A stretch of DNA of 64,000 bases from Paludisphaera rhizosphaerae (GTDB lineage Bacteria; Planctomycetota; Planctomycetia; Isosphaerales; Isosphaeraceae), in NCBI RefSeq assembly GCF_011065895.1, contig NZ_JAALCR010000009.1, positions 124,001 to 188,000 of the forward strand. The letters run 5' to 3'. Of the stretch, positions 1-64,000 are shown piece after piece; position 1 is the first letter of the stretch; the number at the start of each line of letters is the position of its first letter. A program made the translations under genes and the position numbers. The notes beneath the pieces were generated by a model, which saw only the letters and a program-made list of their open reading frames with translations, ran no database searches and had not been told where the DNA came from.

Positions 1-617
1 ACCGCCGGAAGAAGGCGATCGCCGGCTATTACGCTTCGGTTACTTACATGGACGCCCAGGTCGGGCGTGTGCTCGATGCGCTGGAACGATCAGGTCGGGC
101 TGGGAATACGATCGTGATCCTCACGTCCGACCACGGGTTCCACCTGGGCGAGCACGACTTCTGGGCGAAGGTGAGCCTGCACGAGGAATCGGCGACGGTC
201 CCGCTCATCATCCGCAAGCCGGGAGGCAAGCCGGGTGTCAGCCGCTCGATCGTGGGCTTGATCGATCTCTACCCGACCGTCTCTCGCCTCTGCGGACTGG
301 AGGTCCCCTCGCGACTTCAGGGGCTCGATATCGGACCGATTCTCGACGACCCCTCTCGGTCGGTCCGCGACGCAATGCTCTCGATCAACACGCCCTCGTA
401 TCACAACGGCTTCCTCTGGCGCGACGATCGTTGGGCCTTCATTCAATACTCCGAGGACGCATCGAAGGGCATCGAACTCTACGACATGGAAGCCGACCCG
501 TTGCAACGTCGAAACCTGGCCCGCGACCCGGCCCATCGCGAACAGGTCGATTCCTTCAAGGCGAAGATCGCCGCCCGGCTGCGCGAGATCCGGACCAACG
601 ATCTGGGGCTGAATTGA
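1..617 (+). CDS. Sulfatase, C-terminal part (5' end outside window)
   Basis: Open in frame from base 3 to the stop at 615-617, with no start needed at ATG 48, so the gene begins upstream of the window. The visible part carries the late alkaline-phosphatase-fold signature TSDHGFHLGEH, whose Asp and His bind the catalytic metal in sulfatases, and the downstream LYDMEADPLQRRNLA block typical of iduronate-2-sulfatase-like planctomycete enzymes. The Cys that becomes formylglycine would lie in the missing N-terminal half. The family hydrolyses sulfate esters, usually of polysaccharides, in the periplasm or outside the cell. It resembles the full-length sulfatase at 17704-19191, sharing the MDAQVGRV block. 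Substrate unknown. Confidence 0.9.
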   Translation, partial: RRKKAIAGYYASVTYMDAQVGRVLDALERSGRAGNTIVILTSDHGFHLGEHDFWAKVSLHEESATVPLIIRKPGGKPGVSRSIVGLIDLYPTVSRLCGLEVPSRLQGLDIGPILDDPSRSVRDAMLSINTPSYHNGFLWRDDRWAFIQYSEDASKGIELYDMEADPLQRRNLARDPAHREQVDSFKAKIAARLREIRTNDLGLN

Positions 618-811
618 GAAGGTGGATGCCCGGCTTGGCGCGACGTCGGCGTCCAATCACTCTTGGCTTTGACGACCGCGCTCGGATCTGATAGATTGGA
701 TCTTGAAGAATTGAATAGAAACGGAACGATGGTCGGAGCGGATCGGCCGCCCGGCGCACGCATTCGTCATTTGAACCAAGTCGCATTCGCAGGAATTTTT
801 CGGAGGACTGT

Positions 812-2038
812 TTGATTCGCCCAGTTAAGGAGGAACCCGCCTCGGGCTTCCGCTCGATGGGCCTGAGCCCGACCATGCTGAAGGCCCTGGCGCTCGCCAG
901 GTATCACACCCCCTCGCCGATCCAAGCCGAGTTCATCCCCCACGCCCTTGACGGTTCCGACGTCCTGGGTCAGGCCCAAACGGGGACCGGCAAGACGGCC
1001 GCCTTCGGTATCCCTCTCATCGAGATGCTTGAAGCACGAGGCCGCGGGCCCCAGGCCATCATCCTGGCGCCGACCCGCGAACTCACCCAGCAGATCGTCG
1101 TCGAGCTGAAGAAGCTGTGCGCCAATCGCGCCGACGTCTCTGTCTGCGGACTCTACGGCGGCGAGCCCATCGAGCGTCAGATCCGCGCGCTGAGCCGCGG
1201 GATCGACATCGCCGTTGGGACGCCCGGCCGGGTGCTCGACCATATGGAGCGCCACACGCTGTACCTTGGGGACATCTTCCACCTGGTCCTCGACGAGGCC
1301 GACCGGATGCTCGACATCGGGTTCCGGCCGGACATCGAGCGGATCATGAAGAAGCTTCCCGTCCCCCACCAGACGCTGCTCCTCTCCGCGACCATCAGCC
1401 CGGAGATTCGCACGCTCACCCACCGCTACATGCACGACCCGGTCGAGCTGAACCTGTCGACGGACGAGCCTTCGGTCGAGAAGATCCAGCAGTTTTATAT
1501 CTCGGTCAACCACGACCGGAAGATGGAGCTGCTCGTCCACCTGCTGAAGCGTGACAAGCCCCGCCAGTGCATCGTCTTCACCCGCACCAAGCGCGGCGCC
1601 GACCGGCTGGCCGAGCGGTTGCGGCGGACGGTTCCCGGCGTGGCGGCCATCCACGGCGACCTCGCCCAGACGGCCCGCGACCGCGTCATGTCCGGCTTCC
1701 GCGCGGGGACGATCCCGATCCTGGTCGCCACCGACGTCGTCGGCCGCGGCATCGACGTCGCCGGTATCAGCCACGTCGTCAACTACGACATCCCCGACGA
1801 CCCGGAGAACTACGTCCACCGCATCGGCCGCACCGGCCGCATGGGTAAGGACGGCGTCGCCTACCTGTTCGTCGGCCCCGATCAGGGCGATCCCTTGACC
1901 GAGATCGAGGCGCTCATCAACAAGGTGATCCCGGCTCACAACGTCGAGGGTTTCGAGGTCGTTCGGCCTTCGGCCGGCGCCCCCAAGGCTCGCGAACTGT
2001 TCAACACCGTGACCAACCGCTCGTTCGCCGGTCGCTGA
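812..2038 (+). CDS. DEAD-box ATP-dependent RNA helicase
   Basis: Protein of 408 residues with the full helicase motif set: Q-motif near residues 30-40, motif I AQTGTGKT at 55-62, PTREL near 87, DEAD at 161-164, SAT at 192-194 and HRIGRTGR at 336-343. The family unwinds RNA duplexes in ribosome assembly or mRNA decay in the cytoplasm. The protein stops soon after the second RecA lobe, so it lacks the long basic tail of DeaD/CsdA and is closer in size to RhlE. The TTG start at 812 has GGAGGA at about 802-807 just upstream. An ATG at 857 is the alternative start but would remove the region before the Q-motif. Convergent with the BatD-like gene, with only 15 bases between stops. Confidence 0.93.
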   Translation: MIRPVKEEPASGFRSMGLSPTMLKALALARYHTPSPIQAEFIPHALDGSDVLGQAQTGTGKTAAFGIPLIEMLEARGRGPQAIILAPTRELTQQIVVELKKLCANRADVSVCGLYGGEPIERQIRALSRGIDIAVGTPGRVLDHMERHTLYLGDIFHLVLDEADRMLDIGFRPDIERIMKKLPVPHQTLLLSATISPEIRTLTHRYMHDPVELNLSTDEPSVEKIQQFYISVNHDRKMELLVHLLKRDKPRQCIVFTRTKRGADRLAERLRRTVPGVAAIHGDLAQTARDRVMSGFRAGTIPILVATDVVGRGIDVAGISHVVNYDIPDDPENYVHRIGRTGRMGKDGVAYLFVGPDQGDPLTEIEALINKVIPAHNVEGFEVVRPSAGAPKARELFNTVTNRSFAGR

Positions 2039-2053
2039 GCTTCCTCGCTTCGT

Positions 2054-3400
2054 TCATTCCCACCATCGGCCGCCGGAGCGCCCGAGGGCTTCAAACAGCT
2101 CCCGGGCGTCGTCTTGCAGGCGGCCCGCCTCCTCTGGTTTCTCGCCGCCGGCCGTTCCTGGGGCGGCGAAGAGGGCGTGATCGCAACGCGCGGCCATCAC
2201 CGCCGCGCGGCGAGCCATCTCGTCCGACCTGCTGACGCGCGCCACCGCCTCGGCCGCCTCCCTGGGCGTCAAGGCCCCCGGCGGCCGGCCGACGCCGATC
2301 CGTGCGTATTCCGCAATCGCGTCGAGCGTTTCACGCGCCACATTTTCCTCAGACGCTTCCCCCAGCTTTCGCGCCGCTTCGACGGCGAACCGTCTCGCGC
2401 CACGGCGATGACCGGGGAACGACTTCCGCAGGACATCGGCCACTCGACGGCGCAAGACGATCGCCGTCAGGATCATGGCCGCCATCGCAGCCGCCGTTGA
2501 GATCGTCGCGATCCGGCCGGCCGACATCCCCGGCGCAGGGGGGCGGTAGTCGATCCCCTCGGGATTGAAGGCCGGCGCGGCGACGACCTTGAACGGAACG
2601 CCCCCCGAGACGTGGGTGACGTATCGTCCGACGCGAGGATCGTACGACGCGATCGAGACCGGCGGCAGGACGACCTCGCCCGCCTGCATGGCGCGGATGC
2701 GATAGACGAACGCCCGCGACGGAGGCTCGTCGACGGTCTCGTCCGGCAGGTCGCCGACGCGGGGCTCGATCGCCAGCGCGCGGAGCCGGTCGAGATCCGG
2801 GCGCGTGGTCATCCCCCACGCGCCGGGGCCTTCGACGCGGATCCGATAGAGAGCTTCCTGACCGACGCGGACCTGCGCCGGTTGGACCTCGGCGGAGGCC
2901 TTGAAATCGCCGACGCCCCCGAGGAACCCGGGCGGTCGGCCGGCGATCGGGGGAGGGTCGATGGTCAGGCGGATCGGCGCGCTGCGACCCGTGCGATCGC
3001 CCAGCCGAGCGGTGATCGGCGGGACGTCGAGCCGGCCGGGGGCGGTCGCGACCAGTCGCAGCCGAGTCGTGAACAGGTTGTCGCTGGCCACGGCGCCGCC
3101 GATGGCGGTCACGCTGGTGGGCCGGAACGTCTCCTCCACGACCCACATCCGCGCGTCTTTGAGCGCGGGCCACTCTAGCTTCGGCCGCTTGTCCTGCGCC
3201 GGGACGTCGACGAAAACGTCCGCCCCCTGCCCCGCCAGCACGCGGTCGGAACGGACCCGGACGCGGACGAGCAGGTCTTCCCCGAGGCAGCTAGGGGCGA
3301 GGGCAAGGAATGCGAACACCGCAAGCACCAGGCTGTGGCCCGGCGTCGGCGAGAACCAAACGCCGCCGGCAGGTCTGCGGCCGGCGGGCGTCGTGTTCAC
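2054..3400 (-). CDS. BatD-like membrane-anchored protein
   Basis: About 448 residues. The open frame extends further upstream, but the GTG at 3400 overlaps the stop of the preceding gene (GTGA), fits translational coupling and places a signal-like hydrophobic stretch (VLAVFAFLALAPSCLG) near the N terminus. The body is beta-rich with repeated oxygen-tolerance (BatD) type Ig-like segments, followed by one transmembrane helix around residues 290-310 and a cytoplasmic tail of about 130 residues. BatD proteins work with VWA proteins BatA/BatB and MoxR ATPases; their exact function is unsettled. The likely partners here are the VWA genes at 27783-30565, 24 kb away, which is unusual because bat genes are normally together. 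The family call rests on architecture. Confidence 0.7.
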   Translation of the reverse strand: MNTTPAGRRPAGGVWFSPTPGHSLVLAVFAFLALAPSCLGEDLLVRVRVRSDRVLAGQGADVFVDVPAQDKRPKLEWPALKDARMWVVEETFRPTSVTAIGGAVASDNLFTTRLRLVATAPGRLDVPPITARLGDRTGRSAPIRLTIDPPPIAGRPPGFLGGVGDFKASAEVQPAQVRVGQEALYRIRVEGPGAWGMTTRPDLDRLRALAIEPRVGDLPDETVDEPPSRAFVYRIRAMQAGEVVLPPVSIASYDPRVGRYVTHVSGGVPFKVVAAPAFNPEGIDYRPPAPGMSAGRIATISTAAAMAAMILTAIVLRRRVADVLRKSFPGHRRGARRFAVEAARKLGEASEENVARETLDAIAEYARIGVGRPPGALTPREAAEAVARVSRSDEMARRAAVMAARCDHALFAAPGTAGGEKPEEAGRLQDDARELFEALGRSGGRWWE

Positions 3401-4257
3401 TTGTCGCCAGGCTTGGCCTTGCCCCCCTTCTTGGGAGGCGCGGGAGCCGGAGCGGGAGCGGGAGGGTGGGCTTTCTTGGCATTGGCCGGCGGAGCCTTTT
3501 CGGGCTCCTTGGCCTTGGGAGCGGCCTTGGGCTTCTCCTCGGCCGGGGCCGCCGTCTTGGCCGCCTTGGGGGCGGGCTCGTCCTTGGCGGGGGCGGATTT
3601 GGCCGGCTTCCCCGTGTGGATCCATCGGGGGGCCTTGGGGTCGTTGGCGATGGCCGGATCGTGGGCCATCTCTTCGAGGAGGTCGACGAACTCGGCGCCG
3701 CGGTTCTTGGGGATGGCTCGTTCGACGAGCCCACGGAGTGCGGCGACGTCCTCCTCGTGGAGGCCGAGACTCTCCAGCGCCTGGCGGGCGGCGTTGTCGA
3801 TGGGGATGGCGTGGCCGCCCAGGGCCTGCTGGATGACGGTGGCGACGACGTAGTCCGAGCCGAACGCCTCGTAGACCTGAAGCGTCTTGAGGGCCTCCTT
3901 CAGAGGCTTCTTGGCGAGCGCTTCCAGCGAGGTGAAGCTGTAGGTCTTCTCGAAGAGCTGGCGGAGGAACTTCCGGATGCGATGGGCGCGGCCGGTCGGG
4001 TCGGGGACGTCGGCGAGGGTTTCCTGGACTTCCTCGATCGGGCTGACGCGGACCTCGTTCCAGTCGAAGAACTGGTCCTTGAAGCGCGAGAGGGCCTGGT
4101 TGGCCTGCTCGCGAGTGGTCCCTTCGTGGCAGATCCCATAGACGACCGCGTCGATCACCGGGAGCCGGCTCGGCGCGGGGCCGGCCTTGGGCTTGTACCG
4201 CTTCTTGAGATAAGCCTGGAGATCGGCGAGATACTGGGTCTTGCTTTGAGTCGCCAT
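3397..4257 (-). CDS. HhH-GPD (endonuclease III)-like protein with Lys/Ala/Pro-rich tail
   Basis: 286 residues. The first ~200 resemble the all-helical DNA glycosylase fold: an N-terminal helix block (residues 30-60), and the segment IPIDNAARQALESLGL, which matches the position of the PVDTHVxRVLxRLGL block with the conserved Asp. The helix-hairpin-helix LPGVGxKTA that supplies the catalytic Lys is replaced by a sequence without that Lys, and the four-Cys iron-sulfur site is absent. The last ~85 residues are Lys/Ala/Pro/Glu-rich and probably disordered. It sits downstream of rbfA (74-base gap) and overlaps the BatD-like gene. It could be a non-catalytic DNA-binding relative; function not established. 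Confidence 0.6.
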   Translation of the reverse strand: MATQSKTQYLADLQAYLKKRYKPKAGPAPSRLPVIDAVVYGICHEGTTREQANQALSRFKDQFFDWNEVRVSPIEEVQETLADVPDPTGRAHRIRKFLRQLFEKTYSFTSLEALAKKPLKEALKTLQVYEAFGSDYVVATVIQQALGGHAIPIDNAARQALESLGLHEEDVAALRGLVERAIPKNRGAEFVDLLEEMAHDPAIANDPKAPRWIHTGKPAKSAPAKDEPAPKAAKTAAPAEEKPKAAPKAKEPEKAPPANAKKAHPPAPAPAPAPPKKGGKAKPGDK

Positions 4258-4331
4258 GAACCTGTCGGGGGTTGAATGCGCTTGCTTCGAGATGTCTCGT
4301 CAGTGAGCGGCCGGTCGGAGGGGCGGTGCGA

Positions 4332-4787
4332 TCAGGAGTGGTCGTCCTGATCGTCGTCTTCCGATCCGTCGTCGGCCTCGGGAGGCTCCACGGCCTCATC
4401 GGAGTCGTCGTCGTGGTCGTGGGACTCGGGTCCGGCGCGGGCGTCGGAGGCCACGGCCTCCTCGATCAGTCGGCCCATCTCAACGGATTTCTTGACGCTC
4501 TCGTCGAGCTTGAAGCTGAGGATCGGAGTGTATCGGATCTGGAGCCGTGCGGCGACCTTCGCCTGGAGGAATCCCGAGGCGCTTTTGAGGCCTTTCATGG
4601 CTGTGCTGCGTTCGCCCGGCGTCCCCATGACGGTGACGTAGACGGTCGCGTTGCGAAGGTCGTGGGAGACCTCGACGCGCAGGATCGTGACGCCCTGCAC
4701 GCGTGGGTCGGACACCTCGAACAGGACGGCCGAGGCGACCACCTCGCGAATGGCTTCGGCGATGCGGAGGCTGCGGTGGGAGGGCAT
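4332..4787 (-). CDS. rbfA: Ribosome-binding factor A
   Basis: 151 residues from ATG 4787; the frame is open upstream, but homology begins at this Met (SLRIAEAIREVV). RbfA binds the 30S subunit and helps mature the 5' end of 16S rRNA. The KH-like core is clear, with SDPRVQGVTILRVEVSHD followed by the later RYTPILSFKLDESV block. A strongly acidic Asp/Glu/His tail of about 35 residues follows the core, as in several planctomycete and actinobacterial RbfA proteins. It lies 126 bases after infB in the conserved nusA-infB-rbfA order, so co-transcription is likely. Confidence 0.93.
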   Translation of the reverse strand: MPSHRSLRIAEAIREVVASAVLFEVSDPRVQGVTILRVEVSHDLRNATVYVTVMGTPGERSTAMKGLKSASGFLQAKVAARLQIRYTPILSFKLDESVKKSVEMGRLIEEAVASDARAGPESHDHDDDSDEAVEPPEADDGSEDDDQDDHS

Positions 4788-4913
4788 CGGGATGGAATTC
4801 CTGGGTCGGTCGATCAATCGGCGGCGCGCGGGGCGCGGCCCCCGCGCGCCGATCGGGCCGGCCGGTGAGAAACCGGCGGGCTCGGTCGGCGGCGGGGGCC
4901 GCAACCGTGGGCG

Positions 4914-7900
4914 TTACAGGGTGCGACGGATCACGTCGACGCGATAGGCCTCGATGACGTCGTCGAGCTTCACGTCGTCGAAGTTGGCGATCTTGATGCC
5001 GCACTCGAAGTTCTGCTGGACTTCCTTGGCATCGTCCTTGTGCCGCTTGAGGGCCTCGACGGCACCCTTGTAGATTTCGCGACCCTCGCGGATCAGGCGA
5101 ACCTTGGCCGAGCGTTCGATGACGCCCTGGGTGACGAAGCAGCCGGCGACGACGCCGACCTTGGAGATCCGGAAGACCTGACGGACGACCGCCCGGCCCA
5201 GGTGGACCTCCTTGATCTCGGGCACGAGCATGCCCTCGACGGCCTTCTTCACGTCGTCGGTGACCTGATAGATGATGTCGTAGCGGCGGATCTCGATGTC
5301 CTTCTCGTCCGCCATGGCGATCGCCCGGTCTTCGGGAGCGACGCGGTAGCCGATGATGATCGCCTGCGAGGCGTCGGCCAGGATGACGTCGCTTTCCGTG
5401 ATCCCGCCCACGCCCCTCAGGAGGATGCGGATGGGGACCTCGGCGTTTTCCAGCTTGTCCAGCTCCTTGACGATCGCCTCGATGGAGCCCTGGACGTCCG
5501 CCTTGATGATGAGGTTGAGCGACTTGACCTTCCGCTCGGCCATCTTGTTGTAGAGGTTTTCGAGCGTGACGGTCTGACGTTCAGCCTGGGCGGCGTCGCG
5601 GGTGCGGAGGCGGCGGGCCTCGGCGACCTCGCGTGCGCGGGTGACGTCGTCGACGACGGCGAAGTTCTCGCCGGCGACGGGGACGACGTCGAGGCCGGAG
5701 ATCTCGACGGGGAACGACGGCGGGGCCTCGGTGACTGAGCGGCCGGCGTCGTCGAAGAGGGCCCGAATGCGGCCGTAGCCGTCGCCGCAGACGACGACGT
5801 CGCCGACCTTGAGCGTCCCTTCGCGGACCAGCACGGTGGCGATGACGCCGCGGCCCTCGGAGATCGAGGCTTCAAGGCAGGTGCCGGCGGCCGGACGGTT
5901 GGGGTCGGCCTTCAGCTCGTGCAGCTCGGCGATGGTTTCGAGCGTGGCGAGCAGGTCGGAGACGCCCAGGCCGGTGGAGGCGGACGTCTTGACGACCTCG
6001 ACGTCGCCGCCCCATTCCACGGGGTTGAGCCCCTGCTGGGAGAGCTCGCCGTAGATCTTGCTGATGTTGGAGACGTTGTCGACGTTGGGCAGGTCGATCT
6101 TGTTGAGGGCCACGACGATCGGGACCTCGGCCGCCTTGGCGTGGGCGATGGCCTCGACCGTCTGGGGCATGACGCCGTCGTCGGCGGCGACCACCAGGAC
6201 GACGATGTCGGTGACGTTGGCGCCGCGGGCCCGCATGGCGGTGAACGCCTCGTGGCCCGGGGTGTCGACGAAGGTGATCGGCTTGTCGTTGTACTCGACC
6301 TGGTAGGCGCCGATGTGCTGGGTGATGCCGCCGCTTTCGCTCTCGACGACCTTGGACTTGCGGATCCGGTCCAGCAGCGAGGTCTTGCCGTGGTCGACGT
6401 GGCCCAGGATCGTGATGACCGGGGGCCGGGGCTGAAGCTCAACCCCTTCGACGGCGCCTTCGTAGGCCTCGTTGAAGTCGTCTTCCGCCGTGCGGGCGTA
6501 GACGACCTCCAGGGTGATGCCGTACTCCATCGCCAGCATGGTCGCCAACTCTTCGTCGAGGTTGGCGTTGATGGTGGCCATGTGGCCCATGGCCATCAGC
6601 TTGCGGAGGATGTCGTTGGCCTTGACGCCCAGGGCCTCGGAGAGGGTCCGGACGTTGATCGGGGCCTCGATCTCGGCGTGCGATTTCCGCGGTTGGATCG
6701 CGGACGCGTGACGGCCGCCCCCCTTGTGGTGGGACCTGCGTCCGCCCCGCCCGCGACGCGCTTCGTCGTCGTCGTTGAGCAGCGCGGCGGCCGGCATGGG
6801 GGAGCTCACGCGGCGGTCGGTGGCGCGCTCGTTGCGGCGGGCGCGGCGGCCGGCGCGGTCGGCGGAGGAGCCGACGCCCTTCTTCTTGCGATCGTCGTCG
6901 TCGTCGGTCTGCGGCGGGGCGACCGGGGCCGGAGCGTGGCCGAGCGGGCCGGGGACGGGCCCCCGGGCGACGGGGCCGCGGTTGGGACCGCTGGGAGGGA
7001 CTCCGGGACGGCCTGGAGCGGGACGGGCGGCGAGCCCGCCAGGGCCGCCCGGGCGAGGAGCGCCAGGGCGAGGAGCCGCCGCCGGGGCGTTGGGGCCGAT
7101 CTGGCCGGAACGCATCAGCGCGAGCATGTCCTCGCGAGTCATCCGCTTCTCAGGGCGCTGAATCTTGCCCTCGGGAGCGCTCGGCTGAGGTCGCGTGGGG
7201 CCGCCCTGCGGGCGGGGCCCCTGGGACTGCGAGGGGGCCACGGGGGGGAGCGGCCGGCGCGGGCCGGCGGCGTCTCGGCGCGGGCCCTCGCCCGCCTCGT
7301 CGCCCGGCCGTCGGGCTTCATCGCCGGGGCGGCGGCCCGAGGCCGGGGGGCCTTGGTTGGCCCCGGTCCTGTGGACCGGGGGGCGGATTCCCGCCGAACT
7401 CATGTATTCGCTCCGCTTGAGAGGTTGGAAGGAGGGCGAGCCGCCCCCGGGGGTCGAGGGGGGGGGCGTGACTGGGCCTTGGTGAGTCGAGGTGGGGTGC
7501 TGCGGCCGGACCGCCGGGTGGGGTTCGCCCGGGCGGGACGTCGGCGGGGGGCCGCTGGGGCGGCTAGAGCCGGCGCCGCCGACTCCGCTGCCGCCGCGAT
7601 GCGGCGTATGACCAGAGAGCGGCCCGCCCGATCGCGACAACGGCGCAGCCCCGCCGGGGGCGGGAGCATGAGCGGGGCGGCTGTGAATGGGCGCCTGGGC
7701 CGGCTGCGACGTCGGCGTCGCAACGGGATTCGGCCGGGGGGACGTCGGGCTCCCGGAGGTCGGCGGAGCCGGGGGCTGCGTCGAGGCCGGGGGCCGAGGC
7801 GCGACGGCCGCGGCCTCACTCGGGGCGCGGTGCGTCGGGGTCGGCGAAGGCGTCGCGACCGGGGGCTTGGCGGCCGGGGGCGTCGCCGGCGGCTCGACCC

Positions 7901-8126
7901 GCCGCGCGGGCTCGGCGGCAGGGGGGGACGTCGGCTTGGCCGCGACGGCGGCCTGGCTTGAATCGCGCGCCACCAAATCCCGGATCTGCTCCACGGTTGG
8001 GGGATCGATGACGGCCAAAGCGTTGGCCTTCACGTCCAGGTTCCAGCCCTGGATCCGATCCAGCAGCTCCTGGCTCTTCAATCCTAGTTCTTTCGCCAAC
8101 TCGTGAACACGCGTGGACAAAGGCAA
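4914..8126 (-). CDS. infB: Translation initiation factor IF-2
   Basis: 1070 residues. IF2 N-terminal helical domain at the start ([17 protein letters not shown]), then a Pro/Ala/Gly/Arg-rich linker of about 400 residues, a second IF2_N-like segment, and the GTPase core with G1 GHVDHGKT near residue 573, G3 DTPGHE and G4 NKID, followed by domains II-IV. It delivers initiator tRNA to the 30S subunit. The first possible start, TTG 8126, directly abuts a GGGAGGAG ribosome binding site. A second TTG at 8120, six bases from that site, fits better and removes two residues. Second gene of the nusA-infB-rbfA cluster. Confidence 0.97.
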
Positions 8127-8426
8127 CTCCTCCCGGAACCGGCTCCGGCCGGCCGCGTGGGTTCGCGGCCCGAAACGAATTCGTCGTGTAGTGCGATTGT
8201 AGCGGTACAGCCGGCCTCGCCGCGAGCCCGATCGGGGCGTTGCGGCCGCGTTTGCGGGAATTTCACCGTTAGGTGGGGGCGCGGTGACATCCCGTGGCCG
8301 GGGGTCAGGGGCCGACGCGGGGGGCGTCGGGTCGTGTGTACGTCGGTTCGGTTCGGGTCGGGGAGTCGGGTGCGGCGGTCCTCGATTCAGATCCTATGGA
8401 TGGATGTCGGCTCGGTTCGGCCTCGA
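8127..8426 (-). other. nusA-infB intergenic spacer
   Basis: A 300-base spacer between nusA and infB. It holds the ribosome binding site of infB (GGGAGGAG on the minus strand, about 8127-8134). No protein gene (ylxR or a ribosomal L7Ae-like gene often sits here in other bacteria) and no clear terminator were seen, so read-through from nusA into infB is likely. Confidence 0.5.
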
Positions 8427-10031
8427 TCAGACGTCCTCGTCGTCGGCCGTCTCGGCGATCTTGGGATCGCGGCCGGGATCGGCGTCGAGGGTCGGGGGCT
8501 CCTCCCCGTTGACGACGACGTCGTGGACCAGCCGCATGGTTTCGGACTGGTCGGCGTCGCTGGGCCGGGACGTGACCTCGCGGCCGTTGGACCGGCGGCC
8601 GGTCTCCTCGGCCAGGGCGACGTCGCGCGCCTCTTCCTCGTTCTCCTCGGCCGGGTCGGCCTCGGAGTCTTCGTCGTCGGTTTCGATCGCGCCGCGAGGT
8701 TCGGCGGGCAAGGCCGACTCGCGTTCGCCGTCCGACTCATAATCTGATTCTTCTTCGGACTCGAGCGGCGGGCCGCCTTCGACCTCGCCTTGATCGACGA
8801 TCGCTTCGCCTTCGGCGAGCGCCGGAGAGGGTTCCTCGGCCAACGCGGCGGCGTTGCGCCCCGACTTGCGGCGGGGCAGGTCTTCCGACTGCTCCTCGGC
8901 CAGTTCCTCGGCGCGGGAGACGACCTCGGTCGCCAGCTCCTCGGTCAGGCCTTCGATCGTGTTGACCAGATCGGCGATCTCCATCACCGACAGGTCGTCG
9001 TAGCTGAGGATCCCCTGCTCGACGAGCCGTTCGGCCAGCTCGACGTCGACGCCCTCGATCTTCGAGAACGCGGTGACGGCCTTCTCGATGACCTCGTCCA
9101 GCTCCTCGGCCGTCATGATCTCGACGTCCCAGCCGACGAGCTTCGACGCCAGGCGGACGTTCTGACCGCGGCGGCCGATCGCCAGCGAGAGCTGGTCGTC
9201 GCGCACCAGGACGATCGCCCGGCCCAGCAGGTGGCAGAGCATGACCTCGTCGATCTCGGCCGGCTGCAAGGCGTTGGGGATGAGCACCTGGAGCGATTCG
9301 TTCCAGCGGACGATGTCGATCCGCTCGCCCCCCAGCTCATCCACGATGTTCTTGATGCGGGTCCCTCGGACGCCCACGCAGGCGCCGACGGCGTCGATCT
9401 TGGCGTCGATCGAGGTCACGGCCACCTTCGAGCGGTAGCCGGCTTCGCGGGCCAGGGCGCGGATGGCGATCGTCTGGTCGCCGATTTCGGGGATCTCCAG
9501 CTCGAAGAGCCGGCGAACGAAATCGGGGTGGGTCCGGCTGAGGATGATCTTCACCCGCTGGCCCACCTTGCGGACGTCCAGGATCACGGCCCGGATCCGC
9601 TCGTTGGGGTGGTAGCTCTCGCCGGGGATCTGCTCGCCGCGCGGGAGGATCGCGTCGGTCTTCCCCAGGTTGACGATGACCGCGCCGCCTTCGAACCGCT
9701 GGACGGTCCCCGTCATCAGCTCGCCGCGCTGGTCTTCGAACTCGTCGAAGAGGCTGTCGCGCTCGGCCTCGCGGATCTTCTGGATGATGACCTGCTTGGC
9801 GGTCTGGGCGGAGATCCGGCCCAGCTCCGCGGGGTCCATCCGCTGTCCGTCCTTGGTGGCCGAGATCGCGCCGCTGTCGCGGTCGATGAGGACCTCGATG
9901 TCGGCCGCCTCGGGATAGTGCTTCCGCGCCGCGGTGGCGAGCGCCGACTGGATCCCGTCGAACAAGATCTCCTTGGAGATGTTCTTGTCGCGATGGATGC
10001 TGTCGACGATGCGGACCAGATCGACGCTCAT
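8427..10031 (-). CDS. nusA: Transcription termination/antitermination factor NusA
   Basis: 534 residues, from ATG 10031 with GGAGGA upstream on the minus strand. Order of parts: N-terminal RNA-polymerase-binding domain (1-130), S1 domain (about 135-200, [20 protein letters not shown]), two KH domains (about 230-345, with [17 protein letters not shown] and [18 protein letters not shown]), a helix-hairpin-helix-like segment near 370-410, then an acidic Glu/Asp-rich tail of about 150 residues that is longer than in most bacteria. It modulates pausing and termination. rimP, normally upstream of nusA, is absent; the next gene upstream is a divergent Fur-family regulator. Confidence 0.96.
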
Positions 10032-10463
10032 TCAATCCTCCGAGGCGTGCTGTCAGGGGGTTCGCTCGACGATGGCGCGGCGGATTGGGGGCGGCCCTCG
10101 GCGGAAGGCCCAGCCCTATTTCGAAGGCGAGCCTCACCCGGGGTCGGGCGGGGCTCGGGTTTGTCGCCGCGATACCATCGAGGGGCGAAGCCCCTCTGGG
10201 TCGTCCCACCCCGCTGGCCGCACGAGCCGAACGGAGGTGCAGAGACGAACCCCACCCCGCATGGCCTGAGTCCGAATCCACCGAACTACCGAAGACCCCG
10301 GCCCGGATGCATCCTATCCGGATGTTGACAGTTCTGTCAAGCGTTCCGACAATGGAGAAGCGTCCCGGCCGAACGGTCAGGACGCGGCGTCGGAGGGCGT
10401 CGAGGCGGCCCGACCGCGCGGTCGCTTACGTCGCCCCACGGACCCAATCGTCCCGGAATCGCG
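10032..10463. other. Divergent intergenic region nusA / Fur-family gene
   Basis: 432 bases that must carry promoters for both nusA (minus) and the fur-like gene (plus). It contains a GAGGGGC-GAA-GCCCCTC hairpin at 10180-10196 and a perfect 7-2-7 palindrome at 10325-10340, described separately. No protein gene or tRNA was recognised. Confidence 0.5.
10325..10340. promoter_or_regulatory. Perfect palindrome, candidate Fur-family operator
   Basis: TTGACAG-TT-CTGTCAA is a perfect inverted repeat of two 7-base arms around a 2-base centre, 124 bases upstream of the Fur-family start at 10464. Fur and PerR boxes have 7-1-7 or similar geometry, and these regulators are commonly autoregulated, so it is a natural candidate operator. 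The half-site itself is not the classical Fur box. TTGACA could also be a -35 element. Assignment to this regulator is inference. Confidence 0.45.
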
Positions 10464-10949
10464 ATGACCTCGAACCGCCTCACCACTCAGGACCTGCGCG
10501 ACGCGCTGGAGGCCGCCGGACTGCGGCCGACGCCCCAGCGTCTGGCGGTCTACGACCAGCTTGCGGCGATGCCCAGTCATCCCACCGCCGAGCAGGTCTT
10601 TCAGGCGGTGCGCCCGCGCCTCCCCCGCATCAGTCTGGCCACCGTCTATAAGGCGCTTGAGGCTCTGGTGGCCGTGGGCGTGGTCGACCGCCTTGGCGCC
10701 GAGTCGGCCGCCGGCTCCGCCCGCTACGACGCACGCGGCGACCGCCACTACCACTTCCGCTGCATCCGCACGGGCGCAATCCACGACCTGCCCACCGAAT
10801 ACGACCCCCGCCTGATCGACCGCCTTGACCCCGCCCTCGCCGACGACCTGCGCAGCCGAGGCTTCCAGGTCACCGGATACCGCCTGGAGCTGCTGGGTTA
10901 CCGCCTCCCCGGCCGCGACGCCGAACCCCGAGGCGGCCCCGACGAATGA
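10464..10949 (+). CDS. Fur/PerR-family transcriptional regulator
   Basis: 161 residues. Winged-helix DNA-binding domain at residues 1-85 (LRPTPQRLAVYDQL, HPTAEQVF, ISLATVYKALEALVAVG) and a dimerisation domain with the metal-site motif HYHFRC. Family members are metal- or peroxide-sensing repressors. The second Cys of the usual CxxC after HFRC is replaced (CIRTG) and there is no C-terminal CxxC, so the structural zinc site of classical Fur/PerR looks absent. Its stop overlaps the tatD start (ATGA), indicating one operon. Whether it senses iron, manganese or peroxide cannot be told. Confidence 0.9.
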   Translation: MTSNRLTTQDLRDALEAAGLRPTPQRLAVYDQLAAMPSHPTAEQVFQAVRPRLPRISLATVYKALEALVAVGVVDRLGAESAAGSARYDARGDRHYHFRCIRTGAIHDLPTEYDPRLIDRLDPALADDLRSRGFQVTGYRLELLGYRLPGRDAEPRGGPDE

Positions 10950-11824
10950 GCCCCGACCCCATGTCGACGTCGAAGCAGACGAGCAAGCCCGGCCCGCCGC
11001 CCCCCCTGGAACCCCTGGTCGACACCCACGCCCACCTCGACGACGCCCGTCTTCGTACCGAGTTGGGGGAGATCCTGGGCCGGGCCCGACGAGCGGGAGT
11101 GGTTCAGGTCGTCGCGATCGGCACCACGGCGGCTGACTCCGCCGACGTCGTCGCCATCGCCGGCGAGCATCCCGGCGTCTTCGCCGCCGTCGGATTCCAG
11201 CCCAACAACGTCGTCGACGCCGTCGACGGCGACTGGGAGCGGATCGTCGGGCTGGCCTCCGCCCCCCGCGTCGTCGCGCTGGGCGAGACGGGCCTCGACC
11301 GCCACTGGGACCGCACGCCGTTCCCGCTCCAGCAGGAATGGTTCCAGCGCCACATCGACCTGGCCCGCGAGCGCGACCTGCCGCTGGTGATCCACTGCCG
11401 CGAGTGCGAGGCCGACGTCGCCGCCCAGTTGGCTGCGGCGGGAGGGCCGGTCCGCGGGGTGCTGCACTCGTTCACCGGCACCCCCGAACAGGCCGAGACC
11501 TTTCTGTCCCTGGGCCTGCACATCTCGTTCGCCGGCATGCTGACCTTCGCCAACAAGGGGCTGGAAGCCCTCCGCGAAGCCGCCGCCGCCGTCCCGCTCG
11601 ACCGCCTCCTGGTCGAAACCGACAGCCCCTACCTCGCCCCCCACCCTCTCCGAGGCCGGGGCAACGAGCCCGCCTTCGTCACCTGGACGGCGCGCAAGCT
11701 CGCCGAACTTCGCGGCATCCCCGAGCGCGACCTCGCCCTGGCCGTCACGGCCAATGCCCGCAGCCTCTTCCGCCTCCCCGAATCCGACGCCCTCGCGCCG
11801 ACGGCTGCGGGACGCACTCGGTGA
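10946..11824 (+). CDS. TatD-family metal-dependent hydrolase
   Basis: 292 residues. Metal-binding motifs of the TatD amidohydrolase family are in order: DTHAHLD near residues 26-32, a Glu in ALGETGLD, VIHCRE, LHSFTG and ETDSPYLAPHP near the C terminus. Members are 3'-5' DNA exonucleases or deoxyribonucleases linked to DNA quality control. About 22 extra Pro-rich residues precede the core. An internal ATG at residue 6 is possible, but the ATG at 10946 overlaps the preceding stop and is consistent with coupling. Convergent with the ankyrin gene. Confidence 0.92.
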   Translation: MSPDPMSTSKQTSKPGPPPPLEPLVDTHAHLDDARLRTELGEILGRARRAGVVQVVAIGTTAADSADVVAIAGEHPGVFAAVGFQPNNVVDAVDGDWERIVGLASAPRVVALGETGLDRHWDRTPFPLQQEWFQRHIDLARERDLPLVIHCRECEADVAAQLAAAGGPVRGVLHSFTGTPEQAETFLSLGLHISFAGMLTFANKGLEALREAAAAVPLDRLLVETDSPYLAPHPLRGRGNEPAFVTWTARKLAELRGIPERDLALAVTANARSLFRLPESDALAPTAAGRTR

Positions 11825-11957
11825 TTTCACGCGCTACCCAGCCGGCCGGCTTCCTGGGTGGAGAATCCAGCCTCAGGCTCTGAGGTTGGCGTGTCGGATA
11901 TCTCGCGGTTATCGCCGGTTCGAGACCCGTCGAGTTCCGGACGCCAGGCCGCGCCTT

Positions 11958-13475
11958 CTATCGATAAGGATCGGAAGTATCGGTCTGGGTCGATCGTCGA
12001 GGCGATGAGGATGCCGAGCCCAGCACCCCTCGAAGGGCTTCGATCGTTTCGGGCGACGGCTTGAAATTGCCTGGCCGATTGCCTTCAGCGATGGAGAGCG
12101 GCGTCCATCCGTACTTATCCACGCGATTCCACACGTCGACCTTCGCACCCTTCTCGGCGAGGAGTTCGACGACTCTCGGAAGGTTCTTATAGGCTGCGCC
12201 GTGCATCGCGGTCTCGCCGTTGTCGTCGACTGCGTTGATGTCGTTTCCGAGTTCGAGCGTGAGTTTGACGGCTTCCAGGGCCTCCTCCTCGGTGCCCGCG
12301 TACTCGCTCGGCGCCAGGCAGCCGAGGCCGGCGGCGGCCATTAAAGGCGTGCTCTGCGCGGCGTTGGCGAGCTTGGGGTCCGCGCCGTGCTTGAGGAGGG
12401 CCCGCATCAGCGGCACGTCGGCCGTCATTGAAGCGAGGAGGAACGGTGTGGCCCCCGCCCGGCTGAGGACGCCGCGCCCGGAAGGGCCGCGCCGCAGGCG
12501 GGCGTTCACGTCAGCACCGTGACTCGCGAGTTCGTCGACGAACTGGAGGCTTGTCAGGTTCCCCGACCCGGCGGGTGCGGGGTCGCCGTCCGCTTCGTCT
12601 CCCCGGTTCGGCTTACGGACCCACGTCAGCGTGTGGAGGGGCGTGTAGCCGGAGCGCTGGTCGTTCGGATCGGCGCCCGCCTTCAGTAGGACGACCGCGA
12701 GTTCGAAGTGACCGTTTTCGACGGCAAGGATCAGCGGTGCGGTCCCCACGGCGGGGCTGCGGCCCCCGGCCCCCTTCGGCTTCATGGCCTCGTTGACGTC
12801 GGCGCCGGCGTCGAGCAGCATCCGGACGACGGACGTCCGGCCCTCGCGCACCGCGAAGGCCAGGGGCGTGAAGCCGGAGGCCAGAGGCGTCCGGAAGTCG
12901 GCCCTCGCGTCGAGAAGCGCGCCGACCACGTCGGCGTGGCCCTCGGCCGCGGCCCACATGAGGGCTGTCTGCCCGCGCCGTTCTTTCGCATCGACGTCGG
13001 CCCCGCGCGCGATCAGAGCCTTCACCGCCTGGACCTTCCCGGTCCTCGCGGCGATCATCAGCGCCGTCTCGCCGCCCTGGAGCGTGGTGTTCGGGTCGGC
13101 CCCGGCCCCGAGCAGGAGCTCGACCATGGCCGCATCGCCGCTCTCGCAGGCGAGCGGCAGCGGTTTGACGCCGAAACGATTGGCGGCCCCAGCGTCCGCC
13201 CCGGCTCGGATCAGCAAGGTTGCTGTTTCGAGGTCGTCAAGGTAGGCCGCCCAGTGCAGGGCCGTCATGCCGTCGGGCTGAGCCTGACCCACGTCCTCGC
13301 CGCGATCGAGGAGCCTTCGGACCGCAGCCCGGTCCCCTCTCTCGGCGGCGTCGGCCAGGGCCGATCCGGCCTCGGCGGCCGACGAATCGGTCGACAAGAG
13401 GACCATGGCCAAGACCGTGACGATCGACCTCATGACGCTCGACCCCATCGCGGACTTCCTTGGCAATCGGTTCAT
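11958..13475 (-). CDS. Secreted ankyrin-repeat protein
   Basis: Up to 505 residues. After an N-terminal signal peptide (SIVTVLAMVLLSTDSSAAEA) come about ten ankyrin repeats, e.g. DGMTALHWAA, GETALMIAA, GQTALMWAAAEGH and SGYTPLHTL, giving a protein-interaction solenoid. ATG 13475 follows the DUF1552 stop by 9 bases; internal ATGs at 13448 (AAGGA-like site upstream) and 13433 are also compatible with the leader. It is the last gene of a DUF1592-DUF1552-ankyrin operon. Ankyrin proteins often accompany these planctomycete cytochrome-containing gene sets, but their role there is not known. The tail is Ser/Arg/Thr-rich. Confidence 0.88.
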   Translation of the reverse strand: MNRLPRKSAMGSSVMRSIVTVLAMVLLSTDSSAAEAGSALADAAERGDRAAVRRLLDRGEDVGQAQPDGMTALHWAAYLDDLETATLLIRAGADAGAANRFGVKPLPLACESGDAAMVELLLGAGADPNTTLQGGETALMIAARTGKVQAVKALIARGADVDAKERRGQTALMWAAAEGHADVVGALLDARADFRTPLASGFTPLAFAVREGRTSVVRMLLDAGADVNEAMKPKGAGGRSPAVGTAPLILAVENGHFELAVVLLKAGADPNDQRSGYTPLHTLTWVRKPNRGDEADGDPAPAGSGNLTSLQFVDELASHGADVNARLRRGPSGRGVLSRAGATPFLLASMTADVPLMRALLKHGADPKLANAAQSTPLMAAAGLGCLAPSEYAGTEEEALEAVKLTLELGNDINAVDDNGETAMHGAAYKNLPRVVELLAEKGAKVDVWNRVDKYGWTPLSIAEGNRPGNFKPSPETIEALRGVLGSASSSPRRSTQTDTSDPYR

Positions 13476-13484
13476 TTCACGTCG

Positions 13485-14834
13485 TCAGACGGCCAGGGGC
13501 TCGAACAACTCGTCGACCTTGCCCTTGCTGTCGGCGAACGAGTCGAGCCGCACGCCGACCCTGTCGAGCAGCGTTAGGTGGAGGTTGGCCAACGGCGTGG
13601 GTTCGGCGAATCGGATGTGACGCCCGCCCCGCATTCCTCCCGCCGCGCCGCCGGCCACGAGGATCGGGAGGTTTGTGTGGTCGTGGAGGTTGGGATTGCC
13701 CATGCCGCTGCCGTAGAGGTAGAGGCTGTGGTCCAGGAGCGAGCCTTCGCCCTCTCGGGTCGCCGCCAATTTCGCCAGGAATTCGGCGAAGAGCGAGACG
13801 TGGAACTGGTTGATCTTGGCCATCTTGGCGATCTTCGCCGGATCGTTGCCGTGGTGTGTGAGCGGGTGGTGCGAGTCGGGGACGCCGATCTCCGGGTACG
13901 TTCGACCGCTCGTCTCTCGGGCGAGCTGAAACGTGATGACGCGGGTGACGTCCCCCTGGAGAGCCAGCACCTGGAGGTCGAACATCAGGCGGGCGTGGTC
14001 GGCGTACGATGCGGGGACGCCCGCGGGCCGGTCGAGGTCGGGCAAGACGTGGTCCTTGGCGTCCGCCTCGGCCTTCTGGATGCGACGCTCCACCTCGCGG
14101 ACGGTCTCCAGGTACTGGCCGACCCGGGCGCGGTCGGCGGGGCCGAGCTGGGTTCGCAGCCGAGCCATCTCGTCCGTGACCGCGTCGAGGAGGCTGGCCC
14201 GCTTCTTCAGGGCGGCGCGGCGATCGTCTGGGGTGCCGCCCTCGCCGAAGAGGCGTTCGAAGACGATGCGAGGGTGGGCTTCCGACGGCAGGGGCGTCGT
14301 GGGTGACGACCAGGAAAGGTTGTTCTGATAGACGCAGGCGTAGCCATTGTCGCACTGGCCGACGGTCGAGAGCAGGTCCATCGACATTTCCAGCGAAGGG
14401 AGCTGGGTGTCCCAACCGATCGACTTCGCGGCGATCTGGTCGACGGTGGTGCCGAGGTGGTAGTCGGTGCTCTCCGTCAGCTTCGCCCGGGCCGCGCTCA
14501 GGAAGGAGCAATTCGACGTGGCGTGCGTGCCGGGGTACGCGTTCCGCAGCTCCAGGCCCGTGATGGCCGTGACATGCTTCTTGACTGGCGCGAGCGGAGA
14601 AAGGATCGGCGAGAGTTCGTCGAGGGAGTCGGCGCCGGGGGGCGTCCACCGTGTGATGTCGCACCCCATGGGCATGTAGACGAACCCCAGACGGCGCAGG
14701 CGGGCCGGCGCCGCGACGGTCGCGGCGCTGGCCGTCATGGCCGGGACCATCGCGTCCAGGAGGGGGAGTGCCAGCGTCGTCCCCAGGCCGCGGAGGAACG
14801 TCCGGCGCGGCAGGGCCTTCTTCGTGACGATCAT
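13485..14834 (-). CDS. DUF1552 domain-containing Tat-exported protein
   Basis: 449 residues, fitting the full DUF1552 length. The N terminus has a Tat leader (RRTFLRGLG followed by a hydrophobic Ala/Leu-rich stretch), so export in folded form is expected. The body matches planctomycete/myxobacterial DUF1552 proteins: GFVYMPMGCD near residue 50, ELRNAYPGTHATSNCSFL, and YGSGMGNPNLHDHTNLP near the C terminus. The biochemical role is unknown; the family nearly always lies next to DUF1587/1592/1588/1585 proteins, as here. The start ATG overlaps the upstream stop by 4 bases (ATGA), so the two are translationally coupled. Confidence 0.92.
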   Translation of the reverse strand: MIVTKKALPRRTFLRGLGTTLALPLLDAMVPAMTASAATVAAPARLRRLGFVYMPMGCDITRWTPPGADSLDELSPILSPLAPVKKHVTAITGLELRNAYPGTHATSNCSFLSAARAKLTESTDYHLGTTVDQIAAKSIGWDTQLPSLEMSMDLLSTVGQCDNGYACVYQNNLSWSSPTTPLPSEAHPRIVFERLFGEGGTPDDRRAALKKRASLLDAVTDEMARLRTQLGPADRARVGQYLETVREVERRIQKAEADAKDHVLPDLDRPAGVPASYADHARLMFDLQVLALQGDVTRVITFQLARETSGRTYPEIGVPDSHHPLTHHGNDPAKIAKMAKINQFHVSLFAEFLAKLAATREGEGSLLDHSLYLYGSGMGNPNLHDHTNLPILVAGGAAGGMRGGRHIRFAEPTPLANLHLTLLDRVGVRLDSFADSKGKVDELFEPLAV

Positions 14835-17200
14835 TCGGCTCTCCTCATCTGGAACGGCGTGCTGGCGGCGACCGCCTCGACGATCGACGAGAAACGATAG
14901 TCTCGCCCGCGGGCTTCGCGGACGATTTTGCGGACGGCCGGCGCGTCGGACGGATCGACTCCCCGACCCAGTGCGAACGTCAAAAGCTTCTCGGTCAGAG
15001 TCCCGACGAACAGCTCGGGACGCTTGCGAAGAGCCTGCTCAAGCCCCTCCACTCCCTCGAAACGGCTCCCGTCCGGCAAGCCGCCCGTCGCATCGACGGG
15101 CCTCCCCTCCTCCATCGTCCGCCAGCGGCCGACCGCGTCGAAATTCTCAAGGGCGAAGCCGACGGGGTCCATCCGGTCGTGGCAACTGGCGCAGGCCGTA
15201 TTGGCGCGATGCTCGGCGAGGCGTTCTCGGACCGAGAGCGAGGACGAGATCGAGTTCTCCTTCAGCGCCGGTACGTCCGCCGGCGGGGGCGGCGGGGGCG
15301 TCCCGAGCAGGTTCTCCAGGACCCACTTGCCGCGAATCACGGGGGACGTGCGGGTCGCGTAAGACGTGGCCATCAGGACGCTCCCCTGCCGGAGCAAGCC
15401 GCCTCGGACGTGGTTTTCGCCGAGGTCGACGCGACGAAATCGACTCCCCTGGACGTGGGGAATGCCGTAGTGCCTGGCCAGCCGCTCGTTCAGGTAGGCG
15501 TGATCCGAGGCGATCAGGTCGATCACGCTACGGTCCTCCCTCACGATTTCCTCAAAGAGCAGCTCGGTCTCGCGACGAAACGCCTGCCGCAAGTTGTCGT
15601 CGAAGTCGGGGAAAAGGCGCAGGTCAGGGGTGATCGAGTCGAGGTTGCGCAGGTGCAGCCACTGGCCGGCGAAGTTCGTCGTCAGGCTCCGCGATCGCGG
15701 GTCGGCCAGCATGCGGCGGACCTGGGCGCGGAGCACCTCGGGACGGCCCAACTCGCCCCGTTCGGCGAGGTCGAGCAATTCGTCGTCCGGTATGCTGCTC
15801 CAGAGGAAGAACGAGAGCCGGGAGGCGAGCGGCACGTCGGGGAGGCGAGCCGTCGAACCCGCCGGGGCGCCGGGCGGACTGGTCTCGATGCGGAAGAAGA
15901 ACTGGGGGTTGACCAGCACGGCGCTCAGCGCGGCCTCGATCCCGGTTTCGAAGTCGCCCGACTCGCGGGCCTCGCGGTAGAGTTCCAGGGGTTTGCGGAG
16001 GTCGGCGTCGGCGACGGGTCGCCGATAGGCCCTTCGCGTCAGCGTGGCGAGGATCTCCCGGGCGCACGTCTCCTCATCCTCGGGCCCGCTCGGACGGCGG
16101 ACGAAGATGAGGCGTCGGCTGGGCGTCTCCCCTCGATCCGAGGCGCCGAGCGGGCCGATGATCGAGATCTGGTAGAGCGCCGGCGTCAGGCGGGGATGCC
16201 GGTGCATGTTGTAATGGGCCTGATACGGTTGGCGCTTCGTCTCCATCAGCGACGACGCCTGCTTCACGAACGCCGTCCCCACACGGTGCGTTCCGGCCGA
16301 GATGTGGATGCGCGCCTTGAGGTGGGCGTCGGCCGTCTGGTGGTCTGCGTCGGACTTCGGCGGATCCACCGTGAACCTTGCCTTCGATTCACGATCGATC
16401 ATCAGCTCCAATTCTTGCGGCTCGCGCAGGCCCTCGACGTGCTCGTTGCGGTCTCTCGCCAGGCGGAGCTGCACTTCGTATTCGCCGTCTCGCGGGAAGA
16501 CGTGGGTGATCAGCGCCCCGCCTCGAGTGCCGAGCGGCAGCCCCTCGACGTGCTCCTCCTGGGTGACGTCGGCCCGGATTCGGATTGTCTCGCCGTCGGC
16601 CGAGCCGCCAGGGCTCCCCACGGCCAGCCGGCTGATCTTCTGCGCCGCCGTGAGGTAGCGATCGAGGAGCGTCGGCGACAGGTCGCCGACCGTGATGTTG
16701 TCGAATCCTCGGCTGGATTCGTCGGGCGGCAGCAGGGCCGAGGCGTCGATTTCAAGCCCCAGCAAGTCGCGAATGGCGTTCTGGTATTCGGTCCGTGTAA
16801 GGCGGCGGAACGTTTCGGCTTTTCCCGGGTTCGGGTGCTCCTCAGCAGCGCGATCGAGGCCGCCGACGAGGGCCGAGAGGACCGAATCGTATTCGCTCTC
16901 GGACGGTCGAGGGCGTTTCCCCGGCGGCATCTCACGCGCGGCCAGTCTGCGAACCACTTTTTCCCAGGCGTCGGAATTCCGCGCTACCTCGCCGGAGTCC
17001 AACTCATCGAGGTTGAAGTCCGCCGTCCTGAGCCCGGCGTTATGGCAATCGATGCAATAACGCTCGAGGAACCGATCGGCGACCTCGTGCGGGGTCGAAG
17101 GAGGCTCGACCGCGCGTCGTTCCTGGCCCGACCCCGTGGACGCGACGACGATCAAGAGGATCGACGCGAGACAGCCGACCCATGTCCTCCGACGTCTCAT
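14831..17200 (-). CDS. Planctomycete cytochrome protein with DUF1587/1595/1592/1588/1585
   Basis: About 789 residues from ATG 17200, which gives a clean signal peptide (RRRRTWVGCLASILLIVV) and has GGAG 9 bases upstream; ATG 17215 adds five residues and an upstream extension is unlikely. A c-type haem motif CIDCH lies soon after the leader (PSCyt1-type), followed by DUF1587 (LTRTEYQNAIRDLLGL), DUF1595, DUF1592 (RLSFFLWSSIPDDELL), DUF1588 (RGGLLRQGSVLMATSYATRT) and DUF1585 at the end; a second CASCH motif lies in the DUF1588/1585 zone. The electron-transfer partner and substrate are unknown. First gene of the operon. Confidence 0.92.
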   Translation of the reverse strand: MRRRRTWVGCLASILLIVVASTGSGQERRAVEPPSTPHEVADRFLERYCIDCHNAGLRTADFNLDELDSGEVARNSDAWEKVVRRLAAREMPPGKRPRPSESEYDSVLSALVGGLDRAAEEHPNPGKAETFRRLTRTEYQNAIRDLLGLEIDASALLPPDESSRGFDNITVGDLSPTLLDRYLTAAQKISRLAVGSPGGSADGETIRIRADVTQEEHVEGLPLGTRGGALITHVFPRDGEYEVQLRLARDRNEHVEGLREPQELELMIDRESKARFTVDPPKSDADHQTADAHLKARIHISAGTHRVGTAFVKQASSLMETKRQPYQAHYNMHRHPRLTPALYQISIIGPLGASDRGETPSRRLIFVRRPSGPEDEETCAREILATLTRRAYRRPVADADLRKPLELYREARESGDFETGIEAALSAVLVNPQFFFRIETSPPGAPAGSTARLPDVPLASRLSFFLWSSIPDDELLDLAERGELGRPEVLRAQVRRMLADPRSRSLTTNFAGQWLHLRNLDSITPDLRLFPDFDDNLRQAFRRETELLFEEIVREDRSVIDLIASDHAYLNERLARHYGIPHVQGSRFRRVDLGENHVRGGLLRQGSVLMATSYATRTSPVIRGKWVLENLLGTPPPPPPADVPALKENSISSSLSVRERLAEHRANTACASCHDRMDPVGFALENFDAVGRWRTMEEGRPVDATGGLPDGSRFEGVEGLEQALRKRPELFVGTLTEKLLTFALGRGVDPSDAPAVRKIVREARGRDYRFSSIVEAVAASTPFQMRRAE

Positions 17201-17703
17201 GAGGCCCGGCTCCATCAGAGAAGAACGTGGACGGCGTGTGGGAGATGCGTGAGGCGACTCCGAGACTCGTGGCTCCCCTGGCAGCCTATGGGTGCCCGCT
17301 CGCTCAGGAATCGCGACTCGCCCTTCGTCTCGCGGTTCCATCATAAATCGGCATGCGGCTTATGGGAAACATCCCTCGGAAGAAATACCCCCCTTGGCAG
17401 CTCACGAGAGGCCCTGCCCCTCTCGCCCCGGATCGAGCGCCCTCCAGGCGGACAGGGATTGCAAGCACTGGCGTCCAACCGCAAGCGCGACCCTGGAGAT
17501 GGCGAGCGGGCTGATGTGCTGGACGAACCGGTGGGCCAAATGGGCCGGTTTCCGCGTGTGGGCCCAGCAGATGTCTGTATCCAGAGGAAGTTCATGGAGG
17601 ACCAGGGTCGGTAGGCTGCTCCCTCTGTCGAGACGCCGTAAGATGGGTGCTTCTCGATGACGTTCCCGCGCTCGGCCCAGACGCTCACCGGAGTCTTCCT
17701 CTG
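17201..17703. other. Divergent intergenic region, cytochrome operon / sulfatase
   Basis: About 500 bases between two divergently transcribed genes, expected to hold both promoters. Open frames are present, but none has a ribosome binding site with a recognisable product. A GGAG site at about 17690 serves the sulfatase start. No repeat, tRNA or terminator was recognised. Confidence 0.4.
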
Positions 17704-19191
17704 ATGCGAAGAAGCTGGCCTCTCCTCGTCCTGATGTGCCTGACGTCCGCTCCGCTGTTCGCCGAGGAGCGGCGGCCGAACGTCCTCTTCCTCATCGCCG
17801 ACGACCTCAACAATTTGCTCGGCGCTTACGGCGACCCGCTCGCGAAGACGCCGAACCTGGACAAGCTCGCGGCGCGGGGCGTGCGGTTCGACCGCGCGTA
17901 TTGTGCGTTTCCTCTTTGCGGTCCGAGCCGAAACGCCTTCCTCACCGGGCTGTATCCCAACAGCACGGGCATTCTGGCCAACGGACAGCTCTTCCGGCAG
18001 ACGATCCCCTCGCACCGGAGCCTGCCCCAGGCGTTCCGCAATTCCGGCTACTTCGCCGCGCGGATCGGCAAGCTCTATCACTACAACGTGCCCAACTCGA
18101 TCGGCACGAACGGCCATGACGACCCTGGGAGTTGGGAGTTGGAGGCGAACCCGGCGGGGGTCGACCGGCTGGAGGAGGAGCCGCGGATCACGACCCTGAC
18201 TCCCGGCCAGTTCGGGGCGACGCTCAGCTGGTACGCCTCGCCGAAGGGGGACCGCGACCACACCGACGGCCTGATGGCCGACGACGCCGAATGGGTCCTT
18301 GAACGGTGCGCCCGGCGGAAGGATCGTCCGTTCTTCCTCGCCGTGGGTTTCTTCCGTCCGCATACGCCTTACGTCGCGCCGAAGCCGTACTTCGACCTCC
18401 ACCCCGAGTCGGAGATGCCCGTCGTCCAGGGCGTGAAGGAGGACCGTGCCGACATCCCCGCCCCCGCCCTGGCCAGCGGCAAGGCGGAGCAGGACCGGAT
18501 GGACGACGCGAAGCGCCGCGAGGCTCGGCAAGGCTACAACGCCGCCATCAGTTTCATGGACGCCCAGGTTGGTCGCGTGATCGACGCGCTGGATCGACTC
18601 GGGCTCGCCGACGAGACGATCATCGTATTCACCAGCGACCACGGCTATCACATGGGCGAGCACGGTCTCTGGCAGAAGATGAGCCTCTTCGAGGAGAGCG
18701 CCCGCGTGCCGCTCCTGATCGCCGCGCCGGGCCTTGCGACCAAGGGACGCGTTGCGAAGACTCCCGTCTCCCTCATCGACCTCTATCCGACCCTCGCGGA
18801 ACTGAGCCGGGTCGAGCGGCCCGCAAACCTCCAGGGTCAGAGCCTTGTGCCGATCCTCAAGGACCCCGAAGCCGTCGGACGAGGCTGGGCGCTCACCCAG
18901 GTCGTCCGCGGGGGCGCTCAGGCGGCGGCCAACCGTTTCTTCGGCTATAGCCTCCGGACGCCTCGCTGGCGCTATACCGAATGGGACGAGGGGCGCAAGG
19001 GCCGCGAACTGTACGACCACGACGCGGATCCGCGTGAGCTGACGAACCTCGCCGAGAAGCCGGAGCACGCGAGCACGGTCGACACGCTCTCGCAGCAACT
19101 CCATGCCGCCGTGAAGACGACGTTCCCCCCGTCCGGCCAGACGCCCGAAATCCGCCCAGGGATGTGGCCGCCGAACCTGACGAATCCCTGA
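17704..19191 (+). CDS. Secreted iduronate-2-sulfatase-like sulfatase
   Basis: 495 residues from ATG 17704, chosen because a GGAG site lies 10 bases upstream and a signal peptide ([16 protein letters not shown]) starts there; the longer frame from 17647 has no leader. N-terminal metal site [12 protein letters not shown], then the sulfatase signature [11 protein letters not shown] whose Cys is converted to formylglycine, and the C-terminal [14 protein letters not shown] metal site. It hydrolyses sulfate esters, probably of sulfated polysaccharide, in the periplasm or outside. It needs a formylglycine-generating enzyme, not in this window. A close relative of the partial sulfatase at 1-617. Confidence 0.95.
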
Positions 19192-19326
19192 TCGCTCGCG
19201 CGTTCGGAAGGTTGGTTTCGTCTGGCTCGACAAGGTGGGGTTTCCCACGTCTGAATGACTTTGCGAACATGGGTGTGAGGAATGGCGGGCGGCGCCTACG
19301 CTGCCAGGCTCAGGAGATGTTCTGAT

Positions 19327-20010
19327 ATGGGAACGCCGATCGTCGTCGCCTTTCTCGCCGCGTTGATCGTGGCGGCCGATGAACCCGGGTCGAAATCTCC
19401 TGCATCGCCCCGGCCGGCGATCGTCACCGCGAACGAGTGGGGCTCGAAGCCCCAGCCGATTCCGGACTCGCGGAAGCACACGCCGAAGTTCGTGACGATC
19501 CACCATGCCGGGGTGGTCTGGACGGCCAAGGTTTCGCCGGACGTGTTCGTGCGGAACATGCAGTCCTGGGGGCAGCGGGATAAAGGGTGGCCCGACCTCC
19601 CCTACCACTTCCTCATTGCGCCGGACGGTCGGATTTTCGAGGGCCGGCCGTTGACCTATGAGCCCGAGTCGAACACGAAATACGACCTCCAGGGGAACAT
19701 CGGGGTCGAGATGATGGGCAGCTTCGAATCCCAACGCCCCGACCCGCGGCAGGTCGCGTCCTGCGTCAAACTGACCGCCTGGCTCTGCGATCAGTACGGG
19801 ATCGACCAGTCGCTGATCCGAGGGCACAAAGACGCGGCCTCAGGTCAGACGACCTGCCCCGGCAAGGACTTCGATCGCTACCTGAAAGACGGCCAGTTCC
19901 GCCGCTGGGTCCAGGAGACCCGAGAAGGCAAAACCCCCGTGATCGAACTTGGGCCCCCCCTGCCCGACGGCCCGACCGAGACGATCCCATCGACCGCTCC
20001 GAAGGAGTAA
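19327..20010 (+). CDS. N-acetylmuramoyl-L-alanine amidase / PGRP-like protein
   Basis: 227 residues from ATG 19327 (AGGAG 10 bases upstream, then a hydrophobic leader VVAFLAALIVAA). The Amidase_2/PGRP fold is marked by TIHHAG (first zinc His), YHFLIAPDGRIFEGRP, and GHKDAASGQTTCPGK (second His and the Cys zinc ligand). Such enzymes cleave the amide between MurNAc and the stem peptide of peptidoglycan. Planctomycetes do make peptidoglycan, so wall turnover is plausible; action on foreign peptidoglycan is the alternative. The last ~25 residues are Pro-rich. Confidence 0.9.
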   Translation: MGTPIVVAFLAALIVAADEPGSKSPASPRPAIVTANEWGSKPQPIPDSRKHTPKFVTIHHAGVVWTAKVSPDVFVRNMQSWGQRDKGWPDLPYHFLIAPDGRIFEGRPLTYEPESNTKYDLQGNIGVEMMGSFESQRPDPRQVASCVKLTAWLCDQYGIDQSLIRGHKDAASGQTTCPGKDFDRYLKDGQFRRWVQETREGKTPVIELGPPLPDGPTETIPSTAPKE

Positions 20011-20208
20011 GGTCGTTCGGCGACCTGGCTTCTGGTCCAAGACCACGCCCCATTCCCGGACGATGCAGATCCTGTCGTGAGCCGGGGAATGGGCGCCGAA
20101 TTTTCTGGTCTCGACGGATCGAGCGACTTCGCGTTTAATGCGGAGGCGCGACCTCATGGAATGGCCTCATCGTTACCGCCGCGCAGGACGGCCGGGAGCG
20201 TGCCTGAG

Positions 20209-20442
20209 ATGGACCTCAAACAGTTCCTCACCGTCGCCGTCGTGGTGGCGCCGATCCTCTGTCTGCTGTTGGGCGGCGCTTTCATCGCGGCGGGAAGCGG
20301 GGTCGAGCGGCTCTCCTCGACTCGCGACTACGTTCAGGTGGCTGGCAACTTTTCCGCGATGCTCCTTCGCGTGGCCGGCTACGTCGTCGTCCTGTTGCTG
20401 GTGCAGCACTTCATCGGGCTGCGATCGACGTTCGGCTGGTGA
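20209..20442 (+). CDS. Small membrane protein with two TM segments
   Basis: 77 residues from ATG 20209, with GGGAG upstream. Two hydrophobic helices at about residues 6-28 (VAVVVAPILCLLLGGAFIAA) and 47-68 (LLRVAGYVVVLLLVQHFIG). No family recognised. The frame is open upstream to 20077, but that part is not hydrophobic and has no ribosome binding site. It ends 4 bases before the convergent methyltransferase stop. Confidence 0.65.
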   Translation: MDLKQFLTVAVVVAPILCLLLGGAFIAAGSGVERLSSTRDYVQVAGNFSAMLLRVAGYVVVLLLVQHFIGLRSTFGW

Positions 20443-20446
20443 GCGA

Positions 20447-21265
20447 TCAGCCGGTCGGCTTGACGCCCCGGACCAGGAAGCCGGTGTACGAGCAGAAGAA
20501 GCGGCCCGAGGCCGAAGCTTCGCGAAGGGCCAGCAACCAGGCGTCGGCGTCCTTCCGGTCGACCGTTCCAGCGGCGACCAGGCGCTCGATCGTCGCGAAG
20601 AAAAGGTAGAGTTGGTCCGCCACGCCCAGATCCTGGAGAACCAGGGTTTTCGGCGTCGCCACGACGTCTCGGAGCCCCGCGTCCAGGAACAGCGGGACCA
20701 GGTGTCGACCGATCCATCCTGAGGGGAAGCGGTCGCACCAGGCGTTCAGGGCCGTCCGCGTCAGGGGCCGGTCGGGCGAGTCGACGGTGAGGGTTTCCCA
20801 GTCGTTGTCAAAGGCGACCATCACGCCGCCGGGCTTCAGGATGCGGGCCATCTCACGGACCACCGGCGCGGGATCGGGGATGTGCTGCAGGACGCGGTCG
20901 ATCCGGCAGGCGTCGAAGCTCGCGTCGTCGAAGGGGAGCGCGGCCGCGTCGGCGACGCTGAAGGAGAGGCCCGAAACCCCGCCGTGCCGACCCCGGGCCG
21001 CCTCGATCATCGCCCGGCTGCCGTCCACGCCGACGACCTTGCCGGTCGGCGCGGCGAGCTTCGCCATCGCCGCGGCGTCGTCCCCCAGGCCGCAGCCGAC
21101 GTCCAGGATCCGTTTGCCCGGCGCGGCGTTGAGGAGGAAGAAGCTATCGCGCTTGCAGGCCGCGAAGAAGGGGATCGAATCGACGAGGGTGAGGCACTTC
21201 GAGAAGACCTCGAAGTCCTCGGCGCGGTCCACGTTTTTGAAGCCTGAAGCCAGGTCGTCGGCCAT
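20447..21265 (-). CDS. Class I SAM-dependent methyltransferase
   Basis: 272 residues from ATG 21265, with GGAG 8 bases upstream. Rossmann motif I is ILDVGCGLGDDAAAMA, with the acidic ribose-binding residue in GVDGSRAMIE, motif IV-like ADAAALPFDDASFD, and the RILKPGG block. This is the UbiE/Methyltransf_11 type; the substrate cannot be read from sequence. It lies 14 bases after queE on the same strand and probably shares its transcript, but a link to queuosine synthesis is not implied by sequence. Confidence 0.9.
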   Translation of the reverse strand: MADDLASGFKNVDRAEDFEVFSKCLTLVDSIPFFAACKRDSFFLLNAAPGKRILDVGCGLGDDAAAMAKLAAPTGKVVGVDGSRAMIEAARGRHGGVSGLSFSVADAAALPFDDASFDACRIDRVLQHIPDPAPVVREMARILKPGGVMVAFDNDWETLTVDSPDRPLTRTALNAWCDRFPSGWIGRHLVPLFLDAGLRDVVATPKTLVLQDLGVADQLYLFFATIERLVAAGTVDRKDADAWLLALREASASGRFFCSYTGFLVRGVKPTG

Positions 21266-21279
21266 CGAGGAGGCTCCGT

Positions 21280-22017
21280 TCAGACGCCTCGCGCCTGGGG
21301 ATCCCAGAGGATCTTGTGGAGTTGCACTTGCAGGCGGATCGGCAGGCCGGTCTCCAGCACCCAGGCGGCTAGATCGGTCGGGTCGACCCGGCCGAAGACC
21401 GCGCTGAAGAGGACCGGGCAACGTCGCGCCAGGTCATAACGGCGGACGACCTCGACGGCCCAGTCAAAGTCGGCGCGGTCGCCGAGGACGAACTTGACCT
21501 CGTCGGTCGGCCGGATCCTGTCGAGGTTCTCCCAGACGTTGGCGTCGACCTCGCCCGAGGCCGGCGTCTTGACGTCGAGGATGATCCGGACGCGCGGGTC
21601 GACCCGGTCCGTCGCGACCCCGCCGCTCGTCTCCAGCAACACGGTCCAGCCGAGGTCCGCCAGCCTCGACATCAACGGATAGGCCTCTTCCTGAAGCAGC
21701 GGCTCGCCGCCGGTCAGTTCCACGAGCCCCCCGCCGAGCTTCTCCACGGCCGCAACGACGTCGTCCAGCCTCATCGTCTCCCCATGGTGGAAGGCGTGGG
21801 GCGTGTCGCAGTAGGTGCAGCGGAGGTGGCAGGCGGTCAGTCGGATGAAGACGCAGGGGAGCCCGGCGAACGTGCTCTCCCCCTGGATGCTCCGGTAGAC
21901 CTCGTGGACGACGAGATCCCCGGCCGCCTTCCCATTCAGGGGCCGCAGCCGACGCGCAAGGGCCTTCTCATCAGGCGCGGGGATGGATCGGGAATCAGCG
22001 GGGGGAGCGTCGTTCAT
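21280..22017 (-). CDS. queE: 7-carboxy-7-deazaguanine synthase
   Basis: 245 residues. Radical SAM motif CHLRCTYC (CxxxCxxC) binding the 4Fe-4S cluster near residues 68-75, preceded by the QueE hallmark SIQGES-FAGLPCVFIRLT and followed by LTGGEPLLQ. It converts 6-carboxytetrahydropterin to 7-carboxy-7-deazaguanine in queuosine/7-deazapurine synthesis. Other que genes (queD, queC, queF) are not in the window. About 25 extra N-terminal residues precede the core. Confidence 0.94.
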   Translation of the reverse strand: MNDAPPADSRSIPAPDEKALARRLRPLNGKAAGDLVVHEVYRSIQGESTFAGLPCVFIRLTACHLRCTYCDTPHAFHHGETMRLDDVVAAVEKLGGGLVELTGGEPLLQEEAYPLMSRLADLGWTVLLETSGGVATDRVDPRVRIILDVKTPASGEVDANVWENLDRIRPTDEVKFVLGDRADFDWAVEVVRRYDLARRCPVLFSAVFGRVDPTDLAAWVLETGLPIRLQVQLHKILWDPQARGV

Positions 22018-22303
22018 GGGGGCGGCGGCGTCTTGGTTGGTCTGAAGGGGGCGAAATCGCTCGTCCCATGGTAGCCGCCCTACGGGCCAGCCGCCCAGAG
22101 CAAGAGCTTGGTCGGAAAGGCTGATCAGAGGCGGCGTCTTTATTTTGTGCCTGAAGTCGTTTCAAAAACGTGGGAAATCAATCGAAGTCGGCTTGCGTCT
22201 CTTGGGTTTTTTTCGTTCGATGTCGTCTCGAGAGCATTGTGGTCCGCCGCGGGCTCGATGGACGAGGCTTCGGGCGGCTTCACCGACGAAGGGATTGCAA
22301 CCT

Positions 22304-23263
22304 ATGGATGGGACGAAGCGGTCCGCATGGATCTGGGTGATCGGGTCGGCTCTCATTGCCGGACTGACTCTGGGCGATGAAGCCGTAGCTGGGCCATATA
22401 CTGGCCTCATTGTCTTCGGAGACAGCCTCTCCGACGTCGGCAACACGTATGCAGCCGCGGGTATGCCCCCGGCGCCGTATTACGGTGGGCGTTACTCGAA
22501 CGGGCCGATCTGGGTCGAGTACCTGGCTCAAAAACTGGGGATCGCGGCCCCTACCCCGAGCTATCTGGGTGGGACCGACTACGCCTGGGGATTCGCCCAG
22601 TCGAGCGGCGGCTTCACCTATCCTCCGGAAGCCGGCGGCGCAGGCGTCCCGAATCTGCTGACCCAGATCGGCGGGTTCGTGCAGGCCGGGGGGACGTTGG
22701 ATTCGACCAAGCTGGTCTCGATCTGGGCTGGCGCCAACGACTTCCTCAACAACGGCGTGACCGATTACAACCAGGTGGCCGACAACATCGTTACGGCGAT
22801 CACGAGTCTGGCGGCCGTGGGGGGGACTCAGTTCCTGGTGGGCGGGCTGCCGCTGCTGGGAACGCTGCCTGCGACCCTTAGCCAGCCGCCCCAGGTGCAG
22901 GCCCTTCTCAACCAACTCACGCTGGCCTTCAACATGACGTTGGAGGCGAAGCTCCAGGCTCTTGAGATGAGCCATCCGAGCCTGCACATCTTCTTCAACG
23001 ACGTGAACAGCGAGTTCCAGAAAATCGTCGCCGATCCCTCGGTCTATGGGCTGACCAACGTCACCGGCTCGGCGCTTGCCGACGGCGTGTACGACGGGAA
23101 GGGCTACCTGTTCTGGGACGGCGTTCATCCCACGACGGCCGTTCACGAGCTCATCGCCCAGATGGCCTTTCAGGAAGTCGTCCCGGAGCCCTCTTCCCTG
23201 GTGCTCGCGGCGATCTCGGGTGTGACGGTCCTCGTCGCCAGCCGGCTTCGACGCGCGGCGTAA
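22304..23263 (+). CDS. SGNH/GDSL hydrolase with PEP-CTERM sorting signal
   Basis: 319 residues from ATG 22304, where a signal peptide begins; the longer frame from 22145 is Arg-rich noise. Block I is VFGDSLSDVGN (nucleophile Ser near residue 41), block III GANDFLNN, and the catalytic Asp/His is in DGVHPTTAVHELIAQ. It ends with VPEPSSLVLA, a hydrophobic helix and SRLRRAA, a classic PEP-CTERM tail recognised by exosortase. An extracellular, surface-sorted esterase/lipase of the phospholipase/thioesterase type. Exosortase and its accessory genes are not in this window. Confidence 0.93.
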   Translation: MDGTKRSAWIWVIGSALIAGLTLGDEAVAGPYTGLIVFGDSLSDVGNTYAAAGMPPAPYYGGRYSNGPIWVEYLAQKLGIAAPTPSYLGGTDYAWGFAQSSGGFTYPPEAGGAGVPNLLTQIGGFVQAGGTLDSTKLVSIWAGANDFLNNGVTDYNQVADNIVTAITSLAAVGGTQFLVGGLPLLGTLPATLSQPPQVQALLNQLTLAFNMTLEAKLQALEMSHPSLHIFFNDVNSEFQKIVADPSVYGLTNVTGSALADGVYDGKGYLFWDGVHPTTAVHELIAQMAFQEVVPEPSSLVLAAISGVTVLVASRLRRAA

Positions 23264-23653
23264 TACGGTCGAACGACCCGCCTGGGGGCGACTATCGAGG
23301 GCAACTCCCCTGGCGGGCTCTGAACGGGATTGATCAGGAATAGGCAAAGCGACTGGATCCGAACGAGAGCGACGCTGAGGGGCTCCGTACGAGACGCCGA
23401 CGAACGCGAGCCTCGGCCCCCTGGCTCGGTCTAACCGACCGAACCGTCCTCCTTTCGGACGACCCCGACAAGGTTTCCAGTCGGCGACGGCGAGTCGACG
23501 GCCGACGACCAGGTCGGCTTCAATCGGCTCTCCTGCGCGTTGTGGGCGTCGATCCTGATGGATCGCCGCATCACGCTGGCGATCCATGCGGGCCTGGGTT
23601 ATTCTTGGCGATCTTGTTGCGTCATGCTCGGGGACCGTCCGAGGGTCGTCTTC
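23264..23653. other. Intergenic region, no gene seen
   Basis: 390 bases between the PEP-CTERM hydrolase and a small secreted protein. GC-rich with several short direct and inverted motifs (e.g. GACCGACCGAACCG near 23440) but no convincing gene, terminator with U-tract or tRNA. Confidence 0.4.
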
Positions 23654-24034
23654 ATGAAGCTCGCGAACCTTCTCCGAACGGCCGCTCCCGTGGCGGCGCT
23701 GGTCCTCTGCTCGGGAGAGGCGTGGGCTCAGTCCGCCTCCCCCGCGAACTTCGGTCGCACCAGGAGCGGCGTCTCGGCCAACCCGGCCGCGGCGGCGCGA
23801 TCCGGGCGAGCCCCTGCGGTCGAGCGGACCTCCACGTCGCGACTCGGGGCGGATCCGCTGGCCCCCTACACGTCGAAGCCCCCCATCGGCACCTATACCG
23901 CGAAGCCCATCGAGAAGCCCGCTCCGGCCGCTCCCGTCGCTCGGAACTACTTCCCGACGGCGCGAACGGGTCAATACCAGGCCGTGCATCATTGCACCCC
24001 GTCGCGGGCGATGGTCTCCGGTCGAGGTCGTTGA
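23654..24034 (+). CDS. Small secreted protein, unknown
   Basis: 126 residues from ATG 23654. N-terminal signal peptide (LLRTAAPVAALVLCSGEAWAQ) with an AxA-type cleavage site, then a Ser/Ala/Pro-rich chain of low complexity with a Pro-Ala stretch near residues 80-95. No domain recognised. Followed 6 bases later by another small gene, so they may form a unit. Confidence 0.55.
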   Translation: MKLANLLRTAAPVAALVLCSGEAWAQSASPANFGRTRSGVSANPAAAARSGRAPAVERTSTSRLGADPLAPYTSKPPIGTYTAKPIEKPAPAAPVARNYFPTARTGQYQAVHHCTPSRAMVSGRGR

Positions 24035-24040
24035 CCGACC

Positions 24041-24259
24041 ATGCCCACCGACCGCTACAACGACCTCGCCGCCTTCCGTGCCTTCCTCGACGCCAAGCTC
24101 GCCGATCCGGGCAACGATCTGTCGCTCGCCGAGGTGCTCGCGCTCAGGGAGGCTGAGAACCAGACCGTCGAGGAACGTGAGCAGGTCCACCTTCGGATCG
24201 GCGACGGCCTCTCCGTCGCGGCCTTGCATCGCCGGGCTGAGCCGCCGACCGGGGCGTGA
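24041..24259 (+). CDS. Small hypothetical protein
   Basis: 72 residues, predicted helical and soluble, with balanced charge and no membrane segment (e.g. RYNDLAAFRAFLDAKLADPG). No family recognised, but composition is protein-like rather than shadow-like. It starts 6 bases after the small secreted gene and ends 11 bases before the convergent membrane-protein stop. Confidence 0.55.
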   Translation: MPTDRYNDLAAFRAFLDAKLADPGNDLSLAEVLALREAENQTVEEREQVHLRIGDGLSVAALHRRAEPPTGA

Positions 24260-24270
24260 ACCTGGTTCCG

Positions 24271-24762
24271 TCATTCCAGGACCCCGGAGTCGATCGGGGC
24301 TTCGAGCGGGTCGGCCGGTTTCTTCGTCTCCCGACGCGTCATGAGGAGGGCCGTCAACGGCCCGGCCAGCGGCGTCAGCGAGACGGCCAGGAAGATCCGC
24401 GAATGCCGATGGATCGTTTCCCACGTCCGAAACCCTCCGTCCCCCTCCTGGATCGCGAAGATGACGGCCGTCGTGGCGGTCAGCGCCACGCCCAACCACG
24501 TCACCGTCCAGCCCATGCGGTCGGCGAAGGTTCGCGGCTTCTTCCGGGGTTCGCTCCAGATCCGCCAGAGGAAGTAGGGGAGGAACAGCAAGCCGATCAT
24601 CGTCAGCCAGCAGAGCAGCGACACGGCCATAGTCGCGAGGACGCGAATCCAGAGAGCCGGTTTCGCCCCGCCGGCCTGGAGCGTCGGCCTCCAGATGACG
24701 AGGGCGGCGACCCCGAAGATCGGAAGCCCGATCAGGCCGAAGACAGCGAGAAAGCTCTGCAT
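24271..24762 (-). CDS. Four-helix membrane protein, unknown
   Basis: 163 residues with four hydrophobic segments at about residues 3-24, 38-66, 85-106 and 125-145. No enzymatic motif seen. The central loop is Trp/Pro/Arg-rich (FLWRIWSEPRKKPR). Convergent with the small gene at 24041. Function unknown. Confidence 0.7.
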   Translation of the reverse strand: MQSFLAVFGLIGLPIFGVAALVIWRPTLQAGGAKPALWIRVLATMAVSLLCWLTMIGLLFLPYFLWRIWSEPRKKPRTFADRMGWTVTWLGVALTATTAVIFAIQEGDGGFRTWETIHRHSRIFLAVSLTPLAGPLTALLMTRRETKKPADPLEAPIDSGVLE

Positions 24763-24968
24763 CGTCCGACCTCCTCCAACGCCCTCGACGCGCGATCGGC
24801 GGCCTTGCCGACCATGAGTCTATCTGGGTCGTCTGCTCTCGAAATAGGGGGTAAGACCATCGGGACCGGCACGGACCTTGCCTGTTCGAAGAGTGAAAAT
24901 CCACCCGCCTCAGCGGGATCGACCGATAGATCCAGATCGACGGCTCCGAACCGGTAGGAGAAGGTTCC

Positions 24969-25148
24969 ATGCCTGAACACCCCGTACCCGATGCGATCCC
25001 CAATCCCCACGAGCCTTCCCCTGCGCCGGACCCGCCGCCGGAGGTCCCCTACATGCCGAAACCCGAGGAGCCGCGGTCGCCGTTTCCGCCGCATCCGGAT
25101 CCCTCGCCGTTTCCGCCGCCTCCCGGCCCTCGCAAGCCGAGGCGGTGA
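24969..25148 (+). CDS. 59-residue proline-rich small protein
   Basis: ATG 24969 has a strong GGAGAAGG site immediately upstream and a TGA at 25146-25148. About a third or more of the residues are Pro, in Pro-Pro/Pro-Glu/Pro-His groups, ending in a basic RKPRR. No family recognised. Support is the ribosome binding site and clean frame only; composition this biased could also arise by chance in GC-rich DNA. Confidence 0.4.
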   Translation: MPEHPVPDAIPNPHEPSPAPDPPPEVPYMPKPEEPRSPFPPHPDPSPFPPPPGPRKPRR

Positions 25149-25253
25149 ACCGAATCGCCGCAGCCGTCTGGGCATCTGAGCCGTCGCGGTCGATAATAGA
25201 GAGATTGAGTCGGAGGACTCGCCTCCACGACCGCGATACGCCTCGAAGGCCTG

Positions 25254-25772
25254 ATGGAACACATGGTCAAACTCCAGGAACAAGCCGACGCGTCCCCTCC
25301 CCTGGTCGGCGTGGTGATGGGGAGCAAGTCCGACTGGGAGACGATGCGGCACGCCTCCGAGTTGCTGACAGAGCTGAAGATTCCCCACGAGACCCGCGTC
25401 GTCTCCGCCCACCGGACTCCCGAACGCCTGTTCGCATACGGTCGTGAGGCCGAGGGGCGGGGGATTGAGCTGATCATCGCCGGGGCTGGGGGTGCTGCGC
25501 ACCTACCGGGGATGCTGGCGGCGATCTCCATCCTGCCGGTGCTGGGCGTTCCGGTGGAGAGTCGCACTCTCAAGGGGGTCGACTCGCTGCTGTCGATCGT
25601 CCAGATGCCGCGCGGGGTGCCTGTCGGGACGCTGGCCATCGGCGCGTCGGGCGCGGCCAACGCCGCGCTGCTGGCGGCGGCGATGCTCGGCCGCAAGTAC
25701 CCCGAGATTCGCGAGGCCCTCGCCGCATTCCGCGAGGCCCAGACCGACGCCGTGGGGGAATCCCCCCAATGA
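25254..25772 (+). CDS. purE: N5-carboxyaminoimidazole ribonucleotide mutase
   Basis: 172 residues, class I PurE length. The substrate-binding motifs are [13 protein letters not shown] near residue 20, SAHRTPE near 50 and the [11 protein letters not shown] loop near 77. It converts N5-CAIR to CAIR in de novo purine synthesis. The stop overlaps the purK start by 4 bases (ATGA), so purEK are translationally coupled. A second in-frame ATG at 25263 is an alternative start. Confidence 0.96.
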
Positions 25773-26920
25773 CGGCCGTGGACGATCAGATCCTCTACCC
25801 GCCGGCATCGATCGCGGTCGTCGGCAGCGGGCAACTCGGCCGGATGTTCATCCAGGCGGCCCAGAGCATGGGCTACCAGGCGGGCGTCCTGAGCGCCACG
25901 GCTGAGACCCCCGCGGCGCAGGTCGCCGACTGGTCGGTCCTCGGCCCGCCCGACCACCTGCCGGCCCTCCGCGCCCTGGCCGAGCGCGCTCAGGCGGTGA
26001 CGGTAGAGTTCGAGAACGTGTCGGCCCCCGCCCTGCGCTGGCTGGCGAAACGCCGGATCGTCCGTCCTGGCTGGCGGACATTGTGGGTCAGCCAGAACCG
26101 GATCCGGGAGAAGTCGTTCCTCACCCGCCACGGCATCCCGCACGCTCCCTGGCGACCCGTCCGCACTCCCGAGGAACTGGCGACGGCCGACCGCGAGCTG
26201 GGCCGGCCGATGATCCTGAAGACGGCCGACTCCGGCTACGACGGCAAGGGCCAGGTCCTCGTCGGTCCCGGCGACGACCCGGAAGACGCATGGTCGAGCC
26301 TGGGTCGGGCGTCCTGTGTGGCCGAGGGCTGGGTCGAGTTCGCCGCCGAGGCGTCCGTCGTCGTCGCCCGCGGCCGCGATGGTCAGGCCGCGGCGTTTCC
26401 GATCGCCCTGAACCACCACGAGCGCCACATCCTGGCGACCTCGGTCGCCCCCGCGCCGGTCGGCCCGATCGTCGCGCAGGAAGCCCGCGACGTGGCCCTC
26501 GCAGTGGCCCAGGCCCTCGACGCGGTCGGGGTGCTCTGCGTCGAGTTCTTCGTCACGGCCGACGGCCGCCTGCTGGTCAACGAGATTGCACCCCGGCCCC
26601 ACAACTCGGGCCATTTGACGATCGAGGGGGCTTACACGAGCCAGTTCGAGCAGCAGGTGCGAGCCCTCTGCGGCCTGCCGCTGGGCTCTTGCGACCTCGT
26701 CACGCCGGCGGCGATGGTCAACCTGCTGGGCGACCTCTGGGCCGGCGGCGAGCCCCGGTGGGACAACGCTCTCCGCGACCCCGGCGTGAAGCTCCACCTC
26801 TACGGCAAACGGACCGCCAAGCCCGGCCGCAAGATGGGCCACATCACCGTCCTCGACTCCACGGCTGAAGGCGCCCTGGCGCGGGCCCTCGCGGCGAAGC
26901 AGGCGTTGACGGAGCGGTGA
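25769..26920 (+). CDS. purK: 5-(carboxyamino)imidazole ribonucleotide synthase
   Basis: 383 residues with the ATP-grasp fold: N-terminal Rossmann GSGQLGRM, then [18 protein letters not shown], the E..VEF active-site block ([25 protein letters not shown]) and a C-terminal lid with [15 protein letters not shown]. It carboxylates AIR with bicarbonate and ATP to N5-CAIR, the substrate of PurE. Overlaps purE by 4 bases. Confidence 0.97.
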
Positions 26921-26934
26921 AACCGTCGGTCGGC

Positions 26935-27468
26935 TCAGAGTTTGTCCGGTGCCTTGAGGCCATCGGGCAAGGGTTGCGGTTGCTGAGCGGGTCGCGTCTC
27001 TGACGAGGGCTTCACGGTCTGATCCATCTTGCCGGGCATCTCCGCCGGGACGTTCTCCAGAGGAGCGATGCGGGTGGGCATGGGGAAGTCGATGTCGTCG
27101 ATCTCCATGGCCTTCCACACAAGGGCTTCGCCCGGGTCGGTCGGGTCGGGCTCTGGGGTCTCCCACGGGAAGGACGCCGCCCTGCGATACTTCTCCTTGA
27201 GCGCCATGTGGTAGGGAACCCGAACGCGATGCGAGGCCTCCGCGTTCGCCCAGGATCGGCTTTTCGCCGGGATCTTCCCTTTGCTCCTGAGCTGCTCGAT
27301 GATCGCCAGTTGCTGGCGTTCTTCGGCCTCTCTTCGCTCGTGGTAGGCGGCGTCCGCCAGGTAGCTCCGCCGCCGCGCGGGGAGGTCTTTGGCCCAGATC
27401 GCGATCAGGACTGCGGCTACAGCCACGGCGATCATTGCGCGTCGAATCGTCATCGTCGGCCGCCGCAT
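26935..27468 (-). CDS. Single-TM hypothetical protein
   Basis: 177 residues from ATG 27468 (GGAGG 9 bases upstream on the minus strand). Basic N terminus, one hydrophobic helix at about residues 9-26 (MIAVAVAAVLIAIWA), then a charged helical region rich in Arg/Glu/Gln that may be a short coiled coil (residues 35-65), and a Pro-rich tail. This MTIRRAMIAVAVVA-like start is common in planctomycete anchored proteins of unknown role. Convergent with purK, 14 bases apart. Confidence 0.65.
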   Translation of the reverse strand: MRRPTMTIRRAMIAVAVAAVLIAIWAKDLPARRRSYLADAAYHERREAEERQQLAIIEQLRSKGKIPAKSRSWANAEASHRVRVPYHMALKEKYRRAASFPWETPEPDPTDPGEALVWKAMEIDDIDFPMPTRIAPLENVPAEMPGKMDQTVKPSSETRPAQQPQPLPDGLKAPDKL

Positions 27469-27782
27469 CGCGAAGATCCTCCCTGAACAATTCCGAGTTC
27501 ACGAGGGTGTCGAAGATACTTCTTTCGCGTGGCGTCGCAAGCGGATTCGCCATCTCGTTCGAACGATCAACGAGGTCTGGAGCATTCGCTCGGCTCTGGA
27601 GGTTATCATGGACGAGCGGCGCTTCACGAAGCCCACATTGATGGTCGTCCGAGTTTAAGTGCGGGGTGGCTAGGCGACTGCCGTGATGTGACCGCGAGTC
27701 CGTCGCCGATCGCATGCCCACGACAAGCGTGGGCATGGCACCCGAAGTATTCGCTGTTCCCGATGCGAGTCCGTCTGCTCTC
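27469..27782. other. Divergent intergenic region before the VWA operon
   Basis: 314 bases between divergent genes, containing a REP-like hairpin at 27713-27737 (listed separately). No protein gene recognised; a start at 27714 would lie inside the hairpin and is not used here. Confidence 0.45.
27713..27737. repeat. REP-like palindromic element
   Basis: CATGCCCACG-ACAAG-CGTGGGCATG: two perfect 10-base arms around a 5-base loop, 45 bases upstream of the VWA gene start. Its form is like the dispersed extragenic palindromes of bacterial genomes. Only one copy was noticed in this window, so dispersal is inferred from form. Confidence 0.6.
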
Positions 27783-28787
27783 ATGCGATTCTCCCAACCT
27801 TTCTGGCTCGCGTTGATCGCCCTGGCGGTGCTGCCGCTGTGGCGAGAGTGGACGCGTGGGCGGATCGCCTGGCCGGATCTCGGGATGTTCCGAGGAGGTC
27901 GCGCGGGCGTTTCGCCGTGGGTCTGGGTCTCGCGGTTGCCGGCCCTGTTGCAGGCGCTGGCGATCGCCGCGCTGGCGGTGGCGATGGCCCGGCCGCAGAC
28001 CGTCGGCGGGGTGGTGCGGATCGCGTCGCAGGGGGTGGCGATCGTTGTGGCCATGGATCAAAGCTCCAGCATGAGTACGGTCGACTTCCCGGCCGATCAA
28101 GGCTCGCGACGGATCAGCCGGTTGGAGGCGGCTCGCGAGACCTTCGCCCGGTTCGTGGCCGGCCGTCGGGATGACTCGATCGGGCTGACGACGTTCGCGA
28201 ACTACCCGGACCTCGCCTGCCCTCCGACGCTCGACCACCGCTTCCTGATCGAGGCCGCCGACGCCGTCCGGCCCGCTCGACCGGGGGACGACGGGACCAA
28301 CATCGGCGACGCCGTCGCCTGGTCGCTGGACGCTCTCCGCCTCGCCTCGCCGTCGAGGAAGGTGCTGATCCTCCTGACCGACGGCAACAACGCCCCGGCC
28401 GTCCCGAACCCGCTCGACCCGATGCGGGCCGCCGAGCTGGCTCGCGACCTGGGTGTGACGCTGCACACGATCGCCATCGGCCGCGAGGGGGGCGTGACGC
28501 ACGGCGTCGACAAGTCGGGCCGGCTCGTCGCGGCCGAGCGTGAGGGGCCGAACTTCGAGCTGCTCGACAAGCTGGCCGAGACCACCGGGGGCCGATCCTT
28601 CCGCGCCACCGACGCCGACGCCCTCGACGACGTCTTCCGCACGATCGACGCAATGGAGAAGTCGCAGATTCATGAAGAAGTCCGCACCCGTTACGACGAG
28701 CGGTTCGCCCCCTGGGCGGCCGCGGCCCTCGGCCTTCTGGCGATCGACCGGCTCCTGACCTGCGGACGCCTGCGGCGGCTCCCCTGA
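27783..28787 (+). CDS. BatA-like VWA-domain membrane protein
   Basis: 334 residues from ATG 27783; the extension to 27714 is excluded by the hairpin. Two N-terminal TM helices (about residues 6-20 and 52-69, with the conserved basic/Pro MARPQ after the second), then a von Willebrand A domain with MIDAS DQSSSM (residues 92-97), the TDGNN late motif and a C-terminal TM near 310-325. Close to BatA of the Bat (aerotolerance) set, with partners BatB/C/D and a MoxR ATPase. An 18-base gap precedes the next VWA gene, so they form one operon. Confidence 0.88.
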   Translation: MRFSQPFWLALIALAVLPLWREWTRGRIAWPDLGMFRGGRAGVSPWVWVSRLPALLQALAIAALAVAMARPQTVGGVVRIASQGVAIVVAMDQSSSMSTVDFPADQGSRRISRLEAARETFARFVAGRRDDSIGLTTFANYPDLACPPTLDHRFLIEAADAVRPARPGDDGTNIGDAVAWSLDALRLASPSRKVLILLTDGNNAPAVPNPLDPMRAAELARDLGVTLHTIAIGREGGVTHGVDKSGRLVAAEREGPNFELLDKLAETTGGRSFRATDADALDDVFRTIDAMEKSQIHEEVRTRYDERFAPWAAAALGLLAIDRLLTCGRLRRLP

Positions 28788-28804
28788 CGATTGAGAACGC
28801 CCCG

Positions 28805-30565
28805 ATGGACTTTGAACACCCCCGCCTCCTCTGGCTGCTGCTCGGCCTGCCGCCGTTGGCCCTCTGGGCCTGGCGAGGCGCCCGGCTCCGCGCCCGAGGG
28901 TGGGACGCGCTCGGCCAGTGGGGGGCCGCCCCGAGCGATCGGTCGATCGGCGTCTTGCTGGCGATGGCGCTGGCCGTTCTGGCGCTGGCGAGACCCCGGA
29001 TCGGCTTCGGGCCGGACGACCAGGTCGGGCCGGGGCGGGACGTCGTGCTGGCTTTTGACGTCAGCCGGAGCATGGCCGCGGAGGACGCCGCGCCCAACCG
29101 CCTGGGCCTGGCCGTGGAGACGGCGAAGACCCTCGTCGACGTCCTGGCCCGCGAGTCCTCCAACCGCGCGGGGGTCGTCGCGTTCGCCGGTCGGGGCGTC
29201 CTGCGCTGTCCGCTTACGCAGAACATGGGGGCGGTCGTTGATGCGATGAATCGCCTCCGCCCCGGCGACGTCAAGCCCGGCGGGACCGACCTGGCCGCGG
29301 CGATCGACGCGGCCGTTGACGCCTTCGACCCCAACGCCCCCGAGGACGAGCCGCGGACGGTCGTGATCTTCTCCGACGGCGAGGACCACGAAGGCCGCTG
29401 GGAACAGGCCGTCGATCGGGCTGAGGCGAAGGGGGTGGTGGTCCACACGATCGCCCTTGGCGATGCGAAGGCCGGGGCCAGGCTCTCGTTCACCTACCGG
29501 GGGGAACCGGTCGTCTCGAAGCGGATTGACGAGACCCTGGCGGCGATCGCCGAGCGTTCCGGGGGGGCCTCGCTGAAGCTGGGGCTCTCGGCCGCCGACC
29601 TGGGCCTGCTCTACCGCGAGCGGATCGAGCCCGTGGCCGAGGCCCGCCGCCGCGCCGCGAGGGCCGCCGACCGCCCCGAGCGTTTCCCCCTGCTCCTGGC
29701 GGCCTCGCTGGGCGTGCTGGCCGCGGCGCTTCGTCCGGGCGTCGGCGCCAGGCGGCCGAGGCGAGCCCGGGCCGTCGCGAGGCTCGCCGTGCTGGCTCTG
29801 GCCGTGTCTCAGGTCGCCGCCGAGTCTCCCCCCGAAACCGCCCCTCAGGCCGTCGCCCGGGGCCAGTCGCTGTATGAGGCCGGCCGCTTCGAGGACGCCC
29901 TCCACGCGTTCCAGGACGCCGCCGCCAGGGCCCCCGGCCGACCGGTCCCGCTCTACAACCTCGGCGCGACGCTCTACCAGCTCGGCCGTTATCCCCAGGC
30001 CGTCCTGCGTTACCAGGAAGCCCGCCTCACCGCCGACCCCGCGCTGCGGACGAAGATCGACTACGCCCTGGGGAACGCGATCCTCAGCCTGGGGGACCTC
30101 GCCGCGGCGGTGCGGTGCTACGACGCTTGCCTGAGTTCGACGGCCTGGGCTCCAGGGCTGGACGTCATCCGCCGCGACGCCGCCGTCAACAGGGCCTTCG
30201 CCCTCCAACGGCTGCGCGAAGCCCTCGCCCAGCAGGACCAGCCGAACCCCGAGGACGGCAACCAGCCGACCCCCCCCGACGCGAATCGCGGCAGCGGCGA
30301 CGCCAAGCAGGAGGAAGGCCCCGGCGACGGTCCCGACGGCCGGTCCGACGCCCCGCCCCCCGGCCCGGGCGAGACCCGCGAGACCGACTCCTCCAGCCCC
30401 CGCAAGCGCGGAGGCGCCGGCGGCGACGCCCCCAACCCGCCGGGCGCCAACCCCGACGACCGCCTCGACGCCGCCCTCGACCGGATCCGAGACGCCCGCC
30501 GCCGTCGCCTCCCCGACCAGCCCCCGCCCGACGAATCCCCCCGCGGCGACGGCAAGGACTGGTAA
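28805..30565 (+). CDS. BatB/BatC-type VWA and TPR fusion protein
   Basis: 586 residues. TM helices at about 8-22 and 49-63 precede a VWA domain with MIDAS DVSRSM (residues 85-90), GGTDL and SDGEDHEG. Another hydrophobic segment lies near 290-340, followed by TPR-like repeats from about 350 (ARGQSLYEAGRFEDALHAF, LYNLGATLYQLGRYPQAVLRY, ALGNAILSLGDLAAAVRCY). The final ~110 residues are a Pro/Gly/Asp/Arg-rich disordered tail. In other bacteria BatB and BatC are separate; here they are one chain. It likely acts with the upstream VWA protein and the distant BatD-like protein. Confidence 0.85.
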   Translation: MDFEHPRLLWLLLGLPPLALWAWRGARLRARGWDALGQWGAAPSDRSIGVLLAMALAVLALARPRIGFGPDDQVGPGRDVVLAFDVSRSMAAEDAAPNRLGLAVETAKTLVDVLARESSNRAGVVAFAGRGVLRCPLTQNMGAVVDAMNRLRPGDVKPGGTDLAAAIDAAVDAFDPNAPEDEPRTVVIFSDGEDHEGRWEQAVDRAEAKGVVVHTIALGDAKAGARLSFTYRGEPVVSKRIDETLAAIAERSGGASLKLGLSAADLGLLYRERIEPVAEARRRAARAADRPERFPLLLAASLGVLAAALRPGVGARRPRRARAVARLAVLALAVSQVAAESPPETAPQAVARGQSLYEAGRFEDALHAFQDAAARAPGRPVPLYNLGATLYQLGRYPQAVLRYQEARLTADPALRTKIDYALGNAILSLGDLAAAVRCYDACLSSTAWAPGLDVIRRDAAVNRAFALQRLREALAQQDQPNPEDGNQPTPPDANRGSGDAKQEEGPGDGPDGRSDAPPPGPGETRETDSSSPRKRGGAGGDAPNPPGANPDDRLDAALDRIRDARRRRLPDQPPPDESPRGDGKDW

Positions 30566-31213
30566 GGCGGCTTCGTCTGCGAGCGAAGCCAACGAAGCCG
30601 ATGACGCAATCGATTATTCATCAAGGTGTTGCGTTTTAGCCCGTCGGCTTCGTTCGGCGAAAATCAACACGCGGCGCCGCGATGCTTTCTCCGAGATCGA
30701 CCGGGGGCAGCCAGCCTGGAGTGGCGTTCAATCCGGTCGGCCGGACGGCCCGTCCACACGTTGCGAGCCGATCGTAGGCCCATCGCCGCCGGCTTCCTTT
30801 TGGCTTCGGTCGCTGCTGTTCGGGGGCTGTTTTGTTGAGGTTAAGGCCTTGGTGTCATGGTGTTTGCGACGACGACTGAGGTTGGCTTCGTTCGGCGAGA
30901 TACGACGCGGTTTCTCGCTCGCGTTCTTCGAGTCAGGTCGAATTGAGAAAGATCCGGGGACCATCGTCCTCTATCTTCACGATGGCCCCCGCTGGCTTTC
31001 CCAGTCATCGGCCAAACGGGTTTCGAAATAAGCTCCGTTGGTGCAATCGCTTCGATTGCTGCACAGGGTGCAGGCGTTGCGATCGGCCCCTGTCGAGAGC
31101 GGTCTCGAACGCCGACCGTTTAAATTGCGCCTGGCGGAGAGGCGTAGGGCCACGCGATTGGTCGGCGTCCAGGGAGGGCCACCCAGGCAACGACCCTCCT
31201 CGAAGCCGTCGCA
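30566..31213. other. Intergenic region with short repeats
   Basis: 648 bases between the convergent VWA operon and the M56 gene. It starts with a 7-base-stem hairpin (GGCTTCG 30569-30575 / CGAAGCC 30584-30590) just after the VWA-TPR stop, which may act in termination although no U-tract follows. The 15-mer GGCTTCGTTCGGCGA occurs exactly at 30646-30660 and again at 30884-30898. No protein gene or tRNA recognised. Confidence 0.5.
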
Positions 31214-34200
31214 TCAATCCTTCTTCTCGGCGGGTTGCCCGGTGTCGGCGTTGAAGGTGCCCAGGTCGACGGGCTTGCCGGGTTCGATCGTGAGGTCCTT
31301 TGCCGCGAGGAAGCCGGCGAAGCCGCCGGGGGCTTTCTCGGAACTATATCCCCGCGATCCGTTGGGGCGCTCGTACGTCAGGTTCAGGGCATACAGGACA
31401 TAGGGACCGCCGACGACGGCCCAGCAGTGGAAGGCGCCGGTTTCGTCGATGTCGTCGGATGTGCTGTAGGACGAGAAGGTCGCGGGATGCTGTTCGGAAT
31501 CTCGGACGGTCATGTTCACTCCCCCCCGCGCCGGCCTGCCGTCGCCGTGGACGATCTTTCCTGTGACGAGGACTCGCGGATGAAGCGTGACGACGCGGTC
31601 GGGCCCGGCCTGGACCTTGACGATCGCTGCGGACGCATCCGAGGCCGAATTGACATAGACCCGTCGCGACTCGCCGGGCGCCAGCTTCTCGACGCGGACC
31701 TCGGCCGCTGGCTCGTTGGTCGTGGGATGAAGGCCCGTCCACGACGGCGGCGGCGGCACTCGGCCGATGACGGTCGCCTTGAGAGGTTCGCCCTTCTCAT
31801 CGACGAACTTCAACAGGACCGAGCCGCCGTGGCTGAGGGACAGGTCGCAGGCGAACGGCGCATCTCCGGCGGGGACGTCCACGGGCCTGGCCGCCTGATA
31901 GGCGGTGGAGTCGGTTTGAAAGGCCGTCGGCAAGGGCTTCGGAAACGGGTCTCTCAGCAACGCGGGGGCCCACTTCACGCCGTAGCTCGACAGGTAGGAG
32001 GGATCGTCCGTCCGAGCCAGGACGAAGCCGGCCCCGGGGATTCCCAGCACGCGGAACGTCCCGTCCGCGGCGGTCTGGAAGCGGTCTCGGTGCAACCCGT
32101 TTCGATAGATCATGCCCGACGGTTGACCGAAATACGCGGCGGCCAGCGGATTGTCTTTCGCCGGCGCGTAGTCGACGACGGCCGCGACAGGTTTGCCTTG
32201 GTCCTCGTCGATCAGCTTGCCGACGATCCATCGGCCGCGCCTGAGGTCGAAGTCCCAGGTCGTCGGGCCGCTTGGACCTTTCGCCTTGGTCGGGACGGAG
32301 GCGAAGTAGGGCTGATTGACGAGCGGATGGGTTGAGATCCAGGGCCCGGCGCCGTCGTACGCCGAGGGGGCGATGAGGCGATAACGGCCCTGGGCGTCGG
32401 TCGTCGCGGTGATCCGCGCGGGCGTCTCCCGGCCGTCGTGCTGGTTTCGCGAGGCCGCCACCACGACCCCGGCGATCGGCTCGCGGGATTCGGCGTCGCG
32501 GATGGATCCCTCGATGATCCACGACGGCTCAAGCGTGGTGGTGAAATCCGAGCCGTAGAGGGTCGTCTCGCTCTGGTGAGATCCGAGTTCCGGCCAGAGT
32601 TCGGAGCCGCGGAGGGGTTTCTCGTCCGCCTTGTTGAGGAAGTCCGACATCTCGTGCAGGGCCGCCTCCAGGTTGATGTCTCGCCGCTGGTGCGGCTGCA
32701 TCGGTCTGGCGACGACGCGGACGAGGTGCGGGGCCAGGTCGGGCCGAAGGATCTCGAAGATCGCGAAGCTGTCATAACCCAGGCCCGAGAAGCGGAACCG
32801 GCCGTCGGCGTCGGTGGTCAGGTCGCCGAACCCAAGAGCCTCCTGGATTGGTCCGCCGTCATGCCTTCGCCGTCCTCCCGGGATTGGGAGGGAGGCGTCG
32901 GCGGGGGGAGTTCCCGGCTGGGGCAAGTAAGCCTGACGCAGCTTGACCCTGGCACCGGCGATTGGCCCCCCTTGCGGGTCGACCACGCGGCCGAGGATCG
33001 GCTGATCCTTCTTCGAGAGTTGGATGTCGCCGCTGAGCGAAGGTCCGCGGCTGGAGCTTTTCCAGACCGTTGCACCGGCGACGTACCCCGGCGCGGCGGC
33101 GTAGATCCGGGTGTAGCGGGCCTGGTCGTCCCACTCTGGAGCCGGCTCGAAGTCGGGCATCGAATAACGGCCGTCGGCGTCGGTCTTCGCGGACCGTGAG
33201 TCGAACCGGCGGTTCGGCAGGTATTCCTGGAGACTGACGGCCGGGACAGGACTTCGCCTCCACCGCCAGGCGACGACCGTCGCGCCGGGGATCGGCTTAC
33301 CCTGCTCGTCGACCACCCGTCCCTTGATCATGGCCGGCGGCGGCTGCTGGGCCGCTTCGGGATCCTCGATGCGCCGGCCGGCCTCAGCATTGAAGGTTCC
33401 CAGGTTGATCGGCTTGCCGGGCTCGATCGTAAGCGCGTTGGTGAGGTAAAAGGCGTCGAGGCCGCCTGGAACCTTCTTCGTGGAGGTGCTTCGGGAGTGG
33501 CCGCCGGGATCGCTCGATGTGAGGTTGACGGCGTGCAGGAGATAGGGGCCGCCGACGGGGACCTGGTGTTCGAACCGCCCCTCCTCGTCAAGCTCGAGCA
33601 CAAGATGCGCTTGACCCGTACTTCCCATCCGCCCGTTCGGGGCGAGGTCCAGTTGCACGTCTCCCTTCGCGGGTTTCCCGTCGGCGAGGAGGAGCCGGCC
33701 GACGACTTTCACCGGCCAGTGGAGGGTCACGGTGCGGTCGGAGCCAGCGGTCACCGGGAACGCTGCGCTCAGGAGTCCGCCGTTCCTGGCGCGGATCCAG
33801 ACCGGGCGGGCTTCGTTCCTGGCGAGCGCCAGGATCCGCACCTCGGTAGCGGGGACGTCGCGAGCATGCCGGACCGGGGCGCCGTAAAACGAGGTGGGAG
33901 GGACGCGGCCCGAGACGGTCGCCTCGACGGGTTCACCCTTCTCGTCGACGAACTTCAGGAGGGCTGAGCCGCCGGAATCGATGGCCAGGTCGCATGCGAA
34001 GGGGGCGTCGCCCGCCGGGACGTCCACGGACTTCATAACGTGAAAGTCGTTGGGCATGGTCCGGAACGACGTCGCCAGGACCATCGGGGCCTGCGGTTCG
34101 CGGGCGACAGTCTCTGCGCCAGTTCCCACCAGGTACAACGGTTCATCCGCGCGGGCCAGAACGACCCCAGGTCCCGTGAGACCCAGGACCCGGTAGGCCC

Positions 34201-37200
34201 CGTCCGCGGCGGTCCGGAAGCGCTGACCGTGATATCCGTACAGGAACTTCATGTTCCTCAACGGCAATCCAAAGTACTCGGTGGCGAGCGGGTTGGCCGC
34301 CATCGGGGCGTAGTCGATCGAGCCCGCGACCGGGCGGCCGTCCGGGTCGAGGAGCTTGCCGACAATCCAGCGGCCCCGCTTCAAGTCGAAGTCATACGTC
34401 GCCGAGGCGTTCGGCGGCTTCGTTGCGGCGCCGGGGAGGAAGTAGGGCTGATCGACCTGGGGGTGGACCGAGATCCACGGCGAGCCGCCGTCGAACGCGG
34501 GCGGGGAGATGAGTCGGTATCGGCCCTCGGCGTCGGTCGTCGCCGTGATCCGCGCCGGGAGGTCGCGGCCATCGGTCCGACGGCGCGAAGCCGCCACCAC
34601 GACCCCCGAGATCGGTCGGTGCGTCTCGGCGTCGCGGATGACGCCCTCGAAGATCCGGCCGGGTTCCAGCGTCGTCGTGAACTCGGAGCCGTAGACCAGT
34701 TGCTCGGGCCGTTCGGCCGACGTCGTCGATCCACTGGTCGTCCTCGACACCCCATCCCCAGTGATGAAGTCGGGGATGGCTTCCAGGTCTCCCTCCGCCG
34801 TTGAGAAGGAGGACTTCACGGGGGTCATCGGTCTGGCGAAGACCCGGATGACGTGCGGCGGCATCCCGGGACGGTCGATCTCGAAGATCGTCTCAGCGTC
34901 GTGAGCCAGCCCCGGGAAGCGAAAGCGTCCGTCGGCGTCCGTGGCCAGGCCGTCGAGGCCCAGCGCCTGCTGGATCGGTCCTCCGACCGCACCCTCTCCG
35001 GGACGGTTGAGTGAGGCGTCCGGGACGCGACCTGCTGCGACGGGATTGGCGACCTGCGCCAGGCTCATCAGCCTCAGCCGCACGCGCGCACCGGCCACCG
35101 GCCGACCCTGGACGTCGAGGACCCGACCGACGATCGGGTGGTCTCCCTTTGCGAGACGGATGTCCCGCCCCATGCTGGCCGGGCCGAACTGGGACCTCCA
35201 AACCGACGCACCGACGGCATGACCGGGCGCCGCCGCGCGGAGCAGCGTCAAGCGGGCCTGGTCGTCCCACTCCGGCGCCGGGTCGAAATCCGGCATGGAG
35301 TACCGCCCCTCCGCGTCGGTCGTCGTGGTTCTGGAATCGAACCGACGATCCGGCAGGAACTCGCGCAGGCCGACGCCCGCGCCCTGCCCTCGCCTCCACC
35401 GCCAGGCGACGACGGTGGCGTCGGCGACCGGCTTGTTCTGCTCGTCGGTGACTCGACCTTGGATCGGACCCGCCGCGGGGGGCTGCGCCTGGGTGGTCTT
35501 CGGCTCCTCGATCCGCTGGCCCGTGTCGACGTTGAACGTACCCAGGTCGGCCGTCTGGCCGGGATCGACTTTCAGGTCGCGGCCCAGGGGGAACGATTTG
35601 AAGCTCGGGCGGCCGCCTTGGATTGGGGGCGACGCCGTCACGTCGTAGCCGTCGCCGGGGGGCACGTCCTCGATCCGGAAGCGGCCCTGGTCGTCGAGAT
35701 TCTCGGAACCGACCCCAAACCCTAACGAGGTGCCGTCCTTGAAGGTGGCCGAGTGGCCGAGTCGGACGCGGCCCTGCGTGGGCTTGCCGCCGGAGTCGAC
35801 GAGCCTGCCGGTGACGACGCCCAGCGGTCGCAACGTCGCGACGACGGGCTGACCCTCGGGGACGGCGTCGGCGTCGAGCAGCACGATCGCCCCCAACTTC
35901 CGCGTCGGTTGCCGGATCCGCACCACCCGGCGTTCGCCCGGCGCGAGGCCCCCGATTCGCGTCTCTCCCCGGGCGTCGACGATGAGGGTATTGGACGTCG
36001 TGTTCGGCTCGGCGCCGAGGACGACCACGTCTGGGACCGGCCTTCCGGCCTCGTCGACGGCCCGCAGGAGGATCGACCGGCCGTGGTCGACGCCCAACTC
36101 GCAGGCGAACGACTCGGCCCCGTCGGGGACGACGACGGCCTTCAAGGTGTTGTAAAATTGCGGCGTGATGCGACCGTAAGTCAGCAATGTGTTTTTGTTG
36201 CCGGTCGTCGCGTGGGCGATGCCCTCGGCGCCGACGCCGGTGCGGTAGTCGGTTGCGGGCCTGCACCGGGCCGCGACCACGCCGTCGCCGGGGAGGCCGG
36301 GCACGCGGAAGCGACCCTCGGCGTCGGTCGAGTATCGTTCTTGCCAGGGGAGCGTGTAGGCTTTCGGGAATTCGGGCCGGTTCTCGGCGTGGGGGTTCGA
36401 GAGCATCGGGTAGTAGTCGATCAGCGCGGAGACGGGCTTGCCGCTCTTCGCGTCCACGACCCGGCCCTCGATCCAGATCCCGCGTCGGAGGGCGATGTCG
36501 AACGTCGTCGGGGCGATGCCGGGCGATGGGGGGACGGTCTGACCGTCCCGCGTCAAGAACAAGAAGTAGGGGCGGTCGAGCGGCGGATAGACGGCCAGCC
36601 GATGTCCCTTCTCGCCCTCCTTGGGAAGCCCGTCGAGCCGATATCGGCCCTGGGCGTCGGACTGCGCCCAGATGTGGCCGGCCACCAGGGAGCGTGCGTC
36701 GGAGATCGATCGAGCCGTCACGATCGCGCCGGGGATCGGTTCGTTCGTCTCCATGTCGCGGATGGTCCCCTCGACGAGCCGCGAGGGCTCGAGGGTGATG
36801 GTGCAGGGCGTGCCCTGGAGTTCGCCGTCGTCGAATGCGGGGGCGACGCCGACCCCCGGGGCCGCGGCGATCCTGGGCATCGTCCTCAGGAAGACGGTCG
36901 TGGCCTTCCGCACCGTCCCCGGCGCGGAGACTTCCAGGACGGCCGCGTCTTCGCGAGAGAGGCCGTCGATTCGGAAGCGGCCGTCGGCGTCGGTCGTCGC
37001 GGGCTCGGGCTGAACCGCCCAGCCGGTGATTCGCGTGGCGAGGGAGAGGTCCGGGAGCATCTTCCCGACCAGGTTGGAACGGTCGATCAGATAGGCGTGG
37101 CTGACCCGAACGCGGGCCCCGGCGACCGGGCGGCCCTCATGGTCGACGATCCGGCCCTCGATCGGCGCCGGATCGGCCGTCGACATCCTCACCGGGACGC

Positions 37201-38506
37201 CTTCGGCGAGCCGTTCGGACAACGGGGCCGCGGGGCGGAATCCCGTCGCCTTGACGACGTACGTGACTTCCTTGCCCAGACCGGCGACGTCGTCGGGCAC
37301 GCGGAAAAGGCCCTCGGCGTCGGTCGTCATGCGGGCGACCTCGTGGCCGACGGGGAGGAGTTCCGAGCCGTTCCGCTGGAAACCGCGCGCGATCACGGTC
37401 GCCCCAGCGAGGGGCTTGCCCTCCGCGTCGACGACGCGGCCGTGGGTGGCGTCGAGCTTCGGCGGAGCCGGCTCCTCGGGATCGGGGGCCTCCGGCGCTT
37501 CGGCCCGGGCGGGAGGCTCGGGATGGGGACGATTGCCGATGCTGAGCAGTCCGGCGAGAGCCGTCGAGGCCAGGCCGGCGGTCAGCACGGCGAGGAACGC
37601 CAGCCGGCCGGCGCGAGTGGAGAGGGGGCGTGAGGCGTCGAGGATCCGCGCGATCCGGCGCCTCAGCGGGGAGCGTCGGCCGATCATGTGGACGGCGGCC
37701 GGCGACGAAGGCGGCAGGGAGCGGCCGGCGATGGTGACGAGGAGTTCGGCGTAGCGCGTCCGGTCGGCGCCAAGGTCCACCGCCACATCGTCGCAGACCT
37801 CCTCGGCCGTCGTCTCGACGCGTCGCGAGAGCACCCACGAGAGGGGCTGGAACCAAAGCGCGGCCGTCGCCAGCCGCCTGGCCAGGTTCCACCAGCCGTC
37901 GCGGCGGGCCAGGTGCGCCAGCTCGTGGACGAGCGCGTCGCGTGGGTCGTCGTCCATCTCCTCGGGCAGCAGGATCATCGGCCGGATGAGGCCGTCGAGG
38001 CAGGGGCTCGACAGGAACGGGCTTCGCCGAGCGGGCGGCGGCGGCACGCCCAGCCGTCCGGCGATCGCGTCGCACGCAGCCTGCACGCCGGGCTCGACGG
38101 CGACGGCCTTCGCCCGGACCCGAGACATCCTCGCCTGCTGGACGAGCATCCGGGCCAGCAGGAAGAGCGTGCCGAGGACCCAGAGCGCTACGCCGGCCGT
38201 CGGGGCGATCGTTAGGAGATCGTACCCCGGGAGTTCGTCGATCGCAGCGGTGGCCGGCGGCAGCGATGTTTCCGGAGTGACAGGCGACGACGACTCGGAG
38301 CTGACGGGGACCGGGCCGGCGGGGATCGCGACCCGCCATTTCACGTCGTTGTAGGCTGGGGGGATGAACACCCCGGCGGATTCGGCATCGACGAACTCTG
38401 CCAGGCTCGGCTTCAGAGTTTCTTCTTTGGCCTGGGGCAGCCGGATGGCGAGGCCCTCGACCCCCATCACCGAAAGCAATGTCGATGCGAGCGGGCAGAG
38501 CAGCAC
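31214..38506 (-). CDS. M56 (BlaR1-type) metallopeptidase with giant tandem carboxypeptidase-regulatory repeats
   Basis: The open frame gives up to 2430 residues after an in-frame TGA (38552-38554) that separates it from its natural N terminus (see 38552-38671). Residues 95-120 are a TM helix; the M56 zinc site is HELAH (about 194-198) with a likely third ligand Glu in TTAEEVCDD; another TM lies near 320-345. The rest is three long extracytoplasmic units (about 350-1000, 1010-1705, 1715-2430), each built of carboxypeptidase-regulatory-like beta domains (GRVVDxxGKPxAGAxV; TDADGRFR) and each closing on a PG....LGTFN...G motif. BlaR1 relatives sense a ligand and trigger cleavage of BlaI-type repressors; the upstream blaI-like gene fits. 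Without readthrough or a GTG 38506 restart, the product may lack its first TM segment. Confidence 0.85.
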   Translation of the reverse strand: MLLCPLASTLLSVMGVEGLAIRLPQAKEETLKPSLAEFVDAESAGVFIPPAYNDVKWRVAIPAGPVPVSSESSSPVTPETSLPPATAAIDELPGYDLLTIAPTAGVALWVLGTLFLLARMLVQQARMSRVRAKAVAVEPGVQAACDAIAGRLGVPPPPARRSPFLSSPCLDGLIRPMILLPEEMDDDPRDALVHELAHLARRDGWWNLARRLATAALWFQPLSWVLSRRVETTAEEVCDDVAVDLGADRTRYAELLVTIAGRSLPPSSPAAVHMIGRRSPLRRRIARILDASRPLSTRAGRLAFLAVLTAGLASTALAGLLSIGNRPHPEPPARAEAPEAPDPEEPAPPKLDATHGRVVDAEGKPLAGATVIARGFQRNGSELLPVGHEVARMTTDAEGLFRVPDDVAGLGKEVTYVVKATGFRPAAPLSERLAEGVPVRMSTADPAPIEGRIVDHEGRPVAGARVRVSHAYLIDRSNLVGKMLPDLSLATRITGWAVQPEPATTDADGRFRIDGLSREDAAVLEVSAPGTVRKATTVFLRTMPRIAAAPGVGVAPAFDDGELQGTPCTITLEPSRLVEGTIRDMETNEPIPGAIVTARSISDARSLVAGHIWAQSDAQGRYRLDGLPKEGEKGHRLAVYPPLDRPYFLFLTRDGQTVPPSPGIAPTTFDIALRRGIWIEGRVVDAKSGKPVSALIDYYPMLSNPHAENRPEFPKAYTLPWQERYSTDAEGRFRVPGLPGDGVVAARCRPATDYRTGVGAEGIAHATTGNKNTLLTYGRITPQFYNTLKAVVVPDGAESFACELGVDHGRSILLRAVDEAGRPVPDVVVLGAEPNTTSNTLIVDARGETRIGGLAPGERRVVRIRQPTRKLGAIVLLDADAVPEGQPVVATLRPLGVVTGRLVDSGGKPTQGRVRLGHSATFKDGTSLGFGVGSENLDDQGRFRIEDVPPGDGYDVTASPPIQGGRPSFKSFPLGRDLKVDPGQTADLGTFNVDTGQRIEEPKTTQAQPPAAGPIQGRVTDEQNKPVADATVVAWRWRRGQGAGVGLREFLPDRRFDSRTTTTDAEGRYSMPDFDPAPEWDDQARLTLLRAAAPGHAVGASVWRSQFGPASMGRDIRLAKGDHPIVGRVLDVQGRPVAGARVRLRLMSLAQVANPVAAGRVPDASLNRPGEGAVGGPIQQALGLDGLATDADGRFRFPGLAHDAETIFEIDRPGMPPHVIRVFARPMTPVKSSFSTAEGDLEAIPDFITGDGVSRTTSGSTTSAERPEQLVYGSEFTTTLEPGRIFEGVIRDAETHRPISGVVVAASRRRTDGRDLPARITATTDAEGRYRLISPPAFDGGSPWISVHPQVDQPYFLPGAATKPPNASATYDFDLKRGRWIVGKLLDPDGRPVAGSIDYAPMAANPLATEYFGLPLRNMKFLYGYHGQRFRTAADGAYRVLGLTGPGVVLARADEPLYLVGTGAETVAREPQAPMVLATSFRTMPNDFHVMKSVDVPAGDAPFACDLAIDSGGSALLKFVDEKGEPVEATVSGRVPPTSFYGAPVRHARDVPATEVRILALARNEARPVWIRARNGGLLSAAFPVTAGSDRTVTLHWPVKVVGRLLLADGKPAKGDVQLDLAPNGRMGSTGQAHLVLELDEEGRFEHQVPVGGPYLLHAVNLTSSDPGGHSRSTSTKKVPGGLDAFYLTNALTIEPGKPINLGTFNAEAGRRIEDPEAAQQPPPAMIKGRVVDEQGKPIPGATVVAWRWRRSPVPAVSLQEYLPNRRFDSRSAKTDADGRYSMPDFEPAPEWDDQARYTRIYAAAPGYVAGATVWKSSSRGPSLSGDIQLSKKDQPILGRVVDPQGGPIAGARVKLRQAYLPQPGTPPADASLPIPGGRRRHDGGPIQEALGFGDLTTDADGRFRFSGLGYDSFAIFEILRPDLAPHLVRVVARPMQPHQRRDINLEAALHEMSDFLNKADEKPLRGSELWPELGSHQSETTLYGSDFTTTLEPSWIIEGSIRDAESREPIAGVVVAASRNQHDGRETPARITATTDAQGRYRLIAPSAYDGAGPWISTHPLVNQPYFASVPTKAKGPSGPTTWDFDLRRGRWIVGKLIDEDQGKPVAAVVDYAPAKDNPLAAAYFGQPSGMIYRNGLHRDRFQTAADGTFRVLGIPGAGFVLARTDDPSYLSSYGVKWAPALLRDPFPKPLPTAFQTDSTAYQAARPVDVPAGDAPFACDLSLSHGGSVLLKFVDEKGEPLKATVIGRVPPPPSWTGLHPTTNEPAAEVRVEKLAPGESRRVYVNSASDASAAIVKVQAGPDRVVTLHPRVLVTGKIVHGDGRPARGGVNMTVRDSEQHPATFSSYSTSDDIDETGAFHCWAVVGGPYVLYALNLTYERPNGSRGYSSEKAPGGFAGFLAAKDLTIEPGKPVDLGTFNADTGQPAEKKD

Positions 38507-38551
38507 GGCCGCGAGGGTCGTCCGGTAGACGGCCGATTGCAGGGCCGGGCC

Positions 38552-38671
38552 TCATCGTCGCGCGGCGCGGCCGGCGATCAGGCCCAGGATCAGGAGGACC
38601 GTCGACTGCGCCAGCCAGGTCAGGCCGAATCCGCCGGCGGTCAGGGCGAACCGAGTCAGGGCGTCGCTCAT
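38552..38671 (-). pseudogene. N-terminal fragment of the M56 gene ending at an in-frame TGA
   Basis: ATG 38671 overlaps the blaI-like stop (ATGA), as in normal blaI-blaR pairs, and encodes 39 residues with one TM helix (GLTWLAQSTVLLILGLIAG) of the kind that opens M56 sensors. The frame then meets TGA at 38554-38552 and continues in exactly the same frame through QSAVYRTTLAAVLLCPLAST into the M56 core. A single C-to-T change of a CGA Arg codon (after two CGA-type Arg codons) explains it. Sequencing error, a true nonsense mutation or readthrough cannot be separated from this sequence. Confidence 0.75.
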
Positions 38672-39063
38672 TCCGCACCCCCCTTCCCTTCCTTGCGGGC
38701 CGCGTCGATCAGCCGCTTGAGTTCGTCCAGCTCCTGGCGAGAAAGCCCCTCGTCGCGGATCAGGTGCGCGACCAGCCCGCCGACGTCGCCGCCGAAGACG
38801 CGGTCCAGCAGGTCTCGGGTGGCCGACCGCTTGACCCGGTCTTCCTTCAGCTTCGCGAAGAAGACGAACGTGCGGCCGTCGGCCTCATGACTGACCGCCC
38901 CCTTCGCCTCCAACTGCCGCAAGAGCGTCTGCACCGTGCTGTGGGCCACGTCCTCGCCGCGCTCGTTGAGCGCGTCGGTGACCTCGCGAGCGCCGATCCG
39001 ACCCCGCTCCCACAGCACCTGCATGATCCGGAACTGCAACCGACCGAGCTGCGCCTCCGCCAT
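38668..39063 (-). CDS. BlaI/MecI/CopY-family transcriptional repressor
   Basis: 131 residues from ATG 39063 (GGAGG 9 bases upstream); the frame is open to 39117 but the core starts at LGRLQFRIMQVLWERG. Winged-helix DNA-binding region with DVAHSTVQTLLRQLEAKGAVSHE, then a helical dimer tail. Family members repress their own operon and are cut by a partner M56 protease after signal sensing. The partner gene overlaps by 4 bases. The usual cleavage region is in the Lys/Arg-rich segment near residues 70-85 by analogy only. Confidence 0.93.
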   Translation of the reverse strand: MAEAQLGRLQFRIMQVLWERGRIGAREVTDALNERGEDVAHSTVQTLLRQLEAKGAVSHEADGRTFVFFAKLKEDRVKRSATRDLLDRVFGGDVGGLVAHLIRDEGLSRQELDELKRLIDAARKEGKGGAE

Positions 39064-39093
39064 CGCCGAGTTCCTCCCTGGGGCCGCCGTTTC

Positions 39094-39123
39094 GTCTACC
39101 AGAGTAGATTTACTCAAGTAGAC
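39094..39123. promoter_or_regulatory. Candidate BlaI operator
   Basis: A 30-base site bounded by GTCTAC (39094-39099) and GTAGAC (39118-39123). It contains two adjacent dyads with equal geometry, CTAC-CAGA-GTAG (39096-39107) and TTAC-TCAA-GTAG (39110-39121). It lies 31 bases upstream of the blaI-like start at 39063. BlaI/MecI proteins bind short dyads as dimers, so autoregulation is expected. It also lies upstream of the divergent TPR gene (39269) and could affect both. Confidence 0.6.
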
Positions 39124-39268
39124 GATCCTGTCAAGGGGCTGTGATGACGTCTTGGCATGTCTGGGCGGGGACTGCTAGGATGGTCTGGTAATCTCGGTGA
39201 AGATCGCGCCGAGAGGGGATGTGGACGAAGGATCGACATCCTGGCAACAACGAGGACGGGGGGTGCAC

Positions 39269-41719
39269 ATGGTCGGGCCGATCCGTTGGTCTGCGACGAG
39301 TCGGGCGTGCTGTGCGACGATCGCGCTGGCGTGCAGTTCGGCCGGCGTGGGGCGGTCGTGGGCTCAGGCCCCGGCTCCTAACGTGGCCGAGGAGCCCAAG
39401 GCGCAGGCTCCGGCCGCCGAGCAGGCCAAGCCGAAGCCGGATCTCTCGGAGTTGTTCGACCGTCCGGGGAACGACCCGCCGAAGCCGTTCGTGCCGATGA
39501 ACCCGCAGACGGTCGAGGACCGCAACCGGGTGGAGGCCGTCCGGCTGTACTCGGCCGCCCGGGCGCTCGAGGATCGTCGCGCGTTCAACGACGCGGTCGA
39601 CACGCTGCTGCAGGCGTACAAGCTCGACCCGGAATCGGTGGCGATCGCGCGGCGGCTGAGTCGGCTGTACGTCGGCCCGCTGGCCCGTCCCGACCTGGCC
39701 GTCGAGTACGGTCGCAAGGCCCTGGCCGCCGACCCCAGCGACACCGAGACCCTCGACCGCCTCTTCCAGTTCTACGTCCAGCGCGACGAGCTGCGGCAGT
39801 GCGAGACGCTCCTGCAAGACGTTCTGAACAACCCCAAGCTGGACGCCCACGCGCCGGGGCGGATCGTCGCCTGGAACGAGCTGGGACGTCTTTATTCGAC
39901 CGGCCTGAACGACCCAGCCAAGGCGGCCGACGCCTTCGCCAAGGTGATGGCGGAGCTGGACGAACGCCAGTCGATGAAGCTCACCCCGGCCGACGTCACG
40001 CGGATCCTCGGCCCCGAGCCGGCCGCCGCATACCTGGCCTTCGGCCTCGTCTTCCTCTCCGCCAAGCGCGACGACCTGGCGATCAAGGCCTTCGAACGCG
40101 GCCTGGTCTACGACGATTCCAATCCCCAGATCCCTCTGCTGCTCTCCGAGACCTACCTGAAGGCCAACCAGGGCCCGAAGGCCCTGGCGCTCGTCGACCG
40201 CTTCCTCAAGCGGCAGCCCCAGGGGATTGAGGGCTATGAGCTTCTCGCCCGCGTGCTGAAGGCGCTGAACCGAGAGGACGAAATCACCCCCCGGCTGGAG
40301 GAAGCCGCCCGGCTCGACTCCAAGAACGTGCCGCTGCAATACGTCCTGGCCGACCGCTACCGTGAGACGGGCCAGGTCGACAAGGCTGACGCCCTCTACA
40401 AGGCGCTCCTGGCCAGCCAGCCGACGCCTCAGACCTATCGCGCGCTGGCGGCCTCGCTGGTGAAGCGGAAGAAGGTCGGCGAACTGCTGAAGGTGCTCTG
40501 CGAGGCCATCGGCCAGCGCCAGGGCGTGGAGGCCGTCGGCGGCCAGATCGAAGCCGTCGCGTCCGACGATTCACTCGCCGAGGAGATTCTCGACGAGGGG
40601 CTCAAACAGCTTTCCGCCGACCCGCCGGGCCTCCCCCAGGCGCCGGCCTTCGCGATCCTCGCCCGGATCGCCATGCCCGACCGTCGCGACCTCAAGCCGA
40701 GCCGGCTGGAACGGCTGCTGAAGCTCCAGCGGATGATGCTGGCGAAGTCGCCGAACCCCATGCTCTACCTGGAAGTCATCGACACCGAGCAGCGGCTCAA
40801 GAACTACACCGAGGCCGCCGCCACGCTGGAGGAGATGCTCGCCAAGTACCCCGGCGAGCGCAAGGCCCGGACCCTCGCCTTCCTGTCGAGCTTCTACCGC
40901 AAGGGCGGCAAGGACGAAAAGGCTCTGGAGGTCGCCCGCGAGGCCCTGAAGCTCAACTCCCCCGAACCCGACGAACGCATCCAGATCGCCAACACCCTCG
41001 CCGAGCTGGGCAAGCTTGACGAGGCCGTGCCGGTCTACCAGAAGCTCATCCAGGACGAGCCCGGCAACGCCGCCTATGAGTTCATGCTCGGCGGCCTGCT
41101 GACCAAGTACGGCCGCAACGACGAGGCCGTCAAGCTCTTCCGCGAGATGCTCAAGCGCAACGCGGGCAAGGACGAGCTGGCCAAGCTGATCCACTCGAAC
41201 CTGTCGATCGTCTACGTCAACCAGGGGGACTTCGCCAAGGGCGAGGCCGAGTTGGAGACCGCTCTGGAGCAGTTCCCCGACGACCCAGGCGTCAACAACG
41301 ATCTTGGCTACCTCTACGCCGACCAGGGCAAGAACCTGGAGAAGGCCGAGGCCATGATCCGCAAGGCCCTCAAGGACGAACCGGACAACTACGCGTATCT
41401 CGACAGTCTGGGCTGGGCCCTGTTCAAGCAGGGGAAGTACAAGGACGCCGTCGAGCCGCTCCAGAAGGCCGTCGACCTGCACAAGGAGGCTGAGAAGCGC
41501 GGGGCCGCCTCCCCGGACGCCACCCTGCCGGACCACCTCGGCGACGTCTTCCTGAAGCTGCAGGAGATCGAGAAGGCCCGCACCCTGTGGAAGGAGGCCG
41601 AGGAGGCCGCCTCCCGCAGCGAGCCCCCCGACAAGAAGCTGGGCGAGATCCGCAAGAAACTCGCCGACCTGGACGCCGTCGAGCAGGCTCCCAAGGCTTC
41701 CAACGGCCTCAAGCCCTGA
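39269..41719 (+). CDS. Secreted tetratricopeptide-repeat protein
   Basis: 816 residues from ATG 39269 (G-rich ribosome binding site just upstream), where a signal-like segment starts (CCATIALACSSAGVG). Then a Pro/Ala linker and a long array of TPRs, e.g. LLQAYKLDPESVAIARRL, AFGLVFLSAKRDDLAIKAFERGL, EFMLGGLLTKYGRNDEAVKLF and DSLGWALFKQGKYKDAVEPLQKAV. The last repeats resemble those of PEP-CTERM/TPR or PrsT-like scaffolds. No catalytic domain. A protein-interaction scaffold in the periplasm is likely. Confidence 0.88.
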   Translation: MVGPIRWSATSRACCATIALACSSAGVGRSWAQAPAPNVAEEPKAQAPAAEQAKPKPDLSELFDRPGNDPPKPFVPMNPQTVEDRNRVEAVRLYSAARALEDRRAFNDAVDTLLQAYKLDPESVAIARRLSRLYVGPLARPDLAVEYGRKALAADPSDTETLDRLFQFYVQRDELRQCETLLQDVLNNPKLDAHAPGRIVAWNELGRLYSTGLNDPAKAADAFAKVMAELDERQSMKLTPADVTRILGPEPAAAYLAFGLVFLSAKRDDLAIKAFERGLVYDDSNPQIPLLLSETYLKANQGPKALALVDRFLKRQPQGIEGYELLARVLKALNREDEITPRLEEAARLDSKNVPLQYVLADRYRETGQVDKADALYKALLASQPTPQTYRALAASLVKRKKVGELLKVLCEAIGQRQGVEAVGGQIEAVASDDSLAEEILDEGLKQLSADPPGLPQAPAFAILARIAMPDRRDLKPSRLERLLKLQRMMLAKSPNPMLYLEVIDTEQRLKNYTEAAATLEEMLAKYPGERKARTLAFLSSFYRKGGKDEKALEVAREALKLNSPEPDERIQIANTLAELGKLDEAVPVYQKLIQDEPGNAAYEFMLGGLLTKYGRNDEAVKLFREMLKRNAGKDELAKLIHSNLSIVYVNQGDFAKGEAELETALEQFPDDPGVNNDLGYLYADQGKNLEKAEAMIRKALKDEPDNYAYLDSLGWALFKQGKYKDAVEPLQKAVDLHKEAEKRGAASPDATLPDHLGDVFLKLQEIEKARTLWKEAEEAASRSEPPDKKLGEIRKKLADLDAVEQAPKASNGLKP

Positions 41720-41831
41720 CCGACCGCCGACCTTCACCATGATTTCAACCGGGCCGGCGCGCGAGCGCCGGCCCTGGTCGTCGATACTCTGACCCGATTC
41801 GATTCGACCCGAGTAGGAGCCGAGACCCGAG

Positions 41832-42572
41832 ATGGCAGGACACTCACACTCCGCGAACATCGCCCACCGTAAGGGTCTGGTCGACGCCAAGCGCGGGAAG
41901 CTCTTCAGCAAGCTCTGCCGCGCGATCTACGTCGCCGCCCGCAACGGCGGCCCCGACCCCACCGCCAACCTGCGGCTCCGCTACGCCATCGACAAGGCTC
42001 GTTCGGTCTCCTGCCCCAAGGACAACATCGAGCGCTCCATCAAGAAGGCGACCGGCGAACTGGGCGCCGAGAACTTCGAAGAGATCGTCTACGAGGGCTA
42101 CGGACCCTCCGGCGTGGCCATTCTCTGCGAGGTTCTGACCGACAATCGCAACCGGACGGCCGGCGAGCTGCGGCGGCTCTTCGACAACGCCGGCGGCAAC
42201 CTGGGCGCGACCGGCTGCGTCAGCTACAGCTTCGCCTTCAAGGGCCTGTTCGTCGTCGACCCCAAGGTCGCGACCGAGGACAAGCTGATGGAGGTCGCCC
42301 TGGAAGCCGGCGCCGACGACGTCGAACTGGTCGAGGAATACTACGAGGTCACCTGCGCCCCCCAGCAGTTCGAGGCCGTCCGCAAGGCCCTCGAAGAGGC
42401 CAACATCCCCACCGAAAGCGCCGAGACCAGCTACATCCCGTCCACCTACGTCGACCTTGACGTCGAGAACGGGAAGAAGATGCTCAAGCTCCGCGACCTG
42501 CTCGAAGAAAACGACGACGTCCAGAACGTCTACGCCAACGACAACATCCCCGAGGAAGTCCTCGCGGGCTGA
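41832..42572 (+). CDS. YebC/PmpR-family transcriptional/translational regulator
   Basis: 246 residues, the normal length of YebC. Starts MAGHSHSANIAHRKG (MAGHSKW in most members) and contains the NLRLRYAIDKARS, KDNIERSIKKATG, YGPSGVAILCEVLTDNRNRT and FDNAGGNLGATG blocks. Family members are described as DNA-binding regulators and as factors that relieve ribosome stalling at proline runs. The gene is monocistronic as far as can be seen, ending 40 bases before a REP-like repeat. Confidence 0.95.
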   Translation: MAGHSHSANIAHRKGLVDAKRGKLFSKLCRAIYVAARNGGPDPTANLRLRYAIDKARSVSCPKDNIERSIKKATGELGAENFEEIVYEGYGPSGVAILCEVLTDNRNRTAGELRRLFDNAGGNLGATGCVSYSFAFKGLFVVDPKVATEDKLMEVALEAGADDVELVEEYYEVTCAPQQFEAVRKALEEANIPTESAETSYIPSTYVDLDVENGKKMLKLRDLLEENDDVQNVYANDNIPEEVLAG

Positions 42573-42612
42573 TCGGCCGCCTCCAAGAGATGCGCGGCGA
42601 TCGGATGGACGG

Positions 42613-42651
42613 CCTTCCCCCCTCGCGGGGGAAGGTGGCCGCAAAGCGGCC
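42613..42651. repeat. Double-hairpin REP-like element
   Basis: Two adjacent hairpins: CCTTCCCCC (42613-42621) with GGGGGAAGG (42627-42635), then GGCCGC (42637-42642) with GCGGCC (42646-42651), followed by GGATGAGGGGGG. The form is like bacterial REP sequences with paired stems and a conserved GGATGAG edge. It lies between yebC and the SRPBCC gene and may also end yebC transcription. Confidence 0.65.
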
Positions 42652-42803
42652 GGATGAGGGGGGATCGGCGTCGCTTCCCAGGTGAACGGTCGGACCCACT
42701 CGGGGGGCCGGCGTCCCCATCATCAGAACCCTGCCGAGGGAAAGACGCCGGTCAGACCGACATTCGACCTTCGTGGGACAGACTCTCATCGCGGAGCCGA
42801 CCT

Positions 42804-43229
42804 TTGCGTGAGTTCGTCAAGGTCGTCGACGTCGCCGCCTCCCCCGAGCGAGCCTGGGAGGTCCTGGCCGAGTTCTCCCGATGGCCCGAGTGGACGGCGT
42901 CGATGACCCGGCTCACGCCGCTCGACGCCGGCCCGCCGGGCGTCGGCTCGCGCGTGCGTGTCGAGCAGCCCAAGCTGCGGCCGATCGTCCTGGAAATCGT
43001 CTCGTGGGAACCCGGCCGCGGCTTCGCCTGGCGCGGTCGCCAGCCGGGCGTCACGGTCTTCGCCGACCACCGCCTCGCACCCACGCCCGGCGGCTGCCGG
43101 ATGACCCTCTCCCTCCGCTACGGCGGCCTCCTCGGCTCAGTCGTCGGCCTCCTCGCCCGCCGTCTGACCGAGCGTTACATGGCCATGGAAGCCGAAGGCC
43201 TCAAACGCCGCTCCGAGGGTCGCGGTTGA
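42804..43229 (+). CDS. SRPBCC-superfamily protein
   Basis: 141 residues from TTG 42804, with GGAG 7 bases upstream; an in-frame extension to 42654 would overlap the REP region and is not homologous. Start-domain/polyketide-cyclase type fold: VVDVAASPERAWEVLAEFSRWPEW at the N terminus, then VGSRVRVEQP and a long C-terminal helix (GSVVGLLARRLTERYM). The family binds hydrophobic ligands; the specific role is unknown. Confidence 0.85.
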   Translation: MREFVKVVDVAASPERAWEVLAEFSRWPEWTASMTRLTPLDAGPPGVGSRVRVEQPKLRPIVLEIVSWEPGRGFAWRGRQPGVTVFADHRLAPTPGGCRMTLSLRYGGLLGSVVGLLARRLTERYMAMEAEGLKRRSEGRG

Positions 43230-43947
43230 TCTCGTAGCTTGCATCGGCCCTGAAGACGAACCGAACGAGTCTCGGGGTTGGATTCGGCCATCGGGTGCTA
43301 CCTACGAATGCTCGTCCGCCCCTCACCGTCGCCGGGTTGGAGAGGTGAAAGCCCTGCCTCATAGGTCCGGTTTGCACAGGAGGTTCCGAGGATGCTTAAT
43401 AAATTCTTCGCACTTTGATTATAGCAAGGTGCTCAGTCGCGTTGTGGCTTCATGCAACACGGGCCCTCCGTGCTTGCGGCGCACAAGCGGCTTGATACGA
43501 TCTCGATGCCATCCCCCGCGGCGTCGCAGGCGGCTCTCCGCCCTCGTCGAAAGAGGTTCCCGCGAGACGATACATCCGCGCGATTCCGGCCCTCGGCCTC
43601 CTCGAACTCGCGACGTGACCGTTGGTCCGCTCGGGTCGTGAAGCGGAAGGTGTCCGAGTGGAAGAAGCAAGGTCTGCAACTCAGACGACTACCACGGCCG
43701 ACGAGACTCTGCCATGAGTCGTTAGCTCTGCCTATCCAACGGCCATTGGAATTAATCCTGATTCACGACGCTCTGCAGAGCAATGCGTTCGAGGGCCTCG
43801 GCGAAGAGGAGTCCAAGGTGTCGCCCGTGAGAGGCCCCAATCTGTCAACCGTCTCTGGAGCCGCCCGTAGTGTCTTGCCGTCGATGGCGATGTGCGCTAG
43901 CTCAGCGGTTTCGCGCACTTCCTCTTGCGGCATCGTCTGGGCTTATA
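43230..43947. other. A/T-richer intergenic region with transposase remnant
   Basis: 718 bases, visibly lower in GC than most of the window. Contains a transposase remnant at 43763-43933 (listed separately) and long but non-homologous open frames. It ends at the stop of the cytochrome-like gene at 43948. No terminal inverted repeats or intact mobile element were found. Confidence 0.5.
43763..43933 (-). pseudogene. ISAs1-type transposase fragment
   Basis: Minus-strand frame of 56 residues containing ELAHIAIDGKTLRAA, which matches the IAIDGKTLRGS motif that carries the first catalytic Asp of ISAs1 (H-repeat-associated) DDE transposases. Sequence on both sides is not transposase-like and the frame ends soon after, so this is a decayed fragment. 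The assignment rests on this one motif. Confidence 0.5.
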
Positions 43948-45330
43948 TCAGGGATAGTTGCGATTGATTAGGTGCGCCGCCTGGAGCGTTTCGAATACGG
44001 TACGCTGGCTGATCGAAGGCTTGCCCTTAAAAAAGGCGAGGCTCATCACGTGATAGCCGCTCGCCGAGGCCGCTTCCTCAGCGTCGGGACCGAGGCTATC
44101 GACCAGGCCGGCCGCCTTAGCATCGAATGCGAACCGCAGGCTTCGCTTCACATTCGCAGCGGACGCGTGGGCCAGGGCGAAGGTCCGCCCAGGGGTAGTC
44201 AAGTGGCAGCTCACGCAGTCCTCGGTCTGAACCGCGGCCATCGTCGGGTTTTCCAGCAGGTCGGAGATGTCCACGCCGGTCTGAAGATCGGCCGGGTTGG
44301 CTGGGCTGCGGTCATCGAGGAGCTTCAACAGATCGATATTCTTGATCGTTCCATGCTCGAGGCTCGGGCGTGCACTTAGGGTGGCCCCGGCGCGGCGGTC
44401 GCTGTCGGCTGTGAAATTCTGGAAGGTGAGCGGCTTCCCTCCGTCTGCAATTCCGGGGACTGGGGCCAGCATGAGCACGGGGGCCGGGAGCGGCTTGCCG
44501 TCCTTTCCGAAACGCACCACAAACGCCTTCTCCCACTCCCAACGTTCCTTGCCCTCGAGTGCTTTCGCGTCGGGCGTGCTCGACGGGTCCACCGTGTACA
44601 TGATGGCCGTCACGAAGTAGCTCGACTCCAGGGCGTATTTCCGGATGAATCGCTCGAGATCGGCGACGAAGCCGGCCGCCGCTGGACCGTCGAGCGTCTT
44701 TCCCGCGAAGGCTGGATGCACGTCTACCGGCACGCCGGCCGTGGACACCCCGCGCTCGAGGTTGCGGGCCTTCATCCGCTTCAGTTCGGCGACCGCGCCG
44801 TCACGCACGCCCGGGTCGAACCCGATTCCCTTGAAGATCGCCTCGGGGGCCTGGTCGGTCTTCACCCCTAGTGCGAACACCATGTGCAGCGCCGCCGTAG
44901 TGGGCCTACCGTCGACTACCGGCTGGGCAATCAGCCGAAGGTTGGGCTGGGTGCAAAGCGTGTCCTTGATGTCGTAGTTCTCTGGATATCTCGGCCCGCA
45001 CGGATCGAAGCGCACCGCCGTGATCACCATAGACTCGTACAGGTTCGCGACCTTCGGATGCCCCTTCTGCCGGAAGTCGACGAACATATCGAAGAGCCGT
45101 CGGCTGAGAATCGGTAAGAATTCCCCGGGCTTTTCCTTCGACAGAGAGATCGACAGCGGGCCCGGCGGAATCAGGAAGCTCAGGTCGCATACATCCAGGT
45201 GGCTCGATGTCGCGGGCGTCGCGGGCGGATCTCCCAAGATTGCGTCAGGGCGGGCCAGCACCAGGCCGGCCGCAGGGGCCGCGAGCAAGAGTGAACCTAG
45301 GGTTAGAGTAGGGAGGAATCTCGATCTCAT
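43948..45330 (-). CDS. Secreted protein with one c-type haem motif
   Basis: 460 residues from ATG 45330, which starts a signal peptide (FLPTLTLGSLLLAAPAAGLVLA); the frame is open to 45465. The middle has no recognised domain; near the C terminus is a CVSCH haem-binding motif followed by a His-rich helical region. It may be a monohaem cytochrome-like periplasmic protein. It has no neighbour on the same strand in its group and sits in the A/T-richer islet, which hints at separate acquisition. Function unknown. Confidence 0.75.
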   Translation of the reverse strand: MRSRFLPTLTLGSLLLAAPAAGLVLARPDAILGDPPATPATSSHLDVCDLSFLIPPGPLSISLSKEKPGEFLPILSRRLFDMFVDFRQKGHPKVANLYESMVITAVRFDPCGPRYPENYDIKDTLCTQPNLRLIAQPVVDGRPTTAALHMVFALGVKTDQAPEAIFKGIGFDPGVRDGAVAELKRMKARNLERGVSTAGVPVDVHPAFAGKTLDGPAAAGFVADLERFIRKYALESSYFVTAIMYTVDPSSTPDAKALEGKERWEWEKAFVVRFGKDGKPLPAPVLMLAPVPGIADGGKPLTFQNFTADSDRRAGATLSARPSLEHGTIKNIDLLKLLDDRSPANPADLQTGVDISDLLENPTMAAVQTEDCVSCHLTTPGRTFALAHASAANVKRSLRFAFDAKAAGLVDSLGPDAEEAASASGYHVMSLAFFKGKPSISQRTVFETLQAAHLINRNYP

Positions 45331-45710
45331 GGTGCCCCCGAAAAAAGATGCTCTCGTAAGAGTAACGCCTCGGAATTTCATCGCCGACAGGTTCGTCCAA
45401 GATGATCTAAGATTTGGGGCGATCGCTGCTGGATGGATGTTGCATCCAGTACCTATGCTACGCACATTATGGACAGAACTGATCTACGATGTTCTTCAAC
45501 GCATTAAACCGAGTCAAGAAATTTCTCGGCGGAACCTTGGATGTTGGATGGTCGCGGCCCCCGTGGACTAACAAGAGACGACGAGTGGCCTCAAGCGGAT
45601 CGATGATCGATCGAGTCCTTGACTGGCAATACGATCGTACGTATTCTTTCCCGATGGGTCGTGACGACCATTGGTAGAGAGATAGGACCTCTTCACACGC
45701 GGGGACTACG
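45331..45710. other. A/T-rich divergent intergenic region
   Basis: 380 bases between the divergent cytochrome-like and SDR genes, noticeably richer in A/T than its neighbours. A 62-residue open frame at 45489-45677 has no ribosome binding site or known family and is not called. Promoters for both flanking genes are expected here; no defined motif could be fixed. Confidence 0.4.
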
Positions 45711-46451
45711 ATGAGCAAGCTGACGAGCAAGGCGGCGTTGGTCACGGGTGGGTCGCGGGGCATCGGGGCGGCCATCGCCAAGCGGTTGGCCGGCGACGGT
45801 GCGCAGGTGGCGATCACCTACACCAAGGGGGCGGACGCCGCGGCGGCGGTCGTCAAGGAGATCGAGTCCGCCGGCGGCAAGGCCGTCGCCATTCAGGCGG
45901 ACGGCACGGACGTAAAGGCCGTGCAGGCCGCCGTTGAGAAGACGGTCGCGACCTTCGGCCGGCTCGACATCCTGGTGAACAACGCCGGCACAGCGATTCC
46001 CAAGCCGTTCGAGGAGACGAGCCTCGAAGAGATCGACCACATGATCGATCTCAACGTCCGGGGCGTGTTCGTGACGACGCAGGCGGCGCTCAAGCACATC
46101 CAGGATGGGGGGCGGATCATCAACATCGGCTCGTGCCTCGGCGAGCGCGTCCTGTCTCCCGGCATCGCGGCCTACTCCGCGACGAAGGGGGCCGTGAAGA
46201 TCTTCACGCAGGCGCTGGCTCGCGAGGTCGGCGAGCGCGGGATCACCGTCAACAACGTCCAGCCGGGGCCGATCGACACCGACCTGAACCCCGCGTCCAG
46301 CGATTGGGCTCCCTCCCAGGTCGCGGCCACCTCCCTCAGGCGGTATGGTAAGCCGGACGAGGTCGCCGCTCTGGTCGCCTTCGTCGCGAGCCCTGAGGCG
46401 TCTTACATTACGGCTGCGAACCTGACCGTCGACGGCGGCACGAACGCATGA
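45711..46451 (+). CDS. Short-chain dehydrogenase/reductase (SDR)
   Basis: 246 residues, a classical SDR. Cofactor loop TGGSRGIG near residues 12-19, NNAG near 85-88, catalytic Ser in NIGSCLG and the YxxxK pair YSATK. Charged residues after the first beta strand suggest NADPH rather than NADH. Closest in look to 3-oxoacyl-ACP reductase FabG-type or other 3-ketoreductase proteins; substrate unknown. Followed by a TetR regulator on the same strand, 70-80 bases away, a common arrangement for a locally regulated oxidoreductase. Confidence 0.93.
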   Translation: MSKLTSKAALVTGGSRGIGAAIAKRLAGDGAQVAITYTKGADAAAAVVKEIESAGGKAVAIQADGTDVKAVQAAVEKTVATFGRLDILVNNAGTAIPKPFEETSLEEIDHMIDLNVRGVFVTTQAALKHIQDGGRIINIGSCLGERVLSPGIAAYSATKGAVKIFTQALAREVGERGITVNNVQPGPIDTDLNPASSDWAPSQVAATSLRRYGKPDEVAALVAFVASPEASYITAANLTVDGGTNA

Positions 46452-46532
46452 CGCTCCGGCCCCGGCGGCACGGCGATCGCCTGATCGTCCGCGCCGCTGG
46501 CGGAATCGGCGTCGGATGAGGTGGAGGTTGAA

Positions 46533-47123
46533 TTGCCCAGGCCGTCGCACCGAGAAAAGCTTCTGGAGGAAGGGCTGAGGGTCGTGCTCGAGCACGGCTA
46601 CAACGGGGCCAGCGTGCGCGACATCGTCCGCGCCGCGGGCGTCCCCCAGGGGTGCTTCACCAACCACTTCCGATCGAAGGAGGCTTTCGCGGAGGAGGTC
46701 CTCAACCGCTATTTCGACGCCGCCGCGAGCAAGGTCCATGAGACTCTGCTCAACGATAACCTGCCGCCGCTCGAGAGGCTGCGAGCCTGGGTAGACGCAC
46801 ATATCGAGTCCCTGGCACGATCGAACTTCAGGACTGGCTGCCTCGTCGGGAATTTCACCCTGGAGATCGTCGAGAGCGATTCGATCCGGGCTCGGCTCCG
46901 GGAGATGATCGAGAGCATCGAGCAAGCGGTCGGGGAATGCCTGACCGCGGCCGTCCAGGCCGGTGAGCTGCCGCCCTCGACCGACGTCCGCGGCCTGGCG
47001 AGCTTCGCCTACTTCTCATGGCAAGGCGCGGTGGGCCAGGCGAAGATCGAACGGTGCGTCAGACCGCTTGAATTATACAAGGACATCCTGTTCGGCCGGG
47101 TCCTGAGCGGCGACGGACGGTGA
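46533..47123 (+). CDS. TetR/AcrR-family transcriptional regulator
   Basis: 196 residues from TTG 46533 (GGAGG at 46523-46527, 5-base spacing); GTG 46521 would start 4 residues earlier and overlap that site. N-terminal helix-turn-helix TSVRDIVRAAG-like (ASVRDIVRAAGVPQGCFTNH) near residues 27-45; the remainder is a helical ligand-binding/dimer domain with RTGCLVGN. It probably regulates the upstream SDR gene and itself. Ligand unknown. Ends 56 bases before the next gene. Confidence 0.9.
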   Translation: MPRPSHREKLLEEGLRVVLEHGYNGASVRDIVRAAGVPQGCFTNHFRSKEAFAEEVLNRYFDAAASKVHETLLNDNLPPLERLRAWVDAHIESLARSNFRTGCLVGNFTLEIVESDSIRARLREMIESIEQAVGECLTAAVQAGELPPSTDVRGLASFAYFSWQGAVGQAKIERCVRPLELYKDILFGRVLSGDGR

Positions 47124-47179
47124 AGCCCCTGGCGGCGACCTCGCGACCTCCTACAATGGGCGTCACGGAGGATCAGCCC

Positions 47180-48457
47180 ATGCCGAACGTCCCTCGCTTT
47201 GATCGTCGTACATTCCTCGGCGGGACCGCCGCCGCGCTGGCCGCTTCGCGAATGGGACGCGCAGCGGAGGACGCCCCGCTGCCCCCCGTCCGCGCGGTGA
47301 CGAAAGGGCCGAAGCATCACTGGTTCGGCTACTACGACAAGCTTGAATTCGACCCCTCCGGGCGCTTCCTGCTCGGGATGGAGGTGGACTTCGAGCATCG
47401 TTCGCCGAGGCCCGACGACGAGATCGCCGTGGGCATGGTCGATCTGCAAGACGGCGACCGATGGATCGAATTGGGGCGGTCAAAGGCCTGGTGCTGGCAA
47501 CAGGGCTGCATGCTCCAGTGGCTCCCGGGCTCGCGGTCGGAAGTCATCTGGAACGACCGCGACGGCGACCGCTTCGTCTCGCACGTTCTGGACGTGAAGA
47601 CGGGCTCCAAGCGCACGCTCCCCGCGCCGGTCTACGCGATGAGCCCGGACTCGACCTGGGCCGTGGCGCCCGACTTCCGCCGTCTGCACGACACCCGTCC
47701 TGGGTACGGCTACGCGGGCGTCCCCGACCCCCGTCCGGACGTCCTCGCACCAGACGACGCCGGGATCTGGAAGACCGACCTCAAGACGGGGAAGACCGAC
47801 CTCATCCTCTCGTTCCGGCAGGTCGCGAGCCTCCCCTACGACGGTCTGCTCGCCAAACCGGCGACGCCCCCCGAACAGGCGAAGCACTGGTTCAACCATT
47901 TGCTGGTCGCGCCTGACGGGGCCCGGTTCGTCTTCCTTCACCGCTGGCGAGGCCCCGGCGACAAGTCGTGGCTGACCCGGATGATCACCTGCAAGCCCGA
48001 CGGCTCCGACCTGTACGTTCTGAACCCCTCGGGGATGACCTCCCATTTCATCTGGCGCGACCCGAAGCACATCCTCGGTTGGGCGCTTCGCGCCTCGCAC
48101 GGATCGAAGTTTTATCTCTTCGAGGATCAGACCCAGAACGCCGAGGTCGTCGGCCCCGACGCGATGACCGAGGACGGCCATTGCACCTACCTGCCGGGCC
48201 TCGACAACCGCTGGATCCTCTGCGACACCTATCCGGATAAGAACCGGCGGCAGCACCCCTTCCTGTTCGACGCTCGCAAAGGGGTCAAGCATCCGCTCGG
48301 CCATTTCGAGTCGCCCAAGGAATACACCGCCGAGTGGCGGGTGGACACCCATCCCCGGTTCAGCCCGGACGGGCGTTCGGTTGTCATTGACTCGCCCCAT
48401 GGCGGGGACGGCCGTCAGCTGTATCTGATTGATGTGTCTGGAATTACAGCGAGCTGA
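47180..48457 (+). CDS. Tat-exported beta-propeller-like protein
   Basis: 425 residues from ATG 47180 (GGAGG 8 bases upstream), where a Tat leader begins (DRRTFLGGTAAALAAS). The body has repeated blades (FDPSGRFLLGMEVDF, MSPDSTWAVAP, LVAPDGARFVFLHRW, FSPDGRSVVIDSP) of TolB/WD40-like type. It resembles planctomycete propellers annotated near oligogalacturonate lyase, but no catalytic site was confirmed. The HWFGYYDKLEFDPSG N-terminal block is characteristic of this group. Confidence 0.75.
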   Translation: MPNVPRFDRRTFLGGTAAALAASRMGRAAEDAPLPPVRAVTKGPKHHWFGYYDKLEFDPSGRFLLGMEVDFEHRSPRPDDEIAVGMVDLQDGDRWIELGRSKAWCWQQGCMLQWLPGSRSEVIWNDRDGDRFVSHVLDVKTGSKRTLPAPVYAMSPDSTWAVAPDFRRLHDTRPGYGYAGVPDPRPDVLAPDDAGIWKTDLKTGKTDLILSFRQVASLPYDGLLAKPATPPEQAKHWFNHLLVAPDGARFVFLHRWRGPGDKSWLTRMITCKPDGSDLYVLNPSGMTSHFIWRDPKHILGWALRASHGSKFYLFEDQTQNAEVVGPDAMTEDGHCTYLPGLDNRWILCDTYPDKNRRQHPFLFDARKGVKHPLGHFESPKEYTAEWRVDTHPRFSPDGRSVVIDSPHGGDGRQLYLIDVSGITAS

Positions 48458-48562
48458 GGCGGGGGATTTCGGAGCCGGTCTGAGTTTTTCTGAAAAAGCG
48501 CCAACCGATCGCCCGCCCAGGGACACTCTCATCACGGCCGGCGCGATTGAAGGCTGTGGAGA

Positions 48563-48617
48563 GCGCCTGATTTCGTCGTCCGGCCGATCATCAACCGGAC
48601 GTCGAATCAGGAGGCGC
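48563..48617 (+). promoter_or_regulatory. Hairpin over the ribosome binding site of the PEP-CTERM gene
   Basis: An imperfect hairpin with 5' arm 48563-48583 and 3' arm 48595-48617: CGTCCGG pairs with CCGGACG, CGCC with GGCG and TGATT with AATCA, with a small bulge. The 11-base loop is 48584-48594. AGGAGG at 48609-48614 lies inside the 3' arm, ATG 48619 just after. The fold would hide the ribosome binding site. Upstream, TTTTTC-TGAAAAA near 48485-48497 is a second short palindrome. Confidence 0.5.
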
Positions 48618-48618
48618 C

Positions 48619-49224
48619 ATGAAACATTTCGGGTTATGGGCGGTCGTTCTCATCATCCTCATCGGCCCCGCCGCCAGGGCCGCGATCATCGTCGATTCGA
48701 CCATCTCGGCTCAGTTCAACGGGACTTCTTACGATTATACGATCAAGCTGACGAACACCGCGGCCAGCACGGTGAACATCGGAACCTTCTGGTTCGCCTG
48801 GATTCCCGGTCAGGATTACCTGAAGACCTCGCCGATCTCGGTCACCTCGCCGACGGGATGGGTTGCGGCGATCACCCACGTCCCGAACGTGGCGACCAAC
48901 GGTTATGCGATCCAGTGGGTAGCCGGCGGGACAGGGGCGGCGTTCAATCCGGGGCTGGCGATCACCCCGGGGAATTCGCTCACATTCGGATTTCAGTCGA
49001 CGGATACGCCCGCCGAGGTGTTTGGAAACTCGATCTTCTTCAACAACCCGCCCGTGCTGACCTCGTTCGTCTACCAGGGGGCCCCATTCTCGGGGGAGTC
49101 TCTCCAGTTCGTCGTGCGGGCCGTCCCCGAACCTTCGTCGCTGGCCCTGGCCGGCTTCGGGGCCCTGGGAGTCGCCGGCGCGACGTGGCGGAGGAAGCGA
49201 AGTCGACGGCCCGTGGAGGGGTGA
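48619..49224 (+). CDS. PEP-CTERM sorting-domain protein
   Basis: 201 residues. Signal peptide at 1-22 (LWAVVLIILIGPAARAA), then a Thr/Asn/Ser-rich beta domain of unknown family, and a C-terminal VPEPSSLALAGFGALG helix with a basic end (WRRKRSRR), the exosortase recognition signal. Probably a surface or matrix protein. Expression may be controlled by the hairpin at 48563-48617. No exosortase in the window. Confidence 0.85.
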   Translation: MKHFGLWAVVLIILIGPAARAAIIVDSTISAQFNGTSYDYTIKLTNTAASTVNIGTFWFAWIPGQDYLKTSPISVTSPTGWVAAITHVPNVATNGYAIQWVAGGTGAAFNPGLAITPGNSLTFGFQSTDTPAEVFGNSIFFNNPPVLTSFVYQGAPFSGESLQFVVRAVPEPSSLALAGFGALGVAGATWRRKRSRRPVEG

Positions 49225-49378
49225 TTCCGAACTTCATTACTATCCCGATCCCGGCGGCGCCATTATCCTGAAAGCCATACGACCGCATCCGGCCGCCGGG
49301 ATCGACACCTTCAAATTCGGACGCCCCGCCTCGGGTTTCGATCCGAGAGCGGGGCCTTGGCGCTCGGGAGGTAGGCCC

Positions 49379-50347
49379 ATGTCGGCATCGCTCGTCGGAG
49401 GAGAGGCCCGCTTCGCGCGGGGGGCGGAACGGCTGGACGACGTCGAGGCGTCGGACGGCGAGTTGCTGAGGCGGTTCCTCGCCCATCGCGATCAGGCGGC
49501 CTTTGAACGGTTGGTCGTTCGTCACGGGCCGAAAGTCCTGCGCGTCTGCCGAAGGTGGTCGGGACCCGGTCAGGACGCCGAGGACGCCTATCAGGCGACC
49601 TTCCTGCTGCTGGCCACCCGCGCCGAGGCGATTCGACGTCCCGAGCACCTGGGGGCCTGGCTCTGCGGCGTCGCGCGCCGCGTCGCCTCCCGCGCCAAGC
49701 GTCGGGCCGATCTGCGGCATCGGCGCGAGGGCGCCTCGATCGACCTTTCCGTCGTCGCCGACCGCTCCCGTCCCTCCCCGCTCGACGACCTTCGCCCCGA
49801 CCTCCGCGCGACGATCGAGCGCATGCCCGAGAAGTATCGCCGGCCGATCGAGCTGTGCTACTGGGACGGATTGAGCAGCGAACAGGCCGCTGCCCGGCTC
49901 CGTTGCCCGACCGGCACGCTGAAATGGCGGCTTTCTCAGGCGAGGGAAGACCTCCGCGATCGTTTGGGCCGCGCCGGAATCGGTCTGGCCGCCCTGCTCG
50001 TCTGGCTCGGCCGCCCGTCCGCCGCCCGGGCCGAGTCCATCGCCGAGGCCGAAGAGCACCTCCGGCTTGCCGCCGACGCCGTCGACCTGGCAGTGCGGTT
50101 CCACGGCGATGCGTCGCCCGTTCCGACGGCTGAAAATGTTGACCTGTTCGTGCGGCCTATCCACGATGGCCCGCCGCCGACGGCCCGTCCCCGATGGCGC
50201 ATGCGCCGAATGCGAAAGGCGGTCCCCCTGATCGTCGTGACCGCCGCGGCGCTGGCCTACCTGTCCTGGTCGTCGCCAACCCTCGCACGGGTGGCCGACC
50301 TGATCTCCGCGGCACTGACCCCAACCCCGACCCAGGGCTGCCACTGA
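49379..50347 (+). CDS. ECF RNA polymerase sigma factor with C-terminal TM segment
   Basis: 322 residues. Region 2 is near residues 35-105 (DQAAFERLVVRHGPKVLRVCRRW, DAYQATFLLL) and region 4 near 145-195 (MPEKYRRPIELCYWDGLSSEQAAARL, GTLKWRLSQAREDL). The C-terminal 120 residues extend beyond the ECF core, with a hydrophobic helix at about 285-305 (AVPLIVVTAAALAYLSW), a build known in planctomycete ECF groups with a fused membrane/anti-sigma-like tail. No separate anti-sigma gene follows. Its targets are unknown. Confidence 0.9.
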   Translation: MSASLVGGEARFARGAERLDDVEASDGELLRRFLAHRDQAAFERLVVRHGPKVLRVCRRWSGPGQDAEDAYQATFLLLATRAEAIRRPEHLGAWLCGVARRVASRAKRRADLRHRREGASIDLSVVADRSRPSPLDDLRPDLRATIERMPEKYRRPIELCYWDGLSSEQAAARLRCPTGTLKWRLSQAREDLRDRLGRAGIGLAALLVWLGRPSAARAESIAEAEEHLRLAADAVDLAVRFHGDASPVPTAENVDLFVRPIHDGPPPTARPRWRMRRMRKAVPLIVVTAAALAYLSWSSPTLARVADLISAALTPTPTQGCH

Positions 50348-50367
50348 GCCGGGGGGGGGATGCTCCC

Positions 50368-51174
50368 TCAACTCGCTTTCGCCGGTTCCGCGGCCTTCTC
50401 GACGGCCTCGCGAATCGTCGGTGCGTCCACGATCTTCAACGCCTCATCGCGGAATCGTTCGGCCTCGGCCTTGCGATCGCTCCGGACGAGGATCGTGATG
50501 ATGCGGACGGCGGTGTTGATGAAACGCGAGTCGGCCGTGCGCGGCGCCGTCCTGCCGTTCGGGAGCGGCCGTTCCTGGAGTTTCCGCTCCATCTCACGGC
50601 CCTGCTTCATGATGTCGAGCCGCAGCAAGGGATCGCCGAGGTACTTGCCGCAGAGCCGATACTCGCCCGCGTCGGCGAGCACGTCTTCGGCCATGATGGA
50701 GCACTCGGCGGCCCTCTTCGGGTCGTTGGCGTCGAGCCACTTGAAGAGCTCCACGCCCTGGGGCGGCCCCGTCAGGTAGCGGTCGATCCCCACGACGTCG
50801 TGGTAGAGGTGGGCGTCGCCCCGACCCGCGCGAAGGGTCGCGACGTCTTTCGCTCGGATCTCGGTCAGCGTCTGGAGAGCCTTGGGATATTGCTTGCCGA
50901 GAGCCGCCCAGTCGGACAGGGCGAACGAGAGCCGCACGCCGTATTGCCCCGCCCCGTACTTTAGGGCGTTTTCGTGATACCAGACGTGCTTCTGGAGCGC
51001 CTCCTCGAACTTCCCCGCGCGGGCCAGCTTGCGAGCCTCTTGCAGGACCTCGTACGGGTCGGGATGGGAATCCTCGGCGGCCGATGCCGTGGCGCCCAGA
51101 GACGCCGATTGCCACCGCGTCAGGCCCCACATCGTCGCCAGGACGCCGAAGAACCGCTTGCGGGATATACGCAC
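50368..51174 (-). CDS. Secreted TPR-like protein, unknown
   Basis: 268 residues. N-terminal leader of RKRFFG type with a hydrophobic stretch (Tat-like or Sec), then helical repeats (LQEARKLARAGKFEEALQKH, ALQTLTEIRAKD) suggesting TPR/SEL1-like folding. A Lys/Ala-rich C-terminal end follows. No catalytic motif. Convergent with the sigma factor gene. Its A/T-rich upstream region at 51250-51280 probably contains its promoter. Confidence 0.65.
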   Translation of the reverse strand: MRISRKRFFGVLATMWGLTRWQSASLGATASAAEDSHPDPYEVLQEARKLARAGKFEEALQKHVWYHENALKYGAGQYGVRLSFALSDWAALGKQYPKALQTLTEIRAKDVATLRAGRGDAHLYHDVVGIDRYLTGPPQGVELFKWLDANDPKRAAECSIMAEDVLADAGEYRLCGKYLGDPLLRLDIMKQGREMERKLQERPLPNGRTAPRTADSRFINTAVRIITILVRSDRKAEAERFRDEALKIVDAPTIREAVEKAAEPAKAS

Positions 51175-51254
51175 GCCACAGCCTCCTCAGTCGGCGAGCG
51201 ACGGAGGAGCGGCCATCGCCCCTCTCCACTGCGACAGCCTACCGATGGGGTTTA

Positions 51255-51290
51255 ATTTTACCAAATAAAAACAAAAAAATCGGCCGATTA
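51255..51290 (-). terminator. A/T-rich terminator-like stretch after phzF
   Basis: On the minus strand AATCGGCCGATT (51289-51278), which overlaps the phzF TAA stop, is followed by a run of seven T. The palindrome has a short stem, so termination strength is doubtful. TAAAAT at 51260-51255 on the minus strand could be a -10 element for the next gene (start 51174). Confidence 0.4.
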
Positions 51291-52112
51291 GAGTCCCGCT
51301 CCGCCTTGCAGCCGGGCCCGGACGGTGGTCACAGCCTTGCCGGCGATGGCGACGCGGTCGCCCTCGAGGCGGACGCGGATGACGCCGCCGCGGGGCGAGA
51401 CCTGGCGGGCCTGGAGCGCCTTGCGGCCCAGGCGCTCGGCCCAGAACGGGCCGGAGCAGCAGTGCGCTGAGCCGCAGACCGGATCCTCGTCGATCCCGAC
51501 GGCCGGCGCGAAGAACCGCGAGACGAAGTCGAAGGACGGGTCGGACGAGCGCGCCGTCGCGATCACGCCGCGGACCGGGATCGCCTTGATTCGGCCGTAG
51601 TCTGGGGCCAGCTTGCGGACGGTCTCCTCGTTCGCGAACTCGACGAGCATGTCGAACCGGCTCCGACCGGCCGAGACGATCGGGCTTCCCAGCGCCTCGG
51701 CGATCACGGCCAACTCGGCCGGGTCGTCCACCGGGCGTTCGATCGGCTTGGCCGGGAAATCCAGCTCGATCCAGTCGTCAACCCGGCGAGCGGCCAGCAA
51801 CCCGCTGCGGGTCTCGAACTCGGCCGTCGCGTCGAGGGCCAGTCGACCGTCCTCCCAGAGGACGTGGGATGCGGCGATCGTCGCGTGGCCGCAGAGGTCG
51901 ACCTCGACCATCGGCGTGAACCACCGCAGCCGCCACCGCGGACCGCCGGCGATCGGGCTGAGAAAAGCCGTCTCGGAGAGGTTCATCTCCCGGGCTACAA
52001 GCTGCATCCAGTGCTCGGGGGCGGGGGCGTCGAGCACGCAGACGGCGGCCGGGTTGCCGGCGAACGGACGATCGGTGAAGGCGTCGACGGTGGTGACGGC
52101 GGTCTCGTTCAA
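51288..52112 (-). CDS. PhzF-family epimerase/isomerase
   Basis: 274 residues from TTG 52112 (GGAGG 5 bases upstream on the minus strand); longer frame starts are Pro/Arg-rich. Two similar halves of the PhzF/diaminopimelate-epimerase fold: FTDRPFAGNPAAVC, MNLSETAFL (conserved Glu), DLCGHATIAASHVLW and DEDPVCGSAHCCSGPFW. Members isomerise or epimerise small metabolites; substrate unknown. Its stop codon lies in the A/T-rich terminator-like stretch. Confidence 0.92.
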   Translation of the reverse strand: MNETAVTTVDAFTDRPFAGNPAAVCVLDAPAPEHWMQLVAREMNLSETAFLSPIAGGPRWRLRWFTPMVEVDLCGHATIAASHVLWEDGRLALDATAEFETRSGLLAARRVDDWIELDFPAKPIERPVDDPAELAVIAEALGSPIVSAGRSRFDMLVEFANEETVRKLAPDYGRIKAIPVRGVIATARSSDPSFDFVSRFFAPAVGIDEDPVCGSAHCCSGPFWAERLGRKALQARQVSPRGGVIRVRLEGDRVAIAGKAVTTVRARLQGGAGL

Positions 52113-52135
52113 GGGGGCCTCCTCGCGGGCGGGCG

Positions 52136-52966
52136 TCAGGCGTTGGCCGGGAGGTCGCGGGTCGCGAACACCAGGAACGCCAGGGCGATGCACGCCGAGC
52201 CCAAGGCTAGCAGGATCGCCACGTCGTGGTTGTAATTCGCGGCTTCCGCCGTGACGGCGTCCACCGGATTATAGAGGGTGAACAACGACGCATGTTCGGC
52301 CCAGGGCCGCCAGGGCGAGTCCTTGAACACCGGGATTACCGCGATCACTCGCGCGATGAACCCCGCCAGCGTCAGCACAGACCCCGCCGTCATCGGCCGC
52401 CAACGGACGATGTCGGCCGAGGAAAAGAGCAGCGTGTAGCCGTACATCGGGAACGCCAGGGCCGCCAGATTGAACGCCGGCTTCGCCAGCAGCCAGGCGC
52501 TCGGCGGAGTCTTCAGGAAGTTGTAAAACGTCGCCGCGTAAGCGCCTACGGCCAGCGACCCTGCGATCGCCAGCAGGCCGACGATCGTCGTCAGCACCTG
52601 CGAGGCCAGGTACGACGACCGCGAGACGGGCCGCGACATCACCATGTCCAGCGTCCCGCGCTCGATCTCGGCGGAGACCGCGTTCGCCCCTCGGCCGATG
52701 GCGAACATCACGATCATCAGGATGATGAACGGATGGTTCCAGAAGGCCATCATGATCTGGATCGACGGAGGGTCCGCTTCCAGGCCGAGCTGGCGGACCC
52801 AGTTGAACCCCTTGCCGTCGGTCATGGCCTGGCGGATCCTCGACTCCTGGAGCGACGCCACGTGGACCAGCAGCCACCCCAGCGCGAACAACGCCGTCGA
52901 CGAGAGGAACAGGCTCCAACGCGCGTCGTGCAGGTTTTTGCGGACCAGGGTCCAGAACGGTTTCAT
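52136..52966 (-). CDS. ABC transporter permease
   Basis: 276 residues with about six TM helices: near 17-36, 68-90, 112-135, 150-180, 190-215 and 250-268, of the ABC-2 type (FGxxGLGL-like loops absent). A RGTLDMVMSRPVSRSSYLASQ motif lies in the first cytoplasmic loop, as in ABC-2 permeases. Its ATG shares one base with the stop of the ATPase gene, so the two form a pair. Transported substrate unknown. Confidence 0.9.
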   Translation of the reverse strand: MKPFWTLVRKNLHDARWSLFLSSTALFALGWLLVHVASLQESRIRQAMTDGKGFNWVRQLGLEADPPSIQIMMAFWNHPFIILMIVMFAIGRGANAVSAEIERGTLDMVMSRPVSRSSYLASQVLTTIVGLLAIAGSLAVGAYAATFYNFLKTPPSAWLLAKPAFNLAALAFPMYGYTLLFSSADIVRWRPMTAGSVLTLAGFIARVIAVIPVFKDSPWRPWAEHASLFTLYNPVDAVTAEAANYNHDVAILLALGSACIALAFLVFATRDLPANA

Positions 52967-53877
52967 CAGGCCGCGTCCTCGTCGACGGCTTCGGCGCCGT
53001 GGTACTCGTTATAAAGGCTGTGCAGATCCTCGGTTCCGATCGCCAGGTCCTCCACGGGGACCGTCCCCAGCCATTGCAGCAAAGGGCCCAGTTCGCCGCG
53101 ATGCTCCAGCAGGAGCGCCGGGCCTTCGGTTTTTCGAATCGACAGACCCAGCTCCTCGGGGAAGACCGACGGGGTTCGGCCATCGGCGAACCGGATCAGG
53201 AGCATTCGCAGCCGGCGGCGGGCGTGCATGTCCTCGACGTGGACCAGCCGGCCGCGACGGAGGATCGCCACTCGGTCGCAGATCGCCTCCACCTCGGAGA
53301 GGACGTGGCCTGAGAAGACGACCGTCTGCCCCTGGGCCCGCGCTTCACGCACGAGATTCAGCACGTCCAACCGCGCCGAGGGGTCAAGCGCCGAGGTCGG
53401 CTCGTCCAGGATCAGGACGTCGACCGGATCGGCGAACGCCTGGGCCAGGGCCAGCTTCTGCTTCATGCCGGTGGAGTACTTGCGGACCTTCCGCCGGAGA
53501 TCCAGCTTCATCACCTTCTCGGCGATGGCCGCGGCCCGGTCGAGCCCTTCGCCGTCGCGGAGGCCGCTGAGGAACTTCAGGACCCCCAGCCCCGACAGCG
53601 AGCCGGGCATCCGCAACTCGCCGGGGAGATACGAGACCAACCGCCGCACCTGAAGCCCGGACTGCCAGCAGTCAAAACCGAAAATCGTGGCGCGACCGGA
53701 CGTCGGCCGCATCAATCCGAGCCAGAGTCGGATCGTCGTCGTCTTGCCCGAACCGTTGGGTCCGAGCAGCCCATAAACCTCCCCCTGGCGGATCTCCAGG
53801 CTGAGGTCTCGGAGGGCGTAAGTCGGCCCGTATGCCTTTGTTAGGCCGTTCGAGACAATGAGCGACTGTGGTTGCAT
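52966..53877 (-). CDS. ABC transporter ATP-binding protein
   Basis: 303 residues from ATG 53877; the frame is open 13 codons further. Walker A GPNGSGKTTT near residue 40, Q-loop, signature-like YSTGMKQKL, and Walker B LILDEPTSALDP. It ends in an extra C-terminal region of about 90 residues typical of ABC-2 drug/antibiotic type pumps. Works with the overlapping permease gene. A weak G-rich ribosome binding site precedes ATG 53877. Confidence 0.93.
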   Translation of the reverse strand: MQPQSLIVSNGLTKAYGPTYALRDLSLEIRQGEVYGLLGPNGSGKTTTIRLWLGLMRPTSGRATIFGFDCWQSGLQVRRLVSYLPGELRMPGSLSGLGVLKFLSGLRDGEGLDRAAAIAEKVMKLDLRRKVRKYSTGMKQKLALAQAFADPVDVLILDEPTSALDPSARLDVLNLVREARAQGQTVVFSGHVLSEVEAICDRVAILRRGRLVHVEDMHARRRLRMLLIRFADGRTPSVFPEELGLSIRKTEGPALLLEHRGELGPLLQWLGTVPVEDLAIGTEDLHSLYNEYHGAEAVDEDAA

Positions 53878-54217
53878 GGATCGGCCCCAGGGAGCAGAGT
53901 ATGCGAATGCGGCCACTGAGTCTTAATGGATGCGTTCATGAAAACACGAAAGCTTTGGTGCGACGATTTGCCTCAGAGCCTTATTAAGCGCAGAATTAGT
54001 AGGCGTCAGGCGATTCCCTCCCGACCATCACGTCTCCGCCGACGCCCGATCCCGGGACGGCCCCGGGTGGTGAATCAATTCAATCCGCGAGGAAGAGAGC
54101 GGTGATGCGCAGGCGAGGCAGCCTGCGCGATTGGGTCTGCGTCGATCCATCGGAAGTGGACAATACCCCGCAGGCGTGCGTCCGGTCAACGAAGCCGGAC
54201 GCGACAGGAGCCCGACA
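53878..54217. other. Intergenic region with hairpin
   Basis: 340 bases upstream of the ABC pair and of a small plus-strand gene. It contains a perfect 8-base-stem hairpin GCGCAGGC (54107-54114) / GCCTGCGC (54121-54128) with loop GAGGCA, and the A/T-rich stretch 53925-54000. No protein gene recognised. Confidence 0.45.
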
Positions 54218-54433
54218 GTGGATCATAAAGGTCGGTTGGTGGGGTCGGCCTTCACGCGTTTCGACGCGCCGGCGACGACACGGATGAGGCCGATGGCGGG
54301 CTGGAAGATCAACGGCTACGCGGCGCGGTTGCTGATCTGGTCGGAGGAAGAATGGGAGCATCTGGAAGTTCGGCCGATCGACGCTCAGTATCACCCGTTC
54401 GGGTTTTGGTGCGCTCTGAGGCTTCTGGAGTGA
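54218..54433 (+). CDS. Small conserved-looking protein of 71 residues
   Basis: GTG 54218 follows AGGAG by 7 bases. The sequence is aromatic-rich with WKINGYAARLLIW, EEEW and HPFGFWCALRLLE, quite unlike shadow frames. From memory this resembles small planctomycete proteins of unknown function, but no family name is known to me. Convergent with the YdjY-like gene, 4 bases apart. Confidence 0.6.
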   Translation: MDHKGRLVGSAFTRFDAPATTRMRPMAGWKINGYAARLLIWSEEEWEHLEVRPIDAQYHPFGFWCALRLLE

Positions 54434-54437
54434 AGGT

Positions 54438-55145
54438 TCAGGGGGTCGGTTTCGGCTTTGGGGGACGGGCGCTGAAGATGATCTGAACCTCGGAGCCGAG
54501 CGGTGGGATGTGCTCTGTGAAGGCGACGAAGGTGCGGTTGGCGTCCTCGGCGGAGCTGGCGATGGGGAGGTCGAGTATGGCCGAGGCGAAGTTGGCGACG
54601 GTGATCAGGTCGCCTTCCTCGGCGGCGTAGATGGTTTTTTTAGTGACGGGGTCGTCATAGAGGGTGCTGCCGGCGAAGACCCAGTCGACGTCGAGTTGCT
54701 TGCGGGTCTTTTCGTCTCGGATCCAGGATCGGGCGTCGGCCTGTTTGATCTCGTCGCCGTTTTTCCAGCGGAGGGTCACGGCGATCGGAGGGCCGTGAGG
54801 CGGTTTGAATTCCGGTCGGAAGCGGACGGGCCCGCCGGGTTCAAGTCCGGCGGCCAGGAGGCCGGCGTGGATGAGGGTGGGGGGAGCGTCCGTGGCGAGG
54901 ACGGCCTCATGCTCCTTGGTGCCTCGGAGGCACAGGAGATGTTCCAGCGGGCCTTCACGCAGAACGACCCGGGCGCGGAGGATCAGGCGACGGGGTTGGG
55001 AGACGGGATCGAGCCAGAGGCTTCGGCCCAGGGGTTTCCAGCCGGCTTCGGGCTTGAAGACGGGAGGGGGCTCGGCCGGCTCTTCGGCGGGAGCCTGCCA
55101 TCCCAGTGCGGACAGCAGCGTCGTGGTGAGGATCAGGCTGTTCAT
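54438..55145 (-). CDS. YdjY domain-containing secreted protein
   Basis: 235 residues from ATG 55145 (AGGAG 6 bases upstream), where a short hydrophobic leader begins (LILTTTLLSALGW). A Pro/Glu linker precedes a core with GTKEHEAVLATDA, LIHAGLLAAGLEPG and PPIAVTLRWKNG, as in YdjY-type periplasmic proteins. Role unknown. A hairpin at 55245-55275 separates it from the secretin gene upstream on the same strand. Confidence 0.75.
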   Translation of the reverse strand: MNSLILTTTLLSALGWQAPAEEPAEPPPVFKPEAGWKPLGRSLWLDPVSQPRRLILRARVVLREGPLEHLLCLRGTKEHEAVLATDAPPTLIHAGLLAAGLEPGGPVRFRPEFKPPHGPPIAVTLRWKNGDEIKQADARSWIRDEKTRKQLDVDWVFAGSTLYDDPVTKKTIYAAEEGDLITVANFASAILDLPIASSAEDANRTFVAFTEHIPPLGSEVQIIFSARPPKPKPTP

Positions 55146-55244
55146 GCGCGGCTCCTTGGTCGTCGCGGCTCCTGAGGTCGGAGCGCCGTCGACACTCAGC
55201 ATGATCGGCGGCCGCAAGCGTTGCAAGCGGTCGTGAAACGGCGA

Positions 55245-55275
55245 GGGGCCGCCGGGAGGTGTTCCCGGCGGCCCC
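55245..55275 (-). terminator. GC-rich hairpin after the secretin gene
   Basis: A 13-base perfect stem (GGGGCCGCCGGGA at 55245-55257 with TCCCGGCGGCCCC at 55263-55275) around a 5-base loop, 32 bases after the secretin stop. No T run follows on the minus strand, so it may be a transcript-end stabiliser or a weak terminator. Confidence 0.5.
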
Positions 55276-55306
55276 AAGGCCGCGTCAGAGGTCGAGGCTC
55301 GCTCGG

Positions 55307-58300
55307 TCAGTAGGCGACCGAGGGGATGCCGAGCCGTTCCTCCTCTTCCTCAAGGATGATGATCCGCGGGGTGACCATCAACATGAGGCTGTTGGTGGTC
55401 CGGCCGATGCCGACGTTGCGGAACAGGCGGTCGATCCAGGGGGTCTTGGAGAGGACGGGGACGCCGTACTCCAGACGCTGTTCCTGGAGCTGCTTGACGC
55501 CGCCGAGGAGGACCGTGCCGCCGTCGGGGACGGTGACGGTCGTGCTGACGGTGGTGACGGTCGTGTTCGGCAGCTGGATCGTGCCGTTGATGGCCGCCGA
55601 GGCGCCGCCGAGGCCGGCGCCGCCGACCGCGGCCGGGACGGTGATCGAGGTGAAGCCGTTGACGACCTGGAAGAACGGGGCCAGGCTCAGTCGGACGTAG
55701 CGGCGGTCAGCCGTGACGACCGGGGTGACCTGGAGCTGCACGCCGTTTTGCAGCGGAGCGACCTGCGGCTGGAAGGCCACCGATCCGGGGCCGAGCACCG
55801 GGAACAGCGAGGCCACGTAATACTGGAGCTCGCCGTTGAAGATCGTCGCGGCGGCGCCGTTGAAGGTGGTCACCTTGGGCGCCTGGAGGATGTTGTTACG
55901 GACGTCGCCCTGAGCGGCCGTGAGGAAGAAGTAGACTTCCAGGTCGCTGAGGAACGCCATGCCCAGCGAGGCGCCAGCCCCGGCGACAGAGTTGAACGGG
56001 GCGATCAGGCTCCCCTGGGTGTTCTGGAAGGGGATCTGCAAGGTCGGCGAGAAGTTGTAGAGACCGCCGCCCGCAGTACCCACCACCACCGGGGACTGGC
56101 CGCCGGGGTAGTAGTTGGAGTAGTCGCGGATCGGGTTGATCAGGTAGGCGTTGTTCTGCGTCAGCGTGGTGCCGCCGCCGGTGGTTCCGCCGCCGGTGCC
56201 GCCCGCCGAGGTGGCGCCGCCGCCGCCGAGGCCGGCGCCGCCGATGCCGCCCGAGCTACCGCCGAGGGTGCCGCCGGTGGTGCCGCCGGTGGTGCCGCCG
56301 GTGGTGCCGCCGGTGGTGCCGCCGGTGGTGCCGCCCGTCGTCCCCGCGGTGGTGGTGCCGCCGCCGGGCGCCGTGATGACGTTCGTCACGGAGTTGTTCT
56401 GGTAGGCCCAGGTGCTGTGCTTGCCGACGCTCTTGGAGTTGATGGCGAAGTCGAAGTCGACGCCGATCTGCTCGAAGAACGAGTCGGAGACCGTGATGAA
56501 CCGGACCTCGATGGAAACCTGGAGGTCCTGGAGCCGGCGGAGCTGGCGGAGCAGGTCGGCGATCTGCTCATGCACCTCGGCCGTGTGGCGGATGATCAGG
56601 CTGATGCTGAGGAAGAACGGCGTGATCGAGCCGGGGGGACGACCCTCGTCGATGTCGCCGCCCGCCCCGCCGCCGCCGAAGCCGCCGCCCAGGCCGTAAG
56701 CCGTGGAGACGTCCCGGCCGTCGCCGTCGCGGACCTGCCAGGTCCCCGGCGCGATCGACGTGGTGATGAGCTGGATCAGCGGAGACATCGCGGCGTCGTC
56801 GATGTTCGGCTTCTGGCCGTCGACGATCTGCACCCCGCCGCCCGGCGTGCCACCGATCGGCACGTTCGGGGCCGTCAGCGACTGACCCTGGGGCGTGAAG
56901 TTGGTCGTGGTCATCGGATTGAAGGCCGAGCCGTAGGCCTCTTTGGCCTCCTTGCTCTTCACCTTGATAAGGTCGCCCACGTAGTACGTGTGGAAGTACG
57001 TGTCCTGGGCGGCCGTCTGCTTGTTGGTCACCAGCAGAACGTTGTCCTCGATCGTGTAGCTCAGGCCCAGAGGGCTGAGGATCATCTTGAGGACCGTCTT
57101 GAGCTGGGTGTTGTTCAACTTCAGGTCGACGGGCGTGGACGAGGTGAGACCCTCGTCGACCATCGCCTTGGGGTCGAGCGCGACGTTCAGGCCGGTGTAG
57201 TTGCCGATGAACTGCAGGGCCTCGCTCAGCGGCTGCTTCTCGAAGTTGACGCTGATCGGGTCGCGGAGCTTGGCCTCGACGGACATCACCGCCGCGCTCT
57301 TGGGGTGCTCCAGCCGCTTGACCATCTCGCGGCGGCTCTTGGTCAGGTCGGCGAACGTCTTGGGGTAAGAGATGCCGTTGGCCTGGACCTCGGGGTCGGC
57401 GATCGCGGCCGCGTCGACGCCCTCGAGGAGCTGGACGACGCCCTCTTCCTTGGCCGCCTTGTTGGCCATGTCGGTCTTGTAGCGACGCTCCGCCTTGGCC
57501 TTGAAGACCATCATCGGGGCGGCGACTTCCGTCGGGTCGATCTCCATGGCCTGCTTGGCGTAGGCCTCGGCCTTGAAGAAGTCCTGGTCGCTGTAGGCGG
57601 CCTGGGCCTTCTCGAACAGCTCCTTGTAGCGGGCCTTCTTGGCGGAGTCCGCTTCAAGGATCCGCAGCCGCTTCCGCTCGATCTCTTCCTTGTAGCCCTT
57701 CTCCTTCATCTTCTCGTCGAAGATCTGCTTGTCCTTCTTGGCCAGCTCAAGGGCCACTTCGAGACGGCGGACCATCGGCTTCTGAAGGTTGGGGGCGACC
57801 TCGGAGGCCTTCACGGCCTTGAGGGTGGTGTCGTAGATGGTCAGGGCCTTGTCGGGGTCGACTTCCTGGAGGCGGCGAGCCTCGGCGATCTTGGCGCCGA
57901 CTTCAGCGTTGAGCTTCTGAGCGGCGATCGACTCGACGTCGCTGGCGCCGTCCATGCCGCCGTTGACCACGGCGCGGCCGGCGGGGTCGGAGATCTGCTG
58001 GGTGGTCAGGCTCTTGAGCAGCTCCTGGACCTTGGCCTGGAGGCTCTCATCGAGGACGGGGCCGGCCGAGGCGACCTCGGTCAGCAGCGTCTTGGCCCGA
58101 TCCCGCTCGCCCTTCCGCATGGCTTCAAGAGCGGACTCGTAGAGGCTGAGGGCGCCCCCCTGCTCGGCCAGGCCGATCTGGGCGGACAGTTCCTCGGCTT
58201 CCTCGCTGGCGCCGGCGGCCTTGGCCTTGGCGGCGGCCTGACGGGCGGCCGCGTAGTTCCCCTCTTCGTAGAGCGACTGGGCCTGGGAGAGTTCCTGGAC

Positions 58301-59671
58301 GCCCGGGCCGGCCGGGACCGGAGCCGGAGCCGCCGCGACCGGAGCCGGGGCGGGGTCGAGTTCGAGGCTCGGAGCCTGAGCCGGGGCCGGGGTCGGTTCG
58401 ACCGGAGCCAGGGCCGGCTGCTCGTCTTCGGCGCCGCTCTTCTGGACGTGGGGGTCCAGCCGAGGGGTCGCAGACGCCAGGGGCGTCAGGCCGGACTCGA
58501 CGCGGCGGAGCTGCTCGGCTTCGGCGAACTTGGCGGCAGCGGCGTTCTGGTCGCCCTTGGAGAGCAGAGCGTCGGCCTGACGTTCGACGGCGTCGGCGGT
58601 CGGGCCTTCGGTCGCGGTCGGGGCCGCGGCGACAGCCGCCGGGGCCTCGGCCTTCTCGCGGACCATGGCGATCTCGTGCAGGACGGCCTCGGCGCGGTCG
58701 GCGGTGAGGGCCGGCACGACGTTCATCCGCTGGGCCTGGCGGGCCTTGGCCTCAGCCTCGGCGATCTTGCCGGCCTTCATGAGCTGGCGGGATTCCTGCA
58801 CCAGGACGTCGTAGACGCCCGGGCTGGCCTGCTCACGAGGCGACGTGGAGCGGATGGTGTCGCGCTTGCGGAGGGCGCGAGCGGCGGACGCCACCTTGTC
58901 CGGGTTGTCCTCGAACATGCCGTAGGAGAGGTTCCAGCCCTTGACCTCCAGGGCGATCGCCTCGGCGACCTCGAACTTGCGGTCGGCCAGGGCGGTGCGG
59001 GCTTCGGCCAGCTTGGCCTTGGCCGTCTTATGGTCGGGGGCGGCGACGGTCTTCACCGCGGCGGGCGCGGACGCCTTGGGGCGGGCCTTGACGAGCGCCT
59101 GGCGGGCCTTGGCCGGCGTGGAGTCGAACAGACCCCACTTGATGTTCAGGGCCTCGGCCTCGGCGATCTTCGCCTCGGCTCCGTCGTAGTCGCCCTTGAT
59201 CATCATCTCGCCGGACTCCTGGAGGAGCCAGCGGGCCTTCTGCTTCCGGTCGGTCTCGTCGCCCGAGGCCGTCTCCGTCCGCGAGGCGGGCGAGGCGGCG
59301 GCGACGCTCGCCACCGGCGTCGGCGCCGGGGCGGAAGCGGAAGCCGGGGCGGCGGCGGGAGCCGCGGCCGGTTCGGCGTTCCCCTTGACCTTGCTCAATT
59401 CACGCAGGTACTCGTCCAGCAGCGACTGATGCTCGGGTTCGAGCTGGTCGCGATACATCCGAGCCGCTTCGAGATACTTGGCGGCCAGGTCGAACTGTCC
59501 GCTGTTGAAGAGGCGCGAGCCGGCCTCCAGATACTTCACCGGCGGCGCCGGTGCAGGCTTGCGGGCCGCCGAGGACGGCGAAGCGACCGCGTCGTCGAGG
59601 GTCGCACCTTCCGTGGACGCTCCCCCCGCACCGAGGATCATGATGACTGTGAGCGTTCTAAGCCTTCTCAA
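55307..59671 (-). CDS. Giant TPR/coil-secretin fusion protein
   Basis: 1454 residues. Signal peptide at 1-22. Residues about 40-760 are Ala/Glu/Lys-rich helical repeats (TPR-like ARQAAAKAKAAGASEEAEEL and charged coils). A secretin N-type domain (SVNFEKQPLSEALQFIGNYTG, about 805-880) and further N-domains follow, then a Gly/Thr-rich variable loop (about 1100-1200, with tandem GGTT). The C-terminal secretin pore includes VTVPDGGTVLLGG and NSLMLMVTPRI. It forms the outer-membrane channel of type II/III secretion or type IV pilus machines; usual secretins are 400-750 residues, so the long N-terminal part is unusual. Separated from the upstream genes by an intrinsic terminator. Confidence 0.9.
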   Translation of the reverse strand: MRRLRTLTVIMILGAGGASTEGATLDDAVASPSSAARKPAPAPPVKYLEAGSRLFNSGQFDLAAKYLEAARMYRDQLEPEHQSLLDEYLRELSKVKGNAEPAAAPAAAPASASAPAPTPVASVAAASPASRTETASGDETDRKQKARWLLQESGEMMIKGDYDGAEAKIAEAEALNIKWGLFDSTPAKARQALVKARPKASAPAAVKTVAAPDHKTAKAKLAEARTALADRKFEVAEAIALEVKGWNLSYGMFEDNPDKVASAARALRKRDTIRSTSPREQASPGVYDVLVQESRQLMKAGKIAEAEAKARQAQRMNVVPALTADRAEAVLHEIAMVREKAEAPAAVAAAPTATEGPTADAVERQADALLSKGDQNAAAAKFAEAEQLRRVESGLTPLASATPRLDPHVQKSGAEDEQPALAPVEPTPAPAQAPSLELDPAPAPVAAAPAPVPAGPGVQELSQAQSLYEEGNYAAARQAAAKAKAAGASEEAEELSAQIGLAEQGGALSLYESALEAMRKGERDRAKTLLTEVASAGPVLDESLQAKVQELLKSLTTQQISDPAGRAVVNGGMDGASDVESIAAQKLNAEVGAKIAEARRLQEVDPDKALTIYDTTLKAVKASEVAPNLQKPMVRRLEVALELAKKDKQIFDEKMKEKGYKEEIERKRLRILEADSAKKARYKELFEKAQAAYSDQDFFKAEAYAKQAMEIDPTEVAAPMMVFKAKAERRYKTDMANKAAKEEGVVQLLEGVDAAAIADPEVQANGISYPKTFADLTKSRREMVKRLEHPKSAAVMSVEAKLRDPISVNFEKQPLSEALQFIGNYTGLNVALDPKAMVDEGLTSSTPVDLKLNNTQLKTVLKMILSPLGLSYTIEDNVLLVTNKQTAAQDTYFHTYYVGDLIKVKSKEAKEAYGSAFNPMTTTNFTPQGQSLTAPNVPIGGTPGGGVQIVDGQKPNIDDAAMSPLIQLITTSIAPGTWQVRDGDGRDVSTAYGLGGGFGGGGAGGDIDEGRPPGSITPFFLSISLIIRHTAEVHEQIADLLRQLRRLQDLQVSIEVRFITVSDSFFEQIGVDFDFAINSKSVGKHSTWAYQNNSVTNVITAPGGGTTTAGTTGGTTGGTTGGTTGGTTGGTTGGTLGGSSGGIGGAGLGGGGATSAGGTGGGTTGGGTTLTQNNAYLINPIRDYSNYYPGGQSPVVVGTAGGGLYNFSPTLQIPFQNTQGSLIAPFNSVAGAGASLGMAFLSDLEVYFFLTAAQGDVRNNILQAPKVTTFNGAAATIFNGELQYYVASLFPVLGPGSVAFQPQVAPLQNGVQLQVTPVVTADRRYVRLSLAPFFQVVNGFTSITVPAAVGGAGLGGASAAINGTIQLPNTTVTTVSTTVTVPDGGTVLLGGVKQLQEQRLEYGVPVLSKTPWIDRLFRNVGIGRTTNSLMLMVTPRIIILEEEEERLGIPSVAY
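56267..56340. repeat. 12-base tandem repeat in the secretin gene
   Basis: GGTGCCGCCGGT (plus strand) repeats in direct tandem about six times from 56267, coding a Gly-Gly-Thr-Thr run in a surface-exposed variable loop of the secretin. Multiple-of-three length keeps the frame when copy number changes. Confidence 0.7.
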
Positions 59672-60064
59672 CGCGACCTCCTTTCGCCGTCATACGGACG
59701 GCCGCCGACATCCCTGAGAGCGGCCTCGTTCGAGTCCTAACGGCGAGACACGGTTCTTCTGCGGCTGCTTGCGCCAAACCCACCCGGCACACCGAGGCGG
59801 GGTCTTCAACTCGTTTGGTACCTGCCCCCCCCTACCACGACGCTTTGAGATGCTGCTGGAACGATCGCGAGATCCGCGCCGAGGATGGGGAAAGATGGGG
59901 CGGTGTGTACCTCTAACAAGAGTTTCGGTCAAGACGGGGGGTCGACTTTTGCGGAATGTTGGGGCTGTGTCTGTTGTGTGGGCGGCGCAAAGAAAAACGC
60001 CTCCCCGCGGGGGGAGGCGTTGAGTTCCGTTAAACAGTTAAGTCCACCGACGCGCGACCGAGGC
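59672..60064. other. Intergenic region between secretin and Met-rich protein genes
   Basis: 393 bases upstream of the secretin gene and downstream of the 676-residue Met-rich protein gene. Contains the strong terminator at 59991-60021, and must hold the secretin promoter between about 59672 and 59990. No gene recognised. Confidence 0.5.
59991..60021 (-). terminator. Intrinsic terminator of the Met-rich operon
   Basis: Perfect 11-base stem (AACGCCTCCCC at 59996-60006 with GGGGAGGCGTT at 60011-60021) and a GCGG loop. Read on the minus strand it is followed by TTTTTCTTT, a standard U-tract, 44 bases after the stop of the 676-residue gene. Confidence 0.85.
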
Positions 60065-62095
60065 TCAGCGAGACCCCCCCATCATGCCGGGGCCCATCAT
60101 GCCAGAGCCCATCATGCCGCCCATCATGTCATAGCCGCTTCCCATCGAGCTGGAGCGGACCTTGTCGGACTCCTTGAGTTCCCGTTTGTAGTTGCTCTCA
60201 ACGTCCTTGCGGACCTCGTTGGAGCGGTCATCGGCCTCGTCGTGGAGTTCAACAAGGCCGTCAGGCCGCAGCAGGGCGGCGCAACTCGGTTGGACGATGA
60301 TGTTGCCAAGGAAACCGGCGGGGAGCGGCTTAAAGCCGCCGACCACGTCGAGCACCATGAGCTGACTGCTGAAGTCGACGCCCTTGTTCTTGGTCCCGGT
60401 CCCGTCGGATGTCGGGATCTGGGTCGTCCGGACCTCCCCCAACAGCTCGCCGGGGGCGGCCTCGAACTGACGGGGGAGCGTCTGGCCGTCGTCCGGATTG
60501 AACTTCACGATCTGGAAGACGCCCTTCATCTCCGACTTGGGAGTCGCCTGAAGGACGCCCATGGCGTACGCCGTGACGTCGGGAGGCATATGGACCTCGT
60601 CGGTCGACTCGCTCCAGGGGCCTTGCAGCTCCTCGGACTTGGCGTCGACGCCCGGCGCCACGTCCTCGCGGTTGAAGTTCGGGTTGAAGACGACGATGCG
60701 GACGCGGTAGCGGTAGCTCTCGTCGGGCTGGGCGGTGAAGTCCAGGGCTCGGACCATCACGGTCTTTTCCTCAGACCGCCAGAAGTTGTCGAGGGTTTCG
60801 GTCCCTCCCATCCCCATCCCCATTCCCATGCCCATCCCGTCCATGCCCATCATGCCCGAGCCTTCACCCATCATCATCATGTTCATCATGCCGCCCCGGC
60901 CGCCCATCATGCCGGAGTTCATCATGCCGCCGTCCATCCCGGGCATCATCGAACTGCCTTCCATGCCAGGGCCCATCATCATGCCCCCCATCCCCCCCAT
61001 CATGGCAGGGTTCTTCGTGGGGTCGGGGATGTTCTTGACCTCGTCAGGGACGAGGCTGGCGATGTGAACCTTCTCCCAGAGGCCGGCGGTGAGGAACGGC
61101 AGCGGGTCGTTGAGGTCGGTGGGGCGGACGTTGTCGGGCGTCAGTTCCTCGTCTTCCATGGGGAGGTTGTCGAGGACCGTCAGGTTGCGTTCGGCGTCGA
61201 CGTCGGCCCAATCGGTCCACGTCCCATCCTGCTGCTTGGTCTGGCGCTGGACGTCCAGGCGACGGTAGTGGGGCTGGGCGATCGCCGAGTTCTTGAGGGC
61301 CTGGCGATAGTTCTCCAGCATCTGCTCGTGATTCAGCGTGGCGGTGATGGCGACCCAGCGCAGGCCCTTGGTGACTTCCTTGGGCGGAGGGCCCTGGGGC
61401 TTGTTGGCGTCTTCGGGCTTCTCTTTCTTGGGTCCGCTGGGGCCGGCGAGCTTGGCCATCATCTCTCGCTTCTTGCGCTCAAACTCGGCCTTGGCCTGCT
61501 TCTCCTGGTCGGGGTTGGGCTGGCCGCCCATCCCCATGCCGGGGCCCATCATGCCGCCCATGCCCATGTCGCTGCCCATCATCATGCCGCCGCGCCGCTT
61601 ACGGCTGCGGAAGATGTTGGACTTGGGGGGCTCCTTCGTCTCGGTCTCGACGATCCGATTGCCCTCGGAGTCAAGCGCGTAGACCAGGGCTCCGCCGCGG
61701 CTGGGATAAGCGAAGACGTTCTCCGGCGCGATCAGGTTGGGCTGGTCGCGGATCAGGCCGGCGCCCGGCTCTGGGGTCACCCACTCGCGCCGGGCCTGGA
61801 AGTCGGACGCGGCGAGGACCATCTTGGACGACGTCTCGGCCTCCTTCGCGAAGTCAGACTGCTTGATGCCGCCGTCGACGAGAGTCTGGACGATCTCCTC
61901 GGTCGGGACCTTGCGTCGCAGGTTCGAGTCGGACTGCTCGGCGGCCTTCTTAATCTGCTCGGGTTGGACGTCGATCGTCTCCCGCGTCAGGGCCTTGAAG
62001 AGGCACAGGGCGAACAGCCCCGCGGCCAGGAGGACGGCGATCTTGTCCCCGAATCTCAAGCCGAAGTTCTTCAGCTTCTCACCGGCGGTGGCCAT
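60065..62095 (-). CDS. Inner-membrane protein with Met-Gly-Pro-rich segments (676 aa)
   Basis: 676 residues. Short cytoplasmic N terminus, one TM helix at about 19-38 (IAVLLAAGLFALCLFKAL), then a large periplasmic region with two Met/Gly-rich stretches (about 170-195 and 360-450, with GMGGMMGPGMG- and MMGPGMEGSSMM-type runs), and a C-terminal Met/Gly tail. Between them are alpha-beta segments such as YRYRVRIVVFNPNFNRED. No named family. Position 84 bases after the 581-residue gene and upstream of a secretin gene suggests a PilN/PilO/GspL-like assembly-platform role by context only. Confidence 0.7.
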   Translation of the reverse strand: MATAGEKLKNFGLRFGDKIAVLLAAGLFALCLFKALTRETIDVQPEQIKKAAEQSDSNLRRKVPTEEIVQTLVDGGIKQSDFAKEAETSSKMVLAASDFQARREWVTPEPGAGLIRDQPNLIAPENVFAYPSRGGALVYALDSEGNRIVETETKEPPKSNIFRSRKRRGGMMMGSDMGMGGMMGPGMGMGGQPNPDQEKQAKAEFERKKREMMAKLAGPSGPKKEKPEDANKPQGPPPKEVTKGLRWVAITATLNHEQMLENYRQALKNSAIAQPHYRRLDVQRQTKQQDGTWTDWADVDAERNLTVLDNLPMEDEELTPDNVRPTDLNDPLPFLTAGLWEKVHIASLVPDEVKNIPDPTKNPAMMGGMGGMMMGPGMEGSSMMPGMDGGMMNSGMMGGRGGMMNMMMMGEGSGMMGMDGMGMGMGMGMGGTETLDNFWRSEEKTVMVRALDFTAQPDESYRYRVRIVVFNPNFNREDVAPGVDAKSEELQGPWSESTDEVHMPPDVTAYAMGVLQATPKSEMKGVFQIVKFNPDDGQTLPRQFEAAPGELLGEVRTTQIPTSDGTGTKNKGVDFSSQLMVLDVVGGFKPLPAGFLGNIIVQPSCAALLRPDGLVELHDEADDRSNEVRKDVESNYKRELKESDKVRSSSMGSGYDMMGGMMGSGMMGPGMMGGSR

Positions 62096-62178
62096 GCCAG
62101 GTTCTCCGTGCGAAGGGACGCCCCCCCTGATCCGGGAGGACGGTGTCTCTCGTCGATGTTGGTTCGCGACGCGATGGA

Positions 62179-63924
62179 TCAGGGGGTCGGATTGCCGCTC
62201 GGCGCGGGCGCTGGGGCTTCGGCCTTCGGCTCCTCCGTCTTGGGTTCTTCGGGTTTTGCAGCTTCGGCCTTGGGTTCCTCAGCCTTGGGGGCCTCGGCTT
62301 TGGGCTCCTCAGCCTTGGGTTCCTCGGTCTTGGGCATGTCGGCCTTGGGCTCTTCGGCCTTCGGTTCTTCAGCCTTGGGCTCTTCGGCCTTGGGTTCCTC
62401 GGTCTTGGGCATGTCGGCCTTGGGGGCCTCCGCGCCCGGCTCCTGCGGGGTTTCGGCAGTGGCTTCGCCCGGGGATTCGGCGGCGGCTTCGGGAGCCGGG
62501 GGTTCGTTGTAGAAGCGGGCCTGGCCGTAGACGGTCACCTCGACGATGTTGTAGTAGGCGTCGAAGGGGACGGCGGATTTCTTGGACTCGCGAGCCTTCT
62601 CGGCGTCCTCACGGGCCTTCTTGCGGTCGGTGCCGCGCTTGTCGACCCCCGTGTTGCGGTTCATGCCCATTCCCATGCCGGGCATCATCATGCCGGGGCC
62701 CATCATGCCGGGGCCCATGCCCATTTCCCCTTCCATCCCTCGCATGCCGCCCATCATTCCGGGGCCCATCATGCCGGGCCCCATCATTCCGGGTCCCATC
62801 ATGCCGGGGCCCATCATGCCGAACCCATAAGCGCCGGTGAACATTTCGCCCTTCTCGGGCTTGACCACCTTCGCGGTAGGACGCAGCAACTCGAAATCGC
62901 GGACTTCGATGGACATCGGCGAGTTCTCGAACTCGACGAGGAGGTCCTGGACGTGGTCCTGGTCGACCAGGACGGTGAGCATGATCGGGAGGATCTTGTA
63001 CTGGGTGGCGTTTTCCGGCTTGAGATAGAAGACGCTCTCAGCGACGCTGACCTTGCCGCCGGGGCCCATGCCCATGCCCATTCCCATGCCGGGGCCCATA
63101 CCGGAGCCCATCATGCCGGGGCCCATCATCATGCCCATCTCGCCGCCGGCGTCGGCCGCCTCTTCCTCAGGCTCGTTGGGGGCCTTGATCGCTTCGGCTT
63201 CTTCCAGGGCTTCCCCCTTCGCCAGAGAGCGCTGGTCCTGGGCGTAGGAGCTGCCGACTTCCAGGGCCTTGATCTCCTTGACGTAGGCGGAGTTCCAGTC
63301 CTTGGCGTTGCGGTTGACGGCGGCGATGACTTCCAGGGCGGTGCGCTGAACCCAGAGTCGCTCCTGGGCCGACCAGACTTCGCCGAGCTTGGGAGGCTGG
63401 TTGGGAGAGAAGTCGACGACCTTGAGAAGCTGGTCCTTGGGCAACGAGGCGACGACGCCCTCGCCGGTCTCGTAGTTGAAGGGGCGGAAGACCTTGAAGA
63501 CCCCGTCGACGTATTCGGGGTAGGCCTCGATGTAGTCGATGATCGCGAGCTGGACGGCGGCGGGGTCGACGTCTTCAGGCCACTTGCGACCCCACTTGCG
63601 GAACCGCTCGGAGACGGATTCGGGCCAGGTCAGGAGCGGGGCCTGGCGGTCGTACAGATGCCTCCACGCGGTGTCGACGTCGCGGGTGAGGACGGCCGTC
63701 TTTTGCTCGACGATGGGAGCGAAGTCGGCGGTGGGTCCGCCGTTGCTGTACTGCTGGACGTCTTTGTAAGCCGACGTGATCTTGCCGGTCTGGTCGGCGG
63801 TCTCTTTCTGCACGGGGCCGGAGCCCAGAACGTAGGCCCCGGTGGCGAACAGAGCGGCGATGCAGACCGAGATCCAGAATCGATAGCGGGCGATCTGGCG
63901 GAGGATGTCCTTGACCTGATCCAT
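62179..63924 (-). CDS. Inner-membrane protein with MMGPG repeats and KAEEP tail (581 aa)
   Basis: 581 residues. One N-terminal TM helix (about 15-34, FWISVCIAALFATGAYVLG) and a coiled/helical domain (35-230). Two Met-Gly-Pro runs follow, GMMMGPGMMGSGMGPG near 265-290 and several tandem GMMGP units near 370-410, then an exposed domain (VTVYGQARFYNE) and a C-terminal tail of tandem PKAEE/PKTEE repeats. A PilO-like shape (one TM then helical and alpha-beta periplasmic part) is suggested. Met-rich runs are known in copper-binding proteins, but no such role is shown here. Confidence 0.7.
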   Translation of the reverse strand: MDQVKDILRQIARYRFWISVCIAALFATGAYVLGSGPVQKETADQTGKITSAYKDVQQYSNGGPTADFAPIVEQKTAVLTRDVDTAWRHLYDRQAPLLTWPESVSERFRKWGRKWPEDVDPAAVQLAIIDYIEAYPEYVDGVFKVFRPFNYETGEGVVASLPKDQLLKVVDFSPNQPPKLGEVWSAQERLWVQRTALEVIAAVNRNAKDWNSAYVKEIKALEVGSSYAQDQRSLAKGEALEEAEAIKAPNEPEEEAADAGGEMGMMMGPGMMGSGMGPGMGMGMGMGPGGKVSVAESVFYLKPENATQYKILPIMLTVLVDQDHVQDLLVEFENSPMSIEVRDFELLRPTAKVVKPEKGEMFTGAYGFGMMGPGMMGPGMMGPGMMGPGMMGGMRGMEGEMGMGPGMMGPGMMMPGMGMGMNRNTGVDKRGTDRKKAREDAEKARESKKSAVPFDAYYNIVEVTVYGQARFYNEPPAPEAAAESPGEATAETPQEPGAEAPKADMPKTEEPKAEEPKAEEPKAEEPKADMPKTEEPKAEEPKAEAPKAEEPKAEAAKPEEPKTEEPKAEAPAPAPSGNPTP

Positions 63925-64000
63925 GATGGGAGCCTCGTGGCGTTCGGGACCGTGGAAGGAGGAAGCCGAGACCGGGCCGCCGACGCCCTCCCGGGAGATG

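Follow-up and report, generated by a model that had tools for sequence, protein, structure and literature searches.

Within the window, as we call the whole stretch of 64,000 nucleotides that was analysed, the minus strand carries a blaI-like repressor gene followed by a blaR-like gene whose frame is interrupted near its beginning (Table 1). The repressor matches the Pfam family Penicillinase_R with an E-value of 1.9e-31 over profile positions 1-114 of 115, and its TGA (38670-38668) overlaps the ATG of the blaR-like gene (38671-38669) as ATGA, in agreement with the overlap that had been proposed in the original prediction; a G-rich stretch precedes this ATG. From there the frame reads MSDALTRFALTAGGFGLTWLAQSTVLLILGLIAGRAARR before the TGA and then resumes with GPALQSAVYRTTLAAVLLCP, running on to a final stop at 31216-31214. 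When read through, it comprises 2486 codons including the final stop, and stops are met only at codon 40 and at the last codon. Reading of the frame thus bears out the claim that an in-frame TGA (38554-38552) stands after one transmembrane (TM) helix and is followed in the same frame by an M56 continuation. Rescue by a frameshift is ruled out, since the pieces before and after the TGA share one frame.

Table 1. Features of the blaI/blaR-like locus, in window coordinates.
Feature	Coordinates	Strand	Evidence or remark
Two tandem interrupted palindromes TCTACNNNNGTAGA	39095..39122	.	39095-39108 exact, 39109-39122 with one mismatch
Intact blaI-like repressor gene (ATG 39063, 131 codons and a stop)	38668..39063	-	Penicillinase_R
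blaR-like gene, first 39 codons, one TM-like segment (peak 38629-38573)	38555..38671	-	
In-frame TGA, codon 40 of the blaR-like gene	38552..38554	-	Orthologue alignment
Same-frame blaR-like continuation, 2445 codons plus final stop	31214..38551	-	Three more TM-like regions, M56, repeats
GTG, first ATG/GTG/TTG past the TGA	38504..38506	-	Inside the second TM-like segment

The continuation matches the Pfam family Peptidase_M56 with an E-value of 2.1e-20 (73.5 bits against a cut-off of 31), and the motif HELAH, at 37927 (codon 249), lies within this peptidase domain. TM-like peaks are found at codons 15-33, 53-71, 155-177 (two overlapping) and 357-375, and the family CarboxypepD_reg matches seven stretches of the continuation. 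In fact, between 31214 and 37500 about 2000 residues of carboxypeptidase-regulatory-like repeats take the place of a beta-lactam sensor; the open frame of the orthologue in genome G004 is of similar length (2462), while those of the orthologues in G002, G003 and G005 are shorter (1133-1542). The M56 domain and the adjoining BlaI-type repressor are what defines a BlaR1-like M56 sensor. However, the features of BlaR1 proper, the beta-lactam sensor, were not found: Pfam detects no penicillin-binding domain at E 0.001 over the 2445 residues of the continuation, and the NCBIfam blaR1 model, scored on a 350-residue piece of the protein, gives 46.5 bits where 400 are required. The gene product is thus a BlaR-like M56 sensor and not BlaR1 proper, so that the name blaR is to be taken at the family level only. 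Together, the blaI-like and blaR-like genes make up a BlaI/BlaR-type pair of a planctomycete that probably belongs to the Isosphaeraceae.

Upstream of blaI, the tandem palindromes are a candidate BlaI operator. Against an expectation of 0.38, the pattern TCTACNNNNGTAGA is matched twice in the window, a number reached by 1 of 100 shuffles, this being a post hoc statistic as the pattern was derived from the same sequence. On the minus strand, a promoter scan of 38300-39400 returned nothing promoter-like.

Codon composition alone did not pick out the interruption, which ranks only 19th among the 28 listed for the window, five of them being the opposite strand of the same blaR-like gene, and the scan is too noisy to be used in the search for further split genes in the window; the case for a split gene therefore rests on homology. 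We have searched 59 genomes, the window's own included, with the blaR-like protein and obtained matches in 51. Clear orthologues were found in eight other genomes (E 9e-83 or better, 50-63% identity), and the comparison at the stop covers these eight, the next match having an E-value of 2.3e-25 and such weaker matches standing outside it. All eight are open through the TGA codon, the aligned codons in L002 to L009 being CGC, CGG, AGG, CGC, CGG, TCG, TGC and CGG, that is, Arg in six, Ser in one and Cys in one; the DNA alignment took in the window and six of the eight. The 13 loci of a second collection, made of genome contigs, are open too, with Arg, Ser, His or Lys at this column. Four of them (L048, L049, L050 and L051) share start region and identity with L006, L005, L007 and L009 and are apparently the same genes, which leaves at most 17 independent loci for comparison. 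Codons 1-39 are homologous to the start of all eight orthologues, with 16 to 27 identical residues in 31 to 39 aligned, and the stop falls after TM helix 1, just before a conserved GPA/GSA..QS..YR stretch.

It had been stated beforehand that a split gene would be refuted by homologues in which a natural stop and a start stand at this very site, and none was found among the eight orthologues or the 13 further loci. As all of these are open, the stop is private to this genome and corresponds to no conserved start or stop; its absence from both sets is the pattern of a recent nonsense pseudogene. The further suggestion of a single C-to-T change in a CGA codon is no more than plausible: the column most often holds Arg, but Ser, Cys and, at more distant loci, His and Lys also occur there.

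The conservation of the sequence on both sides of the stop bears on its age. In respect to G004, the window has 27 identical residues among the 39 that precede the stop, 29 among the 40 that directly follow it and 183 among the 304 of the rest, and in respect to G002, which together with G004 holds the two nearest orthologues, the figures are 26 of 39, 28 of 40 and 190 of 286. For the other six orthologues, identity to the window is 46-57% over codons 1-39 and 60-78% over the next 40 codons. A lower likeness over codons 1-39 is usual in this family and does not point to decay: identity over these codons ranges from 46 to 69% between the window and the orthologues and from 38 to 79% among the 28 pairs of intact orthologues, and the share of changes at third positions is 0.36-0.47 with the window and 0.24-0.48 among intact pairs. 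Since codons 1-39 are no less conserved here than between intact orthologues, the stop appears to be recent, on a comparison in which the closest orthologues, at 62-63% identity, are too distant to gauge selection since it arose.

A private stop of this kind could also be a consensus error, or a minority variant, in the assembly, the gene being intact in the organism. We regard this as a possible but distinctly less probable explanation. It agrees with the genome being a draft in 110 contigs, with a single stop codon in an otherwise open frame of 2486 codons with undecayed flanks, and with the blaR-like gene being intact in every relative examined. However, errors that create stops are not frequent in this assembly: within the matched domains, no inner stops occur in the 72 kinase matches, in the SBP_bac_10 matches listed (152 found) or in the 17 other matches of the blaR-like M56 protein in the same genome. 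Such counts see the matched domain only and miss a stop ahead of it, the blaR-like gene itself scoring as having none, and the base rate is a rough one in which two large families, kinase and SBP_bac_10, stand in for a genome-wide figure. In the relatives, a hand count gives 3 of the 150 M56 matches listed with inner stops; one M56 match in a relative (G009:C482:5422-6246) has two inner TGA codons.

The gene seems to be dispensable. Among the five congeners, G001 (completeness listed as 100%) lacks a match to the blaR-like protein at E 1e-40, its best being 3.6e-22, within a genus sample of six genomes with one assembly per species. Together with the 17 other matches in the own genome, this makes a loss look tolerable. 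Draft assemblies are generally expected to carry few substitution errors, and this, the gene missing in a congener and the base-rate checks lead us to prefer a real mutation. We thus consider it probable, short of a confident assignment, that one private and recent nonsense substitution has struck a dispensable blaR-like gene.

Programmed recoding of the UGA as selenocysteine or another residue we consider extremely unlikely. The frame is indeed open on either side of the UGA, and the G028 orthologue, alone among the eight, has Cys (TGC) at the stop column, as expected of a selenocysteine/cysteine pair; the column is nevertheless variable among orthologues and further loci. SelA has no match in the genome, a control search over 14 genomes having found it in two, E. 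coli and M. jannaschii, and the eight matches of the SelB model all fall under the cut-off, the best with 166.6 against 242.25 bits. The tRNA-Sec model has a single match over its cut-off (49.3 against 47), which ARAGORN calls as a tRNA-Ser with anticodon tga, and the model also has matches in all 14 control genomes. No UCA anticodon is present among the tRNA genes called by ARAGORN in loci spanning the 69 Rfam tRNA places, and three weak places with no call at default settings (C4:35201, C1:377286 and C15:63413) yielded none under looser settings, at which such calls are uncertain. The 61 bases from the UGA onwards fold with a z-score of -0.36, 67 of 200 shuffles doing at least as well. Hence the genome was not found to hold the SelA, SelB and tRNA-Sec expected for a selenoprotein, nor the window a stable hairpin just after the UGA. 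A genome-wide reassignment of UGA is not indicated either, as TGA is an ordinary stop in the window, where it ends 24 of 32 long open frames (chosen by length and uncurated).

The survey of tRNA genes also revealed a dense array of 22 near a contig end (L099:14986-17339), with four more at L099:337-724. Many tRNA genes of L099 repeat anticodons that are present elsewhere in the genome, and the array is perhaps of a mobile or phage type. Within the window, ARAGORN calls a tRNA-Pro (ggg) at 8288-8367, which may be spurious, as the Rfam tRNA search lists nothing at that site of contig C9.

Translation could also restart in frame at GTG 38506 or soon after, giving a sensor that lacks TM helix 1 and keeps the M56 domain and the repeats. 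The codons GTG 38506, TTG 38479, GTG 38470 and ATG 38467 all lie within 90 bases of the TGA, and the M56 core with its HELAH motif is well downstream of them. By eye, however, none of the four is preceded by a well-placed purine-rich site, a start at GTG 38506 would clip the second TM-like segment (38515-38459), and no orthologue of the eight has a stop at this codon, all keeping helix 1 in an open frame. We therefore regard a restart as unlikely. Less likely still is a leaky or regulated UGA, at which the sensor would be divided between a peptide with one helix and an M56 protein made by restart or readthrough, so that readthrough or reinitiation would determine how much full sensor is present. 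A restart in another frame, at an ATG overlapping the TGA, was rejected: the 472 open codons of this frame match no NCBIfam family at E 0.01. In the part compared, five of the eight orthologues have stops in this frame and three keep it open, and given these stops and the missing family match we take it as a GC-rich shadow frame. Four outcomes had originally been envisaged, namely nonsense mutation, assembly error, restart and readthrough: the first two together are now favoured, restart is weakened and programmed recoding is nearly excluded.

Under the favoured nonsense mutation, a single recent base substitution would have created TGA at codon 40, in a variable spot of the short stretch that links TM helices 1 and 2, and translation would end after a one-helix peptide of 39 residues, so that little or nothing of the M56 peptidase sensor would be left. 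If the pair works as BlaR1 and its repressor do, a signal would no longer inactivate BlaI, and its targets would remain repressed. The analysis shows the stop itself, a frame that stays open behind it, relatives that lack the stop and sequence conserved on either side of it, and we infer that the base is real, that the gene yields no useful amount of protein and that BlaI is affected in this manner.

In practice, automatic annotation will probably either place the start of the blaR-like protein too far downstream or label the gene a pseudogene. If the mutation is real, the locus is one example of a blaI-type repressor that has lost its sensor, the genome having 17 further M56-protein matches; if the protein were still made, leaky stops in planctomycetes could be tested on it. 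Nonsense mutations and consensus errors are both ordinary, and beyond annotation the import is small. The present gene does not appear in the titles and abstract openings of the listed literature matches on BlaI, BlaR1, M56, the repeat domain, planctomycetes and blaR1/blaI nonsense changes. For S. aureus, a survey of bla genes based on internal fragments reports, in the part of its text considered here, blaR1 and blaI without nonsense or frameshift changes (PMC3102608).

In its private stop, the intact frame behind it and the intact orthologues, the locus resembles other pseudogenes with a single nonsense codon, or assembly errors of the same appearance. As to its architecture, it follows the BlaI/MecI - BlaR1/MecR1 pairs, in which a repressor gene is followed by an overlapping gene for an M56 peptidase with several TM segments and an HExxH motif, and in which tandem palindromes lie upstream of the repressor. 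Unlike in BlaR1 and MecR1, the C-terminal part is here a very long run of carboxypeptidase-regulatory-like repeats.
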